Positions 1-64,000 of a stretch of 64,000 bases of DNA are shown here, piece after piece (position 1 is the stretch's first letter; each line of letters starts with the position of its first letter). This DNA is from Cognatilysobacter terrigena (GTDB lineage: Bacteria > Pseudomonadota > Gammaproteobacteria > Xanthomonadales > Xanthomonadaceae): positions 1 to 64,000 of the forward strand of contig NZ_SELT01000016.1 in NCBI RefSeq assembly GCF_004361065.1, in the 5' to 3' direction. The notes under the pieces were generated by a model, which did no database searches, was not told where the DNA came from, and was given only the letters and a program-made list of their open reading frames with translations. The translations under genes and the position numbers were made by a program.

Positions 1-1271
1 CGCGCGCGCACGGCTTCCAGACGTCGATCGCACACTCGCTCGAAGAATCGCGTCGCGCCATGGGCCGCGGCATGAGCGACCTGACGATGCTGGACGTGAC
101 GCTGCCGGACGGAACCGCGTTCGACCTGCTCGCCGAACTCGATGCCCGCCAGCACAGCCGCATCGCCCTGATGACGGGCGAGACCTCGCTCGAGACCGCG
201 CGGCGTGCAGTGGGCCTGCCGGTGCTCGATTACCTGCTGAAGCCGCTGTGCCCGCAGCAGTTCGAATCGTTGTTGAGCCAGGCGTCCGCACGCGCGCTCG
301 CCCAGATCGCCGGCGCGCGACCGGACGGCATCGTCGGCGACTGCGATGCGATGCGGCAGCTGACGGTCGACCTCGACCGCGTCGCACCGGCACGCGTCTC
401 CGTGCTCATCACCGGCGAAAGCGGCACGGGCAAGGAGTTGGTGGCGCGCGCGGTGCACGATCGCAGCCGGCGTCGTGGCGCATTTGTCGCTGTGAACTGC
501 GGTGCGATCGCACCGGATCTGCTCGCCAGCCATCTGTTCGGCCACGAGCGCGGTAGTTTCACCGGCGCGCAGCAGCGGCACGTCGGCTATTTCGAACAGG
601 CCAATCGCGGCACGCTGTTCCTCGACGAGATCACCGAGATGCCGCCCGCGCTGCAGGTCTACCTGCTGCGCGTGCTGGAAACCGGCGAAGTCACGCGCGT
701 GGGCGGCAGCGAGAACATTCCGGTCGACGTGCGCATCGTCGCGGCGACCAATCGCGATCCGATCCAGAGCATCGAACAGGGCAAGCTGCGGGAGGATCTG
801 TATTACCGCCTCGCCGACTTCGTCATCGCGTTGCCGCCGTTGCGTGCGCGCGGTACGGATGTCGTGCTGCTCGCGAACGTCTTCGTCGAACGACTCAACG
901 CCGAGCACGGCCAGGTCAAGCAACTCGCACCCGATGCCGAGCGCATGCTGGTCCGCCACGGTTGGCCCGGCAATATCCGCGAACTGCGTAGCGTGGTGCA
1001 GCGCGCCTATCTGCTGAGCGATGGGCCGCTCGTTCGCATTCCGGTCCTTGGTCGCCGCGCGCTTCCTTTGCACCAGGACGACAGCAGCATCGTGTTCCAT
1101 GTGGGCATGAGCTATGCCGACGTCGAGCGCGAGATGCTGCTCAAGACGCTCACCAAGGTCGACGGCGACAAGACCGAAGCCGCGCGCATCCTCGGTGTCA
1201 GCGTGCGCACGATCCACAACCAGCTCGCGCGACTGGCCGTAGCCGGCGACGACGCCATACCGCATGTCTGA
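1..1271 (+). CDS. Sigma-54-dependent response regulator (NtrC family), 5' end cut by window
   Basis: The reading frame is open from base 3, so the gene begins before the window; the ATG at 60 lies inside the receiver domain and is not the start. Visible order: second part of a receiver domain (phospho-acceptor Asp in LTMLDVTLPDG at about 93-95, conserved Lys in YLLKP at about 240), AAA+ domain with Walker A GESGTGKE, the sigma-54 contact loop as GSFTGA (a common variant of GAFTGA), Walker B LFLDE, and a C-terminal Fis-type helix-turn-helix (KTEAARILGVSVRTIHNQL). Members of this family hydrolyse ATP to remodel sigma-54 RNA polymerase bound at -24/-12 promoters. The stop overlaps the next small gene by 8 bases, so the two are probably co-translated. 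The sensor kinase may lie upstream, outside the window. A candidate target promoter lies at 3567-3582. Confidence 0.93.
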   Translation, partial: RAHGFQTSIAHSLEESRRAMGRGMSDLTMLDVTLPDGTAFDLLAELDARQHSRIALMTGETSLETARRAVGLPVLDYLLKPLCPQQFESLLSQASARALAQIAGARPDGIVGDCDAMRQLTVDLDRVAPARVSVLITGESGTGKELVARAVHDRSRRRGAFVAVNCGAIAPDLLASHLFGHERGSFTGAQQRHVGYFEQANRGTLFLDEITEMPPALQVYLLRVLETGEVTRVGGSENIPVDVRIVAATNRDPIQSIEQGKLREDLYYRLADFVIALPPLRARGTDVVLLANVFVERLNAEHGQVKQLAPDAERMLVRHGWPGNIRELRSVVQRAYLLSDGPLVRIPVLGRRALPLHQDDSSIVFHVGMSYADVEREMLLKTLTKVDGDKTEAARILGVSVRTIHNQLARLAVAGDDAIPHV

Positions 1272-1488
1272 GCCGTTTCCACCGCACGGCCCTCTAACGC
1301 CCCACCCCTTTGGACGCTGGCGACACGACCTCTCCAACGAGGTCAACGCACTGACGATGGCGACGTCGGCCGCGCGCTACATGATCGAGATGGGGAATCT
1401 GCAGGCGGCGATGGTCAACCTTGCGCGCGCGGAGGAGTCGGGGCGTCGCTGCGTCGAACTCCTACGCACCGGTCCGCCGATTCCCTGA
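1264..1488 (+). CDS. Small H-box (histidine-kinase DHp-like) protein without ATPase domain
   Basis: This 74-aa protein overlaps the sigma-54 regulator by 8 bases. Residues 18-30 read GRWRHDLSNEVNA, close to a histidine-kinase H-box (His, acidic residue, Leu, x, Asn) with candidate phospho-His at 21. The remainder is predicted helical and rich in Ala, Met and Glu, as expected for the second helix of a dimerisation and phosphotransfer hairpin. No catalytic ATP-binding domain follows, because the frame ends at 1488 just before a terminator. It could pass phosphate to or from the neighbouring receiver, dimerise with a kinase, or be a degenerate remnant. The family was not recognised by name. The overlap and the intact H-box support a real gene; the function is inferred. 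Confidence 0.7.
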   Translation: MSEPFPPHGPLTPHPFGRWRHDLSNEVNALTMATSAARYMIEMGNLQAAMVNLARAEESGRRCVELLRTGPPIP

Positions 1489-1493
1489 TTTGC

Positions 1494-1527
1494 AAAAAAA
1501 CGGCCCGCCGAAGCGGGCCGTTTCGTT
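1494..1527 (-). terminator. Bidirectional intrinsic terminator
   Basis: A 9-bp stem ACGGCCCGC / GCGGGCCGT with a CGAA loop (TTCG on the minus strand) is followed on the minus strand by seven T residues and on the plus strand by TTCGTTT. It sits between two convergent genes and should end the BON gene (stronger side) and the regulator/H-box operon. Confidence 0.85.
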
Positions 1528-1544
1528 TCCCAGCAGACGTGCGA

Positions 1545-3497
1545 TCAGTGCGACGACGAACGCGACGCGCTGCCGCCGTCCTTCTTCGTCGAGCTCGACG
1601 AGGCAGACGTACCGGACGAGCCGCTCGATCCCGTCGTGCCACTGGCGCCCGCCTGGCGCGATGCTTCATCGCCTTCCGACGACGAGGCGCTCGGCGACGA
1701 ACCGCTCGACTGCGCGGACTGACCCGACGTCGCGGACTGCGACGACTGCGAACCGGACTGGCCCGATTGACCGGACAGCGACGACGAACCCGAGCCGCCC
1801 GACAGCGACGACTGCGAGCTGCTCTGCCCGCCCTGCGCCGAAGCGGACTGGCCGGACGACTGCGAAGACGACGACGATTGCGAGCGGTTGTCGGACTGCG
1901 AGCCCACGCGGATGCGGTTGTCGATGTCGCGAACACCCGCGCACGACTCGGCGATGTCCTCGATGCGGTGCTTCATCCAACGCTGCTCCACGATGCCTTC
2001 GAGGATGATCTTTCCGCCTTCCGAACGCACTTCGACTTCGGTGACGTCGATCTCGTGCGCATTCATCAGGCGCTCGTTGAGGTCGTCGACGATGCGCTCG
2101 TCCGAACGCGTGTAGTTCTTCGGGCCGCGGCCACGCTGCGACTGCAGGCCGCGCTGCGACGACTGCTGGCTGTAGCCGTACATCCCGCCCTGGCTGCCCT
2201 GCGCGTACTGCGACGAGCCCGAGCCCTGGTTGTACTGCGTCTGGCTGTCGCCCGAGAACGTCGACTGCGAACGGTTCGAGTAGCCACCATCGCCATAGCC
2301 GCGGCTGCTGCCGAACTGCGACTGGCCCGGCCCGTACTGCGACTGGCCGAAGCCATTGCCCTGCTGGCCGTAGCCCTGCGAACCCTGTCCGTACTGCTGG
2401 GATCCGCCGTAGCCGCCCTGACCGTACTGCTGCGACGAGCCGTGGCCCTGCGAGCTCTGCCCGTACTGCGACGAACCCTGACCCTGCGAACCCTGGCCGT
2501 ACTGCTGCGATCCACCCTGCCCGCTCATCTGCGTGCTGCCGTAGTCGCCCTGGCCGCGCCAGCTGTTGAAGCTGGACTCGTGCTGCATGTACGGGCTGCC
2601 GTAGCCACCGTGCACGCCGGTCTGCGATGCACCGAAACCACCGACGAGATATTCGCGATCGCGGTTGAAGTCGCCACCGCCGTACGTGCTGCCCTGCGAG
2701 CCGTAGGTGCCTTGCGAGCCGTACTGCTGCCCGTAGCTACCCTGCGAGCCATAGCTCGAGCTCGACCCGTAGCCCTGGCCCGACGAGCGACCCTGGCTCT
2801 CATTGCCGTACGAGCCATAGCCCTGTGACTGCGAATAAGGCGCGCCCTGGCCGTACTGCTGCGAGCCGCCCTGCGAATGCTGCTGCGAACCGTAGCCCTG
2901 CGACCCGTACTGCTGCGAGGAACCGTGCTGCGACGAGCCATAGCCTTGCGAGCCTTGGCCATACTGCGAGCCGCCATAGCCCTGCGAGCCATGACCGTAC
3001 TGCTGCGACGAACCGTAGTTCTGCGACTGCTGCGAACCGCCGTAGCCGCCCTGACCGGACGAGCCCGACCCGTACTGCTGCGATGAGCCGTAACCACCGC
3101 CCATCGAACCGTGCTGGCCGTACTGCTGACCTTGCCCGTATTGCGAGCCCTGGCCCGACGACGACTGCTGGCCGTAGTCCGACGTGCCGTAGTTGCTCTG
3201 GCCGTACTGGTTGCCACGGCTGTACATCTCACCCTGGTTCATCTGATTGGAGTACGAGGGCTCCCACTGGCCACTCTCGCGCCCGGCGCCCTGGCGCGCG
3301 GCTTGCGAATTCTCCGACTGGTAATTCGAACCCTGCTGCTGACCTCGGCCGCTCGACTGCTGGCCGTGTTCGTTGTTATGCATGTCCTGTTTCCTCTCGT
3401 TGATCCAGTTTCGACTCGCGTTAAACGCTTCTGCACCAAGCCGCATGACATCGTTCGCGACTTCGCGGAGCTGGCGTCCCAACTGTTGATCACGCAC
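1545..3497 (-). CDS. BON-domain protein with very long Ser/Gly/Tyr/Gln prion-like low-complexity region
   Basis: The protein has 650 residues from a GTG at 3497 preceded by GGAGGA seven bases upstream. An ATG at 3383 with its own GAGAGGA is an alternative start, giving 612 residues. The longer open frame up to 3662 is unlikely because a sigma-54-type promoter lies inside it. Residues about 1-38 are a short helical segment. About 40-455 are imperfect repeats built from QQYGQ, GSSQ, QGYG and SQYG units, almost lacking hydrophobics. About 460-530 are one BON domain (a lipid- or ligand-binding fold of OsmY/Kbp-type proteins) around NYTRSDERIVDDLNERLM. The last 120 residues are a Ser/Gln/Gly tail. 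No signal peptide is seen, so it is probably cytoplasmic. BON proteins are often stress-induced. The composition resembles eukaryotic FUS/EWS domains that phase-separate; that behaviour is inference. Confidence 0.85.
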   Translation of the reverse strand: MRDQQLGRQLREVANDVMRLGAEAFNASRNWINERKQDMHNNEHGQQSSGRGQQQGSNYQSENSQAARQGAGRESGQWEPSYSNQMNQGEMYSRGNQYGQSNYGTSDYGQQSSSGQGSQYGQGQQYGQHGSMGGGYGSSQQYGSGSSGQGGYGGSQQSQNYGSSQQYGHGSQGYGGSQYGQGSQGYGSSQHGSSQQYGSQGYGSQQHSQGGSQQYGQGAPYSQSQGYGSYGNESQGRSSGQGYGSSSSYGSQGSYGQQYGSQGTYGSQGSTYGGGDFNRDREYLVGGFGASQTGVHGGYGSPYMQHESSFNSWRGQGDYGSTQMSGQGGSQQYGQGSQGQGSSQYGQSSQGHGSSQQYGQGGYGGSQQYGQGSQGYGQQGNGFGQSQYGPGQSQFGSSRGYGDGGYSNRSQSTFSGDSQTQYNQGSGSSQYAQGSQGGMYGYSQQSSQRGLQSQRGRGPKNYTRSDERIVDDLNERLMNAHEIDVTEVEVRSEGGKIILEGIVEQRWMKHRIEDIAESCAGVRDIDNRIRVGSQSDNRSQSSSSSQSSGQSASAQGGQSSSQSSLSGGSGSSSLSGQSGQSGSQSSQSATSGQSAQSSGSSPSASSSEGDEASRQAGASGTTGSSGSSGTSASSSSTKKDGGSASRSSSH

Positions 3498-3566
3498 TGA
3501 GTGTTCCTCCGTGTTCGGATCTCGTTCGCGTGGAAGTAGCCGCCTCGCAGCGACACACGGAATAGC

Positions 3567-3582
3567 GCAAGGTCCATGCCAA
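3567..3582 (-). promoter_or_regulatory. Sigma-54 (-24/-12) promoter for the BON gene
   Basis: Read on the minus strand, TTGGCATGGACCTTGC matches the sigma-54 consensus TTGGCAC-N5-TTGC at all invariant positions: GG and GC are separated by exactly ten bases, and only the last base of TGGCAC differs. Transcription would begin near 3555, about 58 bases before the GTG at 3497. A sigma-54 activator gene lies 2.3 kb away. No convincing activator site was identified upstream; the best weak candidate is GCGC-TGTC-GCGC at 3670-3681. Confidence 0.6.
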
Positions 3583-3779
3583 CTGCAGACGTATGCGGCG
3601 CAACCCCTTTCACGCGATGTTTCTGCGGATGTTTCGGATGCGCGAAAGTTTTTCCCGCACATCGATTACGCGCTGTCGCGCACCTGAACACGGCACTCAC
3701 ACACGTTTGACGCAGCGCTGTCATCCGGTTTGCGAGAGTGGAAACGGGGCCTTGCGGCCCTCCCCCTCACGAGCGAGAA

Positions 3780-4163
3780 ATGACGATGAAGAAGACTCTG
3801 GCTATTGCAGCGACGCTGCTGGCACTGACTGCGTGTCACCGCGACGACGCCGCCGACCAGTCGGCCACGACCACCGCGGGTTCGGACACGGCGACGACCG
3901 CGCCGGCGACCGACACCACGGGCACGACGGGCACCGATACGACGGGCACCACCGGCACCACCGGTGATATGTCCGGTACGGGCACGACCGGCACGACCGG
4001 CGACATGTCCGGCACGGGCACCGGCACGACGGGCACGGGTACGGGCACCGATACGACGGGTGCCGGCACCGGTACGGGCACGGGCACCGGAACGGGTACG
4101 ACGGGCACGAGCACGGACTCGAACCAGCAGAACAGCGGTTCGACCACGCCGCCGACGCCGTAA
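3780..4163 (+). CDS. Thr/Gly-repeat lipoprotein
   Basis: The protein has 127 residues from ATG 3780 (an ATG two codons later is equally possible; GAGCGAG precedes). The signal sequence MTMKKTLAIAATLLALTAC ends in a lipobox (LTAC), so it should be processed by signal peptidase II and anchored in a membrane. After HRDDAADQS the protein is almost wholly Thr and Gly, with short Asp- or Met-containing units (TGTTG, GDMSGTG, GTGTGT) and a final SDSNQQNSG stretch. No enzyme domain is present. Such repeats probably form a flexible envelope spacer. The DNA is a run of related 6- to 9-bp units (GGCACGACG and variants) and could change length by slippage. A small hairpin lies just before the start. It is followed by a strong terminator. 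Confidence 0.8.
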   Translation: MTMKKTLAIAATLLALTACHRDDAADQSATTTAGSDTATTAPATDTTGTTGTDTTGTTGTTGDMSGTGTTGTTGDMSGTGTGTTGTGTGTDTTGAGTGTGTGTGTGTTGTSTDSNQQNSGSTTPPTP

Positions 4164-4180
4164 TACGCGACGCAGTGACG

Positions 4181-4213
4181 AAAACGGCGGCCCAGGCCGC
4201 CGTTTTCTTTTTC
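4181..4213 (+). terminator. Bidirectional intrinsic terminator
   Basis: An 11-bp stem AAAACGGCGGC / GCCGCCGTTTT (4181-4191 with 4196-4206) with a CCAG loop is followed by CTTTTTCC. It ends the lipoprotein gene; read on the other strand it also has a TTTT run and can end ligD. Confidence 0.88.
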
Positions 4214-4269
4214 CTTATTCTCCGATGCGATAGCGCGACATTCGCGCGATCGCCAACCGGACTGTGCGT

Positions 4270-7014
4270 CTACACCGGCAACGGTTTCGCGCGCGCGATG
4301 ATGTCCAGCGCTTCATCCGGCATCGTCCGCTTCGCCGCATCCGCGAGCGTATAGCGCGCCGGACTTTTTGCCCGCGAAAGTTCCGCCCACGTCACCGGCA
4401 CCGCGACCGGCGCGCCTTCGCGCGCACGCAGCGACCAACTCGCCACGCTCGTCGCGCCACGGCCGTTGCGCAGCCAATCGATGAAGATGCGCCCCTTGCG
4501 CTTGGCCTTGCTCATCGTCGCGATGTAGCGATCAGGCGACTGGCGCTCCATCGCGTCGGCGAACGCTTCGCAGAAGAGGCGCGCCTGCTCCCAGTCCGCG
4601 CTGGGGCGCAGCGGCACCACCACGTGCACGCCCTTGCCGCCCGACAGCTTCGGAAACGATTCCAACCCCGCGTCGAGCAGACGGTCGCGGACTTCCTTCG
4701 CCGCGTTGCGAATCTGCGGCCACTCGATCGATGGATCCGGATCGAGGTCGAACACGATGCGGTCGGGCTGCTCGATCGCGTCGATGCGCGAGCCCCACGG
4801 ATGCAGCTCGATCGCATTCATCTGCACCAGCGACATCAGGCCTTCCACGCTGTCGACGTAGAAGTATTCCGCTTCGTCGCCATCGTTCTCGACCAGCGTG
4901 TAGCCCTTCACAGCATCGCTGAAGCCGTGCTTCACGTGCTTCTGGAAGAAGTGCTGCCCGCGGATGCCGTCGGGGCAGCGCACGATCGACAGCAGTCGTC
5001 CGCCGATTTCCTCGAGCAGCTGCGGTGCGGCCTTCAGGTAGTAGTTCCAGACGTCCTGCTTGGTGTAGCCCTGTCCGGGATAGACCACGCGATCGGGGCT
5101 GCTAAGGTTCGGCAGGTTGGACGTGTCGAGATCGATCTTCAGCTTCGTCCGACGCGCAGTGCTTTTGGACGCCGCCTTCTTCGATGCGGTTTTTTTCGCG
5201 GCAGCCTTTCGTGCCGTCGTGCCCTTCGACGCGCCGGTCGACGCCGTCGCCGACTTCGCAGCGCGCTTCGCCGTCTTCTTCGTTGTCTTGGATGCCACGT
5301 GGATCGTCTCCGGCTGCGCCAGTGCCTCGGGCGTGGCGGGCTTGTCATCGCGCAGGCGATGGAACGACGCCTGCCGCACCAGGCCCCCCTTGCCCCAACC
5401 GCGGAAGAACACTTCCACCACCGTCTTCGGCTTCACCCAGTGGATGCGGCCCTTCGGCAGCGGAACGTGCTTGGGAATCTCGACGACGGGCTCCGACACT
5501 TCCATCGCGCGCAGGCGCTTGGTGAGGTCGAGCAGCACATCGTTGTTCATGCCGGAGCCGACCCGCCCCGCGTACACGAGCGTGCGATCGCGGTACTGCC
5601 CGAGCATCAGCGCACCCAGGCCCTTGCGCGAGCCCTGCGGCGGCGTGTAGCCGACCACCACGAATTCGCGCGTCTCCGCGATCTTCACCTTCAGCCACTC
5701 CGCCGAGCGGCCGTCCACGTAGGTGGAACCGACGCGCTTGCTGATGATGCCTTCCATGCCACGATCGCGCGCCGCATCGAAGATCTCCGGCCCGCGTCCG
5801 ACAATGTGCGAGCTGTAGACCAGCCTCGGGTCGGCACCCTGCAGCAGCTGTTCGAGCAGCGCCTTGCGCTCCACCAGCGGCGCGCCGCGCAGGTCGTGGC
5901 CGTCGACGGCGAGCAGGTCGAAGATCACGTAGCGCATGTCGCGCGGGTCCTTGTCGGACAACGCCTTCTGCAGCGCATTGAAGTCGCTGTAGCCCGCCTT
6001 GTCGACGACGATCAACTCACCATCGAACACTGCAGTCGTGCCGAAGTCCTTGAGCCACTGCATCAGGTACGGCGCCCGTTCGTTCCACGGAATGCCGTTG
6101 CGCGACCACGCGGCGGGCGAGCGCCCGCTCTGCGTGATGAGCCGGTAGCCGTCCCACTTCCACTCGTGCAGCCAATCGTCGCCGCCCGGCGCAGTGTCGG
6201 CGGAGACCGTCAGCATCGGTTCGACGAATTCGCCGAGCGGATATTTCGCGCCATCGGCGAGCTTCGCGGCCAGGCGCTTGATTGCGCGCAGGTCGCGCGT
6301 CGTGCCGCTTGCGCGGCGTGTCGAGGCGGGCGACTTCGCCGCGGACGCAGCCTTCTTGCCGGTACTGCGCGTCGCCGTGCGACGCGTGGAGGCGGTGCGG
6401 CTCTTGGGCATGGCGCGCTCCGTGTCGAAGCCCTTGCGGGCGCGGATTTCGAGTCCTTCGCGCGTCGACGCGCCGGGTGCGTCGGACGGCGGCGGTGGCA
6501 GGTCGCCGATGAGGTCGTCCGCCTCCAGGTCGGCGGCGTATTCGTCGGTGCGCTTGAGCAGCATCCACTGCGCGCGCTTGCCCTTCTGGTGCGTGCGGAT
6601 CAGTGACCACCGGCCTTTCAGGCGATCGCCGTCCACCGAGAAGTCGAGGCGTCCCTTCTTGATCGACGCATGCAAATCGCCCTCGGGCGTCCACGTGCCG
6701 TGGTCGAAGATCGCCATGTGGCCCGCGCCGTATTCGCCTTCCGGGATCAGGCCCTGGAAGTGCGAATACGTCATCGGATGATCTTCAGTCTCGACAGCGA
6801 GGCGCTTCTCGCCCGGCCGGAACGACGGCCCACGCGGGACGGCCCAGCTGCGCAGCACGCCGTCGATCTCGAGCCGGAAGTCGTAGTGGCGTGCGCGCGC
6901 ATGGTGGAGCTGCACGACAAAGGACAGCGGACCGCCCTTGCGCTGGCGGACCTCGCCCTTCGGCTCCGGCGTGCGCGAGAACTCGCGCTTGCGGTTGTAT
7001 TCCTGCAACCCCAT
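4270..7014 (-). CDS. ligD: Multifunctional DNA ligase D (end-joining)
   Basis: This 914-aa protein has the three LigD modules. The N-terminal 3'-phosphoesterase (about residues 30-165) carries QLHHARARHYDFRLE. The central ATP-dependent ligase (about 258-560) has the adenylation motif EWKWDGYR with Lys286. The C-terminal primase-polymerase (about 645-914) carries FDLDPDPS and LSGGKGVHVVVPL. Lys/Ala-rich linkers (about 200-240 and 595-640) separate the modules. The order PE-LIG-POL is the one known from Pseudomonas. With Ku it rejoins double-strand breaks without homology, filling, trimming and sealing ends. It is translated 3 bases after ku, clearly one operon. Length is as expected. Confidence 0.97.
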   Translation of the reverse strand: MGLQEYNRKREFSRTPEPKGEVRQRKGGPLSFVVQLHHARARHYDFRLEIDGVLRSWAVPRGPSFRPGEKRLAVETEDHPMTYSHFQGLIPEGEYGAGHMAIFDHGTWTPEGDLHASIKKGRLDFSVDGDRLKGRWSLIRTHQKGKRAQWMLLKRTDEYAADLEADDLIGDLPPPPSDAPGASTREGLEIRARKGFDTERAMPKSRTASTRRTATRSTGKKAASAAKSPASTRRASGTTRDLRAIKRLAAKLADGAKYPLGEFVEPMLTVSADTAPGGDDWLHEWKWDGYRLITQSGRSPAAWSRNGIPWNERAPYLMQWLKDFGTTAVFDGELIVVDKAGYSDFNALQKALSDKDPRDMRYVIFDLLAVDGHDLRGAPLVERKALLEQLLQGADPRLVYSSHIVGRGPEIFDAARDRGMEGIISKRVGSTYVDGRSAEWLKVKIAETREFVVVGYTPPQGSRKGLGALMLGQYRDRTLVYAGRVGSGMNNDVLLDLTKRLRAMEVSEPVVEIPKHVPLPKGRIHWVKPKTVVEVFFRGWGKGGLVRQASFHRLRDDKPATPEALAQPETIHVASKTTKKTAKRAAKSATASTGASKGTTARKAAAKKTASKKAASKSTARRTKLKIDLDTSNLPNLSSPDRVVYPGQGYTKQDVWNYYLKAAPQLLEEIGGRLLSIVRCPDGIRGQHFFQKHVKHGFSDAVKGYTLVENDGDEAEYFYVDSVEGLMSLVQMNAIELHPWGSRIDAIEQPDRIVFDLDPDPSIEWPQIRNAAKEVRDRLLDAGLESFPKLSGGKGVHVVVPLRPSADWEQARLFCEAFADAMERQSPDRYIATMSKAKRKGRIFIDWLRNGRGATSVASWSLRAREGAPVAVPVTWAELSRAKSPARYTLADAAKRTMPDEALDIIARAKPLPV

Positions 7015-7017
7015 GCG

Positions 7018-7911
7018 TCAGGCCCGCTTCTTCGTCGCCCGCTTCTTGGGCTTGGCCGCAGGGGTCTTGCGCGCACGCGTGGTCTTCTTCGCCGCCGTTT
7101 TCGACGTGCCGCCGCCCTTCTTCTCGAGGCTCTTCTTGAGAAGCGACATGAAATCGACGACGTTGGTCGCCGTCTCCGCGTCCTCGTCGTCCTTCTCTTC
7201 CTCGATGTGCGCCGTGTGCTTCTGCTTGATGCGTTCCTTGATGACCTGCGACAGCTTCTCGCGGAACTCGTCCTTGTAGTCGGCTGGCGAGAACTCGTCG
7301 CTCATCGACTCCATCAGCATCTCGGCCATTTCCATCTCGCGCGGCGTCACATGCCAGGCGCGCGCGCTGCCCGACGGCAGCTCGTAGTCGCTGACGTCGA
7401 CCAGCTCCTGCGGAAAGCGCAGGAGCATCAGCATGAGCGCGTCGCCCTGCGGCGTGAGCATGCACAGGTATTCGCGGGTTCGAATCACGACGCGCCCCAC
7501 GCCGACGCGGTTGTTCTTCTTCAGGACCTCGCGCAGCAGCACATAGCCCTTCTCGGCCTTCTTGCCGGGGACGAGGATGTAGGGCTTCTCGACATAGGCG
7601 AGCGGAATCGACTCGGCATCGACGAACGTCTCAATCGCTATGGTCTCGTGGTTCTCCGTCGCAGCGCGCTCGATGTCCTCGGGCTTCAGGACGACGTAGT
7701 TGTCCTTGGAGAATTCGTACGCCTTGACGATCTCCTTCCACGGCACTTCCTCGCCCGTCTCGGCGTTGACGCGCTCATAGCGGATCGGTGCGTTGTTGCG
7801 CGCGTCCAGCATGCGGAAGTGGATGTCCGTGCGGCGCTCGCCGGACATCAGCTGGATGGGAATGTTGAGCAGGCCGAACGAAATCGAGCCGGTCCAGATG
7901 GGCCTCGCCAT
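7018..7911 (-). CDS. ku: Ku protein (non-homologous end-joining)
   Basis: This 297-aa bacterial Ku begins MARPIWTGSISFGLLNIP, the standard family start, and has the beta-barrel core through about residue 230. The C-terminal tail (about 255-297) is Lys/Arg/Ala-rich, which in the family extends DNA contacts and helps recruit LigD. It forms homodimers that encircle DNA ends. It is the first gene of a ku-ligD operon with a 3-base gap. The start lies about 107 bases from the divergent ArsC-like gene, so the promoter is in 7912-8018. Bacterial Ku/LigD often serve in stationary phase or desiccation; no promoter motif was identified here. Confidence 0.97.
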   Translation of the reverse strand: MARPIWTGSISFGLLNIPIQLMSGERRTDIHFRMLDARNNAPIRYERVNAETGEEVPWKEIVKAYEFSKDNYVVLKPEDIERAATENHETIAIETFVDAESIPLAYVEKPYILVPGKKAEKGYVLLREVLKKNNRVGVGRVVIRTREYLCMLTPQGDALMLMLLRFPQELVDVSDYELPSGSARAWHVTPREMEMAEMLMESMSDEFSPADYKDEFREKLSQVIKERIKQKHTAHIEEEKDDEDAETATNVVDFMSLLKKSLEKKGGGTSKTAAKKTTRARKTPAAKPKKRATKKRA

Positions 7912-8018
7912 GAGGGGACGTCTCCAGCAGTTTTCCGAAACGTCGCGCAGCCGGCGTCCGCACCGGGTGAAGCGGCCGCGCGATAATCGTGACGACGGTT
8001 AACCCGAGGGAAACATCC

Positions 8019-8381
8019 ATGTCCGATCCCCCCGTGCTGTTCCACAACAAGGCGAACTGCTCGAAATGCGCGGGCGCGCTGGAGTTGCTGCGGGCGAGCG
8101 GCATCGAGCCGGAGGTGGTCGACATCACCGTACAGCCGCTCGGTGCCGCGCAGCTGCGGGACATTGCGCGAATGACCGGCGCCCCGCTTCGCGCGTTGGT
8201 GCGAACCGGCGAAGCGGCGTACGCAGCGGCCGGGCTCGACGATGACAGCAGCGACGATGCACTGGCCGCCGCGATGGTGGCGCATCCGGAACTCGTCGAG
8301 CGGCCGATCCTGGTGCATCGCGGCCGCGCGGTGGTCGGCCGCCCGCCGGAACGCGTGCTGGAGCTGTTCGACCTCGGCTGA
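8019..8381 (+). CDS. ArsC/Spx-family thioredoxin-fold protein (arsenate reductase-like)
   Basis: This 120-aa protein starts at ATG 8019 with GAGGG upstream. FHNKANCSKC near the N-terminus gives the redox Cys (Cys14) with a second Cys three residues on (Cys17). Arg62, Arg95 (RPILV) and Arg108 (GRP) match the oxyanion-binding arginines of glutaredoxin-coupled arsenate reductases. The reaction would be arsenate to arsenite with glutathione/glutaredoxin. No ars operon lies nearby, so it may be a housekeeping YfgD/ArsC-type paralogue with another role. It is divergent from ku and its stop is 2 bases from the stop of the next, convergent gene. Confidence 0.85.
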   Translation: MSDPPVLFHNKANCSKCAGALELLRASGIEPEVVDITVQPLGAAQLRDIARMTGAPLRALVRTGEAAYAAAGLDDDSSDDALAAAMVAHPELVERPILVHRGRAVVGRPPERVLELFDLG

Positions 8382-8383
8382 GG

Positions 8384-10003
8384 TCAGACCACCTTGGTCA
8401 TGCGCAGCGCAGCAACGCGCGGCGGCGGTGCGAACGAATCGCTGCGTGCGTCTTCCCAGTACTGCTGGAAGACCGCATGCGGTGGCAGGCCCGTGAGCAG
8501 CGCACCGGGCTCGAGGAAGTTGTAGATCGCGGCGAGCGAACGCACTTCCGTTGGCGAGATGCGACGCAGGATGTGCTCGGGCCCGAGTTCGCCGGGGTGG
8601 CGCAGGCCCGCCGCACAGATGAGGTCGCGCAGCGCCTTGAGCGTGTTGTCGTGGAAGTTTGTCACGCGCGTGGCCTTGTCCGGCACGTGCAGGCCCTTCC
8701 AGCGCTTCGGATCCTGCGTCGCCACGCCCGTGGGGCAGCGATCGGTATGGCAGCTCTGCGCCTGGATGCAGCCCAGCGCGAACATGTAGCCGCGCCCCGC
8801 GTTGCACCAGTCGGCGCCCATCGCCATCGTCTTGGCGATATCGAAGCCGCTGATGATGCGGCCCGCCGCGCCGATGCGGATGCGGTCGCGAAGGTCGAGC
8901 CCCACCAGCGTGTTGTGCACGAGCATCAGCGCCTCGTGCATGGGCACGCCAACATGGTCGATGAACTCGGCGGGCGCGGCACCCGTGCCGCCTTCCGCAC
9001 CATCCACGACGATGAAGTCCGGCAGCAGGCCGGTCTCGTGCATCGCCTTCGCGATGCCGAACCACTCCCACGGATGACCGATCGCCAGCTTGAAGCCGGA
9101 GGGCTTGCCGCCCGACAGCGTGCGCAGGCGATCAACGAATTCCAGCAACCCCTTCGGTGTGTCGAACGTCGAATGGCGTGCCGGCGAGATGCAGTCGACG
9201 CCGATCGGTACCCCGCGCGTCGCCGCGATTTCCGGCGTCACCTTCGCGCCGGGCAGCACCCCACCGTGGCCCGGCTTCGCACCCTGCGACAGCTTGACCT
9301 CGATCATCCTGACCTGCGGATTCGCGGCGGCGGCCGCGAACTTCTCCTCGCTGAAACTGCCGTCGTCGTTGCGGCAGCCGAAGTAGCCGGATGCGACTTC
9401 CCACACCAGGTCGCCGCCGAATTCGCGGTGATACGACGAGATCGAGCCCTCGCCCGTGTCGTGGTAGAAGTTGCCGCCTTTCGCGCCCTTGTTGAGTGCG
9501 CGAATCGCGTTCGCCGACAGCGAGCCGAAGCTCATCGCGGAAATGTTGAACACGCTCGCCGAGTACGGCTTCGCGCGATGCGCGCCGATCGTGATGCGGA
9601 AATCGTGCGACATGTACTCCGACGGCTGCAGCGAATGGTTGATCCACTCGTAGTCGGTGCCGTAGATGTCCTGCAGCGTGCCGAACGGGCGCGTGTCGAG
9701 AACGGACTTGGACCGCTGGTACGCCAGCGCCCGCTCCTGCCGCGAAAACGGCACCTCTGCCGTGTCGGCCTCGATGAAGTACTGGCGCATTTCCGGGCCG
9801 ATCGCTTCGAGCCCGTAACGGAAGTGCGCGAGCAACGGATAGTTGCGGCGCAGCGTACTGCGCGTCTGCAGCAGGTCGACCGTGCCGAGCACCGCAAACG
9901 GTGCAAGCAGGACGATCGCGACGGCGCCCTCGCGCGTGACCGCATACCAGGCGATCGCCACCAGTGTCCCGATCAGTACGGCGATATAGAGCGCGTAACG
10001 CAT
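8384..10003 (-). CDS. Membrane-anchored FMN-binding glutamate synthase-like protein
   Basis: The protein has 539 residues from ATG 10003, chosen because AAGGAGG lies four bases upstream; the longer open frame to 10234 runs over the next gene. Two hydrophobic segments near residues 3-50 are followed by the glutamate synthase alpha-subunit FMN/3Fe-4S barrel (KGAKGGNFYHDTGEGSIS, LSQGAKPGHGG, DGAEGGTGAAP, CIQAQSCHTDRCPTGVATQ). The GltB amidotransferase domain is absent, so it cannot take ammonia from glutamine itself. The family (COG0069, stand-alone) is widespread with unclear substrate; a membrane-linked oxidoreductase role is inferred. A small conserved gene lies just upstream on the same strand. 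Confidence 0.9.
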   Translation of the reverse strand: MRYALYIAVLIGTLVAIAWYAVTREGAVAIVLLAPFAVLGTVDLLQTRSTLRRNYPLLAHFRYGLEAIGPEMRQYFIEADTAEVPFSRQERALAYQRSKSVLDTRPFGTLQDIYGTDYEWINHSLQPSEYMSHDFRITIGAHRAKPYSASVFNISAMSFGSLSANAIRALNKGAKGGNFYHDTGEGSISSYHREFGGDLVWEVASGYFGCRNDDGSFSEEKFAAAAANPQVRMIEVKLSQGAKPGHGGVLPGAKVTPEIAATRGVPIGVDCISPARHSTFDTPKGLLEFVDRLRTLSGGKPSGFKLAIGHPWEWFGIAKAMHETGLLPDFIVVDGAEGGTGAAPAEFIDHVGVPMHEALMLVHNTLVGLDLRDRIRIGAAGRIISGFDIAKTMAMGADWCNAGRGYMFALGCIQAQSCHTDRCPTGVATQDPKRWKGLHVPDKATRVTNFHDNTLKALRDLICAAGLRHPGELGPEHILRRISPTEVRSLAAIYNFLEPGALLTGLPPHAVFQQYWEDARSDSFAPPPRVAALRMTKVV

Positions 10004-10052
10004 GCGGCCTCCTTGACCCGGCGAGGATACCGGTCCGACGCGGCGGCCGCGC

Positions 10053-10394
10053 TCACGCGTCGTCGAGCGAGTCGTACCAAGCGGCGTACGGCGTGTTGCG
10101 CGCCATGCGGCGGTTGAGATCGGGCGAGCCGTCCTTCCACCACACGCGGCCCCGTTCGCCCTGCGCGATCTTGGCTTCGTGCACGCGCTTGCGGGCGCGC
10201 TTCTCGGCGGCGCCGTCTCCCGCCATGAGTGCATCCCGGATGTCCCGGCGCGCGCGCATCAGCGCTTGCGTGAGGCGTTCCCGCTCGTCCCGTGTCAGCG
10301 ACGGATCGGCACGTCGCCACAGGCGGCCACGCACCACGATGTAGCGGCCATCCGGCGTGACGGGCGGTGGCGAAGCAGGCTGCACCATGCGCAC
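10053..10394 (-). CDS. Conserved small protein of unknown function
   Basis: This 113-aa soluble protein has an N-terminal block DGRYIVVRGRLWRRADP, a charged helical middle (RDERERLTQALMRARRDIRD) and a C-terminal block GRVWWKDGSPDLNRRMARN. From memory, proteins with these two blocks occur in many proteobacteria without assigned function; this is recollection and was not searched. It has no signal peptide or membrane segment and is strongly basic. It reads into the glutamate-synthase-like gene 49 bases downstream, and the pair may be co-transcribed. No catalytic residue is evident. Confidence 0.75.
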   Translation of the reverse strand: MRMVQPASPPPVTPDGRYIVVRGRLWRRADPSLTRDERERLTQALMRARRDIRDALMAGDGAAEKRARKRVHEAKIAQGERGRVWWKDGSPDLNRRMARNTPYAAWYDSLDDA

Positions 10395-10431
10395 AGCCTG
10401 CGTGACGGCCGGTGGCGGCCGCGTCGTCGAG

Positions 10432-11127
10432 CTACTGGATCAGGTCGACCTGTTTGGCCGCCGTATACCAGAGCAGCCCGTAGTGGCCGTACGCATAGGT
10501 GTAGCTCGCGTTCTCGTTCCAGATCGACGAGGAGTGCACGCCGTTGACGGTGCACACGCCGCCGTAGCAGACCACTTCGTCGACGTAGGACTTGATCGAA
10601 TACATGCGCGCGCCGAACCGCTTGCCGTACAGGCCGTTGAGCAGCGGGCTCGACACCGACAGGCCGTAGTAGCCGCAGGTCGACGTCGCGACGTTGTGCG
10701 GATACGTGCCGCACGACCACAGGCCACGGAACGCACCGGCGATCCCCACGAACGAGTCGACGCGCGACGCCAGCCCGTTGCGGTAGATCTCACGCGCCGC
10801 GAGCGTCGCGCCCATCGAGTGACTGATCACGTCGATCTTGCCGGTGCACGACGCCGCTGCGGCGTCGACCAGCGCGTTGACGACCGGCGTCTCCTCGCTG
10901 CCTTCGTGGTCGTTGCACGCCGCGCACGTCTTGCTACCCCAGTTGGGGCGGAAGATCTGCGATGCGGTGTACCCGCGCGCGATGAGCTCGTTGTACGTCG
11001 CGTTGAAGTCCGAGGGCGACCCGGTGTTGCCGTGCACGAGGACGACCGAGTCGCGACACGCGGCCTGCGCGCCGGTGGCGAGCAACAGGGAGAACGCAAC
11101 GACGAGGATTCTTCCGGTCCAGCGCAT
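10432..11127 (-). CDS. Secreted lipase-family alpha/beta hydrolase
   Basis: The protein has 231 residues from ATG 11127 with AAGGAG five bases upstream. A signal peptide (MRWTGRILVVAFSLLLATGA, cleavage near AQA-AC) directs export. The mature part has the oxyanion-hole motif VVLVHGNTG and the nucleophile elbow ISHSMGA with Ser104; a His in YAYGHYG near the C-terminus fits the triad. Several Cys (in CRDS, TCAACN, WSCGTYP, TCGYYG, VVCYGGVC) probably form disulfides outside the cytoplasm. The substrate is probably an acylglycerol or ester. It is transcribed away from ccoN; the 337-base region between them holds its promoter. Confidence 0.88.
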   Translation of the reverse strand: MRWTGRILVVAFSLLLATGAQAACRDSVVLVHGNTGSPSDFNATYNELIARGYTASQIFRPNWGSKTCAACNDHEGSEETPVVNALVDAAAASCTGKIDVISHSMGATLAAREIYRNGLASRVDSFVGIAGAFRGLWSCGTYPHNVATSTCGYYGLSVSSPLLNGLYGKRFGARMYSIKSYVDEVVCYGGVCTVNGVHSSSIWNENASYTYAYGHYGLLWYTAAKQVDLIQ

Positions 11128-11222
11128 GTCGACTCCTTCGGGAGCGGCCGGCACGGCGCAGGCCTCGGTCTCCGCGCCGGACGTTACGGACGCACCACGG
11201 CCGCGCCTGCTGTACGAAAGGG

Positions 11223-11241
11223 CATGACGCGGCGCGTCATG
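11223..11241. repeat. 19-bp palindrome, possible operator
   Basis: CATGACGC-GGC-GCGTCATG has two perfect 8-bp arms with a 3-base centre. It lies about 100 bases upstream of the lipase start and about 240 upstream of ccoN. The symmetry suggests a dimeric regulator site, more likely for the lipase; the regulator is unknown. Confidence 0.45.
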
Positions 11242-11382
11242 ACGGACGGTCGCCGTCGCCGCGCAGGGCTGCGCTCTCCGGCGTGATCCCGGCGATGAAG
11301 GCGCCCATCCCCTTATCGGCGACCGCTCTGCGTTGGTAAAACCGACCTGTTCAGGCGGCCGGACGAACGCCGCCCTTCGCAC

Positions 11383-11396
11383 TTGATCGAGATCAA
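11383..11396 (+). promoter_or_regulatory. FNR box controlling ccoNOQP
   Basis: TTGAT-CGAG-ATCAA is an exact match to the FNR consensus TTGAT-N4-ATCAA. Its centre at 11389.5 predicts a class II start point (-41.5) at about 11431, leaving a 34-base leader before ccoN. The fnr gene itself lies at 20245-21012, and the same box precedes hemN. Confidence 0.85.
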
Positions 11397-11464
11397 GTCC
11401 GACGTGAACGCGATGTCGAGAATTTCGTCTCGACACCCGGGACCGCCCGGACAGGGCTCGATCG

Positions 11465-12934
11465 ATGACCACCGCAACGCCGGCCGCACCTGTCCTGCGT
11501 CCCGGGACGCCCCCGCCCGCCACGGCGCCCGCGCGCTCGCCGGCCTACAACGACCGCATCGTCGTGCAGTTCTCGCTCGCCACGGTGCTCTGGGGCATCG
11601 TCGGCATGGCGGTCGGCGCGCTCATCGCGGCGCAGCTGTACTGGCCCGACATCGGCCACGGCATTCCGTGGCTGAGCTATGGGCGCATCCGTCCGTTGCA
11701 CACCAACGCCGTGATCTTCGCCTTCGGCGGGTCGGCGCTGATGGCCACGAGCCTCCACGTCGTGCAGCGCACGTGCGGCGTGCGGCTGCTGTCCGACAGG
11801 CTCGCATCATTCGTGTTCTGGGGTTGGCAGGCGATCATCGTGTCGGCGGCGATCACGCTGCCGATGGGCCTGACGCAGGGCAAGGAATACGCCGAGCTCG
11901 AATGGCCGATCGACCTGGCCATCGCGGTCGTCTGGGTCGCCTATGGCGTGCTGTTCTTCGGAACGATCGCCAAGCGCAAGACACCGCACATCTACGTCGC
12001 CAACTGGTTCTACGGCAGCTTCATCATCGCGGTCGCGCTCCTGCACATCGTCAACAACATCGCGATTCCCGCCGGTGCGTTCAAGTCGTACAGCGTGTAC
12101 AGCGGCGCGGTCGATGCGATGGTGCAGTGGTGGTACGGGCACAACGCGGTCGGCTTCTTCCTGACTGCCGGCTTCCTCGGGATGATGTACTACTTCGTTC
12201 CGAAGCAGGCGCAGCGGCCGATCTATTCGTATCGGCTGTCGATCGTGCACTTCTGGGCGCTGATCGCGGTCTACATGTGGGCGGGCCCGCACCACCTGCA
12301 GTACACGGCGCTGCCCGACTGGGCGCAGTCGCTCGGCATGGTGTTCTCGTTGATCCTGCTGGCGCCGTCGTGGGGCGGCGCCATCAACGGGATCATGACG
12401 CTGTCGGGCGTGTGGCATAAGTTGCGCACCGACCCGATCCTGAAGTTCCTCATCGTCTCGCTCAGCTTCTACATGATGAGCACGTTCGAGGGGCCGATGA
12501 TGTCGATCAAGACGGTCAACTCGCTCTCGCACTACACCGACTGGACGATCGGCCACGTGCACGCCGGCGCGCTCGGCTGGGTGGCGATGATCACCGTCGG
12601 TTCGATTTATTCGATGCTTCCGCGCCTGGTGGGCGTCGACAGGATGTACTCGGTCAAGGCGATCGACACGCACTTCTGGCTGCACACCGTCGGCGTCGTG
12701 TTCTACATCGTCGCCATGTGGATCGCGGGCGTGACGCAGGGCCTGATGTGGCGCGCGACGAATCCCGACGGAACGCTGACCTACAGCTTCGTCGAAGCCC
12801 TCAACGCCACCTATCCGTACTACCTGATCCGCCTCGGCGGCGGCCTGCTCGTGCTCGCCGGCATGGGGCTGATGGGGTGGAACGTGCTGAAAACGATCGG
12901 CGCCGGACGCATGCCGGCCAACGTGCGCGCCTGA
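11465..12934 (+). CDS. ccoN: cbb3-type cytochrome c oxidase subunit I
   Basis: This 489-aa catalytic subunit reduces oxygen to water at a haem b3-CuB centre in the inner membrane. About a dozen transmembrane helices follow a Pro/Ala-rich N-terminus. Conserved His ligands appear in [33 protein letters not shown] and [14 protein letters not shown]. Length is typical of the family. It is the first gene of ccoNOQP, preceded by the FNR box, with ccoO 10 bases downstream. The ribosome site is weak. High-affinity cbb3 oxidases serve at low oxygen, which agrees with FNR control. Confidence 0.97.
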
Positions 12935-12944
12935 GGAGCCGACC

Positions 12945-13562
12945 ATGAGCAGCAATGCACACGAGAAGATCGAGAAGAACGTCGGCCTGATGGCGATGCT
13001 GATCGCGGTGGCGGTGTCGTTCGGCGGCCTCGCTGAGATCGTTCCGCTGATGCACCAGGCGGAAGCCATCAAGCCGCTGCCGGGCATCAAGCCCTACCCC
13101 GCGCTGCAGCTCGCCGGGCGCGACGTCTACATCCGCGAGGGTTGCTACAACTGCCACTCGCAGATGGTGCGCACGCTGCGCTTCGAGACCGAGCGCTACG
13201 GTCACTACTCGCTCGCCGGCGAGTCCGTCTACGACCACCCGTTCCAGTGGGGCAGCAAGCGCACGGGACCGGATCTGGCGCGCGTCGGCGGGCGCTACTC
13301 GGACGACTGGCACCGCGTGCACCTCAACAACCCGCGCGACGTCGTGCCCGAATCCAACATGCCCGCCTTCCCGTGGCTGGAGACGAACCACGTCGACGGC
13401 GCGGACATCACGTCGCACATGAAGGCGCTGCGCGCGATCGGTGATCCCTACACCGATGCCGATATCGCGGGCGTGGCGAACGCCGTGGAGGGCAAGACCG
13501 AGATGGACGCCGTCATCGCCTACCTGCAGGGCCTCGGCAAGAACGCACCGAGGGGAGGCTGA
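12945..13562 (+). CDS. ccoO: cbb3-type cytochrome c oxidase subunit II (mono-haem cytochrome c)
   Basis: This 205-aa protein has one N-terminal membrane anchor (about residues 14-36) and a periplasmic cytochrome c domain with the haem-attachment motif CYNCH at 67-71. Met in SNMPAFPW is a likely axial ligand. It passes electrons from CcoP to CcoN. GAGG precedes its ATG; it is the second gene of the operon, directly followed by ccoQ. Length and motifs are standard. Confidence 0.97.
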
Positions 13563-13565
13563 GCC

Positions 13566-13706
13566 ATGGTCGCCGGAATCGTCACCGCCATCCTGCTCGC
13601 GCTCTTCCTGACGGGCTGGGTCTGGGCCTGGCGCCCCGCGCGTAAGGCCGAATTCGACGCCGCGGCGCGCCTGCCGCTCATGGATAACGAGGAGACGTCG
13701 CGATGA
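13566..13706 (+). CDS. ccoQ: cbb3-type oxidase small subunit IV
   Basis: This 46-aa gene is easily missed. The protein starts MVAGIVTAILLALFLTGWVW, a single membrane helix, then a short cytoplasmic tail (RPARKAEFDAAARLP). The stop overlaps the ccoP start as ATGA. Position between ccoO and ccoP and the family-like WAWRP-KAEFD pattern identify CcoQ, which stabilises the assembled oxidase. Confidence 0.93.
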   Translation: MVAGIVTAILLALFLTGWVWAWRPARKAEFDAAARLPLMDNEETSR

Positions 13707-14629
13707 GCCCGAGCTGGTCGTGGTACGTGATCGCACTCGTGGTGCTGAACATCGTCGGCTGCGTCTGGCTGCTGTGGTGGACGTCGCGTCGCCGCCCCGG
13801 CGACCCCAAGCCGACCGACACCAGCCACATCTGGGACGACGACCTCACCGAATACAACAAGCCGCTGCCGCGATGGTGGATCAACCTCTTCTACATCACG
13901 ATCGTGTTCTCGGTCGGCTACATGGTGTGGTTCGGCGGGTTCGGCAGCCTGAAGGGCTATAGCGGCTGGTCGTCACAGGGCGAGTATGCGCTGCAGAAGT
14001 CGAAGGAAGACGCGAAGCTCGAGGAGTCGTTCGCACGCTTCGCCGGCCAGCCCATCGATGCGATCGCGCGCGATCCGCATGCCGTGTCGATTGGTCATTC
14101 GATCTTCGCGAACACCTGCTCGGGCTGCCACGGCTCGTCGGCCAAGGGCGCGATCGGCTATCCCAACCTCACCGACGACATCTGGCATTGGGGCGGCACG
14201 CCCGATCGCATCCTGCAAACCGTGCTCGACGGCCGCGAAGGCGTCATGCCGGAATGGGGCAAGGTGCTCACCGGCATGGGCGGCCCGAATGCAGTGGATT
14301 ACGTCGCGAGCTACGTGCAGTCGCTGTCGGATCCGAACGGCGTGCAGAACAACTTCATGGCCGCGCAGGGCAAAACGCTGTACGACGGCGTGTGCGTCGC
14401 CTGCCACGGGCCGAATGGCAAGGGCAACATGGACATGGGCGCGCCCGACCTCACCGACGGCTACTGGCTGTACGGCGGCGACAAGGCGCAGATCGCCGCG
14501 ACCATCACGAACGGACGTCACGGCGTGATGCCCGCGCACCGCGAGCTCCTCGGCGACACCCGCGCACGTCTGGTGGCCGCGTACGTGTGGTCGCTGTCGC
14601 ACCCGCCCGCGCAGGTCGCGGCGAAGTAA
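13703..14629 (+). CDS. ccoP: cbb3-type cytochrome c oxidase subunit III (di-haem)
   Basis: This 308-aa protein has two N-terminal membrane segments (about 7-27 and 57-78) followed by two cytochrome c domains with CSGCH at 139-143 and CVACH at 231-235. Met ligands occur in GVMPEW and GVMPAH. It accepts electrons from soluble cytochrome c and hands them to CcoO. It overlaps ccoQ by four bases (ATGA). A GGAGCG follows before the next gene, continuing the operon. Confidence 0.97.
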   Translation: MSPSWSWYVIALVVLNIVGCVWLLWWTSRRRPGDPKPTDTSHIWDDDLTEYNKPLPRWWINLFYITIVFSVGYMVWFGGFGSLKGYSGWSSQGEYALQKSKEDAKLEESFARFAGQPIDAIARDPHAVSIGHSIFANTCSGCHGSSAKGAIGYPNLTDDIWHWGGTPDRILQTVLDGREGVMPEWGKVLTGMGGPNAVDYVASYVQSLSDPNGVQNNFMAAQGKTLYDGVCVACHGPNGKGNMDMGAPDLTDGYWLYGGDKAQIAATITNGRHGVMPAHRELLGDTRARLVAAYVWSLSHPPAQVAAK

Positions 14630-14638
14630 GGAGCGCGC

Positions 14639-14935
14639 ATGTCGCAGACGTCGCCCGTGTTCGATCACCCACCACGCCCGATGGCGCAGCGCGTCGGCGC
14701 CATCCTCTGGCCGAGCTTCTTCGCCGCGGGCGTTGCGACGATGGTGTTCTTCGCCATCGTCGACCCGCTCGCGCTGCGCGACATGACCTTCCCGCAGCTG
14801 CCGATGAGCCGCGAGCTGGGCTACACGCTGGGTTTCTTCACCCTCTGGGTTGCGACGTCGGCGTCCAGCCTGTTCACCTGGATCCTGCTGAGGCCAGCGA
14901 GCCGCTTCAACCGGCCGCTGTCCGGCGATGCGTGA
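14639..14935 (+). CDS. Small two-helix membrane protein inside the cco operon
   Basis: This 98-aa protein has two clear hydrophobic segments (about 20-42 and 63-85) and short charged termini. There is no haem or metal motif. It lies 9 bases after ccoP with AAGGAGCG in front and overlaps ccoG by one base, so it is made together with the oxidase. The family is not recognised. Candidate roles are an extra cbb3 subunit or an assembly helper; neither is shown by the sequence. Confidence 0.8.
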   Translation: MSQTSPVFDHPPRPMAQRVGAILWPSFFAAGVATMVFFAIVDPLALRDMTFPQLPMSRELGYTLGFFTLWVATSASSLFTWILLRPASRFNRPLSGDA

Positions 14936-16482
14936 TGAGTCGTTCGATTCCACTTGAGATGCTCGACGAGCCCGCGGGACTCTACATCAGCGAGCGCAAG
15001 GTCTATCCACGTGCGGTCACCGGCCCGCTCGCGCGCCTGCGCGTGGCGGCAGTGGTCTGGCTGCTCGGGATGTTCTACGCATTCCCGTGGTTGCAATGGG
15101 ACGGTCGACAGGCCCTGCTGTTCGACCTGCCCGCGCGCAAGTTCCACGTGTTCGCGCTGACGTTCTGGCCGCAGGATTTCCTTTTCCTCGCGCTGCTCCT
15201 GATCGTCGCCGCGCTGTCGCTGTTCTTCTTCACCGCGCTCGCCGGCCGCCTCTGGTGCGGCTACGCATGCCCGCAGACGGTGTGGACCGAAGTCTTTCTG
15301 TGGATGGAGACGTGGGCGGAAGGCGACCGCGCTAAGCGCATCAAGCTCGACGCCGGCCCGTGGACGCGCGAGAAGGTCCTGCGCAAGGGGGCGAAACACG
15401 CGTTGTGGGCGATCTTCGCGCTGTGGACCGGCTTCACGTTCGTCGGATTCTTCACTCCGATCACCGATCTCGCCGCGCGTCTCCATCCGTTCGCCTGGGG
15501 CGGATGGGAGACGTTCTGGGTGCTGTTCTATGGCGTCGCGACCTGGGGCAACGCAGGTTTCCTGCGCGAGCAGGTCTGCAAGTACATGTGCCCGTACGCG
15601 CGCTTCCAGAGTGCGATGTTCGATCGCAACACGCTGCTGATCGCCTACGACCCGATGCGCGGCGAACCGCGCGGCCCGCGCAAGCGCGGCCTCCCGAGCG
15701 TGCTCGATCGCGCGCGCGGCCTGCTCGATCGCGCGCTGGCCTACGACTACGTGTTCCGCGCCGCACAACACCCGTCGGCCGCAGCAGCAGCCACGGGCGC
15801 GGGCGGCACGATCACGTTCGCCGGCGCGGGCATCGGCGCGGAACCGCTGCCGAAGTTCGCGCCCAATGAGTTGGGCGACTGCATCGACTGCACGATCTGC
15901 GTGCAGGTCTGCCCCACGGGCATCGACATCCGCAATGGCCTGCAATACGAGTGCATCGCCTGCGGTGCCTGCGTCGACGCGTGCAACGACGTGATGGGCA
16001 AGCTCGGCTATCCGAAAGGCCTTGTCCGCTACACCACGCAGAACGCACTCGACGGCCGCACCGGGCGCATCGTTCGCCCGCGCATCGTCGTCTACGGCGC
16101 CCTGCTGCTCGCACTGACCGTCGGGTGGGCCTGGGGCGTGACGCATCGTGCGCCGCTCACCGTCGAAGCAATCCGCGACCGCAATGCACTCTATCGCCCG
16201 GTCGTCGATGGCATCGACAACGGCTACACGCTCAAGCTCGCGAACAAGACCGACGCGGCGCAACGCTATGTCATCGGTCTCGACAATGCCCCGGCCGGCC
16301 TGCAGCTGCGCGGCTTGCCGATGACGATCACCGTGCCCGCGCAGTCGGTCGTGCCGATCGAAGTGACCGTGCATGGCGGCAACGACATCGCGGGGCGCCG
16401 CCCGATCCGCTTCGTCGTCGAATCGGCCGACAAGAGCGCGCGCGACGTCGTCGACAGCAGTTTCTTTGGACCCCTGCAATGA
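14935..16482 (+). CDS. ccoG: Cytochrome c oxidase accessory protein CcoG (FixG/RdxA)
   Basis: The protein has 515 residues from ATG 14935, which overlaps the preceding stop (TGATG). Five membrane segments alternate with Cys motifs: RLWCGYACPQTVW, CKYMCPYARFQ, and a polyferredoxin part CIDCTICVQVCPTG and CIACGACVDAC for two 4Fe-4S clusters. A periplasmic Ig-like domain (about 385-515) closes the protein. CcoG is thought to reduce Cu(II) to Cu(I) for CuB insertion into CcoN. ccoH overlaps by four bases. Confidence 0.95.
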   Translation: MSRSIPLEMLDEPAGLYISERKVYPRAVTGPLARLRVAAVVWLLGMFYAFPWLQWDGRQALLFDLPARKFHVFALTFWPQDFLFLALLLIVAALSLFFFTALAGRLWCGYACPQTVWTEVFLWMETWAEGDRAKRIKLDAGPWTREKVLRKGAKHALWAIFALWTGFTFVGFFTPITDLAARLHPFAWGGWETFWVLFYGVATWGNAGFLREQVCKYMCPYARFQSAMFDRNTLLIAYDPMRGEPRGPRKRGLPSVLDRARGLLDRALAYDYVFRAAQHPSAAAAATGAGGTITFAGAGIGAEPLPKFAPNELGDCIDCTICVQVCPTGIDIRNGLQYECIACGACVDACNDVMGKLGYPKGLVRYTTQNALDGRTGRIVRPRIVVYGALLLALTVGWAWGVTHRAPLTVEAIRDRNALYRPVVDGIDNGYTLKLANKTDAAQRYVIGLDNAPAGLQLRGLPMTITVPAQSVVPIEVTVHGGNDIAGRRPIRFVVESADKSARDVVDSSFFGPLQ

Positions 16483-16979
16483 ACGACCGCGAGAACTCGC
16501 CCTGGCGCAACCCCGTGATGTGGCTGGTGGTCGGCCTGCCCGTGCTGTCGATGATCTTCGGCATCGGTCTCGTGGTGATCGCGAATCGTGATTCGGACGA
16601 CGCCATCGCCGACAAGGTCGACCGCACCGCGCAGATGCAGATCGCGGACCTCGGCCCCGACGCGCTCGCGAAGCAGCGTCGTCTCAGCGCCGTCGTGCGC
16701 GTCGCCGGTGGCGCGGTCGAAGTGATTCCGGTGAACGGCGAGTTCGATCGACATCGCCCGCTGCGCGTGCGCTTCCTGCATCCCGCACATTCGGCGGGCG
16801 ACCTGGCCATAACGCTGCCGCCGACGGACGACGGCTGGCGCGCGCAGCAGGCCGTCGACGCGAGCAGCGAGTGGAACGTCCGCGTCGAGCCCGTCGATGG
16901 CTGCTGGCGCATCGGCGGTCGCCTGCCGAAGGGGCAGCAGGCCGCGGCATTGACGCCCGCGTTGCAGGGCGGCGACTGA
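16479..16979 (+). CDS. ccoH: FixH/CcoH family assembly protein
   Basis: The protein has 166 residues from ATG 16479 (ATGA overlap with ccoG). A single membrane helix at about 13-34 is followed by a periplasmic domain of beta strands ending in GCWRIGGRLPKG. This is the FixH architecture. CcoH is needed to assemble or stabilise cbb3 oxidase in studied bacteria. Its place between ccoG and ccoI is the standard order. Confidence 0.9.
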   Translation: MNDRENSPWRNPVMWLVVGLPVLSMIFGIGLVVIANRDSDDAIADKVDRTAQMQIADLGPDALAKQRRLSAVVRVAGGAVEVIPVNGEFDRHRPLRVRFLHPAHSAGDLAITLPPTDDGWRAQQAVDASSEWNVRVEPVDGCWRIGGRLPKGQQAAALTPALQGGD

Positions 16980-16980
16980 C

Positions 16981-19368
16981 ATGGACATGCGCGTCGCGGC
17001 GGTGGAGTCGAGTGCGTCAGCGGGCTGCTGGCACTGCGGCGAGCCGCTGCCGCCCTCGCCCGCCTACCTGCGACTGGACGACGCCACGCGCGCGTTCTGC
17101 TGCGATGGCTGCGCCGCGGCGGCACAGTGGATCCGCGACGCCCATCTCGACGACTACTACCGCCTACGCAGCGAACGCGCCTCGCGTGTCGGCACCGAAC
17201 CGGCCGACTTTGTTGTGTGGGATCGCGACGACGTGGTCGCCGGCCACGTGCGCGACATCGACGGCCTGCGCGAGATCACGGTCGTCACCGACGGCATGCG
17301 CTGCGCCGCGTGCGCATGGCTGATCGATCGCGCCCTGTCGAACGAACCGGGCGTTCGCGACGTGTCCGCGAATGCGGTGACGGGCCGTATCCGGCTGACA
17401 TGGGATCCGGCGACGACGACGCTTTCGTCGCCACTGCGGCGCCTCGCATTGCTCGGCTATCGGCCGTACCTCGCGGGCGGCTTCATCGACGAGGAGGCAC
17501 GTCGCCGCGCGCGCAACCGTTCGCTGCTGCGCATCGGTCTCGCCAGCCTCGGTGCGATGCAGGCGATGATGTTCGGCGAAGCGCTCTACCTCGATACCGG
17601 CGGCACGATGGCCATCGCCACGCGCGATTTCCTGCGCTGGATCACCTTCCTCGTCTCCACGCCCGTCGTGTTCTATGCGGGCTGGCCGTTCCTCGAAGGC
17701 GCGTGGCGCGAGCTGCAGCACCGCCGCCTCGGCATGGACGTGCTCGTCGCGACCTCGACGCTGCTTGCGTACATCGCCAGCGTGGTCGAAACCGTACGGG
17801 GCGGGCCACACGTCTGGTACGACGCCGCGGTGATGTTCGTCTTCCTGCTGCTGGTCGCGCGCACGCTCGAGGAACGCGCACGCGCCGCTGCGAACGCGCA
17901 GGTGGACGCCCTCAGTCGCGCGCGCCCGGTGCTTGCGACGCGCGAACGGTCCGACGGCACCCGCGAGACCGTGCCGGTGGCAGCGCTGCAGGTGGACGAC
18001 GTCGCCTGCGTCGCCGCCGGCGAACCGGCGCCCGCCGACGGCACTCTGCTCGACGACGAAGCGCGCTTCGAGGAGGCGCTGCTGACCGGCGAACCACATC
18101 CGGTCGCGCACCGTGCTGGCGACATGATCTTTGCCGGCACGATCTGCCGCGATCGCCCCGCCCGCATGCGGGTGACGCGCGTCGGCGCCGACACGCGCCT
18201 GTCGGAACTCACCCGCCTCGTGGAGCAGGCGCAGGCGCACCGCCCGCGGCTCGCGCAGGTCGCCGACCGCATCGCGGGCGTGTTCGTCGTGGCGATGTTG
18301 CTCGTCGCGGCCGCCACCTTCATCGCATGGCGTCTGCACGATCCGTCGCATGCGCTGGACGTGACGTTGGCCGTGCTCGCGATCTCCTGCCCCTGTGCGC
18401 TCTCGCTGTCGATTCCGGCGGCAGTCGCGGCGGCGCACGGCGGCCTCGCGCGCATCGGCATGCTCGCGACGCGGCCGGATGCACTCGACCGACTCGCGCG
18501 AGCCGACGATGTCGTGTTCGACAAGACCGGCACACTGACCGATGGCAGCGCGCGCCTCGTACGCGTCGAGACGTACGGCGTCGACGAGGCGTCGGCCCTC
18601 CGCATGGCCGCCGCGCTCGAACAGGGGTCGACTCACCCGCTCGCCGCAGCGTTCACTGACATGCCTGCAGCGATCACGCACGACGTGCGCCTCGTCGCGG
18701 CGAAAGGCCTCGAAGGCACGGTCGACGGTCGACATCTGCGCATCGGTCGCGCCGACTTCGCCGCGGGTCGCAATGACGATGGCGCACTGTGGCTCGGCGA
18801 CGGCACGCGACCGCTCGCGCGTTTCGAGATCGGCGAAGGCCTGCGCGACGACGCGGCAGATGCGATCGCCTCGCTGCGTGCTCAGCGTCTGCAGGTCCGC
18901 CTCGCCAGCGGCGACGCGCGCGAGCGCGTCGCCGCCGTGGCGCAGCAGCTGGGAATCGACGACGCAAGCGCCCGCCAGACGCCCGAAGACAAGCTTGCGT
19001 ACGCGCGTGCACTGCAGCGCGAAGGCCGCGTCGTCGCGATGGTCGGCGACGGGCTCAACGACGCGCCGGTACTCGCCGGCGCCGATGTCTCCATCGCCAT
19101 CGGCACCGGCGCTGCGCTGGCCCAGCGCGCTGCGGATTTCGTGTTGACCGGCCGCTCGCTGTCACGTCTCGCGCAGGCCGTGTCGCTCGCGCGCCGCACC
19201 CGCACCGTCGTGCGACAGAACCTCACGTGGGCACTCGCCTACAACGCGCTCGCACTGCCGGCGGCGGTGACCGGCCACGTCGCGCCGTGGCTCGCGGCGC
19301 TGGGCATGAGCCTGTCGTCGCTCGCGGTCACGCTCAACGCGTTACGGCTTGCAAGGAGACCGGCATGA
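16981..19368 (+). CDS. ccoI: Copper-exporting P1B-type ATPase for oxidase assembly (FixI)
   Basis: This 795-aa ATPase has an N-terminal Cys cluster (CWHCGEPLP and FCCDGC), a heavy-metal domain with RCAACAW, about eight membrane helices with the metal-binding SCPCALS, the phosphorylation motif DKTGTLTDG and the hinge GDGLNDAPVL. It belongs to the FixI/CopA2 type, which exports Cu(I) slowly to the periplasm for insertion into the cbb3 oxidase rather than for detoxification. It starts one base after ccoH and overlaps ccoS by four bases. Confidence 0.95.
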   Translation: MDMRVAAVESSASAGCWHCGEPLPPSPAYLRLDDATRAFCCDGCAAAAQWIRDAHLDDYYRLRSERASRVGTEPADFVVWDRDDVVAGHVRDIDGLREITVVTDGMRCAACAWLIDRALSNEPGVRDVSANAVTGRIRLTWDPATTTLSSPLRRLALLGYRPYLAGGFIDEEARRRARNRSLLRIGLASLGAMQAMMFGEALYLDTGGTMAIATRDFLRWITFLVSTPVVFYAGWPFLEGAWRELQHRRLGMDVLVATSTLLAYIASVVETVRGGPHVWYDAAVMFVFLLLVARTLEERARAAANAQVDALSRARPVLATRERSDGTRETVPVAALQVDDVACVAAGEPAPADGTLLDDEARFEEALLTGEPHPVAHRAGDMIFAGTICRDRPARMRVTRVGADTRLSELTRLVEQAQAHRPRLAQVADRIAGVFVVAMLLVAAATFIAWRLHDPSHALDVTLAVLAISCPCALSLSIPAAVAAAHGGLARIGMLATRPDALDRLARADDVVFDKTGTLTDGSARLVRVETYGVDEASALRMAAALEQGSTHPLAAAFTDMPAAITHDVRLVAAKGLEGTVDGRHLRIGRADFAAGRNDDGALWLGDGTRPLARFEIGEGLRDDAADAIASLRAQRLQVRLASGDARERVAAVAQQLGIDDASARQTPEDKLAYARALQREGRVVAMVGDGLNDAPVLAGADVSIAIGTGAALAQRAADFVLTGRSLSRLAQAVSLARRTRTVVRQNLTWALAYNALALPAAVTGHVAPWLAALGMSLSSLAVTLNALRLARRPA

Positions 19369-19517
19369 CCATCCTCCTCCTGCTCATTCCACTCAGCCTG
19401 ATGCTGCTCGGCGTCGCGGTGTACGCGTTCTGGTGGGCAGTGAAGCGCGGCCAGTTCGACGATCTCGACACGCCGGCCATCGACATCCTCCGCGACGATC
19501 CACCCAGACGTGACTGA
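19365..19517 (+). CDS. ccoS: cbb3-type cytochrome oxidase assembly protein CcoS
   Basis: This 50-aa protein has an N-terminal membrane helix followed by AFWWAVKRGQFDDLD and a short acidic tail. The W-x3-K-x-GQFDDL block is the family signature. It overlaps ccoI (ATGA) with AGGAG in front. CcoS is needed for cofactor loading of cbb3 oxidase. The gene is small but secure from motif and context. Confidence 0.93.
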   Translation: MTILLLLIPLSLMLLGVAVYAFWWAVKRGQFDDLDTPAIDILRDDPPRRD

Positions 19518-19518
19518 C

Positions 19519-20244
19519 ATGGATCTGGCCTGGCTCACGCTGGCGTCCGCGCTGCTGACGGGACTCGTCGGCAGCGGGCACTGCGCGGTGATGTGCGGCG
19601 GTATCGCCACGGGATTCCCCGCGATGGCGCCGCGCGCAGGCTGGCGTTACGTCATCGAACCGAACCTCGGGCGCCTGCTCGGCTATGCGATCGCGGGCGC
19701 GGTGGCCGGTGGGCTCGGCCACGCGATCGTGGGTATCGCCGCAATGCCGGAGCTGCGTCTTGCGCTGCGCATCGCGACCGGCGTCGTGCTGCTCGCGGCG
19801 GGTATTCGGCTGTGGCGAGGCACCGCGTCGACATCGCCCTATTCGACGCTGGGCGGTGGCGTGTGGCGCGCCCTCAAGCCCTTGCAGCGTCGACTGCTCC
19901 CGGCGAACACGTCGACGCGACGCCTCGTGCTCGGCGCCCTCTGGGGTTGGCTGCCGTGCGGACTCAGCACGACGGTGCTGGCCGCCGCATGGCTGCAAGC
20001 CAGCGCCGCCGGCGGTGCGATGACGATGGCGGCGTTCGGGCTCGGCACGCTGCCCGTCATGCTGCCGTTGACCTGGTCCGGTCAGCAGCTCGGTCGACGC
20101 CTGCTGCGCGGCCGCGTGCGCGGCGCAGTCGGCCTCGTGGTCGGCGCTGCCGGCGCGCTGACGATCACTGCTCCCTGGCTCGCCACATGGATGCCGGTGT
20201 TGCACGGCCCGCTCGCCGCGCTGGGCTGCACGTCGCCGACGTGA
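19519..20244 (+). CDS. TauE/SafE (COG2836) family membrane protein, probable cbb3 maturation factor
   Basis: The protein has 241 residues from ATG 19519; a GTG at 19510 overlapping the ccoS stop would add three residues. About six membrane helices carry GSGHCAVMCGG in helix 1 and LWGWLPCGLSTT in the second half, typical of COG2836 proteins found in cco clusters. Cys/Met-rich membrane motifs suggest copper or thiol chemistry; a copper-transport role has been proposed for relatives, but this is inference here. The stop is immediately adjacent to the end of the convergent fnr gene. Confidence 0.85.
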   Translation: MDLAWLTLASALLTGLVGSGHCAVMCGGIATGFPAMAPRAGWRYVIEPNLGRLLGYAIAGAVAGGLGHAIVGIAAMPELRLALRIATGVVLLAAGIRLWRGTASTSPYSTLGGGVWRALKPLQRRLLPANTSTRRLVLGALWGWLPCGLSTTVLAAAWLQASAAGGAMTMAAFGLGTLPVMLPLTWSGQQLGRRLLRGRVRGAVGLVVGAAGALTITAPWLATWMPVLHGPLAALGCTSPT

Positions 20245-21012
20245 TCAGGCGCGTTGCTGGCGCTGGCGTCCATTGCCGTCGCCGCTGTCGCCAGCATGCG
20301 CGAGCCGTTCGAGTTCGGCACTGTCGAGGATCTCCACGCGCCGTCCGTGCACCGCGATCACGCCGTCGTCCTGCAGCCGCGTGAATCCGCGGCTGACGGT
20401 TTCGAGCGCGAGTCCCAGGAACCGTGCGATGTCCTCGCGGCTCATTGGCAGTCGCAGACGGTCGGTCGGCTCGCCGATCGTGCGCAGGCGCTCCGTCAGT
20501 CCATGGAGGAACAACGCGATGCGCTCGTTCGCCTGCCGTCGCGCAAGGATTTCGAGATGGTCCTGATCGCGCCCGACACTCTGCCCGATCACGCGCATCA
20601 GCTGACGCTGCAGACCCGGGAGCTGCGACGCGACGGTCGACAGCTCGTCGAACGGCACTTCGCAGACGTTGGCCGTGGTCAATGCGACCGCCTCGCAGCG
20701 GTGCATGCCCGACCCCAACGCATCCAGACCGATGAGCTCGCCCGGCAGGTGGAAGCCGATGACCTGCTCCTCGCCGTCTTCACTCACCAGCACGGTCTTG
20801 AACGCGCCATCTCGGGCGACGAAAACCGCGCCCATGGCATCGCCTTGCCGGAACAGCCGCTCCCCGGCATCCACCGGTCGCTTGCGCCTCACGATCTCGT
20901 CGAGTCGCTGTAGGTCATCGCGGCCGATGCCGGCCGGTAGGCAAAGCTGCTGAAGCGAGCACTGGGCGCAACCGCGCCGCAATGTGATGAGGTCGATGGA
21001 AGGTGCCGCCAT
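20245..21012 (-). CDS. fnr: Oxygen-sensing FNR regulator
   Basis: The protein has 255 residues from ATG 21012 (a TTG nine bases upstream is less likely). Four cluster ligands are present: Cys15, Cys18 and Cys24 in CAQCSLQQLC, and central Cys106 in HRCEAVAL. That is the FNR pattern for an oxygen-labile 4Fe-4S cluster. A cNMP-fold sensor, a long dimer helix, and a Crp-type HTH with recognition residues ETVSR follow; E, S and R are those that read TTGAT. Boxes of exactly this type stand before ccoN and hemN, so it is the local anaerobic activator. It is convergent with the cco cluster and divergent from hemN. Confidence 0.95.
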   Translation of the reverse strand: MAAPSIDLITLRRGCAQCSLQQLCLPAGIGRDDLQRLDEIVRRKRPVDAGERLFRQGDAMGAVFVARDGAFKTVLVSEDGEEQVIGFHLPGELIGLDALGSGMHRCEAVALTTANVCEVPFDELSTVASQLPGLQRQLMRVIGQSVGRDQDHLEILARRQANERIALFLHGLTERLRTIGEPTDRLRLPMSREDIARFLGLALETVSRGFTRLQDDGVIAVHGRRVEILDSAELERLAHAGDSGDGNGRQRQQRA

Positions 21013-21151
21013 GTCGCTCAAGGCTCATCGCTCGGACGGACGGACAGCTTAATGGGTCGGGATTACCACGACGTAGACGGGAAGCGGCCGCCAGGTGAAC
21101 CCGGTCACGCAAGGCGCTTCCCCCGGAATCTCCCCCGCACGATCTCGCGGG

Positions 21152-21165
21152 TTGATCCGAATCAA
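21152..21165 (+). promoter_or_regulatory. FNR box upstream of hemN
   Basis: TTGAT-CCGA-ATCAA is a perfect FNR site. The centre (21158.5) is 41.5 bases upstream of the A of the hemN ATG, with a -10-like TATCGT at 21187-21192, so a class II transcript would start at or next to the start codon. It could also act on fnr, 140 bases away on the other strand. Confidence 0.82.
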
Positions 21166-21199
21166 GTCGGCACCGACCCGCAACCGTATCGTCACCGCC

Positions 21200-22600
21200 A
21201 TGGCGACGAACGACGCATTGATCGACCGCGCGCTGCTGGAGCGCTACAACCGACCGGGTCCGCGCTACACCTCCTATCCGACGGCTCCGCACTTCCGCGA
21301 GCACTTCGGCGAGGCCGACCTGCGCGACGCCATCGTCGCGAGCAACGGCGATCCGATCCCGCGTCGACTGTCGCTCTACGTGCACGTGCCCTTCTGCAGC
21401 AGCCCGTGCTTCTACTGCGGCTGCAATCGCGTGGTGACGCGCGATGCGGCGCGAGGCGAGCGCTACCTCCAGCATCTCGATCGCGAGATCGGGCTGATCG
21501 CGCCGCTGTTCGACGCCGACCGCGAGCTCATCCAGCTCCACTTCGGCGGCGGCACGCCGAATTTCCTGTCACCGGGTCAGCTGCGGCAATGCGTCGACAG
21601 CATCCGCCGCGCGTTCCGATTCTCGGACTCGCCCGATCGCGACATCTCCATCGAACTCGATCCGCGCTTCGTCACGCGCGAGGACATTGCGGAACTCGCC
21701 GCGGCCGGCTTCAACCGTGCCAGCCTCGGCGTGCAGGATTTCGACGCCGACGTGCAGCGCGCGGTGAACCGCGTGCAGAGCGTCGAGGAAACGCGCGAGG
21801 TGGTCGATGCCTGCCGCGCGCACGGGTTCCGCTCCGTGAACATCGATCTGATCTACGGTCTGCCCAAGCAGACGCTCGACGGCTTCTCGCGCACGCTCGA
21901 CGACGTACTCGCGATGCGTCCCGATCGCCTCGCCGTCTACAGCTATGCGCACCTGCCCGAGCTGTTCCGCGCGCACCGACAGATCCACGATGCGGACCTG
22001 CCCTCACCCGACGTCAAGCTGTCGCTGCTGACGCTCGCGATCGATCGCCTCGCACGGGCCGGCTACGTCTACATCGGCATGGACCACTTCGCACTGCCCG
22101 ACGACGACCTCGCGCGCGCACAGTCGCGCGGCGGCCTGCATCGCAACTTCATGGGCTATACGACGCACGCCGACAGCGACCTCGTCGGCGTCGGCGTCAG
22201 CGCGATCAGTCACATCGGCAACGTGTTCAGCCAGAACCCCCGCGACTTGCCGAGTTGGGAGACGGCGCTCGACGACGGCCGCCTGCCCGTCTTCCGCGGC
22301 CTGCATCTCAGCGACGACGACCAGTTGCGCGCCGATGTCATCCAGGCGCTGATGTGCAGCGGCGAGATTCCCACGCACGCACTCGAGCGGCGCTACGGCA
22401 TCGATTTCGACGACTACTTCGGCGCCTGCCTCGAGCGCCTCGCGCCGCTGGAGTCGGACGGGCTCGTGCGTCGCGATGCCGAACGTATCGTCGCGACCCC
22501 GCGCGGTCGCCTGCTTCTGCGGAACATCGCGATGTGCTTCGATGCCTATCTCGACGCCACCGCGGACGTGGTTCGCCCGCGCTTCTCGAAATCCGTTTGA
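21200..22600 (+). CDS. hemN: Oxygen-independent coproporphyrinogen III oxidase
   Basis: The protein has 466 residues from ATG 21200. It is a radical SAM enzyme with the 4Fe-4S motif FCSSPCFYCGC (CX3CX2C) followed by the HFGGGTPNFL glycine motif. YNRPGPRYTSYPTAPHF near the N-terminus is typical of true HemN. It converts coproporphyrinogen III to protoporphyrinogen IX without oxygen, supplying haem for the cbb3 oxidase when air is short. The open frame continues upstream through the FNR box, but this start fits the family. There is no Shine-Dalgarno sequence. Confidence 0.95.
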   Translation: MATNDALIDRALLERYNRPGPRYTSYPTAPHFREHFGEADLRDAIVASNGDPIPRRLSLYVHVPFCSSPCFYCGCNRVVTRDAARGERYLQHLDREIGLIAPLFDADRELIQLHFGGGTPNFLSPGQLRQCVDSIRRAFRFSDSPDRDISIELDPRFVTREDIAELAAAGFNRASLGVQDFDADVQRAVNRVQSVEETREVVDACRAHGFRSVNIDLIYGLPKQTLDGFSRTLDDVLAMRPDRLAVYSYAHLPELFRAHRQIHDADLPSPDVKLSLLTLAIDRLARAGYVYIGMDHFALPDDDLARAQSRGGLHRNFMGYTTHADSDLVGVGVSAISHIGNVFSQNPRDLPSWETALDDGRLPVFRGLHLSDDDQLRADVIQALMCSGEIPTHALERRYGIDFDDYFGACLERLAPLESDGLVRRDAERIVATPRGRLLLRNIAMCFDAYLDATADVVRPRFSKSV

Positions 22601-22726
22601 GGCATCGATGCGCGAAGCGCACGAGGGCCAGCTGGAGTGGTTGCCCGACCGCCGAAGTGGTCAGACGCGCGGAGCCGGGGCGGTGGGTGCATCGCTGACA
22701 CGCAGCAGCACTTCCGTCGCCCATCA

Positions 22727-25087
22727 CTACTTTGACATCGAATAAGGATGCTCGGCCGCGGCGCTCGGCCAGTCGCGGTTCGGCGTCGCCTGCATCGTGA
22801 AGTGCAGTTCGCCGCCGCGAAGGATCTCTTCATGGCGGATGAACGTGCGGTCGAGCGGCCGGCCGTCGAGCGTGACGCGACCGACATACGGATGCGCGTC
22901 GTCGAGTCCGTCCGCAATCATGGTGAAACGCTTGCCGTTCGGCAGGTTCAGCGTCGCGCGCGGCAGGAACGGGCGGCCAATGATGTACTCGTTGCTCGCC
23001 GGCGCGACGGGATAGAAGCCGAGCGCGGTGAACACGTACCAGGCCGACATCTGGCCGAGGTCGTCGTTGCCGGAGAGTCCATCGGGACGAGGCGCGTACT
23101 GCGTCGACATGATCGTCCCGAGCCGCGCCTGCGTGCGCCACGGCTGGCCGGCGGCGGCGTAGAGATAGGCGACGTGGTGACTCGGTTCGTTGCCGTGCGC
23201 GTACCAGCCGATCAGGCCGGTGATGTCTTCCATGTGCGCGAAGATCTTCGGGTCGATCTTGGCGTCGAACACGTCGTCGAGTTTGGCAAGCAGGCGATCC
23301 GCGCCGCCGTGCGCAGCCGCGAGGCCCGCGACGTCCTGCGGCACGTACCACGAGTATTGCCAGGCGTTGCCTTCGGTGTAGTCGGTGCCGTAGCCGCTCG
23401 CGGTGGGATCGAACGGCTCGCGGAACTTGCCGTCGCGCGTGCGGGCGCGCATGAAGCCGGTCGCCGGATCGAACGCGTTCTTCCAGTTGGCGGCGCGCTT
23501 CTCGAATTGCGTGGCGACATCGGGGCGCCCCATCGCCGACGCCATGCGTGCGATCGTCCAATCATCGAACGCATATTCGAGCGTCTTCGACGCAGCCTCG
23601 TCTTCTTCGTCGATCGGCACATAGCCGAGCTGCATGTACTGCGCGAGCCCGTCGTACGGGCCGTAGGTCGCGCTGGACACCATGGCCTTGAGCGCCGCGT
23701 CGGTGTCGTAGCCGCGAATGCCCTTCATGTAGGCATCGGCGATCACCGGAACCGCGTGGTAGCCGATCACGCACCACGTCTCCTGACCGTGGAACGCCCA
23801 CACCGGCAACGTGCCGTAGGGGCTGGCCTGCTGCGACGCGATCAGCGAACTGACAAAGTCGCTGTTGCGCTTTTCAGGTTGCACCAGCGTCAGCAGCGGA
23901 TGCAGCGCGCGGTAGGTGTCCCACAGCGAGAACGTCGAATAGTTCGTGAAACCCTTCGCCTGGTGCACGGCGTTGTCGGGGCCGCGATAGCGCCCGTCGA
24001 CGTCCATGAACAGCGTCGGCCCCATGAACGTGTGGTAGAGCGCGGTGTAGAAGCTGCGGCGCTGCGTGTCGGGCGCATCGACATCGACCGCGCCGAGCGC
24101 CTGCGTCCATTGCGTGCGTGCATTCGCGCGCACGGCGTCGAAATCCCAGCCCGGCATTTCGGCGTCGAGATTCGCGATCGCGTTGGCCTCGTCGACGCTT
24201 GAAATCGCGACCTTCGCAATCAGCGGACGCCCACCGAGATCACCGAAATCGAACGTGCCGACGAGCTGCCGGCCTTCGATCTGCGCGCGTGCCGAGGGAT
24301 CCTTGTCGCCCGGCGGCGGAAAGCCCTTGTAGACGACGTCGGTCTCGGTGTTGTTGAACGTGTGCGCGGCCGGTGCAGTGGAAAAGCGCATCGCGAAGTA
24401 GAGCTGGCGACCCGGCGCCCAGCCGCGCGTTTCGCGGAAACCCGTGACCGTCCCGTCGGGCCGCAGGCGCATGCGCGACCAGAGCACCTTGCCCGGGTAG
24501 TCGTACATGCTCGTGCGCAGGTCGACGAGCACGTGCGCCGCTTCGCCTTTCGGGAACGTGTAGCGATGCACGCCGACGCGCGCGCTCGCGGTGAGTTCGG
24601 CGCGCACCCGGTAGTCGTCGAGCGTGACCGCGTAATAGCCCGGCTGCGCGACTTCCGTTTCGTGGCGGAAGCGCGACGTGTAGCCGCCACCCGGCTTGGC
24701 GGGATCGCCGCGTTCGGTGCGCACCGTCCCTGTGATCGGCATGACCAGCACATCGCCGAGGTCCGAGTGACCGGTGCCCGAGAAATGCGTATGGGAGAAG
24801 CCGACGATGGTGCGGTCGTCGTACCGGTAGCCCGCGGCCCAGCCGTAGGCCTCCTTGCGCGGCTTGATCTGCGTGTCGGGGCTCAGCTGGATCATGCCGA
24901 ACGGGACGGTCGCACCCGGGAAGGTGTGGCCCTCGCCGCCCGTGCCGATGAAGGGGTCGACCGCGGCGTAGGCGCTGGACGCCTCCGGTCGCGGCGCCGC
25001 GGTGAGCGCGCTTGCGACGAACAGGCCCGCGATGCCCGCGATCCAGGCCGTCCGGCCTGTGCTCCACCCGCCCTGTCCACCCGCCAT
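22727..25087 (-). CDS. Secreted GH92 alpha-mannosidase
   Basis: The protein has 786 residues from ATG 25087; the open frame upstream is only a shadow of lacI. A signal peptide (hydrophobic stretch WIAGIAGLFVASALTAAP) precedes the GH92 fold: VDPFIGTGGEGHTFPGAT at the start, FSLWDTYRALHPLLTL and WAFHGQETWCVIGY in the (alpha/alpha)6 barrel, and the family hallmark GNDDLGQMSAWYVFTALGFY. GH92 enzymes are calcium-dependent inverting exo-alpha-mannosidases acting on N-glycans or fungal mannan; the linkage specificity cannot be read. It is divergent from lacI, and a 20-bp operator lies 10 bases before the start. Confidence 0.95.
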   Translation of the reverse strand: MAGGQGGWSTGRTAWIAGIAGLFVASALTAAPRPEASSAYAAVDPFIGTGGEGHTFPGATVPFGMIQLSPDTQIKPRKEAYGWAAGYRYDDRTIVGFSHTHFSGTGHSDLGDVLVMPITGTVRTERGDPAKPGGGYTSRFRHETEVAQPGYYAVTLDDYRVRAELTASARVGVHRYTFPKGEAAHVLVDLRTSMYDYPGKVLWSRMRLRPDGTVTGFRETRGWAPGRQLYFAMRFSTAPAAHTFNNTETDVVYKGFPPPGDKDPSARAQIEGRQLVGTFDFGDLGGRPLIAKVAISSVDEANAIANLDAEMPGWDFDAVRANARTQWTQALGAVDVDAPDTQRRSFYTALYHTFMGPTLFMDVDGRYRGPDNAVHQAKGFTNYSTFSLWDTYRALHPLLTLVQPEKRNSDFVSSLIASQQASPYGTLPVWAFHGQETWCVIGYHAVPVIADAYMKGIRGYDTDAALKAMVSSATYGPYDGLAQYMQLGYVPIDEEDEAASKTLEYAFDDWTIARMASAMGRPDVATQFEKRAANWKNAFDPATGFMRARTRDGKFREPFDPTASGYGTDYTEGNAWQYSWYVPQDVAGLAAAHGGADRLLAKLDDVFDAKIDPKIFAHMEDITGLIGWYAHGNEPSHHVAYLYAAAGQPWRTQARLGTIMSTQYAPRPDGLSGNDDLGQMSAWYVFTALGFYPVAPASNEYIIGRPFLPRATLNLPNGKRFTMIADGLDDAHPYVGRVTLDGRPLDRTFIRHEEILRGGELHFTMQATPNRDWPSAAAEHPYSMSK

Positions 25088-25096
25088 GATGCCACC

Positions 25097-25116
25097 GATT
25101 TGGATCGTTCCAAATC
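25097..25116. promoter_or_regulatory. LacI-family operator O1 (GH92 side)
   Basis: GATTTGGA-TCGT-TCCAAATC has perfect 8-bp arms around a central CG, typical of LacI-family operators. It lies directly upstream of the GH92 start and should repress it. It matches the second site at 25197-25212. Confidence 0.75.
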
Positions 25117-25196
25117 GACGGTAGCACCACGCTCGCGCCCGGGCATGCTGCAGCGCGAAATGCCGACTCCGCACTTGGCGTGCAGACTCGAGGGCG

Positions 25197-25212
25197 TTTA
25201 GAACGATCCAAA
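25197..25212. promoter_or_regulatory. LacI-family operator O2 (lacI side)
   Basis: TTTAGA-ACGA-TCCAAA is, on the reverse strand, TTTGGATCGTTCTAAA, one mismatch from O1's core. It ends four bases before the lacI-type gene and implies autoregulation of the whole rightward operon. O1 and O2 are about 98 bases apart centre to centre, suitable for looping. Confidence 0.7.
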
Positions 25213-25216
25213 GCGG

Positions 25217-26296
25217 ATGCCCGCCAAACCTGCCAGCCCGCCTGCCGCCCCCGTCGACGCCCGCCGTCGCGTCACGCTCGACGACGTGGCGCGCGCCTGC
25301 GGCCTGTCGCGCGCGACGGTGTCGCTGGTGCTGCGCGGCAGCCCGTTGGTCAATCCCGACACACGCGCGCGGGTCGAAGCCGAGTTTCGGCGGCAGGGCT
25401 ACGTCTACCACCGCGGCGCGGCCAATCTGCGGCGCAAGGCGTCGTCGGGCATCGCGCTCGTCATCAACGACCTGTCCAACCCGTTCTTCGCCGAATTCGC
25501 GGCAGGCGTCGATGAAGCCCTTGCATCGACCGGGCACGTCACACTGCTCGGCAGCACTGGCGAGTCGGTCGAGCGCCAGCGCGCGGTACTCGCATCGCTG
25601 CTGGAACACGATCCGGCCGGAATCATCCTGTCGCCTGCCGAAGGCAGCGACGGCGCGGCCTTGCGACGCCTCGTCGGCATGCGCACCCCTGTGCTCGTGT
25701 TCAACCGCGAACTCGACGCCGACGATGGCACCGGCTGGGATTTCCTCGCGCTCGACAACGTTCGCGGCGCGCAACTCGCCACCATCCATCTCCTCGAACG
25801 CGGCCATCGCCGCATCGCCTTCTTCGGCGGCCACCGCGATTCGAGTTCGTGCCGCCAGCGTCGCGAGGGTTACCGCCTCGCGCTCGCGCAGGCCGGCATC
25901 GAACCGGAGCCACAGTGGCTCGTCGACTGCGCGCCGACGCGCCTCGAAGCCGCGCGCCAGGCGGCTGCGCTGTTCGCGCGCGATCCGGCGCCGACTGCCG
26001 CGGTCTGCTACAACGACGCCGTCGCACTCGGGCTGATCGCCGGCCTCGCCGCACTTGGCCGCCGCGCCGGGCAGGACTTCGCCGTCGTCGGCTTCGACGA
26101 CATTCCCGAAGCCGCGGTCAGCACGCCTCCGCTCACGACGATCGCCGTCGATCCGCGCGCACGCGGTCGGCAGGCGGCCCAACTCGTCCTGCAACGATCG
26201 ACGACGCCCGACGCCCCGCCGATGCACGTCATCGCGCCGGTCAAGCTGCAGATGCGCGCGAGCAGCGACGTTCGCGTCGACGGGAATCTGCAATGA
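25217..26296 (+). CDS. LacI-family repressor of the mannoside cluster
   Basis: The protein has 359 residues. The N-terminal helix-turn-helix (residues 19-41, VTLDDVARACGLSRATVSLV) and hinge are followed by a periplasmic-binding-protein-like sensor domain (IALVINDLSNPFFAEFAAGVD; VGFDDIPEAAVSTPPLTTI). It should bind O1 and O2 and release them on a mannose-derived ligand; the ligand is inferred from neighbours. The fructokinase gene overlaps by four bases (ATGA), so regulator and enzymes form one operon. Confidence 0.93.
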   Translation: MPAKPASPPAAPVDARRRVTLDDVARACGLSRATVSLVLRGSPLVNPDTRARVEAEFRRQGYVYHRGAANLRRKASSGIALVINDLSNPFFAEFAAGVDEALASTGHVTLLGSTGESVERQRAVLASLLEHDPAGIILSPAEGSDGAALRRLVGMRTPVLVFNRELDADDGTGWDFLALDNVRGAQLATIHLLERGHRRIAFFGGHRDSSSCRQRREGYRLALAQAGIEPEPQWLVDCAPTRLEAARQAAALFARDPAPTAAVCYNDAVALGLIAGLAALGRRAGQDFAVVGFDDIPEAAVSTPPLTTIAVDPRARGRQAAQLVLQRSTTPDAPPMHVIAPVKLQMRASSDVRVDGNLQ

Positions 26297-27276
26297 CTCC
26301 GCGTGCAGTGGTGTGCTTCGGCGAAGCTCTGGTCGACTTCCTCGCGACACCCTCAGCGGACGGCGGCCCGCGTCGCTTCGTCGAATACGCCGGCGGCGCG
26401 CCCGCGAATGTCGCGGTGGCCGTTGCGCGACTGGGCGGCGCGGCGCGCTTCGTCGGGATGCTCGGCGAGGACATGTTCGGCGACATGCTGGTCGAGCAGA
26501 TGCAGGCGCACGGCGTGGATCTGGCGTACGCGCGGCGCACGGCCGAAGCGAAGACCGCACTCGCCTTCGTGTCGCTCGACGCGCACGGCGAACGCAGCTT
26601 CAGCTTCTATCGCCCGCCCGCGGCCGACCTGCTGTTCCGCACCAGCGATTTCGACGACGGCTGCTTCGAGAACGCGGGCGCATTCCATATCTGCTCCAAC
26701 AGCCTCACGGAGCCCGACATCGCCGCGGCAACGCTCGCCGGATTGAAGCGAGCGCGGACTGCAGGGGTGCTCGTCAGCTTGGACGTGAACCTGCGTCCTT
26801 CGTTGTGGCCGGATGACGTCGACCCGACGCCGCGCGTATGGCAAGCACTCGCATTCGCCGACGTCGTAAAGCTGTCGCGCGAGGAGCTCGATTTTCTTTC
26901 CGCCAGCGCCGGCGACGAAGGGGCCGTACGCAATCGGCTGTTCGACGCCAACGCGCGCTGCATCGTCGTCACCGATGGCGCAGCACCGGTGCAATGGTGG
27001 ACACGCAACGACACCGGCACGTTGCCGACCTACCCCGCCGCCGTGATCGACACCACCGGCGCGGGCGATGCATTCGTCGGCGGATGGCTCGCCTCGATGG
27101 TAGATCGCGGCGTCGACCCGACGAACCTCGACGCCTTCCTCGCCCACCCGACTCATCTCGCCGACACGCTGCGCTTCGCCGCCGCCTGCGGCGCGCTCGC
27201 CACCACGAGACATGGCGCTTTCGCCGCCATGCCGACCCGCACCGAAGCCGATCGCCTGATGCGAGCCCCGACATGA
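26293..27276 (+). CDS. PfkB-family carbohydrate kinase (probable fructokinase)
   Basis: The protein has 327 residues from ATG 26293, overlapping lacI. PfkB motifs: GEALVDFLA at the N-terminus, GGAPANVAVAVARLGG, and the catalytic anion hole DTTGAGDAFVGG near the C-terminus. The sequence style is that of fructokinases, ATP + fructose to fructose-6-phosphate. In this operon the fructose is probably made from mannose by the next enzyme. Another hexose substrate is possible. Confidence 0.88.
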   Translation: MTPRAVVCFGEALVDFLATPSADGGPRRFVEYAGGAPANVAVAVARLGGAARFVGMLGEDMFGDMLVEQMQAHGVDLAYARRTAEAKTALAFVSLDAHGERSFSFYRPPAADLLFRTSDFDDGCFENAGAFHICSNSLTEPDIAAATLAGLKRARTAGVLVSLDVNLRPSLWPDDVDPTPRVWQALAFADVVKLSREELDFLSASAGDEGAVRNRLFDANARCIVVTDGAAPVQWWTRNDTGTLPTYPAAVIDTTGAGDAFVGGWLASMVDRGVDPTNLDAFLAHPTHLADTLRFAAACGALATTRHGAFAAMPTRTEADRLMRAPT

Positions 27277-28511
27277 TGGCCGACGCCGCCCCGCCCGATT
27301 TCCGCAGCGAAGCCTTCCTGCGCGCGCATATCGCGGACACGATGGCGTTCTATCACCCGCGAGCGATCGATCCGGCGGGCGGCTTCTTCCACTACTTCCG
27401 CGACGACGGCTCGGTATACGACGCCTCGCATCGCCACCTCGTCAGCAGCACGCGTTTCGTCTTCAACTACGCGATGGCGGCGATCGAGTTCGCCGACGAC
27501 GCGACGCTGCGGGTCGATTATCTCGACGCCGCGCGCCACGGACTCCGCTACTTGCGGGAGCGGCATCGCGATGACGCGTCGGGCGGTTATGCGTGGACGA
27601 TCCGCGACGGCGTGCCGGAGGATCGCACGCAGCACGCGTATGGCGTCGCGTTCGTGCTGCTCGCCTACTCGACAGCGCTGAAGGCCGGCATCGAAGAAGC
27701 CAAGCCCTGGATCGACGAAACCTGGACGCTTCTCGAAACACGCTTCTGGGACGCCGACGACCGCCTCTATCGCGATGAAGCCGCCGTCGACTGGCAATTC
27801 AGCGACTACCGCGGCCAGAACGCGAACATGCACATGTGCGAGGCGATGCTCGCCGCGTACGAAGCGACGCGCGACAGCCGCTACCTCGACCGTGCGCTGC
27901 TGCTCGCCGACCGCATGACGCGCGAGCAGGCCGCGAAGGCCGGCGGCCTCGTCTGGGAACACTACGACCGCGACTGGAACGTCGACTGGGATTACAACCG
28001 CGACGACCCCAAGCACCTCTTCCGCCCGTGGGGTTTCCAGCCCGGGCACCAGACCGAATGGGCGAAGCTGCTGCTCATCCTCGACCGGCACCTCGGCGAG
28101 CGCAGCGATGCGCCGTCGTGGCTGGTGCCGACCGCGCGCCATCTGTTCGACACGGCGTTCGCGCGCAGCTGGGACGAGCAGTACGGCGGCATGGTCTACG
28201 GATTCGCGCCCGACGGCGCCGTCTGTGACGACGACAAGTACTTCTGGGTGCAGGCCGAATCGATTGCCGCCGCAGCACGGCTCGCGACGCGCACCGGCTC
28301 GACGCCGTACTGGGACCGCTACGACGCGCTCTGGGCCTACGCATGGCGGCACTTCGTCGACCACCGCTACGGCGCGTGGTACCGCATCCTCGATCGACGC
28401 AACCGTAAGTACAGCGACGAAAAGAGCCCCGCCGGCAAGACCGACTACCACACCATGGGCGCCTGCCACGACGTGCTGCAGGTGCTGCGCTCGCTTCCGG
28501 AGCCCCGCTGA
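27273..28511 (+). CDS. AGE-family sugar isomerase/epimerase (probable D-mannose isomerase)
   Basis: The protein has 412 residues from ATG 27273 (ATGA overlap; a second ATG follows at once). It is an (alpha/alpha)6 barrel of the N-acylglucosamine 2-epimerase superfamily. Candidate catalytic His lie in NANMHMCEAML, GFQPGHQTEWAKL and DYHTMGACHDVL, as in YihS-type aldose-ketose isomerases. Mannose to fructose fits best, because the flanking genes release mannose and phosphorylate a ketohexose. An epimerase (mannose to glucose, or cellobiose 2-epimerase) cannot be excluded. It has no signal peptide, so it is cytoplasmic. Confidence 0.88.
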   Translation: MMADAAPPDFRSEAFLRAHIADTMAFYHPRAIDPAGGFFHYFRDDGSVYDASHRHLVSSTRFVFNYAMAAIEFADDATLRVDYLDAARHGLRYLRERHRDDASGGYAWTIRDGVPEDRTQHAYGVAFVLLAYSTALKAGIEEAKPWIDETWTLLETRFWDADDRLYRDEAAVDWQFSDYRGQNANMHMCEAMLAAYEATRDSRYLDRALLLADRMTREQAAKAGGLVWEHYDRDWNVDWDYNRDDPKHLFRPWGFQPGHQTEWAKLLLILDRHLGERSDAPSWLVPTARHLFDTAFARSWDEQYGGMVYGFAPDGAVCDDDKYFWVQAESIAAAARLATRTGSTPYWDRYDALWAYAWRHFVDHRYGAWYRILDRRNRKYSDEKSPAGKTDYHTMGACHDVLQVLRSLPEPR

Positions 28512-29929
28512 TGTCCTACATCGCGCGTTGTGCCCTGCTCATTGCATTGGCGATCGCATCGCCGCTCAGCAGCGCGACGGGTAAGGCCGCGCATGCGGCG
28601 TCGAGCGTCACGGGTGCGGAGTCGCTACCGCCGGTCGACGACGCCGAAGCCGCGCACATGGCCGAGCGTGTGAAGGGCGAGTTCCTGCACGCGTGGCGCG
28701 GCTATCGCCAGTACGCGTGGGGCCACGACGACCTCAAGCCGCTGAGCAAGGCGCCGCACGACTGGTATGCGTCGTCGCTGCTGATGACGCCCGTCGACGC
28801 GCTGGACACGATGCTGCTGATGCATCTCGACGACGAGGCGAAGGACGCCCGCGAGCTGATCGCCACGAAGCTGTCGTTCGACCGCGACATCGACGTCAAG
28901 CATTTCGAAGTGGTGATCCGACTGCTCGGCGGCCTGCTGTCGGGCTACGAGATGACCGGCGACGAACGGCTGCTCGGCCTCGCGAACGATCTCGGCACCC
29001 GTCTCCTGCCCGCGTTCAAATCACCGACCGGCTTGCCGTACGTCAACGTCAACCTGCGCACCGGTCGCGGCAGTGGCACCGAGACCAATCCGGCCGAAAC
29101 CGGCACGCTGCTGCTCGAGTACGGCACGCTGAGCCGGCTGACCGGCGACCCGGTGTTCTACGACACGGCCAAGCGCGCGCTGGTCGAGACCTACAAGCGC
29201 CGGTCGAAGCTCGACCTCGTCGGCGAGCGCATCGACGTCACCACCGGTGCGTGGACGAACACCGGCAGCCACATCGGCGCACGCATCGATTCGTACTACG
29301 AATACCTGTGGAAGTGCTGGAAGCTGTTCGGCGACGAGGACTGCCACCTGATGTGGACGACCAGCGTCGCGGCGGCGAACCGCTACTACGCGGAGGACGT
29401 GCATGGAGGGCTCTGGTACGGCCAGGTCGACATGGCGACGGGCAAGCGCACGGGGCACGAGTACGGGTCGCTCGAGGCGTTCTATCCCGGCCTGCTCGCG
29501 TATTCCGGCGACATCGACCGCGCGCGACGGCTGCAGCGGTCCTCATTCGCGATGTGGAACCTGCACGGCATCGAGCCCGAGTCCTACGACTACGTCGCGC
29601 GCAAGGTCACCTATCCGGGCTATCCGCTGCGGCCCGAGATCGTCGAGTCGACCTGGTACCTGTACCGCACGACCGGCGACCCGAAGTACCGCGCCATGGG
29701 CAAGAAGCTGTTCGACGACTTCGTGCGCGCCTGCCGGACCGACGCGGGCTATGCGGCGCTATCGGACGTCACTACGAAGAAGCAGGCCGACGACATGGAA
29801 AGCTTCGTCATGGCCGAGACCTTCAAATACTTCTACCTGTTGTTTGCGCCGCGGGACACGCTGGATCTCGACCGCGTGGTGCTCAACACCGAGGCGCATC
29901 CGCTGCGACGCGAGCCGATCGCGAAGTAA
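28511..29929 (+). CDS. Exported GH47 alpha-mannosidase
   Basis: The protein has 472 residues with an N-terminal signal sequence (IARCALLIALAIASPLSSA). GH47 features: GARIDSYYEYLWKCWKLFG with the catalytic Asp, RPEIVESTWYLYR with the catalytic Glu, and the C-terminal VVLNTEAHPL whose Thr binds the essential calcium. GH47 is mainly eukaryotic (ER/Golgi alpha-1,2-mannosidase); bacterial members are few, the Caulobacter enzyme being the known example. It should trim alpha-1,2-mannose from high-mannose glycans in the periplasm or outside. The start overlaps the preceding stop by one base (TGATG), the end of the operon. Confidence 0.93.
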   Translation: MSYIARCALLIALAIASPLSSATGKAAHAASSVTGAESLPPVDDAEAAHMAERVKGEFLHAWRGYRQYAWGHDDLKPLSKAPHDWYASSLLMTPVDALDTMLLMHLDDEAKDARELIATKLSFDRDIDVKHFEVVIRLLGGLLSGYEMTGDERLLGLANDLGTRLLPAFKSPTGLPYVNVNLRTGRGSGTETNPAETGTLLLEYGTLSRLTGDPVFYDTAKRALVETYKRRSKLDLVGERIDVTTGAWTNTGSHIGARIDSYYEYLWKCWKLFGDEDCHLMWTTSVAAANRYYAEDVHGGLWYGQVDMATGKRTGHEYGSLEAFYPGLLAYSGDIDRARRLQRSSFAMWNLHGIEPESYDYVARKVTYPGYPLRPEIVESTWYLYRTTGDPKYRAMGKKLFDDFVRACRTDAGYAALSDVTTKKQADDMESFVMAETFKYFYLLFAPRDTLDLDRVVLNTEAHPLRREPIAK

Positions 29930-29940
29930 GGCTTCGCATG

Positions 29941-29996
29941 GCGGTCGGGCGCATCGAGGCGGCGATTCCATTCGCCTCGTCGATGCACCCGACCGC
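29941..29996. repeat. Long inverted repeat between convergent genes
   Basis: GCGGTCGGG at 29941-29949 pairs with CCCGACCGC at 29988-29996. After one mismatch GCATCGA pairs with TCGATGC, and GAGGCG can pair with CGCCTC nearer the loop. The stem is about 17-20 bp. No T-run follows on either side, so it is not a classical terminator but may protect or separate the 3' ends of GH47 and the efflux operon. A 6-bp stem (GCGAAG/CTTCGC) spans the GH47 stop just before it. Confidence 0.6.
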
Positions 29997-30004
29997 TTGG
30001 TGAC

Positions 30005-31489
30005 TCACTCGCGCGAGCCCGCCGCCGCGATCGACTCCACGTTCACCGCCTGCGGGTCGCGCTTCGTCCGCTCGGCCGCGATGTGCTCCGGCCAGCCTGC
30101 GGCGAGCGCGCGGAACACCGCGACGGCCGATTCGCCGCGACGTGCCTGCGCATCCGCGAGCGCGTCCTCGGCCTGCAGACGCACACGGTCCGCATCGAGC
30201 ACCTCGAGCAGGTTCGACGCGCCCGCGCGGTAGCGAAGTCGCGCCAGTTGCGCAGCGCGCGTGCTGGCCCGCGCGGCGTCGGCCAGGCGATCGGTTTCGA
30301 CGGCCGTGCGTCCGTGCGTCAGCAACGCGTTCTCGGTGTCTTCGAGGGCGAGCAGCACCGTCTGCTGGTACTGCGCGAGCGCGGCATCGGCGTCCGCACC
30401 GGCCGCGCGGATGCGTGCACGCACACGTCCGACGTCGAGGAACGACCAGTCGATGCCGAGCGCGACGAGTCCGGCGCCCTGCCCCGCGGTGAACAGCGCA
30501 TTGGCCGTGCTGGACCGCGAGCCGAGCAGCGCACCGAGCGTCAGATGCGGAAACAGATCGGCAGTGGCCACGCCGACGCGCGCCGTCGCCGCATGCAGTC
30601 GGTACTCGGCCGCCGCCACATCGGGGCGACGACGCAATACCGAGGCCGGCGTCTCGCCGTCGACTGAGGCGCGAATGGCGGGGATCGGCGAAGGCGTCGC
30701 CAGGGTCGCGATCAGCGCGTCGGGCGTACGGCCGGTCAGCACCGCGAGCCGGTGCATTGCGATGCCCTCCGCGGCTTCCAGCGCTGGGATGCGGGCCTGC
30801 GTCGAGTCGAGCAGCGCACGTGCGCGTTCGAGGTCGAAGTCGGTGTCGCGTCCGGCCTTGGCGCGCACGTCGACCAGGCGCAACGTCTCCGCCTGGTTGT
30901 CCACGTTGTCGTGCGCCACGCGCAGCCGCGTCTGCAATCCGCGCAGTTCGACATACGTGCGCACGACCTCGGCGACGATGCTCACCTGCAGCGCATCGTG
31001 ATCCGCGGCGGCGGCCCAGGCGTCGGAGCGCTGCGCTTCGACGTCGCGACGCACGCGGCCGAACAGGTCGAGTTCCCAGCTGGCGACAGCGGCCGCCTGG
31101 AAGCTCTTGGTGGTGCGGTCGCCGTTCACCGCTTCCTCGGCGGGTACGTGCGTTTCGCGCGCATCGCCCTGCAACCGGATCGTCGGCAGCTGGTCGAAGC
31201 GCGCACCGCGAAGCAGCGCGTTCGCACGGTCGTAGTTGGCGAGCGCGGCGCGCAGATCATTGTTGGCGGCGAGCGCGTCGTCGACCAGCGTGTCGAGAAC
31301 CGGGTCACCGACCTGCCGCCAGAACTCGCGCATGTCGCCGGGCGACGTGGGCTGCGTCGCCGGGTCGATCGCGTCCTGCCGCGCGAACGCGGCAGGCACC
31401 GGCGTATCCGGCTTCACGAAGTCCGGCCCGACCGCGCATCCCGTCAACGCCGCGATGGTCGCGGCGAGCAGAAGCGGCTTGATTACCAC
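30005..31489 (-). CDS. Outer-membrane efflux lipoprotein (OprM/NodT family)
   Basis: The protein has 494 residues from GTG 31489, preceded by GAGGTG; the start overlaps the SDR gene by 7 bases. The lipobox ALTGC (Cys18) shows it is lipid-anchored. Two OEP repeats follow (WELDLFGRVRRDVEAQR; FPHLTLGALLGSRSS; RYRAGASNLLEVLDADR), which form the trimeric outer-membrane channel. It is the last gene of the RND operon and completes the tripartite pump. Confidence 0.93.
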   Translation of the reverse strand: MVIKPLLLAATIAALTGCAVGPDFVKPDTPVPAAFARQDAIDPATQPTSPGDMREFWRQVGDPVLDTLVDDALAANNDLRAALANYDRANALLRGARFDQLPTIRLQGDARETHVPAEEAVNGDRTTKSFQAAAVASWELDLFGRVRRDVEAQRSDAWAAAADHDALQVSIVAEVVRTYVELRGLQTRLRVAHDNVDNQAETLRLVDVRAKAGRDTDFDLERARALLDSTQARIPALEAAEGIAMHRLAVLTGRTPDALIATLATPSPIPAIRASVDGETPASVLRRRPDVAAAEYRLHAATARVGVATADLFPHLTLGALLGSRSSTANALFTAGQGAGLVALGIDWSFLDVGRVRARIRAAGADADAALAQYQQTVLLALEDTENALLTHGRTAVETDRLADAARASTRAAQLARLRYRAGASNLLEVLDADRVRLQAEDALADAQARRGESAVAVFRALAAGWPEHIAAERTKRDPQAVNVESIAAAGSRE

Positions 31490-32217
31490 GGCAGCACCTC
31501 GCCGAGGTGATGGAAACCGCCGTTCGGGCCGTCCGCACCGAGCAGCGCCATCTCGACGCTGGTGCGCGCGCCCGTCTGCACGTCGAGTTCGCCCTGCGAA
31601 TTCATGTCGGTCTTGACCGAACCCGGATGCACCGCGTTGACCTTGATCGCCGTGTCGCGCAGTTCGTGTGCCAGGTGGACGGTCCATGCGTTGAGCGCGC
31701 TCTTGGAGGCGTCGTACGCCGGCATCTTGAAGTCGAAGATTGGCGACGCCGGATCGGTGTGCGACGTCAGCGAGCCGAGCAAGCTCGACACGTTGACGAT
31801 GCGTGCGGCCGGCGCGGCGCGAAGCAGCGGAAGGAACGCCTGCGTCGTCGCGATGACGCCGAACAGGTTGGTGTCGAACGTCTCCCGCCACGTGCGCAGC
31901 GACTGCTGCGACGGCGGCAGGCTGAAGTCGTCGATGAACACGCCGGCGTTGTTCACCAGCACGTCGAGATGGCCGTACTTGTCGGCGACCTCCTGCGCGG
32001 CCTTGCGGATACTGTCGGCGTTGGTGACGTCGAGTTCGATGGCGTCGACGGACAGGCCGTCGGCCTTGAACGGCAGCGCGGCGGCGACGGCGCGCGGGTG
32101 ATCGCGACCGGCGAGCAGGACGTGCAGCCCTTCGCTCGCGAGCTGGCGGACGGTTTCGAGACCGAGGCCGCGGGTGGCGCCGGTGACGAGGGCGATGCGG
32201 GTGTTGGAAGCGGTCAT
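31483..32217 (-). CDS. Short-chain dehydrogenase/reductase embedded in the efflux operon
   Basis: This 244-aa classical SDR has the nucleotide motif TGATRGLG near the N-terminus, NNAG in the middle, a catalytic Ser in NVSSLLGS and YDASKSALN with Tyr and Lys. NADP(H) preference is plausible from the Arg after TGAT. The substrate is unknown. It sits 15 bases after the RND pump gene and overlaps the outer-membrane channel gene, so it is co-expressed. It may chemically modify a pump substrate or a toxic metabolite that induces the pump. Confidence 0.9.
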   Translation of the reverse strand: MTASNTRIALVTGATRGLGLETVRQLASEGLHVLLAGRDHPRAVAAALPFKADGLSVDAIELDVTNADSIRKAAQEVADKYGHLDVLVNNAGVFIDDFSLPPSQQSLRTWRETFDTNLFGVIATTQAFLPLLRAAPAARIVNVSSLLGSLTSHTDPASPIFDFKMPAYDASKSALNAWTVHLAHELRDTAIKVNAVHPGSVKTDMNSQGELDVQTGARTSVEMALLGADGPNGGFHHLGEVLPW

Positions 32218-32232
32218 GTCGGTTCTCCAGGA

Positions 32233-35200
32233 TCAGGCGGGAAGAGGTTCTGCGTCGATCGCTTCGGCGGCGGGCGCGGCATCGCGCGTCACGAGCTTGC
32301 GCAGGGCGACGTAGAACACGGGGGTGAGGAACAGGCCGAACAGGGTGACGCCGAGCATTCCGGCGAAGACGGTGATGCCCGTCGCGCCGCGCACCTCTGC
32401 GCCCGCGCCGTGCGAGAGCACGAGCGGCACGGTGCCGGCGATGAAAGCGATCGACGTCATGACGATCGGACGCAGGCGCAGGCGGCAGGCTTCCAGCGCA
32501 GCCTGCACGATGCCGCGGCCCTGCAGTTCGAGCTCGCGGGCGAACTCGACGATCAGGATCGCGTTCTTGCACGCAAGGCCCATCAGCACGACGAGGCCGA
32601 CCTGGACGAACACGTTGTTGTCGCCGTGCGCGAGCCAGACACCGACCAGCGCGGACAGCAGCGTCATCGGCACGATCAGGATCACCGCGAGGGGGAGCGT
32701 CCAGCTCTCGTAGAGCGCGGCGAGCACGAGGAACGCGAGCAGCACGGCGAGCGGGAACACGACGAGCGCGGCATTGCCCTGGCTCGCCTGCTGGTAGCTC
32801 AGGTCGGTCCACTCGATGTCCATGCCGTGCGGCAGCACCTTGCCGGCGAGCGCGGCCATCGTGTCCATCGCCTGCGCCGACGACAGCACGCGCGGATCGG
32901 CTTCACCCGCGAGGTCCGCGGCCGGATAACCGTTGTAGCGCAGCACCGGATCCGGGCCGTATGTCTGGTGCACGGTCACCATCGAACCAACGGGCACCAT
33001 CTCGCCGCGGACGTTGCGCGTGCGCAGGTTGGCGATGTCCTCGACGCTGTCGCGGAACGGCGCATCGGCCTGCGCGATGACCTGCCAGGTGCGACCGAAC
33101 TGGTTGAAGTCGTTGACGTAGGCGCTGCCGAGGTAGGTCTGCAACGTGTCGAACAGTTCGGTGAGCGGCACGCCCTGCGCCTTCGCCTTGACGCGATCCA
33201 CGTCGGCATCGAGCTGCGGCACGTTGGCCTGGTAGCTCGTGATCGGGAAGCTCATGCCCTTGGTCTGCGACACGGCGCCCTGCAGCGACTGCACCGCGTT
33301 CTGCAGCGTGCCGTAGCCGGCGCCCGAGCGGTCCTCGACGAACAGCTGGTAGCCGTTGCCGTTACCGAGGCCGAGGATCGGCGGCGGCATCATCGAGAAG
33401 GTGAAGCCTTCCTGCAGGCCGGCGATCTTCTGGTTGATCTCCGCGTTGATGTCGGCCGCCGAGCGGTGTCGCTTGCCGAACGGCTCCAGCGACAGGAACG
33501 CCACGCCCGTGTTCGGCGTATTGGTGAACTGCAGGGCGTTGAGGCCGGGGAAGCTGATCGTGTGTTCGACGCCTTCGACGTGCGAGGCGATGTCCGTCAC
33601 CTTGCGCAGCAGCGCGTCGGTGCGCTCGATCGACGCGCCTTCCGGCAGTTTCACGCCCGCGATCAGGTAGCCCTTGTCCTGCGTCGGGATGAATCCCGGC
33701 GGCACCGTCTTGAACATCAGGCCGGTCGCGACCAGCAGCACCGCGTACACCACGAACACCGCGCCGCGACGGCCGAGCGCCTTCGACACCGCGCCCTGGT
33801 AGCGCGACGAGCTGGTATTGAAGAAGCGATTGAACGGGCGGAACAGCCAGCCGAACAGGCGGTCGATCAGGCGCGTCGGCGCATCCTTGGCCGCGCCATG
33901 CGGCTTGAGCAGGCGCGCGGCGAGCGCCGGCGACAGCGTCAGCGAGTTGATCGCCGAGATCACCGTCGAGATGGCGATCGTCACCGCGAACTGCTTGTAG
34001 AACTGCCCGGTCACGCCCGACAGGAACGCCATCGGAACGAACACCGCGCACAGCACCAGCGCAATCGCGATGATCGGCCCGGAGACTTCCTTCATCGCCT
34101 GGTGCGCTGCCGCGAGCGGGCTCAGGCCTTCTTCGATGTTGCGCTCGACGTTCTCGACCACGACGATCGCGTCGTCCACGACGATGCCGATCGCGAGCAC
34201 GAGGCCGAACAGCGTCAGCGTATTGATCGAGAAGCCGAGCAGGTGCAGCGCCGCGAACGTGCCGACCACCGACACGGGCACCGCAATCAGCGGAATGATC
34301 GACGCACGCCAGGTCTGCAGGAACAGGATGACGACCAGCACGACGAGCGCGACGGCTTCGAGCAGCGTGGACACCACCGCCTTGATCGAATCGCGCACGA
34401 AGACGGTCGTGTCGTAGACCGAGCGGTACTCGATGCCGGACGGGAACGTCTTCGCGAGCCCGTCCATCTTCGCGATCACCTGATCGCGGATGTCGAGCGC
34501 ATTCGCACCCGGCGCCTGGAAGATGCCGATGGCGACCGCGTTCTTTCCGTCGAGCTGCGAGCGCAGCGTGTAGTCGCCGGCACCGAGTTCGATGCGCGCG
34601 ACGTCGGCCAGACGCACCAGTTCGCCGTCCTCGCCGTTCTTCAGCACGATGTCGCCGAACTCCTCCTCGGTCGACAGGCGACCGCGCGCATTGATCAGCG
34701 TCAGGAAATCACTGTTCGGCATCGGCTCGGCGCCAATCTGGCCGGCAGAGACCTGCACGTTCTGCTCGCGCATCGCACGCACGGCGTCGCCTGCGGTCAG
34801 TCCGCGCGACGCGAGCTTGTCGGGATCGAGCCACACCCGCATCGCGTAGTCGCCGCCGCCGAAGATCTGCGCATCGCCGACGCCGCGCACCTTCGCCAGC
34901 TCGTCCTTGACGTGCAGCCGCGCGTAATTGCGCAGGTAGAGCGAGTCGTACTTGCCATCGGGCGAGACGAGGTGCACGACCATCAGGAACGTCGGCGACT
35001 GCTTCTGCGTCGTCACGCCCTGGCGGCGCACATCCTCTGGCAGACGCGCGAGCGCCTGGCTCACGCGGTTCTGCACCTTCACCGCCGCCTCGTCCGGATC
35101 CGTGCCGGGACGGAACGTCACCGTCATCTGCAGCACGCCGTCCGAACCGGCGACGGACTTGACGTACATCATGTCCTCGACGCCGTTGATCGCTTCCTCG

Positions 35201-35400
35201 AGCGGCGTCGCGACGGTTTCGGCGATGACTTTCGGGTTCGCGCCCGGATACACCGTGCGCACCACCACGGACGGCGGCACGACCTCCGGGTATTCACCGA
35301 TGGGCAGCAGCGGGATCGCGATCAGGCCCGCGGCGAAGATGATGATCGACAGCACCGCGGCGAAGATCGGGCGGTCGATGAAGAAGCGTGAGAAGTCCAT
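32233..35400 (-). CDS. RND efflux pump inner-membrane transporter (MexF-like)
   Basis: This 1055-aa member of the HAE1 family has twelve membrane helices and two large periplasmic loops. The N-terminus MDFSRFFIDRPIFAAVLS and the proton-relay Asp pair in GIVVDDAIVVVENVERN are diagnostic. By eye it resembles MexF more than MexB (EYPEVVPPSVVVRTVYPGAN; YDSLYLRNYARLHVKDEL). MexF-type pumps export amphenicols, quinolones and trimethoprim and are LysR-regulated, as here. Substrates of this pump are not known. An 87-base gap separates it from the adaptor gene. Confidence 0.95.
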   Translation of the reverse strand: MDFSRFFIDRPIFAAVLSIIIFAAGLIAIPLLPIGEYPEVVPPSVVVRTVYPGANPKVIAETVATPLEEAINGVEDMMYVKSVAGSDGVLQMTVTFRPGTDPDEAAVKVQNRVSQALARLPEDVRRQGVTTQKQSPTFLMVVHLVSPDGKYDSLYLRNYARLHVKDELAKVRGVGDAQIFGGGDYAMRVWLDPDKLASRGLTAGDAVRAMREQNVQVSAGQIGAEPMPNSDFLTLINARGRLSTEEEFGDIVLKNGEDGELVRLADVARIELGAGDYTLRSQLDGKNAVAIGIFQAPGANALDIRDQVIAKMDGLAKTFPSGIEYRSVYDTTVFVRDSIKAVVSTLLEAVALVVLVVILFLQTWRASIIPLIAVPVSVVGTFAALHLLGFSINTLTLFGLVLAIGIVVDDAIVVVENVERNIEEGLSPLAAAHQAMKEVSGPIIAIALVLCAVFVPMAFLSGVTGQFYKQFAVTIAISTVISAINSLTLSPALAARLLKPHGAAKDAPTRLIDRLFGWLFRPFNRFFNTSSSRYQGAVSKALGRRGAVFVVYAVLLVATGLMFKTVPPGFIPTQDKGYLIAGVKLPEGASIERTDALLRKVTDIASHVEGVEHTISFPGLNALQFTNTPNTGVAFLSLEPFGKRHRSAADINAEINQKIAGLQEGFTFSMMPPPILGLGNGNGYQLFVEDRSGAGYGTLQNAVQSLQGAVSQTKGMSFPITSYQANVPQLDADVDRVKAKAQGVPLTELFDTLQTYLGSAYVNDFNQFGRTWQVIAQADAPFRDSVEDIANLRTRNVRGEMVPVGSMVTVHQTYGPDPVLRYNGYPAADLAGEADPRVLSSAQAMDTMAALAGKVLPHGMDIEWTDLSYQQASQGNAALVVFPLAVLLAFLVLAALYESWTLPLAVILIVPMTLLSALVGVWLAHGDNNVFVQVGLVVLMGLACKNAILIVEFARELELQGRGIVQAALEACRLRLRPIVMTSIAFIAGTVPLVLSHGAGAEVRGATGITVFAGMLGVTLFGLFLTPVFYVALRKLVTRDAAPAAEAIDAEPLPA

Positions 35401-35490
35401 GCGTGGGTTCCTTGGCGGAAATCCGGGCCGAGGGGCCCCGCGCCTGCGCGGTTTCGCGCAAGCGGCGGGTGGAACGACGGAACGAAAACG

Positions 35491-36663
35491 TCAGCGGGCG
35501 GCGAGCGCCGGCGACGGCGGCGGTGCACCCATCGCGATCGGCTTGGGCACCACCGGCATGCCGGGGAAGAACACCTTCTGCACGCCGTGCACGATCACGC
35601 GGTCATCGGGCTTCAAACCCGAGGTCACCACGCGGAGGCCATCGACGACGCGACCAACCGTGATGTCCTTGCGCGTCGCCGCGTTGTGCGGGCCGAGCAC
35701 GTAGACGTACTTGCGGTCCTGGTCGGTGAGCACCGCCTTGTCGTCGACCAGCATCGCGTTCTGCGTCGCACCGCCCTGCAGCTGCACGCGGGCGAACATG
35801 CCGGGCGTGAATCGGCGGTCGGGATTCTCGACGACGGCGCGCGCGCGGATCGAACCGGTCTGCGGGTCGACCTGGTTGTCGACGAAGTCGAGCTTGGCCT
35901 CGTGCGGATAGCCGGTTTCGTCGGCGAGCGCGACGCGCACGGTGTTCTGCGCACCGCCCTGCCCCTCGCGCTCGAGGCGCTTGTAGCGCAGGAACGCCTG
36001 CTCATCGGCATCGAAGTAGACGTACATCGGGTCGACGGAGACGACCGTCGTCAGGAGCGTCGAATCCGCCTGTGCGAGGTTGCCGCGAGTGACGAGCGCG
36101 CGTCCGACGCGGCCCGACACCGGCGCGCGGACCTGGGTGTACTGGAGCTCGAGTCGCGCGGCTTCCACCGCGGCTTCGGCGGCGCGCACCGCGGCTGAGC
36201 CCTGCGCATTCGCGGCGCGACGGCTTTCGAATTCCTCGCGCGAAATCGCCTGTGCTTCGACCAGCGTGGCGGCGCGGCGGTCCTGCGCCTGTGCGAGGCG
36301 CGCTTCACTCTTCGCGCGTTCGAGTTCGGCGACGGCGCGGTCGAGGTTGGCCTTGAAGCGACGCGGATCGATCACGAACAGCAAGTCGCCCTTGCGCACT
36401 TCCTGCCCTTCGGCGAACGCGACGCGATCGATGTAACCACTCACGCGCGGTCGCAGTTCGACAGTGTCGACGGCCGACACACGGCCGGTGAAGTCGTCCC
36501 ACTGCCCGACAGGTTTCGACAGCACCTGGGCGACGCTCACCTCGGGCGGCGGCGGCATGGCGGCCGAGGGCTCGGCTTGGCTGCTGCAGCCTGCGGCGAC
36601 GAGCAGCGTGGGGATGGCGAGCGCCAGCGCAGCGCCTCGCGAAAACAGGTTCATTCGGCTCAT
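35491..36663 (-). CDS. RND efflux periplasmic adaptor (MexE-like lipoprotein)
   Basis: The protein has 390 residues from ATG 36663 (ATGA overlap with the upstream gene; a second ATG lies three codons on). Lipobox VAAGC (Cys26). The HlyD-type order is visible: beta-barrel and lipoyl halves (FTGRVSAVDTVELRPRVSGY; VRAPVSGRVGRALVTRG) around an alpha-hairpin rich in Ala, Glu and Arg, then a C-terminal membrane-proximal domain. It links the RND pump to the outer-membrane channel. Confidence 0.94.
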   Translation of the reverse strand: MSRMNLFSRGAALALAIPTLLVAAGCSSQAEPSAAMPPPPEVSVAQVLSKPVGQWDDFTGRVSAVDTVELRPRVSGYIDRVAFAEGQEVRKGDLLFVIDPRRFKANLDRAVAELERAKSEARLAQAQDRRAATLVEAQAISREEFESRRAANAQGSAAVRAAEAAVEAARLELQYTQVRAPVSGRVGRALVTRGNLAQADSTLLTTVVSVDPMYVYFDADEQAFLRYKRLEREGQGGAQNTVRVALADETGYPHEAKLDFVDNQVDPQTGSIRARAVVENPDRRFTPGMFARVQLQGGATQNAMLVDDKAVLTDQDRKYVYVLGPHNAATRKDITVGRVVDGLRVVTSGLKPDDRVIVHGVQKVFFPGMPVVPKPIAMGAPPPSPALAAR

Positions 36664-37454
36664 CGATCGAAGTCCTTGGGCAGATGAGAGGTCAGTGATT
36701 CAAGAAGAACGCGCGCGTCGGCGATATCCGGATCCCGCGGTGGGGCCGCACGCGGACGCGAACGGGGTGTCGTGTCGAAATCGATGACGGGCGCCACCAG
36801 GACGCCACGCGGCGCGGTCGCGAGCGCGACCGCCTTCTGGCCGATCGCCTGCACGCGCGGCCACTGCGGGCAGGCGTGCGCGGCGTTGACATCCGTGCGT
36901 GCCGGCGCGGCAACGTCGAGCAGTTGCACGCGCACGCCCGTCGGCAGCGCTTCCTCGTGCAGCACGCGCACGAGCATGCGCAGCGCGGCGGCGGCGACCG
37001 AGCGATGGCCGTAACCGGCCCATGGCGTCGTGCTGCCGGGACCGCCGACGACGACGTAGCGCACGCCCGTCGACTGCTCGGCCAGCCACGGCAGCAACTG
37101 GCGCGCGGCCGCGATGTGCGGGGCGACGTCTTCGTCGATTCGCCGATGCAGCGCGTCCAGGCCGTTGTCGAGGATGCGGCCGCGATCCGAACCGCCCTTG
37201 AGCGCGACGATCACGCCGTCGATGGGTCGACCCAGCCGACGCAGTTGCGCCACGAGCTTGGCGGCACCGCGCTCGGTCGAGACCGACGCGCGCACCACCG
37301 TGAGGTCGGCGTCCGGATGCCGCGACTCCAGCGCCTTGAGACCGCTGCAGCCCCGGGCCACGGCGACTACCGCACGGCCGGCCTCGACCGCGGCTTCTAC
37401 CACCGCGCGGCCCACCGTTCCGGTGGCGCCCAGCACGAGCAGCGCGCCCGTCAT
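36660..37454 (-). CDS. NAD(P)-binding Rossmann-fold protein heading the efflux operon
   Basis: The protein has 264 residues from ATG 37454. The N-terminus has GATGTVGRAV, an atypical/extended SDR glycine motif. A canonical YxxxK is not evident (the middle reads VVVGGPGSTTPWAGYGHRS), so it may bind the nucleotide without classical dehydrogenase chemistry. It overlaps the adaptor and the small membrane protein by four bases each, making one tightly coupled transcript. The function is unknown; a redox sensor or detoxifying enzyme is possible. Confidence 0.8.
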   Translation of the reverse strand: MTGALLVLGATGTVGRAVVEAAVEAGRAVVAVARGCSGLKALESRHPDADLTVVRASVSTERGAAKLVAQLRRLGRPIDGVIVALKGGSDRGRILDNGLDALHRRIDEDVAPHIAAARQLLPWLAEQSTGVRYVVVGGPGSTTPWAGYGHRSVAAAALRMLVRVLHEEALPTGVRVQLLDVAAPARTDVNAAHACPQWPRVQAIGQKAVALATAPRGVLVAPVIDFDTTPRSRPRAAPPRDPDIADARVLLESLTSHLPKDFDR

Positions 37455-37717
37455 TGTCCCGCCCCCGGGACTTTCCAGCCCGCATTCGGGACGATCGCGC
37501 GATGCGGCCAGCGCACGCCCGACCCGGCGACCACCGCAGCGACGGCAAGGCCCAGCGGGAGGAACACCGCGAAACCGACGGCCCAGCCGAACAAGACGAG
37601 CCCACCGTGCAGGCCCGCGACGTGGCGGATCAGCGTCCCGCCGAGCATCAGCACGGCCAGCGCGCCGACCAGCACGAGGGCGGTCGTCAGCAGTCGGAAG
37701 GTGGATGGGGCGGTCAT
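37451..37717 (-). CDS. Small two-helix membrane protein, first gene of efflux operon
   Basis: This 88-aa protein has two hydrophobic segments (about 9-32 and 38-64) and a short C-terminal tail with RWPHRAIVPN. The stop overlaps the next start (ATGA). The family is not recognised. It lies about 150 bases from the divergent LysR gene and is probably the promoter-proximal gene of the pump operon. It could be an accessory subunit like the small proteins of other RND systems, but nothing in the sequence proves it. Confidence 0.75.
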   Translation of the reverse strand: MTAPSTFRLLTTALVLVGALAVLMLGGTLIRHVAGLHGGLVLFGWAVGFAVFLPLGLAVAAVVAGSGVRWPHRAIVPNAGWKVPGAGQ

Positions 37718-37796
37718 GGCGCAACACTCGGATCAGAGGCTGCGCAGGCTAGACCTCCCCCGCCCATTTGATTAGCCACGACTTCGGGGAAAAATT

Positions 37797-37812
37797 ATCC
37801 CGAAATCGGGAT
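37797..37812. promoter_or_regulatory. Palindrome in the LysR/efflux divergent promoter
   Basis: ATCCCGA-AA-TCGGGAT has perfect 7-bp arms. A second overlapping symmetry pairs TTCGGG (37783-37788) with CCCGAA (37799-37804), with an AT-rich middle (GAAAAATTAT). It is 57-72 bases upstream of the LysR gene, the normal place for LysR autoregulatory and activation sites. Confidence 0.6.
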
Positions 37813-37868
37813 AGTCGCCGGCCCGACGCCGTGCCATCCTGCACACCCCGGAACCCTGGAGCCGCCGC

Positions 37869-38882
37869 ATGTCCCGCGATCTCAACGACACGCTGGTCTT
37901 CGTGAAGGTGGTCGAGCACGGCAGCTTCATCTCCGCCGCGCGTGCGCTGCGACTGCCCAAAACCACCGTCAGCCGCAAGGTGCAGGACCTCGAGACGCGC
38001 CTGGGCGCGCAGCTGCTCCATCGCACGACGCGCAAGCTCGGCCTCACCGAAGCCGGCAACGTCTACTTCGAACATTGCCAACGCATCGCACGCGAACTCG
38101 ACGAAGCCGAGAGCGCGGTGAGCCAGTTGCAGGACGGCCCGCGCGGCTGGCTGCGCGTCACCGCGCCCTACTCGATCGGCATCAACTGGATCGCGCCGCT
38201 GCTCGGCGAGTTCCATGCGCAACATCCGGAGGTGCGCGTCGAGATGATTCTCACCAACGAATCGCTCGACCTCATCGACAAGGAGATCGACGTCGCGCTG
38301 CGCGTCGGTAACCTGCCGGATTCGAATCTCGTCGCGCGCAAGCTCGCGTCCTTCCGCTCGCAGGTGTACGCGAGTCCGACGTACATCGAGCGACACGGCG
38401 AGCCGGTGCATCCGGACGACCTGCAGCACCACCGCGCGCTCACGTTCTCCAAGTTCCGTCGCAACGGCACCTACATCTGGCCGTTGTCCGATGGCGAGCG
38501 CAGTGTCGAATACCGCGTGGACCCGGTGCTCGTGGCGAACGATCCCGGCTTTCTCACGGGCGCGCTGCTGTGCGGCGAAGGCCTGATGCTGTCCAGCGAC
38601 ATCACCATCAAGGGCTTCGTCGAGCAGGGCCTCGTCCGGCATGTCCTCGCCGGTTGGACGGGTCCGGAATACGACTGCAGCGCGGTGTTTCCGAAAGGCC
38701 GGGTGCAGTCGCCGAAGATCCGCGCGTTCGTCGACTTCCTCGTCGAGCGCCTGAGCTTCGATGCGGATTACATGCAGATGTCGTGTCCGAACCGGAAGGG
38801 TTGCACGATGCAGACCGAGGAGGCTTCGGTCGAGTCGGAGATCGAGCAGGTCGTCGAGTTGCCGACGCTTGAAGTCGCGTGA
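37869..38882 (+). CDS. LysR-family regulator of the efflux operon
   Basis: This 337-aa protein has an N-terminal winged HTH (LNDTLVFVKVVEHGSFISAARALRLPKTTVSRKV) and a type 2 periplasmic-binding-like sensor domain (PYSIGINWIAPLLGEFHAQHPEVRVEMILTNE). It is the LysR subtype with an SQLQDGPRGWLRV linker, often found beside oxidoreductases and pumps. Its C-terminus is about 30 residues longer than usual, ending in an acidic, Cys-containing tail (QMSCPNRKGCTMQTEE). It is divergent from the six-gene pump operon and presumably activates it, by analogy with MexT. Confidence 0.92.
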   Translation: MSRDLNDTLVFVKVVEHGSFISAARALRLPKTTVSRKVQDLETRLGAQLLHRTTRKLGLTEAGNVYFEHCQRIARELDEAESAVSQLQDGPRGWLRVTAPYSIGINWIAPLLGEFHAQHPEVRVEMILTNESLDLIDKEIDVALRVGNLPDSNLVARKLASFRSQVYASPTYIERHGEPVHPDDLQHHRALTFSKFRRNGTYIWPLSDGERSVEYRVDPVLVANDPGFLTGALLCGEGLMLSSDITIKGFVEQGLVRHVLAGWTGPEYDCSAVFPKGRVQSPKIRAFVDFLVERLSFDADYMQMSCPNRKGCTMQTEEASVESEIEQVVELPTLEVA

Positions 38883-38909
38883 CCGAGGGTGCGTCTCGAG
38901 GTTCGCGTG

Positions 38910-38941
38910 TTGCTCGTATCGAGCAATGGTCCGACTGGACC
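38910..38941. repeat. Two small hairpins after the LysR gene
   Basis: TTGCTCG-TAT-CGAGCAA (38910-38926) and GGTCC-GACT-GGACC (38928-38941, approximate) are perfect short inverted repeats 28 bases after the LysR stop. There is no T-run, so termination is uncertain. Confidence 0.45.
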
Positions 38942-39015
38942 GCTTCGCAACGTACGCTTAGCGCAGACGCCGTCAAACGGCGACGTTGTCCTCACGCACG
39001 TCGCAGCGCGCTGCG

Positions 39016-39099
39016 TGGTGCCCGGAGCGGGACTCGAACCCGCACGACATAGTCGGGGGATTTTAAGTCCCCTGCGTCTACCGGTTTCGCCATCCGGGC
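39016..39099 (-). tRNA. tRNA-Leu (anticodon TAA)
   Basis: 84 nt including an encoded CCA. The acceptor stem GCCCGGA pairs with TCCGGGC, the anticodon loop CTTAAAA contains TAA, a long variable arm (CGACTATGTCGTG) marks a class II tRNA, and the T-loop reads GGGTTCGAGTCCC. It is the last of three tRNA genes after pgsA. Confidence 0.97.
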
Positions 39100-39137
39100 G
39101 TGAACCGCGCATAGCTTACGTCCGACGCGCGCGACGC

Positions 39138-39173
39138 GGAAAAAGAAAAGCCCCGCATCGCTGCGGGGCTTTT
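39138..39173 (-). terminator. Intrinsic terminator between tRNA-Cys and tRNA-Leu
   Basis: On the minus strand AAAAGCCCCGCA-GCGA-TGCGGGGCTTTT is followed by CTTTTTCC. It would end the pgsA/tRNA-Gly/tRNA-Cys transcript, so tRNA-Leu needs read-through or its own promoter within about 39100-39137. Confidence 0.85.
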
Positions 39174-39178
39174 CGAAC

Positions 39179-39252
39179 TGGAGGCCGAGGTCGGAATTGA
39201 ACCGGCGTACGCGGATTTGCAGTCCGCTGCATAACCACTCTGCCACCCGGCC
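39179..39252 (-). tRNA. tRNA-Cys (anticodon GCA)
   Basis: 74 nt with encoded CCA. Acceptor GGCCGGG/CTCGGCC, anticodon GCA in CTGCAAA, and T-arm CGCCGGTTCAATTCCGACCT are all present. It lies between tRNA-Gly and a terminator. Confidence 0.97.
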
Positions 39253-39286
39253 GGGAGGCGTCAGGGCACTATCGAAGCGTGCTCCT

Positions 39287-39316
39287 GAAAAGACAAGACC
39301 CCGCGAGCGGGGTCTG
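39287..39316 (-). terminator. Terminator-like hairpin between tRNA-Gly and tRNA-Cys
   Basis: AGACCCCGC/GCGGGGTCT (39296-39315), read on the minus strand, is followed by TGTCTTTT. It may partly end transcription or mark a processing site, lowering tRNA-Cys relative to tRNA-Gly. Confidence 0.5.
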
Positions 39317-39351
39317 GTCGGACGGTTCCGATGCACTGGCCCCGATGAATC

Positions 39352-39427
<76 letters not shown>

Positions 39428-39494
39428 GGAACAGGCTGCGCATTTTACGGGTGCAGCCGGCCGTGTCAACACCTGAATCGCGACATGAACACGC

Positions 39495-40070
39495 TCATGC
39501 AGCGCCCGTGTGCGCGTCCTTCATGAGTACGGGCCACGCCGCGCGCAGGTAAGCCCATCCCGACCACAACGTCAGGATCGCCGCGGCCGCGAGCAGCCAT
39601 TCACCGATGGAGAAGATCGGCAGGCCGAAGAACTTCGCCTGGTAGAGCAGGCACTCGAGCGCGACCATCTGCACGATCGTCTTGATCTTGCCGATCGCCG
39701 CCACCTTCACCTTCTTGCGCTGGCCGAGCTCGGCCATCCATTCGCGCAACGCGGACACCGCGATCTCGCGACCGATGATCACCGCGGCCCACAGCGCCAT
39801 CCATTTCGTCGGATGCACCTGCACGATCAGCAGAAGCGCGACCGCCACCATCAGCTTGTCCGCCACTGGATCGAGAAACGCGCCGAACGCCGAATACTGG
39901 TTGTACGCGCGTGCGATCCAGCCATCGAGCCAGTCGGTGATCGATGCGATCGCGAACACCGCCGCGGCGGCAAAATTCGTCCACGTGTACGGCAGATAGA
40001 AGACGAGCACGAGCACCGGGATCAGCACGATCCGCAGCAGCGTGAGAATGGTCGGAACGGTGATGCGCAT
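39495..40070 (-). CDS. pgsA: CDP-diacylglycerol-glycerol-3-phosphate 3-phosphatidyltransferase
   Basis: This 191-aa integral membrane enzyme makes phosphatidylglycerol-phosphate from CDP-diacylglycerol and glycerol-3-phosphate. The CDP-alcohol phosphotransferase motif D-x2-DG-x2-AR-x8-G-x3-D-x3-D is complete: Asp46, Asp49-Gly50, Ala53-Arg54, Gly63, Asp67 and Asp71. Five to six membrane helices are seen. It starts 3 bases after the uvrC stop and is followed by three tRNA genes. Confidence 0.96.
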   Translation of the reverse strand: MRITVPTILTLLRIVLIPVLVLVFYLPYTWTNFAAAAVFAIASITDWLDGWIARAYNQYSAFGAFLDPVADKLMVAVALLLIVQVHPTKWMALWAAVIIGREIAVSALREWMAELGQRKKVKVAAIGKIKTIVQMVALECLLYQAKFFGLPIFSIGEWLLAAAAILTLWSGWAYLRAAWPVLMKDAHTGAA

Positions 40071-40073
40071 GCC

Positions 40074-41969
40074 CTACTCCGCGCCGCCGGACGGCGCCAA
40101 CCCGTGGAGGGTGTCATAGATCCGTTGGGCGAGGGCTTCATTCACGCCCTCGACGCGCGCGATTTCCTCGACACCCGCTGCCTTCAGTCCGCCGAGCCCG
40201 CCGAAATGCTTGAGAAGCGCGGCGCGGCGGCGCGGCCCGATTCCCGGAATATCCTCCAGACGACTGGTCGTGCGGGCCTTCTGCCGCTTGCCGCGATGGC
40301 CGGTGATGGCGAAACGGTGCGCTTCGTCACGTACCTGCTGGACCAGCTGCAGCGCCGGCGACTGTGCGCCCGGATGAACCGTTCGGCCGTCCGGCAGCAG
40401 CAGATCCTCGTCGCCGGGCCGGCGTTCCGGGCCCTTCGCGACACCGACGATGCGCACGCCTTCGACACCCAGCTCGTCGAGCACCGCCTTCGCCTGCGCG
40501 ACCTGCCCGGCGCCGCCGTCGATGAGCAGCACATCCGGAAGCACCGCGGCCGACGCTTTCGCAGCTCGATCCACTACAGCGACATCCGCATCGGCGGCAT
40601 CACGTGCATCCACCGCGCGCTTGAAGCGACGGAACAGCGCCTGGTGCATCGCTGCATAGTCGTCGCCGGGCGTGATGCCGGTGATGTTGTAGCGACGGTA
40701 CTGCCCCCGACACGCGCCTTCCGCATCGAACACGACGCAGGACGCGACCGTCGCCTCGCCCATCGTGTGCGAGATGTCGAAGCATTCGATGCGGTTCGGA
40801 ATGTCCGTCATCGAGAGCAGGTCGCGCAGAGATTCGACGCGCGCACGCTGCGCCGCCGCGCTCGTCATTTCCGAGGCCAGCGCCATCTGTGCATTGCGAC
40901 GCGCGATGTCGAGGTAACCGGCGCGCTCGCCACGCACGCTGCAGCGGATCTGCACCTTGCGCTCGCTCGAAAGCGCGAACGCCTGCTCCAACAGTTCGCG
41001 GTCGGGGATGTCGCGATCGATCACGATCTCGCGTGGCGGCGTCTTGTCGATGTAGTGCTGCGAGACGAAGGCGCCCAACACCTCATCGGGTTGGTCGCTG
41101 CCGTTAGTCCTCGGGAAAAACGCACGCGTGCCGAGGTTGCGGCCGTCGCGGAACGCCATCAGCACGACGCAGGCATTCGCGCCCTGCATGGCGATCGCCA
41201 GCACGTCGAGATCCGCGGCACGGCCATCGACGTACTGTCGCGCCTGCAGCGTACGGATCGATGCGACGAGGTCGCGCAAGCGCGCCGCTTCCTCGAAGTC
41301 GAGGTTCATGCTCGCCTGCTCCATGCCGCGTCCGAGCTCGTTGGTGAGTTCGTCGCTGCGCCCTTCCAGCATCATCGACGCCCGCCGCACGCTCTGCGCG
41401 TAGTCCTCGTTGGAGATCAGGTGCACGCACGGCGCGCTGCAGCGGCCGATCTGGAACTGCAGGCACGGCCGCGAGCGGTTGCGGAAGACGGTGTCCTCGC
41501 AGCTGCGCAGCTTGAACAGCTTGTGCATGAGGTTGAGCGTCTCGCGCACCGCACCGACGCTCGCATACGGCCCGAAGTACTTGCCCTGCACCGCGCGCGG
41601 GCCGCGATGTACCGCGATGCGCGGATAGTCCTCGCTGGTGAGCAGCACGTACGGATAGCTCTTGTCGTCGCGCAGCAGTACGTTGTAACGCGGCTTCAGC
41701 GACTTGATGAGCTCGTTCTCGAGGATCAGCGCCTCCGCCTCGGTGCGCGTCGCCGTCACCTCGATGCGCGCGATCTGCGACACCATCGAGGCGATGCGCG
41801 CCGACTTCGGTGTGTTGTTGAAGTAGCTAGAGACGCGATTCTTCAGCGCGCTCGCCTTGCCGACGTAGAGCACGCTGTCGTCCGCACCGATCATCCGGTA
41901 GACGCCGGGCGCGGTGCTGAGGTTGCGGACGAAGTCCTTGGCGTCGAAAGCGGGCGTGGACGGTTTCAT
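40074..41969 (-). CDS. uvrC: Excinuclease ABC subunit C
   Basis: This 631-aa nuclease of nucleotide excision repair makes both incisions around a lesion bound by UvrAB. Domain order: GIY-YIG (GVYRMIGADDSVLYVGKA at about 22-39), Cys-rich region (CEDTVFRNRSRPCLQFQIGRCSAPC), UVR motif (ELGRGMEQASMNLDFEEAARLRD), RNase H-like EndoV domain (ECFDISHTMGEATVASCVVFD) and C-terminal HhH (EDIPGIGPRRRAALLKHFGG). An extra Ala/Asp-rich insert (about RFKRAVDARDAADADVAVV) lengthens the middle slightly. It heads an operon with pgsA. Confidence 0.97.
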   Translation of the reverse strand: MKPSTPAFDAKDFVRNLSTAPGVYRMIGADDSVLYVGKASALKNRVSSYFNNTPKSARIASMVSQIARIEVTATRTEAEALILENELIKSLKPRYNVLLRDDKSYPYVLLTSEDYPRIAVHRGPRAVQGKYFGPYASVGAVRETLNLMHKLFKLRSCEDTVFRNRSRPCLQFQIGRCSAPCVHLISNEDYAQSVRRASMMLEGRSDELTNELGRGMEQASMNLDFEEAARLRDLVASIRTLQARQYVDGRAADLDVLAIAMQGANACVVLMAFRDGRNLGTRAFFPRTNGSDQPDEVLGAFVSQHYIDKTPPREIVIDRDIPDRELLEQAFALSSERKVQIRCSVRGERAGYLDIARRNAQMALASEMTSAAAQRARVESLRDLLSMTDIPNRIECFDISHTMGEATVASCVVFDAEGACRGQYRRYNITGITPGDDYAAMHQALFRRFKRAVDARDAADADVAVVDRAAKASAAVLPDVLLIDGGAGQVAQAKAVLDELGVEGVRIVGVAKGPERRPGDEDLLLPDGRTVHPGAQSPALQLVQQVRDEAHRFAITGHRGKRQKARTTSRLEDIPGIGPRRRAALLKHFGGLGGLKAAGVEEIARVEGVNEALAQRIYDTLHGLAPSGGAE

Positions 41970-42103
41970 CGTCCGGGAAGCTCCGCCCCGCGCGTACGGC
42001 GTCGGAACATGCGGGGGATCGGCATCAGCGCGAGATGGGGCCTATTATCCGGCAGGCAAGCGCAGGCGGTGAGAACGCGCGCGTCCATGCCGCCTGCGCG
42101 CGT

Positions 42104-42871
42104 TCAGCGTGCGAGCGTCGCGAGGTGGCGCTCCGCACGCTCGAGGTCCTCGGGGGTGTCGACGCCGGGCGGGAAAGGCTCCGGCGTGGTCGCGACGGCG
42201 ATGCGGTAACCGGCTTCCATCACGCGCAGCTGCTCCAGCGATTCGATCGCCTCGAGACGGCCCGGCGGCATCGCCGCGAAGGTCTGCAGGAACCCCGCGC
42301 GATAGGCGTAGATGCCGATATGGCGCAGCCACGGGCCGACTGCGGGCAGCGTGTCGCGCGAGCGTGCAAACGCGTCGCGCGGCCACGGGATCGGCGCGCG
42401 GCTGAAATAGAGCGCATGGCCGGTCGCGTCGGCCACGACCTTGACCGCGTTCGGGTCGAGCAGTTGCTCGACGTCGTCGATCACCGCGCCGAGCGTGGCC
42501 ATCGGCGCGGACGACGATTCGAGCAATCCGGCGACCGCGCGGACGCCCGCGACGGGCGCGAACGGCTCGTCGCCCTGGAGGTTCACCACGATCGTGTCGT
42601 CGCTCCAACCGGCCGTACGCGCGCACTCGGCGAGGCGGTCGGTGCCCGAGGCGTGATCGGGCGACGTCATCGCCACGCGTACGCCCGTGGTGCTCAGCGC
42701 GGTGGCGATGCGATCGTCATCGGTCGCGACCCAGACCTCGCGCGCGCCCGCGTCGAGCGCACGACGCGCGACGTGCAGCACCAGCGGCTCGCCACCGAGC
42801 AGGCGCAGCGGCTTGCCAGGCAGGCGCGACGCCGCGTAACGGGCGGGAATGGCGACGACGAAGTCGGTCAT
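42104..42871 (-). CDS. kdsB: CMP-3-deoxy-D-manno-octulosonate cytidylyltransferase
   Basis: The protein has 255 residues from ATG 42871, which overlaps the lpxK stop (ATGA); the longer open frame is a shadow. Motifs [15 protein letters not shown] at the N-terminus, SGTDRLAE and VNLQGDEPF are typical. It activates Kdo with CTP for transfer to lipid A. A 10-bp inverted repeat (GAACGCGCGC, 42073-42105) overlaps the stop and could end the operon; it lacks a T-run. Confidence 0.96.
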
Positions 42872-43866
42872 GCGGGCGTCCTGCGAAAACGGTCGAGGCG
42901 GTCGAGCAATGCCGTCCAGAACGCTTCGGGCAGCTCCGCGGCGATGGGCACCGCGTAGCTGTGCTCCGGCGCGAATGCGGCGCACTTCACGGCGTCCTTC
43001 TCGGTCATGAGCACCGGCAGCGGACTGGTGAATGCGAGGTCTTCCGCGCGGTAGGCGTGGTGGTCGGCGAACGCATGCGGAACGACGGCAATCCCGCGTG
43101 CCTTGAGCATGTGGAAGAAGCGCGACGGGTCGCCGATGCCCGCCACGGCATGCACGCGCTGGCCCACGAAGGCCGCAAGCGGGCGCGGGCGGCGACCCTG
43201 CAACGGCATCGCGTCGCTCGGGACCAGCCGCACGGGCCATTCACCGAAGCCCGTGTCGCCCTGCCCCGTATCACCGAGATTGACGACGCGAAAATCGCAT
43301 CGCTGCGAACGCGCCGGAGGCTCCCGCAGCGGGCCCGCCGGCAGCAGGCGACCATTGCCGTAGCGCCGCGCGCCGTCGATGACTTCGATTTCCACATCGC
43401 GCGCGAGCCGATAGTGCTGCAGGCCGTCGTCGCAGACGATGACGTCGCAGCCGGCGCGCGCGAGCTCACCCGCGGCGCGGGCACGGTCGCGATCGACACG
43501 GACCTTCGCGCCCGTGCGTCGCGCGATCAGCAGCGGCTCGTCACCGGCGAGATGCGCCGGCGTCGCGTCGTCGACCCACAGCGGCGCGGATCCGTCGCGA
43601 CCGTAGCCGCGGCTCGCAACCCCGGGCATCCAACCGGCGGCGCGCAGGCGTTCGACCAGCGCGATGGTCAGCGGCGTCTTGCCGGTCCCGCCCGCGGTGA
43701 TGTTGCCGACAACCACGACGGGCACACCCGGCCTGTGCGAACGCAAAACACCGCGTGCGTACAACGCACCGCGGGCTAGCGTGACGAAGCGATACAGCGG
43801 CTCGACTGCACGGGCCGCGAACGGCACGGGCGCGTCGCCGTACCAATGGCGCGGCGCGCGGGCCAT
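42868..43866 (-). CDS. lpxK: Tetraacyldisaccharide 4'-kinase
   Basis: This 332-aa protein phosphorylates the 4' position of the lipid A precursor, giving lipid IVA at the inner membrane. An N-terminal membrane-proximal helix is followed by the P-loop [12 protein letters not shown] and [16 protein letters not shown]. The start overlaps the msbA stop by one base and the end overlaps kdsB by four. The order msbA-lpxK-kdsB is a conserved lipid A operon. Confidence 0.96.
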
Positions 43867-45614
43867 CAGCTGGCCTCGCGGAACTGCATTCGGTGCAGAT
43901 GCGCGTACAGCCCGCCGTGCGCGAGCAGTTCGGCGTGCGTGCCGCGTTCGACGATGCGGCCGTGATCGAGCACCAGCACCTGGTCGGCGTGTTCGATGGT
44001 CGACAGGCGATGCGCGATCACGAGCGTCGTGCGATCGGGCATCAGACGTTCAAGCGCGTCCTGCACGAGACGTTCGGACTCGGTGTCGAGCGCAGCGGTC
44101 GCTTCGTCGAGGATCAGGATGGGCGCGTCCTTGAGCATCGCGCGTGCGATGGCGAGGCGCTGACGCTGGCCGCCGGACAACCGTCCGCCGCGAACGCCGA
44201 TGGCGGTGTCCGCGTTCTCCGGCATGCGGTCGACGAACTCCGCGGCATTGGCGCCTTCAATGGCCGCACGCAGCCGGTCGGGCGTCGATTCGCCGAGCTC
44301 GCCGTACGCGACGTTTGCCGCGACCGATCCATCGAACAGCATCACCTGCTGACCGACCAGCGCGATCTGTCGGCGCAAGTCGGCCAAGCAGTACTCGCTG
44401 ATCGGGCGACCGTCGAGCAGGATCGCGCCCTCTTCGACGTCGTAGAAGCGTGGAATCAGCTTGATGAGCGTCGACTTGCCGCTGCCGGAGCGGCCCACGA
44501 TCGCGGTCACCGTGCCCGGCTTCGCGACGAAGCTGATGTCCGACAGCGCCGGCGCCGCCTGGCCGGGATAGCGCGCGACCACGTCGCGGAACTCGAGTTC
44601 GCCGCGCGAACGTTCGATGGGAACGCTGCCGGTATCGACTTCGTCCGGCATGTCGAGCACGTCGAACAGGCGGTCAGCCGAGGCCACGCCACGCTGCAAC
44701 ATGCCCTGCACGTTGGTGAGCTGCTTGATCGCCGGGATGATCGCCATCATCGACATCATCAGGGCGACGAAACCGCCCGCGGTGAGTCGACCCTGCGCCG
44801 CTTCGTGGCCCGCGAGGATCAGCAGCGCGGCCAAGCCGATCGCGCCCATCAGCTGCACCATCGCGGACGAGATCGAGCGCGTCGATTCGACCTTCAGCGA
44901 CAGCTTGAGATAGCTGTCGGCTTGCGCCTGGTAGCGCGCAGTCTCGACGCCCTGCGCGCCGTAGACCTTCACTTCCTGATGGTTGCCGAGCGACTGGTCG
45001 GCGAGCTGCAGGAGCGTCGCGCCGCTCTCCTGGATGCGATGACCGATGCGCCGATAGCGGCGGCCGACCTTGTCCATGATCCAGCCCAGCGGCGGCGCGA
45101 GCACGAGGATCGCGAGTGTCACCTTCCAGCTCGCCCACAGCATCACCACGAGCATCGCGATGACCTGGAACGACTGCTGCAGCATCACCTTCAATGCATC
45201 GACGGCGGCGAGTGCCACCTGATCGCTGTCGGAGCCCAGGCGCGTCAGCATCGACGGTACCGGCTCGCTATCGAAGCGCAGGCCCGGCAGACGCAGGTAT
45301 TTCGAGAGCACGCGCACGCGCAGGTCGCGCGCGATGCTGCGGCCGGCGCGCGCCATCGCCATGTCGGTGATGTAGCCCGCGATGCCGCGGCCGATGAACA
45401 GCGCGACGATCAGAAGCGGTAGCGTCCAGTCGAAACGCGCATTCTGCGCGACGAAGTTCTTGTCGATGATCGGCTGCATCAGCCGGGTGAACTGGCCGCC
45501 CGCCGCGGCTTCGATCGCCATCGCGACAAAGCCGACCATCATCAGCGCGCGATACGGCTTGCCGAACTGCTGGAGACGGCGATAGGTCGGCCAGGCCGAG
45601 CTGTTGTCGCTCAC
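43866..45614 (-). CDS. msbA: Lipid A export ABC transporter MsbA
   Basis: This 582-aa half-transporter has six membrane helices (residues about 20-300) fused to an ATPase with Walker [10 protein letters not shown], signature [15 protein letters not shown] and Walker [13 protein letters not shown]. It flips lipid A-core across the inner membrane, working as a homodimer. It overlaps exbD by four bases upstream and lpxK by one base downstream. Confidence 0.96.
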
Positions 45615-46045
45615 TTCGCTGCCGCCTTCTTCTCGGTCGGCGTGGCGACGGCGAGCAGGATGTGACGATAGCCGAGCTGGCCCAGCGCTTCCTGTGCGGT
45701 GATGACCGCTTGGTACGGCGTGCGGGCGTCCGCGCGCAGCATGATTGGACGGTCGCGATCGCTGCCACCGACTTCGTTGATGGTCGCCTTCAACGAGGCC
45801 GCGTCGTCGCGGATTACTTCACGATCGCCGACGAAATACTTGCCCTGCGCGTTCACCAGCACCGTCAGCGGATCCCGCGCGTTCGTGCTCTCGCCGCTCG
45901 CCTTCGGCAGTTCGAGCTTGAGCGCGGAGCGGCCATCGAACGTCGCGGTGACGACGAAGAAGATGACGAGCGTCAGGATGACGTCGATCAGGGGAACCAG
46001 GTTGATCTCCGGTTCGTCGACCGGACGATGCCCGCCGATGCGCAT
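45611..46045 (-). CDS. exbD: ExbD/TolR biopolymer transporter
   Basis: This 144-aa protein has one N-terminal membrane helix with the proton-handling Asp in EINLVPLIDVILTLVIFF, then a periplasmic domain. With ExbB it forms a proton-driven motor. The gene lies one base after exbB. The partner could be a TonB elsewhere; in this lipid A context the pair is often annotated ExbBD of unknown partner. Confidence 0.94.
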   Translation of the reverse strand: MRIGGHRPVDEPEINLVPLIDVILTLVIFFVVTATFDGRSALKLELPKASGESTNARDPLTVLVNAQGKYFVGDREVIRDDAASLKATINEVGGSDRDRPIMLRADARTPYQAVITAQEALGQLGYRHILLAVATPTEKKAAAK

Positions 46046-46046
46046 G

Positions 46047-46676
46047 TCAGGCGGCCTGCGGCGCCGGGCGCTGCGTGCGCGCTTCGACCACGTCCATGAG
46101 CGCGATCGCCTCGTGCTCCATGTCGATGATGTATTCGGCGATGCGACCGCGGAACCAGCGGTGCGCGACCAGCGCCGGAATCGCGACGATCATGCCCGTC
46201 GCCGTGCACACCAGCGCCTTGCCGATGCCGCCAGCGAGCTGGTTCACGTCGCCGATGCCGTAGTCGAGGATGCCGAGGAACATCTGGATCATGCCGACGA
46301 CGGTGCCGAACAGGCCCATCAGCGGGCCCGCCGCGGCGATCGTGCCGAGCGTGTTGAGGTAGCGCTCCATGCGGTGCACGAGGTGGCGACCGACGTCCTC
46401 GACGCGTTCGCGCATTACCTCGCGCGAGCGGTTGCGCATGTCGAGCACGGCGGCGAGGAGCGCGCCGAGTGGCGAGGTCTGCCGCAGCGATTCAATATGC
46501 GCGGGGTCAAGATTGCCCCGCGCCGCCCACACGCGGACTTCGTCGCCCAGCTTGGCCGGCATGACGCGGCTGCGGCGGAGCGTCCAGCCGCGCTCGACGA
46601 TGAGCGCCAGCGCGAGCGCCGACAGCAGCAGCAACGGGATCATCGGCCAGCCGCCGGACTTCACGAGTTCGAGCAC
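46047..46676 (-). CDS. exbB: MotA/TolQ/ExbB proton channel protein
   Basis: The protein has 209 residues from GTG 46676, preceded by GGAGGGGAC. Three membrane helices are seen, the last two carrying the conserved AAGPLMGLFGTVVGMIQMF and LVCTATGMIVAIPALVAHRWF. It forms the pentameric ring of the proton motor with ExbD. It follows comEC by 18 bases. Confidence 0.94.
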   Translation of the reverse strand: MLELVKSGGWPMIPLLLLSALALALIVERGWTLRRSRVMPAKLGDEVRVWAARGNLDPAHIESLRQTSPLGALLAAVLDMRNRSREVMRERVEDVGRHLVHRMERYLNTLGTIAAAGPLMGLFGTVVGMIQMFLGILDYGIGDVNQLAGGIGKALVCTATGMIVAIPALVAHRWFRGRIAEYIIDMEHEAIALMDVVEARTQRPAPQAA

Positions 46677-46694
46677 GTCCCCTCCAGAGGGCGT

Positions 46695-49025
46695 TCAGTC
46701 GCGTCGATAGGATAGCCCAGCGTCCGTGGGCGTCCGCCGCGCAGCGTCCCACAACCGGCGCCGCGGGTCCCGCTGTCCGGTCACCTCGATGCCGCCGGGC
46801 TTCAGCTTGAGCGTGACGGCACCCTCGTCGGCCGTGTTCCACGTCCGCGCACCGGCCGCACGCCAGCGGTCGACCACCTCATCCGCGGGGTGATGGAAGC
46901 GATTGGCGTGACCGGTCGAGAACACCGCTTCACGCGCGCCCGTCGCCTGAACGAACGCGGCGTCGGACGAATGCCGGCTGCCGTGATGCGCGACGAAGAC
47001 GACATCAGCGCGGATCGAGTCCGGCGCCTCGGCGACGAGCTTGGCTTCGACGAGGCTGCTGATGTCGCCCGTCAGCAGCACGGCGCCGTGGCGACTCTCG
47101 ATCCGCAGCACGCAGCTCGAATCGTTCGCGAGGTACGGAAACTCCGGCGGCGGATGCAGGAAGACGAAGCGCACGTCGTCCCACGTCCACGACTGGCCCG
47201 CGACGCAGGGCCGCGAGCCGTCGACACCGGACCCGGGCGGCGCCTGCAGGTCCGCAGACGGCATCTCCCGTCGAACCGACGCCAGGCCGCCCACGTGGTC
47301 GAGATCCGCATGGCTGACGACCATCCGATCCAGCCGCGTCACGCCGCGCGCGTGGAGCACGGGGATGACGGCGCGCTCGCCGGCGTCGAAGCCGTCGGGC
47401 ACCGCCGGCCCCATGTCGTACAGCAGCGCGTGATCGTGCGTTCGGACGAGGACGGACAAGCCCTGCCCCACGTCGATCGCGGTGACTTCGAGGTCGCCGG
47501 TCGCCGGCGCGTGGCGATCGGGCCATAGCAGCGGCAGCCAGAGCACGATGGCCAGCGTTTTCCCGGGCGTGCCACGCGGCATCAGCCACCACGCTGCACC
47601 GAGCAGCGCAGGGACGATCGCGATGGCAGACGGCTCCGGCACGTACCACAGCGACATCGGCGTCGCCGCGAGTCGCTCGAACAACGGCCAGGCGAGGTCG
47701 AACACCCATGCTGCGACACGCCACGCGACGGCCCCAGCGGCCGGATGCAACGGATCGAGCGCAACACCAGCGACCGACACCGGCGCGACGACCAGACTCC
47801 ATAGCGGCACGGCGACGAGGTTGGCGATGGGCCCCGCGAGTGACGCCTGCCCGAACAGCACCACCGTCAACGGCAGCAGCCCCACGGTTGCGACGGCCTG
47901 CGCCTTTACGAGTTCGCGCACGGCGGACGTGCCCGAGCGCGGCATGCACCACAGCAGCCACGCGACGCCCGCAAAGCTCAACCAGAAGCCGGCCGACAGC
48001 ACCGACAATGGGTCGACCAGCAGCATCGCGATCGCGGCGAGCGCGAGTACATGCGTCATGCCGATCGCGCGTCGCGAAAGCTGTGCGATGGCGACTACCG
48101 CAATCATCACTAGCGTTCGCACGGTCGGCAGCGAGAAGCCGGAAGCCGCTGCGTACGCGGCTGCGCCGGCGAACCCCGCAACCGCAGCGGCCAGTCGTGC
48201 TGGCACGCGGCGCCCGAGCATCGGCGCGAGCCACCAGATCAGTCGCACCAGCAGCGCGCAGACGCTGCCGACCATGCCGACATGGAACCCGCTGATCGCG
48301 ACGAGATGCGTCAGTCCATCCGCGCGCAGCACCGTCCAGTCGGCGTCGGTCAGGTCGCGGGTGTCGCCGAGCGCCAGCGCGCGGATGAAGCGCGAGGACG
48401 GCTTGGCCACCTCGGCACCAATCCGGGTCGACGTCACATCGCGCCAGGCTTGCAGGCCCGCCGCCACATCGACCAACTCGCCGCGTCGCACGTAGCCGGT
48501 CGCCGTGACGCGATCGGCGAATGCATGCATCTCGCCATCGGCACCGCCCGGATTGCGGAGGCCCCGAGGCGCGCGAACGCGCACGATGAAGCGCCAACGT
48601 TCGCCGGCATGAAGCTCGGGGGCGTCACCGCCACGGTCGTTGTACCAGGCGAGCCTCAGCGTTCGGTGTTGCAGCGCCGGCAGCGTGGACCCGTCGACGT
48701 CGAACACGAACGCCGTGCGCCGCGGTTCGCGACGCGGCAGGTCGGTGATGCGGCCCGTGATCGCCGCTTCCTGCTGCGCGGGCTGGGCAGGAAGCTGGAC
48801 GGCGAGCGCGTGCGCGGCATGCAGGCTCGCGATCGCGAACCCGATGAGCAGCGCACCGACCCAGCGAAGACGAGACCGCCACACCGCGACGGCGATGCCC
48901 GCCGCGAGCAATGCAGCCGACATCGCGGTAGGCACGACGACCGGCAACGCAAGACACGCGCACACGCCGGCCAGCAGCGCGACCGCGACCGTCGGAGAGG
49001 AGAGCGGCGTCCTTGCCGCGTTCAT
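46695..49025 (-). CDS. comEC: ComEC/Rec2 DNA-uptake channel
   Basis: This 776-aa inner-membrane protein has N-terminal membrane segments and an OB-like loop, then the competence domain with about eight further helices (HLVAISGFHVGMVGS is the hallmark), and a C-terminal metallo-beta-lactamase-like domain (VSHADLDHVGGL, ADVVFVAHHGSRHSSD). It carries one DNA strand into the cytoplasm during transformation. All regions look intact, so competence is possible. It sits between lolD and exbB, close to both. Confidence 0.95.
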   Translation of the reverse strand: MNAARTPLSSPTVAVALLAGVCACLALPVVVPTAMSAALLAAGIAVAVWRSRLRWVGALLIGFAIASLHAAHALAVQLPAQPAQQEAAITGRITDLPRREPRRTAFVFDVDGSTLPALQHRTLRLAWYNDRGGDAPELHAGERWRFIVRVRAPRGLRNPGGADGEMHAFADRVTATGYVRRGELVDVAAGLQAWRDVTSTRIGAEVAKPSSRFIRALALGDTRDLTDADWTVLRADGLTHLVAISGFHVGMVGSVCALLVRLIWWLAPMLGRRVPARLAAAVAGFAGAAAYAAASGFSLPTVRTLVMIAVVAIAQLSRRAIGMTHVLALAAIAMLLVDPLSVLSAGFWLSFAGVAWLLWCMPRSGTSAVRELVKAQAVATVGLLPLTVVLFGQASLAGPIANLVAVPLWSLVVAPVSVAGVALDPLHPAAGAVAWRVAAWVFDLAWPLFERLAATPMSLWYVPEPSAIAIVPALLGAAWWLMPRGTPGKTLAIVLWLPLLWPDRHAPATGDLEVTAIDVGQGLSVLVRTHDHALLYDMGPAVPDGFDAGERAVIPVLHARGVTRLDRMVVSHADLDHVGGLASVRREMPSADLQAPPGSGVDGSRPCVAGQSWTWDDVRFVFLHPPPEFPYLANDSSCVLRIESRHGAVLLTGDISSLVEAKLVAEAPDSIRADVVFVAHHGSRHSSDAAFVQATGAREAVFSTGHANRFHHPADEVVDRWRAAGARTWNTADEGAVTLKLKPGGIEVTGQRDPRRRLWDAARRTPTDAGLSYRRD

Positions 49026-49031
49026 GCCGGA

Positions 49032-49739
49032 CTAGACCTCGTCCGGCGCGAGTTGTCGCAATCGGCCTTCGTGCAGTTCGAGCACGCGGTCGAGTCGACG
49101 GGCGAGGCTGCGGTCGTGCGTCACCAGCACCAGGCTCGTGCGCTGCTCGCGGTTGAGGCCGAGCATCAGGTCGAACACGGTCGCGGCGGTCTTCTCGTCG
49201 AGATTGCCCGTGGGCTCGTCGCCGAGGACGCAGCCGGGTCGATTGACCAGTGCACGCGCAACCGCCGCGCGCTGGCGCTCGCCGCCGGAGAGTTCGCCGG
49301 GCTTGTGGCCGAGGCGATGACCGAGTCCGACCGATTCCAGCAGCGTCGTCGCGCGCTTGCGGGCCTCGTTCGCTGAGACACCGGCGAGCATCACCGGCAG
49401 CATCACGTTCTCGAGCGCGGTGAATTCCGGCAGCAGATGATGGAACTGGTAGATGAAGCCCAGCGCGCTGTTGCGCAGGCGGCCGCGCTCGGCGTCGGAC
49501 AGCGCGCTCATCTTGCGGCCTTCGACGAAGACCTCGCCCGCCGTCGGCGTATCGAGGCCGCCGAGCAGGTGCAGCAGCGTGCTCTTGCCCGCGCCGGATG
49601 CGCCGAGGATCGCGACGGTTTCGCCGCGCACGACTTCGAGCTCGAGGCCGTCGAACACCGGCGTGCGCAGCTTGCCCTCGGCGTACGTCTTGCCGAGGCC
49701 CTGCGCGTGGATCACCACGTCGGAGCGCACGTCACTCAT
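49032..49739 (-). CDS. lolD: Lipoprotein-releasing ABC transporter ATPase
   Basis: This 235-aa ATPase carries Walker [11 protein letters not shown], signature [16 protein letters not shown] and Walker [16 protein letters not shown]. It powers release of outer-membrane lipoproteins from the inner membrane to LolA. It overlaps the permease gene by 8 bases and is 6 bases ahead of comEC. Confidence 0.96.
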
Positions 49740-50976
49740 AGCGCAGCGCCTCCGCCGGCGGCGTGCGCGACGCGCGCCAGGCCGGGTAAATCGTCGCGAG
49801 GAACGCCATGATCAGCGCGGTCGTCGCGATGATGATCACGTCGCTGGGCTGCATGTCGGTCGGCAGGCCGGTGATGTAGTAGACGTCCTCGGGCAGCAGT
49901 TGCACACCGAGCACGCGTTCGATCGCGTGCAGGATGTGCTCGAGGTTGAGCGTCAGCAGCACGCCGAGAATCACGCCCGACACCGTGCCGATCACGCCGA
50001 TCAGCGAGCCCTGCACCATGAACACCTGCATGACGCCGCGCGGCGTGAGGCCGAGCGTGCGCATGATCGCGATGTCGGCCTGCTTGTCCGTCACGAGCAT
50101 GACCTGCGACGACACCAGGTTGAACGCGCCCATCGCGACGATCAGCGACAGCAGGATCGCCATGATCGTCTTCTCCATCTTGAGCGCGCGGAACATGTTC
50201 GCGTTCTCGTCGGCCCAGTTGCTGACGCGGTAGGCGCCGCCGAGCGAAAGCGCCAGATCACGCGCGACCACCCACGCCTGGTCCATGTCGTGCAGGCGCA
50301 GGCGCACGCCGGTGACGCCATCGCCCATGCGCTGCACGCGCTGCAGATCCTGCATCGACGTGAACGCCATGCCGCGGTCGTATTCGTTGTAGCCCGCTTC
50401 GAAGACGCCGCTGACGTGGAAGCGCTTCATCTGCGGCACCGCGCCGATCGGCGTGGTCAGCGCTTCGGACGTGATCATCACCACGTCGTCGCCGACGCTC
50501 ACGCCGAGCCACAACGCGAGCTCGCGTCCGAGCACGATGTTGAACGAGCCGGGCTTCAGGTCGTCGAGCTTGCCCTGCACCATCTTCGACGCCAGCACCG
50601 ACACGTGGCGTTCCTGGTCCGGCAGGATGCCGCGCACGATCGCAGGCTGCTTGCGCGGGCCGGACAGCAGCGTCTGCGCCTCGACATACGGCGCGGCACC
50701 CGCGACGCGCTTGTCCGCGAGCGCCTTGTTGACCGCGCGCGGCCAGTCCTGGATCGGCTCGCCATAACCGCTCACGGTGGCGTGCGCGACCATCTGCAGC
50801 ATGCGATCGCGGATCTCGCGCTGGAAGCCGCTCATCACCGCGAGCGTGGTAATCAGCGCGGCCACGCCTAACGCGATGCCGAGGATCGACGCTAGCGAGA
50901 TGAAAGAGATAAAGCCATTTCGGCGTTTGGCGCGCAGATAGCGCAGGCCGATGGCGACGGGAATGGGCGTGAACAT
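49732..50976 (-). CDS. lolC: Lipoprotein-releasing ABC transporter permease (LolC/LolE type)
   Basis: The protein has 414 residues from ATG 50976. FtsX-like: one N-terminal helix, a large periplasmic domain (about 45-265), then three C-terminal helices ([20 protein letters not shown]). It begins [24 protein letters not shown], the LolC/E signature. Only one permease gene is present, unlike lolC-lolD-lolE of E. coli, so it may act as a homodimer (the LolF arrangement) unless a second copy lies elsewhere. Confidence 0.93.
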
Positions 50977-50999
50977 GCGGAGCCTGTTCCGGGGGGCGC

Positions 51000-51446
51000 C
51001 TATGGTGCCACTGCCGCTGGGGCCGCGCGGGAAAGCCGCGTGAGGGCCCACAGGCGGAGTTCACGTCGCTGGGCGGCGTCCAGGACGTCCGGCCAGGCGA
51101 CGAGCCGTTGGCGGCGGGCGTCGCGTGTCCAGGTGAGCGAGGCCACCGGGCCCTGCCAGTCGACGCGCAAGTCCTCGGCGGGTGCGTCGTCGACGACCAC
51201 GCGCCCGTCCGCGTGCAGCACGAACCGGCGTGTCATGCGTGCGCGTTCGCCGCGGGCGAGTACGAACCCCCAAAGCGCGCATGCAGGCGCAGCGGCGCAC
51301 GTGGCGACGATCGGCAGATCGGTCAGGAACAGCCCGACGCCGGCGACAACGCCAATGGCTACCAGTGCGATGGACAATGCGCGGGACGGACCGAGGTCAA
51401 CGCGCAACGGCGGCGATACGTTCGACGAGAGCCTGGGTTTCGTCAT
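51000..51446 (-). CDS. YgfX-family small membrane protein
   Basis: This 148-aa protein has two adjacent membrane helices (about 22-40 and 45-65) and a C-terminal cytoplasmic part (FVLHADGRVVVDD; RLVAWPDVLDAAQRRELRLW). Sequence style and its position overlapping sdhE by 50 bases match ygfX (cptA), which follows sdhE (ygfY) in E. coli. E. coli YgfX has been linked to inhibition of MreB/FtsZ, but a general role is not settled. Confidence 0.8.
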   Translation of the reverse strand: MTKPRLSSNVSPPLRVDLGPSRALSIALVAIGVVAGVGLFLTDLPIVATCAAAPACALWGFVLARGERARMTRRFVLHADGRVVVDDAPAEDLRVDWQGPVASLTWTRDARRQRLVAWPDVLDAAQRRELRLWALTRLSRAAPAAVAP

Positions 51447-51645
51447 CGTCGAGGCGTTCGTGTCCGAGGAAGGCGCGCCAGAGCTTATCGTCCTCGGTGG
51501 CGAGCAGCCGTCGGAATGTTTCCCGTTCGGCGTCGGACGATGCCGCCCAGCACCGATCGAGCCAGCGCTCCAGCAACTGGTCGAGTTCGCGCATGCCGCG
51601 ACGGCAGCGCCAGCGCAGGGCCTTGAGTTCGACGTCCTCGCTCAT
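51397..51645 (-). CDS. sdhE: Succinate dehydrogenase assembly factor SdhE
   Basis: The protein has 82 residues from ATG 51645 (ATGA overlap with the MAPEG gene). It has the conserved RGMRE motif (residues 16-20) after KALRWRCR and a five-helix small fold. SdhE helps attach FAD covalently to SdhA. The location at the end of the sdh genes is fitting. Confidence 0.93.
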   Translation of the reverse strand: MSEDVELKALRWRCRRGMRELDQLLERWLDRCWAASSDAERETFRRLLATEDDKLWRAFLGHERLDDDETQALVERIAAVAR

Positions 51646-52064
51646 CGGACGAACAGCCCGATCGCGATGTAGATCCACAGCAGCCACAGCACCGCGCCAC
51701 CCGCGACATACGCCATGAAGCGATGCATGACCTTGTTGTAGCTGACATGGACGACGCTGTGCGCGATCCGCAGCGCGACGAACGACCACGCCAGCGCGAC
51801 GCTGATGGTGTCGACGCGATCGAGCCGGTCGGCGACGACCAGCCCGAAATAGAACAGCACCGGCAACTCGAACAGGTTGCGGAAATTGTCCGCCGCACGA
51901 CTATCCGTGAGCAGCGCCGCGGCCTGTGCGGACGTTGCCACCTTCTGCGGATGGATGCGTTCGCGCTTCATCTGCGCGATGCGCATGGTGTACATGCGCC
52001 ACCAGACGATGGCCGTCAGCACGACCATCGCGAAGCCCGGCAGGTAGATCGCGCGGACGTCCAT
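51642..52064 (-). CDS. MAPEG-family membrane protein
   Basis: This 140-aa protein has four membrane helices with the family region DNFRNLFELPVLFYFGLVV and ARIAHSVVHV (here LRIAHSVVHVSYN). Eukaryotic MAPEG members are membrane glutathione transferases; bacterial roles are mostly unknown. It is 11 bases after sdhB and overlaps sdhE, so it is carried within the sdh transcript. Confidence 0.9.
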   Translation of the reverse strand: MDVRAIYLPGFAMVVLTAIVWWRMYTMRIAQMKRERIHPQKVATSAQAAALLTDSRAADNFRNLFELPVLFYFGLVVADRLDRVDTISVALAWSFVALRIAHSVVHVSYNKVMHRFMAYVAGGAVLWLLWIYIAIGLFVR

Positions 52065-52075
52065 GGCGTCGCGTA

Positions 52076-52858
52076 TCAGACGCGACGCGCGAGCATCAGC
52101 TTCTTGATCTCACCGATCGCACGCGCCGGGTTCAACCCCTTCGGGCAGGTGCGCGCGCAATTCATGATGGTGTGGCAGCGATAGAGCTTGAAGGGGTCTT
52201 CGAGGTCGTCGAGGCGTGCGCCCGTGTCCTCGTCCCGCGAGTCGACGATCCAGCGGTAGGCCTGCAGCAGGATCGCCGGGCCGAGGTAGCGGTCGCCGTT
52301 CCACCAGTAGCTCGGGCAGCTGGTCGAGCAGCAGGCGCAGAGGATGCACTCGTACAGTCCGTCGAGCTTCTTGCGATCTTCCGGGGACTGCAGGCGCTCG
52401 CGATCGCTGGGCGTCGGGCTCTGCGTGCGCAGCCAGGGCTTGATCGACGCGTACTGCGCATAGAAGTGCGTCAGATCCGGCACGAGATCCTTCACCACCG
52501 GCATGTGCGGCAGCGGATAGATCGCGACCTCGCCCGGGCGGCAGTCGTCGATCGCCTTGGTGCAGGCGAGCGTGTTCGTGCCGTCGATGTTCATCGCGCA
52601 CGAGCCACAGATGCCCTCGCGGCACGAGCGACGAAACGTCAGCGTCGGGTCGATCTCGTTCTTGATCTTGATCAGCGCGTCCAGAACCATCGGGCCGCAG
52701 CTGGCGAGATCGACTTCGTACGTGTCGACGGTCGGGTTGCGGCCGTCGTCGGGGTTCCAACGGTAGACCTTGAAGACGCGAGGCGCCTTCGCGCCAGCGG
52801 CGGCGAAATGGCGACCCTTCTGGATCTTCGAGCTCTTCGGGAGGGTGAATTCGGCCAT
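52076..52858 (-). CDS. sdhB: Succinate dehydrogenase iron-sulfur subunit
   Basis: The protein has 260 residues. All cluster motifs are present: [15 protein letters not shown] with a following CTK for 2Fe-2[17 protein letters not shown] for 4Fe-4S, and [17 protein letters not shown] for the second cluster. It carries electrons from SdhA to quinone. It follows sdhA by 46 bases. Confidence 0.97.
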
Positions 52859-52904
52859 GGTCGGTCGGTTCCGGTTCGTCCGCCGTCGCCGGCGGACGCG
52901 AAAG

Positions 52905-54698
52905 TCAGTAGACGCGCTTCTTCGGCGGCACCGGAGCGACGTCGTTGGTCAGCGTGTACGAATGCACCGGACGGTAGTCGATGCGGGTATTGCCCGCGTC
53001 GTCGATCCAGCACAGCGTGTGCTTCATCCAGTTGACGTCGTCGCGCTCCGGGAAGTCCTCGCGGGCGTGCGCGCCGCGCGACTCCGTGCGGTTCTCGGCC
53101 GACACGATGGTGACCAGCGCCTGGTCGAGCAGGTTGGCGAGCTCGAACGTCTCGATGAGATCCGAGTTCCAGACCAGCGAGCGGTCGCTGACGCGCACGT
53201 CCGCGAACGACGCATGGATTTCGCGCATCTTGGCGACACCGTCCGCCAGCGTTTCGCCCGTGCGGAACACCGCAGCATCGGCCTGCATCGTGCGCTGCAT
53301 CTTGTCGCGGATCACCGCCGTCGGCGTACCGCCGCTGGCGTTGCGCAGCGCGTCGAGGCGACCCAGCGCCTTGTCGCAGGCATCGGCTGCGAGGGGCGCG
53401 TGCGGCATCTCGGACTTGATCGTCTCCGCGCAGCGGTTGGCGACCGCGCGGCCGAACACCACGAGATCCAGCAGCGAGTTCGAGCCGAGGCGGTTCGCGC
53501 CGTGCACCGAAACGCAGGCCGCTTCGCCGATCGCGTACAGGCCCGGCACGACCGCATCCGGATTGCCGCCGCGCAGCTGCACGACTTCGCCGTGGTAGTT
53601 GGTCGGAATGCCACCCATGTTGTAGTGGACGGTCGGGATCACCGGGATCGGCTGCTTCTCGACGTCGACGCCGGCAAAGATGCGCGCGGACTCGGCGATG
53701 CCGGGAAGCTTCTCGTGGATGACTTCCGGGCCGAGGTGCGTCAGGTCGAGCAGGATGTGGTCCTTGTGCTCGCCAACGCCGCGGCCCTCGCGGATTTCCA
53801 TCGTCATCGCACGGCTGACCATATCGCGCGGCGCGAGGTCCTTCACGCTCGGCGCATACCGCTCCATGAAGCGCTCGCCCTGGCTGTTGCGCAGGATGCC
53901 GCCCTCGCCTCGCACGCCTTCCGTGATGAGGCAGCCGGCGCCGTAGATGCCGGTCGGGTGGAACTGCACGAACTCCATGTCCTGCATGCCAAGGCCGGCG
54001 CGCAGCACCATGCCGCCGCCGTCGCCCGTGCAGGTGTGCGCGGACGTCGCGCTGAAGTACGCGCGGCCGTAGCCACCCGTCGCGAGCACGGTGCCGTGCG
54101 CGCGGAACAGGTGCAGCGTGCCCGACGCCATGTCGAGCGCGAGGACGCCGCGGCACGACCCGTCCGCGTCCATGATCAGGTCGAGCGCGAAGTACTCGAT
54201 GAAGAACTGCGCGTCGTGCGCCAGCGACTGCTGGTAGAGCGTGTGCAGAATCGCGTGGCCGGTGCGGTCTGCCGCGGCGCAGGTGCGCTGCGCGGGCGGA
54301 CCTTCGCCGAAGCGCGTCGTCATGCCGCCGAACGGGCGCTGGTAGATGCGGCCGTCTTCGGTGCGCGAGAACGGCACGCCGTAGTGCTCGAGCTCCACGA
54401 TCGCCGGGATCGCCTCGCGACACATGTATTCGATCGCGTCCTGGTCGCCCAGCCAGTCGCTGCCCTTCACCGTGTCGAAGAAGTGGTAGCGCCAGTCGTC
54501 TTCGCCCATGTTCGCGAGCGCGGCGGCCACGCCGCCCTGCGCTGCGACGGTGTGCGAACGCGTCGGGAAGACCTTGGTGATGCAGGCGGTCTTCAGACCC
54601 TTCTGGGCGAGGCCGAACGTGGCGCGCAGGCCGGCGCCACCGGCGCCGACGACGACCATGTCGAACTTGTGTTCCTGGATGGAATAGGCAGCAGGCAT
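52905..54698 (-). CDS. sdhA: Succinate dehydrogenase flavoprotein subunit
   Basis: The protein has 597 residues. The FAD-binding motif [12 protein letters not shown] (16-27) and [10 protein letters not shown] with His49, the covalent FAD attachment site, are present. The substrate Arg lies in the region [18 protein letters not shown] and further on. It oxidises succinate to fumarate. It is 13 bases after sdhD. FAD attachment is aided by SdhE and the SDHAF4-like protein, both in this operon. Confidence 0.97.
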
Positions 54699-54711
54699 CG
54701 GGATTTCCGGA

Positions 54712-55119
54712 TCAGGCGCCGAGCATGACGCGCACGACGGCGAGGACGCTCGCGAGGCCCGCGATCCAGCATGCGAACGTGATGAGCAGTTGCAGAATCG
54801 AGTAGCGGACCGCGGTGTGCACGTAATCCTCGACGATCACCTGCAGGCCGAGGCGCGCATGCCAGAAGTTCGCGACAAGGAAGGCGATCAGCAGCGTCGC
54901 GTTGACCGGATGGCCGACGCGCGCACGCACCGTCGCGAAATCCGCGCCGACCAGCGAAATCACGAGGCCGACGACGTACAGCGTCAGGAACACCAGCGCG
55001 ACGGCGGTGACGCGCTGCACGAGGAAATGATGCGTGCCGTCCTTCGCCGAACCGAGGCCGCGCGCGACCTTCAGCGGATGGCGCAGCGTCGGCGGACGAT
55101 GTCCTGCATTCGTGCTCAT
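54712..55119 (-). CDS. sdhD: Succinate dehydrogenase membrane anchor subunit
   Basis: The protein has 135 residues from ATG 55119 (ATGA overlap with sdhC). Three membrane helices; His in [21 protein letters not shown] are haem and quinone-site candidates. It anchors SdhAB with SdhC. The open frame extending upstream is not used. Confidence 0.92.
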
Positions 55120-55511
55120 GCGCCACCCCACTTCTGCATTGCGAGGATCCAGACGATCGCGGTCAGCACGAGGCTGCCGATGATCGCGGTCCAGGCGCTC
55201 TTCACGAACGCGGGCACCGACGTGCCGACGCCCATGTCCTGTGAGAGATGGCGGATGCCGCTGAGCAGGTGGAACGCGAGCGCCCACGTCCAGCCGAACA
55301 GGATCAGGAAGCCCAGCGGCGATCGCGCGGCGTGGGCGAAGTGCGACCAGTTCTCCGTGCCGGCCGCGAGGGCGACGAGGCCCCAGGCGACGAGCAGGCT
55401 GCCGAGCGACAGGATGACGCCCGTCGCGCGATGCAGGATGGAGCTGACCATCTGCACCTGCCAGCGATAGACCTGCAGGTGCGGGGACAACGGACGTTCG
55501 CGGTACGCCAT
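55116..55511 (-). CDS. sdhC: Succinate dehydrogenase cytochrome b556 subunit
   Basis: The protein has 131 residues with the family start RPLSPHLQVYRWQ and SILHRATGV, three membrane helices and the haem-ligand His in LLSGIRHLSQDMG. It binds haem b and quinone with SdhD. It lies 51 bases after the SDHAF4-like gene. Confidence 0.95.
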   Translation of the reverse strand: MAYRERPLSPHLQVYRWQVQMVSSILHRATGVILSLGSLLVAWGLVALAAGTENWSHFAHAARSPLGFLILFGWTWALAFHLLSGIRHLSQDMGVGTSVPAFVKSAWTAIIGSLVLTAIVWILAMQKWGGA

Positions 55512-55562
55512 GCGGGAGGTCTCGTGCAGATGCGGCGCGGCCGCGGGGTCGAGCGGGCGACG

Positions 55563-55736
55563 CTAGAAATCGATGCAGCGGCCATCCTTTTCCCAGTCCC
55601 CGTAGCGTGTCGGCTCGGGGCCCGGTCGACCGCCGACCTCGCGCGGACGCGGCGTCACCGGCGTGGCGGGCGACGGCGCGGAACCCGGATTCTCCGGCGT
55701 TTCCTGCGGGGTCTCGGGGGTCGTCTGGCCTATCAT
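55563..55736 (-). CDS. SDHAF4-like (DUF1674) succinate dehydrogenase assembly factor
   Basis: This 57-aa gene is easily overlooked. ATG 55736 starts a Pro/Thr-rich disordered part (MIGQTTPETPQETPENP), and the protein ends EPTRYGDWEKDGRCIDF. That C-terminal RYGDWE-x2-GR-x-xDF block is the DUF1674/SDHAF4 signature. The mitochondrial relative binds flavinylated Sdh1 and protects it before assembly. Its position directly ahead of sdhC strongly supports the call. It is divergent from ygfZ with only 29 bases between the starts. Confidence 0.88.
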   Translation of the reverse strand: MIGQTTPETPQETPENPGSAPSPATPVTPRPREVGGRPGPEPTRYGDWEKDGRCIDF

Positions 55737-55749
55737 TCCAGCCGAAAAG

Positions 55750-55776
55750 CTTAAATCCGGACCCCATGTCTGACAA
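55750..55776 (-). promoter_or_regulatory. Candidate promoter of the sdh operon
   Basis: Read on the minus strand, TTGTCA (55771-55776) is 15 bases before TTTAAG (55750-55755); the start point would be near 55741, only about 5 bases from the SDHAF4-like ATG. The -35 lies inside the first codons of ygfZ. On the plus strand TATCAT (55731-55736) could be the -10 of ygfZ. Confidence 0.35.
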
Positions 55777-56620
55777 CCCGCAGTACGGTGCGTCGCGCCC
55801 GTTCACTCTTCACGCGCTCCGCGTTCTGCAGCTTTCCGGCCGCGATGCGCTCACTTTCGCACAAGCGCAATTCATGAACGACGTCATGTCGCTCACGGAC
55901 GGCGACTGGCAGTGGAGCGGCTGGCTCGACCCCAAAGGCCGCGTGCAGGCGCTCTTCGCGCTGCTGCGGATCGATGCGGAGACTGCGTGGCTGGTGACAG
56001 CCACGGACGTCGAGGCGTTCGCCGCTTCGCTGCGACGGTTCGTATTCCGCAGCAAGGTCACGATCAAGGACGCTCCCGTTCACGCGTCCGGCGTCTTCAC
56101 AGCGCCGCAAAGTGCGACGGGCCGTCGTTCTGCGCGCATCGGTGACGCGGTCGAACTCGATTTCAGTGGCGACGCCGGTGCGCGGACGCTCGTCCTGGCG
56201 CCCTCGCCCGCGGTGCCGGCGACCGTCGACGACGACGCGGCCTGGTGGCGACTGGATATCGCGCACGGCTGGCCCGGGCTTCCCGACACCTCGCTCGATC
56301 ACTGGACGCCGCAGCAGCTGTCGCTTCAGCGCTTCGACGCCTTCAGCGTGAAAAAGGGTTGCTATCCGGGCCAGGAGATCGTCGCCCGCACCCATTTCCT
56401 CGGGCGGGCGAAGCGCGGGCTGGCTCGACTGCGCGTCGGCGCCGATACCGCCGCAGGCGATGCGCTCACGGATGCGGACGGGCGCGACGTCGGCCAGGTG
56501 GTCGTCGTTCGTGGCGACGAGGCGCTGGCCGTCGTGCCGCTCGAGCCGGTGGATGCGGCGCTGCATCTGCGCGGCGCGGCGGTCGAGCGACTGAACCTAG
56601 CGGATGGCCTGCAGCGCTGA
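55766..56620 (+). CDS. ygfZ: YgfZ/GcvT-domain folate-binding protein
   Basis: This 284-aa protein has the family signature KGCYPGQEIVARTHFLG with the essential Cys. YgfZ uses a folate to support repair or assembly of some 4Fe-4S proteins. Start ATG 55766 lies 29 bases from the divergent SDHAF4-like gene. Placing this Fe-S maintenance protein beside Fe-S-rich succinate dehydrogenase is functionally sensible. Confidence 0.93.
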   Translation: MSDNPQYGASRPFTLHALRVLQLSGRDALTFAQAQFMNDVMSLTDGDWQWSGWLDPKGRVQALFALLRIDAETAWLVTATDVEAFAASLRRFVFRSKVTIKDAPVHASGVFTAPQSATGRRSARIGDAVELDFSGDAGARTLVLAPSPAVPATVDDDAAWWRLDIAHGWPGLPDTSLDHWTPQQLSLQRFDAFSVKKGCYPGQEIVARTHFLGRAKRGLARLRVGADTAAGDALTDADGRDVGQVVVVRGDEALAVVPLEPVDAALHLRGAAVERLNLADGLQR

Positions 56621-56729
56621 GGCCGCGCGCGTCATACGGGCTCGGGACGGACGCTTGGTGATATCCGTCTCTGCGAAACGGCCCGGCTCACGACGCGCAC
56701 AGGCTGTCGGGCAACGTCTCTGAAGCCGA

Positions 56730-59003
56730 TCAGCCCCTCGCGAGAGCGTCTGCCGCCGCGACGATGTCGTCGTCGCCCGGAATCACGAGGAAGGCCGCGC
56801 CCGCGAGCGGCGTGTACGTATCGGTGCCGACCACGCGCTGCAGCGGCGTCGCACCCAGCCCGCCCTCGGCCAGCGCCGTCATCACGCCCTCGCCCACGCC
56901 TGCGCTGCGACGCCCCTCGTCGACCACGATGATCCGCTTCGCGTTCTTCGCCTGCTCGACGATGTAGTTGTCGTTGAGCGGGACGAGCCATCGGAGGTCG
57001 ACGACCTTCGTCGTCCAACCGTGCTGCTGTTCGATAAGTCGTGCGGCGCGCAGGCTCATCGGCACGCCGTTGCCGTAGCTGATGATGACGACATCGTCGC
57101 CATTGCCGTAGGTGCGCCCCTCGCCGAGCGTCATCGCCTCGCCCGGCGCCGGGAACGTCGTCAGCCACTGGCCGTCGCCCGCCTCGTACAGATCCTTCGT
57201 CATGTAGAGCGCGATCGGTTCGAGGAAGATGCTGACGCGGCCGTCGACCTTCGCCAGCGCCATGAGCGTGCGGAGCATCGTCGCCGCATCGTCGCCGCGC
57301 GATGGACAGCCAACGACGAGGCCCGGAATGTCGCGGAGCGCGGCGATCGAGTTGTCGTTGTGGAAGTGACCGCCGAAGCCGCGCTGATAGCCAAGGCCCG
57401 CCATGCGCACGACCATCGGATTGCGGTACTGGTCGTTGCTGAAGAACTGCAGGCTCGACGCTTCGCCGCGGATCTGGTCGCCCGCGTTGTGGAAGTACGC
57501 GAGGTACTGGATTTCCGGCACGGGCAGCATGCCCATGTTCGCGAAGCCCTGTGCGAGGCCGAAGATCATCGTCTCGTCGAGCAGCGTGTTGAACACGCGA
57601 CGCGGGCCGAACGCCTTGTACAGGCCCTTCGTCACCGTGTAGACGCCACCCTTCTGCGCGACGTCCTCGCCGAACAGAAGCGTGTCCGGATACTTCGCGA
57701 ACAGGTCGTGCAGCGCGTTGTTGATCTGGATCGCGAGGTGGCGCGGGGGCTGATTCTCGGGGAGTTTCGTTTCGCCACCGAAGACCTCTGTGCGGCGTGC
57801 CGCGTAGTCGGCTCGCTCGGCTTCCGTCTTCACCGCAGCCGGCGTGTACGGAGCGAGCGGCGCGATCACATCTTCAAACTTCTCGAGCTTCGGACGGCGG
57901 TCCGCCTCTTCCGCGGCAGCGAAGCACTTCTTGCGCGTGGCTTCATAGAGCTCGAGCACGTCGTCCTTCGACATCAGGCCCGATTCGAGTGCGATCGCCG
58001 CGGAACGCAGCAGCGGATCGGTGGCTTCGACCGCGCACAGCTCCTCGATCGAACGCCATTCGATCTCGAAGTCGGTGCCCGCGTGACCCATGATGCGGGT
58101 CGTCTTGAGGTGCAGGAACGTCGGGCGACGCGTGCGTCGGCAATGCTCGACGGCGCGCTGCACGTCGCCGTAACCGGTGGCGAGATCCAGACCGTCGGCG
58201 AAGAAGTAGTCGAGGCCCTGCATGTGCTGGAAGCGATTCGCGACCCAGCCGGTGGGCGTCTTCACCGAGATGCCGATGCCGTTGTCCTCGCAGACGAACA
58301 GCACGGGTGCGGGCAGCTTCTGGTATGCGGTCCACGCCGCGGCGTTGAATGCCGTTTGTGCGGTGGCGTGGTTCGACGATGCATCGCCGAAGGAGCAGAT
58401 CGCGATCGAATCGTCGGGGATCGGCAGCGCGTGGCCAATGCGTCGTGCGGTTTCGATCGCGACCGCCGTGCCCAGCGCCTTCGGCAGATGCGACGCGATC
58501 GTCGACGTCTGCGGCAGCACCCACAACGGCTTGCTGCCCCAGACCTTGTGGCGGCCGCCGCTCGCGGGATCGTCCTTGCTCGCGGCGAAGCTGAGCGCGG
58601 AATCCATGATCGGATCCATGCCGGGCAGCTTGCGGAAACGCTCGGCCATGAAGCCGCCGGACCGGTAATGCAGGAACGCGGGATCGGTGTGGCGCGTCGC
58701 GCGCGCGACCATCGCATTGCCTTCGTGGCCGCTGCTACCGATCGTGTAGAAGACCTTGTTCTGCACGCGCAGCACGCGCGCCATCAGGTCGAGGTGGCGA
58801 CTGATCAGCTGCGACTCGAACAACTCGCGAAAGCCCTGCGCATCGAGCGCGCTGCCGTCGAGGATGGCCTCGTGCGGCGCCGGGCGCGCATCGGGACGAC
58901 CGTCCCACGCCTTCACGAATTCGACGAAATTGACGTCGCAGATCTCGGCGCGGTTGACGCCCTTCATACGGGCGGGGATGGGGTTCGGAAGCGTGGCGGC
59001 CAT
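56730..59003 (-). CDS. Fused E1 alpha-beta of branched-chain 2-oxoacid dehydrogenase
   Basis: This 757-aa protein joins two subunits that are usually separate. Residues about 45-395 are E1-alpha with the ThDP motif (GDASSNHATAQTAFNAAAW); about 425-757 are E1-beta (LFGEDVAQKGGVYTVTKGL; NTLLDETMIFGLAQGFAN; VVDLRWLVPLND). A charged linker connects them. The likely reaction is decarboxylation of 2-oxoacids from Val, Leu and Ile, giving branched starters for the iso fatty acids typical of Xanthomonadaceae. No E2 or E3 gene is adjacent. Confidence 0.9.
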   Translation of the reverse strand: MAATLPNPIPARMKGVNRAEICDVNFVEFVKAWDGRPDARPAPHEAILDGSALDAQGFRELFESQLISRHLDLMARVLRVQNKVFYTIGSSGHEGNAMVARATRHTDPAFLHYRSGGFMAERFRKLPGMDPIMDSALSFAASKDDPASGGRHKVWGSKPLWVLPQTSTIASHLPKALGTAVAIETARRIGHALPIPDDSIAICSFGDASSNHATAQTAFNAAAWTAYQKLPAPVLFVCEDNGIGISVKTPTGWVANRFQHMQGLDYFFADGLDLATGYGDVQRAVEHCRRTRRPTFLHLKTTRIMGHAGTDFEIEWRSIEELCAVEATDPLLRSAAIALESGLMSKDDVLELYEATRKKCFAAAEEADRRPKLEKFEDVIAPLAPYTPAAVKTEAERADYAARRTEVFGGETKLPENQPPRHLAIQINNALHDLFAKYPDTLLFGEDVAQKGGVYTVTKGLYKAFGPRRVFNTLLDETMIFGLAQGFANMGMLPVPEIQYLAYFHNAGDQIRGEASSLQFFSNDQYRNPMVVRMAGLGYQRGFGGHFHNDNSIAALRDIPGLVVGCPSRGDDAATMLRTLMALAKVDGRVSIFLEPIALYMTKDLYEAGDGQWLTTFPAPGEAMTLGEGRTYGNGDDVVIISYGNGVPMSLRAARLIEQQHGWTTKVVDLRWLVPLNDNYIVEQAKNAKRIIVVDEGRRSAGVGEGVMTALAEGGLGATPLQRVVGTDTYTPLAGAAFLVIPGDDDIVAAADALARG

Positions 59004-59046
59004 GCGGTCATCCGGGCGAGCGACACCTCGCCTTACGTCGTGGAGT

Positions 59047-59688
59047 TCAGGTGGATTGCGCGATCAGCGCAGCGGCGCGAGCGTCGGGCTCGACCATCGC
59101 GACGAAGCCCGGCGTCGCGCGTACGCGGGCGAGCCAGGCGCGGATCGCGGGATGGTCGTCGAGCGACACGCCGCCGTGCGGCGCGACATCGGTGTAGGCG
59201 AACAGGGCGATGTCGGCGACGCCATAGGCATCGCCGGTGAACCAGTCGTGGGATTGCAGGTGGCGCTCCATGACACGCAGCGCCTCGTGCGAGCGCTCGC
59301 GCAGGCGCGGCAGGTCGGCGCGACGCGGAGAATCCGCTGGCGTCCAGCCGCAGATGAAGCGCGCCACCGCAACGTACGGCTCGTGGCTGTACTGCTCGAA
59401 GAACATCCAGCTCAGCGCCTGCGCGCGCTGCCACGCGTCGGCGGGGAGATATGGCGTGCCTTCCGCGAGCCAGCACAGGATGGCGTTCGATTCGACGAGG
59501 ATGCGTCCGTCGTCGAGTTCGAGCATCGGCACCTTGCCGTTCGCGTTCTTCGCGAGGTACTCCGGCGTGCGCGTCGCGCCGGTGCTGCTGTCGGTCTCGA
59601 CCCATCGATACGGACGACCGAGCTGCTCCAGCAACAGCCGCACCTTGTGGCAGTTGCCCGACGGTGAGAAGCCGTAAACCGTGGTCAC
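59047..59688 (-). CDS. Glutathione S-transferase family protein
   Basis: The protein has 213 residues from GTG 59688 (GTGA overlap with the acetyltransferase stop). It has a thioredoxin-like N-domain (YGFSPSGNCHKVRLLLEQLG with Ser/Cys at the active-site position, then NGKVPMLELDD and ESNAILCWLAEG) and an all-helical C-domain (WFTGDAYGVADIALFAY). It is a cytosolic GST with unknown substrate. It lies 43 bases before the E1 gene on the same strand. Confidence 0.92.
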   Translation of the reverse strand: MTTVYGFSPSGNCHKVRLLLEQLGRPYRWVETDSSTGATRTPEYLAKNANGKVPMLELDDGRILVESNAILCWLAEGTPYLPADAWQRAQALSWMFFEQYSHEPYVAVARFICGWTPADSPRRADLPRLRERSHEALRVMERHLQSHDWFTGDAYGVADIALFAYTDVAPHGGVSLDDHPAIRAWLARVRATPGFVAMVEPDARAAALIAQST

Positions 59689-60233
59689 GCGGCTGCGCCC
59701 CGACGCGCGCGCCATTCCTCGCGCGTCTGCCCCCAGAGGTCGATCTGGAACTTGTCGTGCGGCGGCTGGAACACGCCACGTCCGCGATTCTTCGCACCTA
59801 GGCGCTTGGCAACGTTCTGCGATGCGATGTTCGCGACGTCGATCGAATGGATGATCTCCGTCCAGCCCAAGGTGTCGAACGCCCAGTCCATCGCGGCGGC
59901 GCAGGCTTCGGTCGCATAACCCTTGCCCCATGCATCCGGATGCAGTGCGTAACCGACCTCCGTTCCCGGCCAACCCGCGGGCTGCCAGGGGCCGGCCTGC
60001 CCCATCCACAGGCCTGTCGCCTTCTCTTCGACGGCGAACATCGCGAAGCCCTGCACGGCCCAGGCGCCCGGCATCTGCAGGAAGCGACGCCATGCATCGC
60101 CCAGCACCAGCGGGCCGCCGATGTGGTGCGTTTCCGGCGCAGCGAACATTTCCGCATAGCGCTCGAAGTCGTCCTTGCGCCACTGACGCAGGATCAGGCG
60201 TTCGGTTTCGAGCCGCGGGCCGTGGTCCGACAT
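59685..60233 (-). CDS. GNAT-family N-acetyltransferase (RimJ/RimL-like)
   Basis: This 182-aa protein has the N-terminal pattern LETERLILRQWRKDDFE and the acetyl-CoA motif VGYALHPDAWGKGYATEA, then NIASQNVAKRLGAK. Members acetylate protein N-termini, amino groups of small molecules or antibiotics; the target is not readable. It is co-translated with the GST (four-base overlap). Confidence 0.9.
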   Translation of the reverse strand: MSDHGPRLETERLILRQWRKDDFERYAEMFAAPETHHIGGPLVLGDAWRRFLQMPGAWAVQGFAMFAVEEKATGLWMGQAGPWQPAGWPGTEVGYALHPDAWGKGYATEACAAAMDWAFDTLGWTEIIHSIDVANIASQNVAKRLGAKNRGRGVFQPPHDKFQIDLWGQTREEWRARRGAAA

Positions 60234-60304
60234 CGTGCTTCCTCTGATGGGCGACGCGCTGCGTCGCGGGACGACGAGGCGCGCGCACGTTCTGCGGCGC
60301 CGAA

Positions 60305-60330
60305 GTGGAAACCGGCCCGAAGGCCGGTCC
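60305..60330 (-). terminator. Intrinsic terminator after the acyl-CoA dehydrogenase gene
   Basis: ACCGGCC-CGAA-GGCCGGT (60311-60328), on the minus strand with a TTCG loop followed by TTCC. It lies 7 bases after the stop. The T-run is short, so strength is moderate. Confidence 0.7.
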
Positions 60331-60336
60331 CGATGA

Positions 60337-61500
60337 TCAGAACGCGTTGATGCCGGTGAGTTCGCGACCGACCACCAGCTGATGCACGGTTTCCGTGCCC
60401 TCGTAGGTGATGACCGACTCGAGGTTCAGCGCATGGCGGATCGCGCCGTGCTCGGTGGTGATGCCCGCGCCGCCGAGCAGATCGCGGCATTCGCGCGCGA
60501 TGTCGATGGCCATGCGGCAGTTGTTCCACTTCGCGAGCGAGACCTGCGTCGGCTGCATCGTGCCGGCGTCCTTCAGGCGACCGAGCTGCACGACCAGCAG
60601 CTGCGCCAGCGTGATGCGACGCGCCATCTCGGCCATCTTGATCTGCGCGCTCTGCGTCGCCGCGACCGGACGGCCGAACAGAATGCGCTCCTTCGTGTAG
60701 TTCACGACCTCGTCGAGGCAGGCGATCGCCGCGCCGATCGGGCCCCATGTGATGCCGTAGCGCGCCTGCGTCAGGCAGCCCAGCGGGCCCTTCAAGCCCT
60801 TCACGTTCGGCAGGCGGTTCGCTTCCGGCACGCGCACGTTGTCGAAGTAGAGCGCGCTGGTGACTGACGCGCGCAGCGACATCTTGTGCTTGATTTCCTG
60901 CGCCGCGAAGCCGGGCATGCCCTTTTCGACGACGAACCCCTGGATGCCGTCTTCCGTCTGCGCCCAGACGATCGCGATGTCGGCGAGGTTGCCGTTCGTG
61001 ATCCACATCTTGGCGCCGTTGAGGATCCAGTCGTCGCCGTCGCGCTTGGCGTTCGTCTTCATGTTGGCCGGGTCGGAGCCACCATGCGGTTCCGTCAGGC
61101 CGAAGCAGCCGATCACCTTGCCCGCGGCCATGTCCGGCAGCCAGCGCATGCGCTGCTCTTCGGTGCCGTAGGCGTAGATCGGGTACATGCACAGCGAGCT
61201 CTGCACGCTGACGAAGCTGCGGATGCCGCTGTCGCCGCGCTCGAGTTCCTGGCAGATCAGGCCGTAGCTCACCGCGTTGAGGCCGGCGCAGCCGTACTTC
61301 TCCGGCAGCGACGAACCCAGCAGGCCCAGCTCCGCGATTTCAGGCACCAGTTCGCGCGGGAAACGGCCCTGGTCGAAGGCTTCGCCGATGATCGGAATGA
61401 CGCGCTCGTCGGTGAAACGCGCGACGGTGTCCTGCACGGCCCGCTCTTCCTCGGACAGCAGCGAACGGACGTCGTAGAGGTCGTACGGATTCAGAGCCAT
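60337..61500 (-). CDS. gcdH: Glutaryl-CoA dehydrogenase-type acyl-CoA dehydrogenase
   Basis: The protein has 387 residues from ATG 61500. FAD contacts CFGLTEPHGGSDP and WITNGNLADIAIVW, and the catalytic base Glu in VITYEGTETVHQLVVGRELTGINAF match the glutaryl-CoA type, which oxidises and decarboxylates glutaryl-CoA to crotonyl-CoA in lysine and tryptophan breakdown. Conserved Arg in the LFGRPVAATQ region supports it. It is monocistronic, between two terminators. Confidence 0.93.
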   Translation of the reverse strand: MALNPYDLYDVRSLLSEEERAVQDTVARFTDERVIPIIGEAFDQGRFPRELVPEIAELGLLGSSLPEKYGCAGLNAVSYGLICQELERGDSGIRSFVSVQSSLCMYPIYAYGTEEQRMRWLPDMAAGKVIGCFGLTEPHGGSDPANMKTNAKRDGDDWILNGAKMWITNGNLADIAIVWAQTEDGIQGFVVEKGMPGFAAQEIKHKMSLRASVTSALYFDNVRVPEANRLPNVKGLKGPLGCLTQARYGITWGPIGAAIACLDEVVNYTKERILFGRPVAATQSAQIKMAEMARRITLAQLLVVQLGRLKDAGTMQPTQVSLAKWNNCRMAIDIARECRDLLGGAGITTEHGAIRHALNLESVITYEGTETVHQLVVGRELTGINAF

Positions 61501-61599
61501 GCGGGCAATCGGACCTTCGGGCGATGGAGCCCGATATTGTAGGCCGCCGTCACATTCCTTCGACACCCCCGAACCGACCGCCGGCATTCATCGGACACG

Positions 61600-61623
61600 A
61601 AAAAGGGCCGGTCGCCCGGCCCT
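61600..61623 (-). terminator. Intrinsic terminator after the glycine-zipper gene
   Basis: On the minus strand AGGGCCGG-GCGA-CCGGCCCT is followed by TTTTC. It ends the glycine-zipper gene 27 bases after its stop and insulates gcdH. Confidence 0.85.
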
Positions 61624-61650
61624 CTCCCGTTTCCTCCCGAGGAATCCGTA

Positions 61651-62481
61651 TCAGCCGCGCGTCGCGACCGCCGTCGACGTGACGACGCGGCCGTCGATCA
61701 CCGGCAGCTGCGAGCCCGGACGCTCGTTCATGCGCACGGTGTGCTCGGCGCCCTGATAGCGGTAGGTGACGTCGTAACCGGCGACATTCGTGTCCGTACC
61801 CACGCGAATGCGGCTGCCCGGGCGGCTGCCCATGCGCTGCGTACCGGTCGTGCCGTCCGGATTCCGGAACGTCACGTTGTAGGCGACGGTGCGCGAGCTG
61901 CTGGAGGTGTCGCTGACCGTGCGGCACTGCTGCTCGGTGCGATTCACGACCTGGCCGCCCACGTGGTTGCGGTCGACGCGATTGCCGATGAAGCCACCGC
62001 CCACCGCGCCCGCGACCGTCGCGAGCTTGCGACCGTTGCCGTGGCCGACCTGGTTGCCGACGAGGCCACCGATCAGCGCGCCCGCGACGGTGCCGCCGAC
62101 GTTGCCGTCGCGCTCGGGCATGCGTTCCTGCACCACGACGTCGTTACAGACCTGACGCGGCGTGCTGGTGGTGCTGGTCTCCTTCACCGGGTCGACGCCG
62201 ATCACCTGCGCATAGCGCGGCGACGACGTGCGGACCGGATCGACGTCGACGACGTCCGCGTACTCCGCGCGCGGCGCGGCGAGTTCCGGCGCGGTCGGCG
62301 CGATGCGGCCCTGCGCGTTCGCGGACGCATCGAGCTGCGTGGCGCCCATCATCGCCGGCTGCGCGGCGGCAGGCTGCACGGCTGCGGTGTCGTCGCGATG
62401 ATTGAGCGAGCTGTAGGCCGCAACCGCGACGCCGCCGAGCAGCATCGAACCCAGTGCGACCGCAAGGATGTTCTTGTCCAT
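61651..62481 (-). CDS. Glycine-zipper 2TM-domain envelope protein
   Basis: The protein has 276 residues from ATG 62481 with GGAGG five bases upstream. An N-terminal hydrophobic helix (NILAVALGSMLLGGVAVAAY) acts as signal or anchor. The Ala/Pro-rich region is followed by the glycine zipper GTVAGALIGGLVGNQVGHGNG and VAGAVGGGFIGNRVD (about 150-185), then a beta-rich C-terminus (YNVTFRNPDGTTGTQRM; YDVTYRYQGAEHTV). It resembles SlyB/Rick_17kDa proteins that insert in or near the outer membrane. No lipobox is seen. Confidence 0.88.
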   Translation of the reverse strand: MDKNILAVALGSMLLGGVAVAAYSSLNHRDDTAAVQPAAAQPAMMGATQLDASANAQGRIAPTAPELAAPRAEYADVVDVDPVRTSSPRYAQVIGVDPVKETSTTSTPRQVCNDVVVQERMPERDGNVGGTVAGALIGGLVGNQVGHGNGRKLATVAGAVGGGFIGNRVDRNHVGGQVVNRTEQQCRTVSDTSSSSRTVAYNVTFRNPDGTTGTQRMGSRPGSRIRVGTDTNVAGYDVTYRYQGAEHTVRMNERPGSQLPVIDGRVVTSTAVATRG

Positions 62482-62635
62482 GAGAGCCTCCGACCAGTTC
62501 GTTCTGGCGTGGCTCGATTCGAGCACCGCAAACCTGAACGACGGCGGAGCGTGACCGGAAATTAACGCCGTCTGTTCAGCCGTCCACCGGCCGTGTCGGA
62601 GGGGCGTGCTAGCGTCGCTGCATCACGAGGTGACC

Positions 62636-62842
62636 ATGGCCCGACTCCTGCTGAAGCCCCTGCTCCGCCGCGCGGAAAAGCTCAAGCATCCGACGCTCTT
62701 CTGGATCACGGCGACGTTGTTCGTCATCGATCTGCTGATTCCCGACATCATTCCGTTCGCCGACGAGATCCTCCTGGGTCTGGGCACGCTGTTGCTGTCG
62801 CGATGGAAGGCCAACGACCGCGAATTGCCGCCGCGTCGATGA
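62636..62842 (+). CDS. Small inner-membrane protein (DUF6116-like)
   Basis: The protein has 68 residues from ATG 62636 with GAGGTG in front. MARLLLKPLLRRAEKLKHP is followed by two short hydrophobic segments (FWITATLFVIDLLIP and ADEILLGLGTLLLSRW). The P-D-x-I-P-F-x-DE pattern between helices recurs in small proteobacterial membrane proteins as I recall them. The function is unknown. The stop overlaps tatD (ATGA). Confidence 0.8.
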   Translation: MARLLLKPLLRRAEKLKHPTLFWITATLFVIDLLIPDIIPFADEILLGLGTLLLSRWKANDRELPPRR

Positions 62843-63627
62843 ACCTGCTGGTCGACAGCCACTCGCACCTCGACGTCGACGAGTTCGACGCGGATCGTGC
62901 GGATGTCGTCGCGCGAGCGCGGGCTGTTGGCGTGACGCGACAGATCGTGCCGGCGATCGAGGCGTCGACCTGGCCGGTGCTGCGTGACGTCTGCACGAGC
63001 TTCGACGGTCTGTTCCCGGCGTACGGCCTGCATCCGATGTATCTCGACCGCCACGTCGATGCTCACGTCAACGAGCTACGCGGCTGGATCGAGCGCGAGC
63101 GGCCGGTTGCGATCGGAGAATGCGGACTCGATTACTTCGTCGAAGGCCTCGATCGCGACCGCCAGCGCACCTTGTTTGACGCGCACCTGCGACTTGCCCG
63201 GGACTTCGACCTGCCGCTGATCGTGCACGCGCGGCACGCGGTCGACGACGTGATCGCCGCGGTGCGTCGGATCGGTGGCCTGCGCGGCGTCGTACACAGC
63301 TTTTCGGGCAGTCATCAGCAGGCCGAGATGCTGTGGGCGAACGGCTTCATGATCGGCCTGGGCGGGCCGGTGACGTACGAGCGCGCCAACCGGCTGCGCA
63401 CGCTCGCCGCGACCATGCCGATCGAGCATCTGCTTCTCGAAACCGACTCGCCGGACCAGCCTGGCGCCGCGTGCCGTGGACAGCGTAATGAGCCTGCGCG
63501 GCTCGTCGACGTGCTTGCGGTGATCGCGTCGCTGAGGCGCCAGTCCGACAGCGAGGTTGCAGCCGCGACCACGGCGAACGCCGAGCGCCTGTTCCGGCTT
63601 ACGCCGCTGCGTTCGCCTTCGGCTTGA
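62839..63627 (+). CDS. tatD: TatD-family metal-dependent hydrolase
   Basis: The protein has 262 residues from ATG 62839. Metal-binding motifs of the TIM-barrel family are DSHSHLD (His8, His10), AIGECGLDYF with Glu, VHARHAVDD, HSFSG and the final ETDSP. TatD proteins are 3' exonucleases or DNases acting in repair and RNA quality control. Its 3' end overlaps the convergent tcdA by 29 bases. Confidence 0.93.
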   Translation: MNLLVDSHSHLDVDEFDADRADVVARARAVGVTRQIVPAIEASTWPVLRDVCTSFDGLFPAYGLHPMYLDRHVDAHVNELRGWIERERPVAIGECGLDYFVEGLDRDRQRTLFDAHLRLARDFDLPLIVHARHAVDDVIAAVRRIGGLRGVVHSFSGSHQQAEMLWANGFMIGLGGPVTYERANRLRTLAATMPIEHLLLETDSPDQPGAACRGQRNEPARLVDVLAVIASLRRQSDSEVAAATTANAERLFRLTPLRSPSA

Positions 63628-64000
63628 GCAACAGCTCGATCGCCTTGCCCGCCATCGCGAACGCGAAGGCACCGGTGATATGCGTCGCTGCGCCGAGGCC
63701 GCCACTGCAGTCGAGCTTGAGGCTGTCGCCGTCGCCGTCCGCGGACGGTCGGATGCCGCACACGCTGCCATCGGCCTGCGGGTAACGAACGTTCTCGAGC
63801 GAGTACACCGCCGGCACGCCGAAGTAGCGATCCTTGTTGCGCGGGAAATTGAACTCGGCGCGCAGCTTCTTTCGCACCAGCGCGAGCATGGCGTCGTGTT
63901 CCGTGCGCGAGAGATCGCGCACGCGCACGAGCGTGGGATCGGTGCGTCCGCCCGCGGAGCCGCTCACCACCAGCGGCAACTTGCGTCGACGGCACCACGC
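63599..64000 (-). CDS. tcdA: tRNA cyclic t6A37 synthase (TcdA/CsdL), 5' end cut by window
   Basis: Only the C-terminal 133 residues are visible; the frame is open to the window edge (AWCRRRKLPLVVSGSAGGR). The E1-like family block SGSAGGRTDPTLVRVRDLSRTEHD and the end LDCSGGLGAATHITGAFAFA identify TcdA, which cyclises t6A at position 37 of ANN-reading tRNAs using ATP. The nucleotide-binding half lies outside. It is convergent with tatD. Confidence 0.9.
   Translation of the reverse strand, partial: AWCRRRKLPLVVSGSAGGRTDPTLVRVRDLSRTEHDAMLALVRKKLRAEFNFPRNKDRYFGVPAVYSLENVRYPQADGSVCGIRPSADGDGDSLKLDCSGGLGAATHITGAFAFAMAGKAIELLLKPKANAAA

Follow-up and report, generated by a model that had tools for sequence, protein, structure and literature searches.

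The rules of protein condensation are known mainly from eukaryotic RNA-binding proteins. Among these, the FET proteins (FUS, EWS and TAF15) carry an RRM, a RanBP2-type zinc finger and RGG boxes. Lysine is a weaker sticker than arginine. BON proteins that have been studied are exported, or display two BON domains, or have a LysM domain; OsmY is periplasmic. Hydrophilins are defined by a glycine content greater than 6% and a mean hydrophilicity greater than 1, and LEA-type proteins are usually lysine-rich and aromatic-poor.

Of the 163 residues of the low-complexity domain FUS-LC, 24 are Tyr and 37 are Gln; in full-length FUS, Tyr makes contacts with Arg (PMC10643395, excerpt). Where tyrosines are uniformly spaced between spacers, the even spacing favours phase separation (PMC10423696, excerpt). 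DolP and BonA are outer-membrane lipoproteins according to abstracts, and a tryptophan in BON helix 1 of DolP (W127) inserts into anionic lipid (PMC7806268, excerpt). The excerpted text of a review of BON proteins notes terminal disordered regions in general terms (PMC11747388). Condensates in bacteria are covered by PMC10534466 (excerpt). The excerpt of PMC6400439, which treats bacterial prion-like proteins, contains no Lysobacter or xanthomonad, and its sole occurrence of "bon" is in Bonferroni. A description of a BON domain joined with a prion-like or condensate-forming region was not found among the titles and abstract openings listed from an open-access library.

The window analyzed here is a 64,000 nt stretch of Cognatilysobacter terrigena DNA. 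The BON protein gene (positions 1545..3497, minus strand) is predicted to encode 650 amino acids followed by a stop codon, with a GTG start at 3497. A Shine-Dalgarno sequence, GGAGG, was read from the sequence at 3506..3510 (minus). Orthologues have a GTG or ATG start equivalent to this GTG and similar Shine-Dalgarno sites precede it; this support is partly built in, since the script favoured starts with such a site. The orthologue alignment also agrees with the start at 3497. An alternative 705 aa open reading frame from an ATG at position 3662 has an unlikely start, because orthologues carry the start equivalent to GTG 3497, and the alignment is against it as well. A probable intrinsic terminator, which consists of a GC-rich hairpin and a T run, is at 1494..1523 (minus); it was read from the sequence and is absent from the consensus-scan output. 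No known RNA or riboswitch was found at gathering scores in window positions 1–9000.

From the N- to the C-terminal end, the protein displays a helix, a 416 aa disordered stretch, a single BON domain and a Ser-rich tail, all encoded on the minus strand. The helix is amphipathic and conserved and spans aa positions 6–44 (3366..3482); it was missed by the first-pass annotation, which was made from the sequence alone. The SYGQ-type disordered region is at aa positions 40–455 (2133..3380). The first-pass annotation had some 400 residues of SYGQ-type units flanking the BON domain; the length and the named units are present, however the stretch is wholly N-terminal to the domain and not on both sides. 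A linker, GRGPKNYTR, in which several alignment columns are invariant or nearly so, precedes the BON domain (aa 456–464, 2106..2132). The BON domain itself (aa 465–532, 1902..2105) is matched by PF04972 at 43 bits (gathering score 27). As had been proposed, it is single, and it is the only Pfam entry found in the 650 aa protein, with neither an RRM nor a zinc finger. NCBIfam gave no match above its cut-offs. The tail is also as first described, a Ser/Gln sequence of about 120 residues: the C-terminal 117 aa (aa 534–650, 1548..1898) are 46% Ser and 12% Gln, with no Tyr. Polar tails are found in most orthologues, and His is the final residue in 20 out of 34.

Amino acid positions 40–455 consist of 79.6% Gly, Ser, Gln and Tyr (26.7% Gly, 21.6% Gln, 20.4% Ser and 10.8% Tyr), and there is no Lys and no RGG. 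The unit QQYGQ is found five times, and GYGSS and SQYGQ three times each. The 53 aromatic residues are never adjacent to each other and are evenly distributed. The CV of the aromatic gaps is 0.44, compared with 0.91 ± 0.12 in shuffled sequences, and none of 2000 shuffles is as low. Within the repetitive stretch there are short tandem arrays of about 2–3 copies each. Codons of identical 5-mer peptides in the SYGQ region differ at 35.3%, against 35.6% when codons are shuffled. Thus codon divergence is at the level of random draws, which argues that the SYGQ repeats are ancient, are maintained as protein sequence and are not a product of recent slippage. The repeats of the Ser-rich tail show a codon difference of 40.2% versus 48.3% shuffled, with 36 of 500 shuffles as low, and may be younger.

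The own-genome background comprised 464 kb, i.e. the window plus 400 kb (a non-random choice), with 1945 stop-to-stop open reading frames of at least 120 aa. The top 100 aa segment of the BON protein is 95% GSQYN and that of the next-best frame is 54%. In 383 kb of 20 other genomes, the best open reading frame outside the family has 51% GSQYN (segments with at least 6% Tyr). The PAPA score, from a re-implementation with assumed propensities, is 0.137. This ranks first of the 1945 frames, of which two, including the BON protein, exceed the assumed threshold of 0.05, and the check with a prion-like predictor proposed earlier therefore comes out positive. The earlier statement that such a region is rare in bacteria stands in part: it is unique in the own-genome sample, but the protein is part of a wider group with members in further bacterial families and in other classes of the same phylum. 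Second in the composition scan is a 247 aa frame elsewhere in the own genome (L075:5897, minus), with up to 17% Tyr per 100 aa segment.

A BON match at an E-value of 0.001 or better is present in 66 of 198 genomes of the family sample, and in 55 the match is at least 42 bits. The homologue search suggested by the first-pass annotation recovered the same architecture, i.e. a disordered region with a BON domain, and the N-terminal helix in 31 of 34 orthologues. The loci cover 14 genus handles of the family as well as named loci; named relatives include Lysobacter segetis, L. xinjiangensis, L. antarcticus, Luteimonas deserti and Tahibacter harae. Forty loci (L004–L043) were reduced to 34 orthologues: L034–L038 were dropped by eye as duplicates of L005, L006, L009, L013 and L014, and L017 is frame-broken or truncated. 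L029 missed the motif used in the spacing and charge counts, which have 33 rows, but is included in the 34-row helix and lysine counts. As the genomes are related, all such counts overstate independence.

The aromatic-gap CV is under the shuffle mean in 31 of 33 orthologues (own protein included), and above it in L039 and L043. The evenness is matched by no more than 10 of 1000 shuffles in 23 of the 33. The 10 that are not significant have regions with 10–16% Arg, and three of these regions are 90 aa or shorter. The length of the disordered region ranges from 79 to 422 aa, and is 79–90 aa in five of 33. In every one of the 33, net charge per residue falls within -0.04 to +0.025, while Arg ranges from 3% to 16%. 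The spacers are of the Gln/Ser type in the genus of the window and mostly have more Arg, Asp and Glu in other genera. Tyr positions are aligned with aromatic residues or His at 85% within the close genus and 64% beyond it, values that agree with upkeep of the pattern but lean on the aligner.

Lysine is nearly absent from these regions. The disordered regions of the 34 orthologues total 8631 residues, of which 6 are Lys and 787 Arg, and the sequences outside contain 156 Lys and 595 Arg in 6017. The ratio K/(K+R) is 0.008 in the disordered regions and 0.15–0.16 in other low-complexity segments (Fisher p 1e-44 and 3e-33). Since low-complexity segments in general reach the latter values, GC content or low complexity alone is insufficient to account for the lysine deficit. 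Together, the spacing, charge and lysine comparisons strongly support the view that selection maintains a sticker-and-spacer pattern, with even Tyr and Phe, Arg without Lys and near-zero charge, and that the exact sequence and the spacer chemistry drift. The FUS-like prion-like likeness that had been claimed is borne out as a sequence grammar, i.e. in composition, even aromatics, Arg without Lys and predicted disorder, kept in most orthologues.

An AlphaFold2 model was made with a 30-row alignment (the 34 orthologues without L031, L032, L040 and L043, the window sequence replacing L004). In it 510 of the 650 residues have a pLDDT below 50, and only the helix at positions 6–44 and the BON domain at about 460–535 are confident. 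The helix is charged, with a pLDDT of about 88–90 at positions 11–40 and a hydrophobic moment of 0.56. It was recognized by eye in all orthologues except L032, L040 and L043, and in L031 it starts about 25 residues in. The modeled BON domain matches the folds of OsmY (Z 12.8), BonA (11.0), DolP (9.9–10.5) and Kbp (8.7). CdsD and YscD, domains of the type III secretion ring, are matched as well (Z 9.0–10.1). The fold is thus shared with OsmY, DolP, BonA and Kbp, and the differences are that the window's protein has one BON domain, no export segment and a mostly low-confidence chain. BON helix 1 (aa 466–479) contains no Trp, which makes binding to anionic lipid by the DolP-type route unlikely. 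Candidate roles for the BON domain are K+ sensing, as in Kbp, or contact with a protein. A phmmer comparison with solved prion-like domains gave weak matches to OsmY and YraP (DolP), and three others at E-values of 1.9 to 3.2; its low-complexity bias correction makes this comparison uninformative.

Upstream of the BON gene is the sequence TGGCATGGACCTTGC, which we take to be a sigma-54 promoter on the basis of the -24 GG/-12 GC consensus. It is at 3567..3581 (minus, read from 3581 to 3567), 84 nt upstream of the start, and is conserved in orthologues. Of the 34 orthologue upstream regions, 19 carry the pattern, compared with 0.0011 expected per 260 nt, and 17 of these sites are 55–100 nt before the start. 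The expectation derives from 4 sites in 928,000 strand-bases of the 464 kb, the BON gene's own site included. The remaining 15 upstream regions do not display the pattern even with one mismatch. A stricter pattern gives 5 sites in the own genome and the reversed control also gives 5; abundance therefore proves nothing and the case for the promoter rests on its conservation. Two of the four other own-genome sites precede genes that we take to be FliE-like and FlhF-like, which are known sigma-54 targets. A sigma-70 promoter was not found in window positions 1400–3900. L012, L015, L019 and L022, which represent four genus handles, lack the promoter, and the stretches that match them (L047, L048, L051 and L054) have a frame for a short-chain dehydrogenase directly upstream; an operon is likely at these four loci.

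The convergent neighbour of the BON gene (3..1271, plus strand) encodes a response-regulator type sigma-54 activator with GSFTGA and Walker A motifs, and its 5′ end is cut by the end of the contig. PF00158 matches this activator at C16:330-827 of the own genome, and an orthologue (L034:6868-8343) displays receiver, sigma-54 interaction and Fis domains by Pfam. In 11 of 29 loci (31 loci less two for which no BON frame was recovered by the script), the BON gene has a sigma-54 activator gene no more than 350 bp away, and 18 of the 29 are without a strict-motif activator. The own genome has 9 PF00158 matches, 7 of them strong, so the closeness of the activator and BON genes is not expected by chance. 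Conservation and position support transcription of the BON gene being switched on by sigma-54, and the switch probably works through the response-regulator activator encoded alongside.

Two further observations concern the activator locus. The PF00158 matches at C16:330-827 and C69:570-1067 of the own genome have identical scores; they are probably one gene repeated at contig ends, which would make the left end of the window an assembly break. A 74 aa frame (1264-1488, plus) overlaps the end of the activator and carries RHDLSNEVNALT, a sequence which we take to resemble a histidine-kinase-dimer stretch. The frame is kept in two other loci, has no Pfam match, and is possibly a stand-alone phosphotransfer helper.

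On the other side of the BON gene there is a frame (4270..7014, minus) which we take to encode a LigD-like DNA ligase; it is a linked neighbour of the BON gene. It is followed by a Ku gene (7018..7911, minus; PF02735, 144.6 bits). Of 31 neighbourhoods, 12 contain LigD and 7 contain Ku. At the level of genomes, Ku is found in 51 of 55 with the BON family versus 79 of 143 without it (p 1e-7). It is within 12 kb of the BON gene in 14 of the 51, in five genus handles, where 0.6 are expected; in g39, one of the 14, the nearby BON match is among the weaker ones. These counts are based on 89 matches, with 55 genomes kept and 16 BON matches below 42 bits left out (among the matches listed), and the association figures are inflated by the relatedness of the genomes. 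The linkage is suggestive of stress or dormancy as the setting. A small lipoprotein-like frame (3783-4163, plus), divergent to the BON gene, has LTAC, presumably a lipobox, followed by Thr/Gly-rich repeats.

The conserved sigma-54 promoter, the adjoining activator and the nearby Ku and LigD genes are new here. Taken with the region's grammar, they lead to the reading that is preferred, and it is quite possible, though somewhat short of probable, that the BON protein is a sigma-54-switched cytoplasmic scaffold of FET-like character, in which Tyr and Arg stickers bring the chains together as condensates, probably when the cell is stressed. Most likely, a signal would act through the sigma-54 activator to turn on synthesis of the protein. 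The chains may then associate by Tyr-Tyr, Tyr-Arg and Gln contacts, and the N-terminal helix and BON domain would serve as folded end-pieces that oligomerize or that bind to a client, a membrane or ions. Under stress, such a condensate could store or protect the contents of the cell, a setting that it would share with Ku/LigD repair. Disorder, grammar and promoter are the steps for which the sequence provides support; condensation, the stress role and a BON ligand are put forward conditionally. The stress-granule-like role proposed in the first-pass annotation is suggested by this same context of Ku/LigD linkage and sigma-54 control.

Resemblance to the FET proteins is in the Ser/Gly/Gln spacers, the regular Tyr and the low charge (10.8% Tyr and 21.6% Gln in the BON protein). 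However, the BON protein is bacterial, has an attached BON domain and lacks an RRM, a zinc finger and RGG in the region, and no homology was shown. Membership in the FET family is thus rejected. The protein is better placed in a disordered subclass of BON proteins; it would act like a FET protein but is not one. Other points weigh against the scaffold. The absence of a detectable RNA-binding domain sets it apart from FET proteins, the evenness of the aromatics falls short of significance in 10 of 33 orthologues, the gap CV exceeds the shuffle mean in two, and five regions are very short. There are also the 15 loci without the promoter, the 18 without a strict-motif activator, the equal counts of the real and reversed patterns in the own genome, and the three orthologues without a similar helix.

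The main rival explanation is that of a dispersed, hydrophilin-like protectant against desiccation or osmotic stress, in which a hydrophilic, Gly-rich disordered chain retains water and covers proteins, with no need for phase separation. With Gly at 21.4% and a GRAVY of -1.31, the BON protein falls within the hydrophilin definition, and GRAVY is -1 or lower in 29 of 34 orthologues. The high Gly content, strong hydrophilicity and disorder are shared with hydrophilins and LEA proteins, and the OsmY-type BON fold and the repair genes near the BON gene are also in keeping with such a role. However, bulk hydrophilicity does not demand even aromatics or Arg without Lys, and these features are the reverse of the usual lysine-rich, aromatic-poor LEA composition. 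The protectant is therefore considered unlikely, although it is a serious alternative.

A flexible tether or display chain is a further alternative, in which the repeats are spacers between the helix, a short partner-binding motif (GYGxSSGY or YGGESxGxGGR) and the BON domain. A GYGxSSGY-type motif occurs in 16 of 34 orthologues where shuffles predict 0.34, and a GGESxxGGR-type motif in six (L005, L006, L012, L018, L020 and L030) where 0.08 is predicted, both motifs having been defined after looking. Alignment also displays conserved blocks in the disordered region within the close genus. It is possible that the two motifs bind partners. However, GYGxSSGY is missing from 18 of the 34, the length of the region varies about fivefold (79 to 422 aa), and the aromatic and lysine grammar spans the whole disordered region and not only the motifs. 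A tether is for these reasons distinctly improbable as the principal role.

Most BON proteins that have been studied are exported, and the same could be supposed here, i.e. a matrix, adhesion or envelope protein. DolP and BonA, outer-membrane lipoproteins by their abstracts, and the periplasmic OsmY all match the BON fold of the model. The window's protein, however, has no hydrophobic segment of the kind used for export or membrane insertion: averaged over 19 residues, Kyte-Doolittle hydropathy peaks at 0.47, inside the BON domain, and the N-terminus is the conserved charged helix. The lack of such a segment is the reason that an envelope role is not taken as the main reading, and it appears very improbable. 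The intracellular location claimed by the first-pass annotation is thus favored, though only negatively, by the lack of a hydrophobic segment and by the charged helix. Neutral, functionless expansion by repeat slippage could produce the tandem arrays and the codon similarity in the tail, but it has almost no likelihood, being largely refuted in the SYGQ region by synonymous differences like those of random draws and by a grammar that is kept across genera.

The BON-part profile extends the comparison beyond the family and separates sharply, with matches of at least 84 bits and the next below 50 bits. Strong matches come from one other family within the order, from one more within the class, and from other classes of the phylum as well. 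Of 15 such loci, five gave no frame; the ten that were readable all display a region rich in Arg and aromatic residues ahead of the GPxxY linker. These single-BON proteins share the GRGPxxYxRSDERI linker, the BON domain and a Lys-poor, aromatic-containing N-terminal region with the window's protein, and differ in the Arg/Asp/Glu-rich spacers of most of the ten and in an extra ASWFGDE-type segment in some. Over 1241 residues, they have 4 Lys and 174 Arg. The aromatic gaps are under the shuffle mean in 10 of 10, and are matched by no more than 5 of 500 shuffles only in L086 and L102.

A broader proposal, which is conceivable but rather doubtful, is that proteobacteria independently evolved a FET-like Tyr/Arg scaffold with a BON domain, from which this lineage made a sigma-54-inducible stress condensate with the aromatic grammar of FUS. 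If so, the Gln/Ser and Arg/Asp spacer variants across genera would be a ready-made test of that grammar. A bacterial protein that has no RNA-binding domain and, in many genera, keeps the spacing, the Arg-over-Lys preference and the charge balance would suggest that the rules of condensation are general and were reached independently. The orthologues, with Tyr spacing largely preserved and variable spacer chemistry, are a natural series that would make the role of the spacers testable in a simple host, and the sigma-54 promoter would provide a handle on the timing of protein production.

The own genome contains other BON sequences. A second BON protein of the family, at C4:76542 (L001), is without the long SYGQ region. 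In C16:68990 (L003), beyond the window, a BON domain is fused to a membrane channel frame that we take to be MscS-like.
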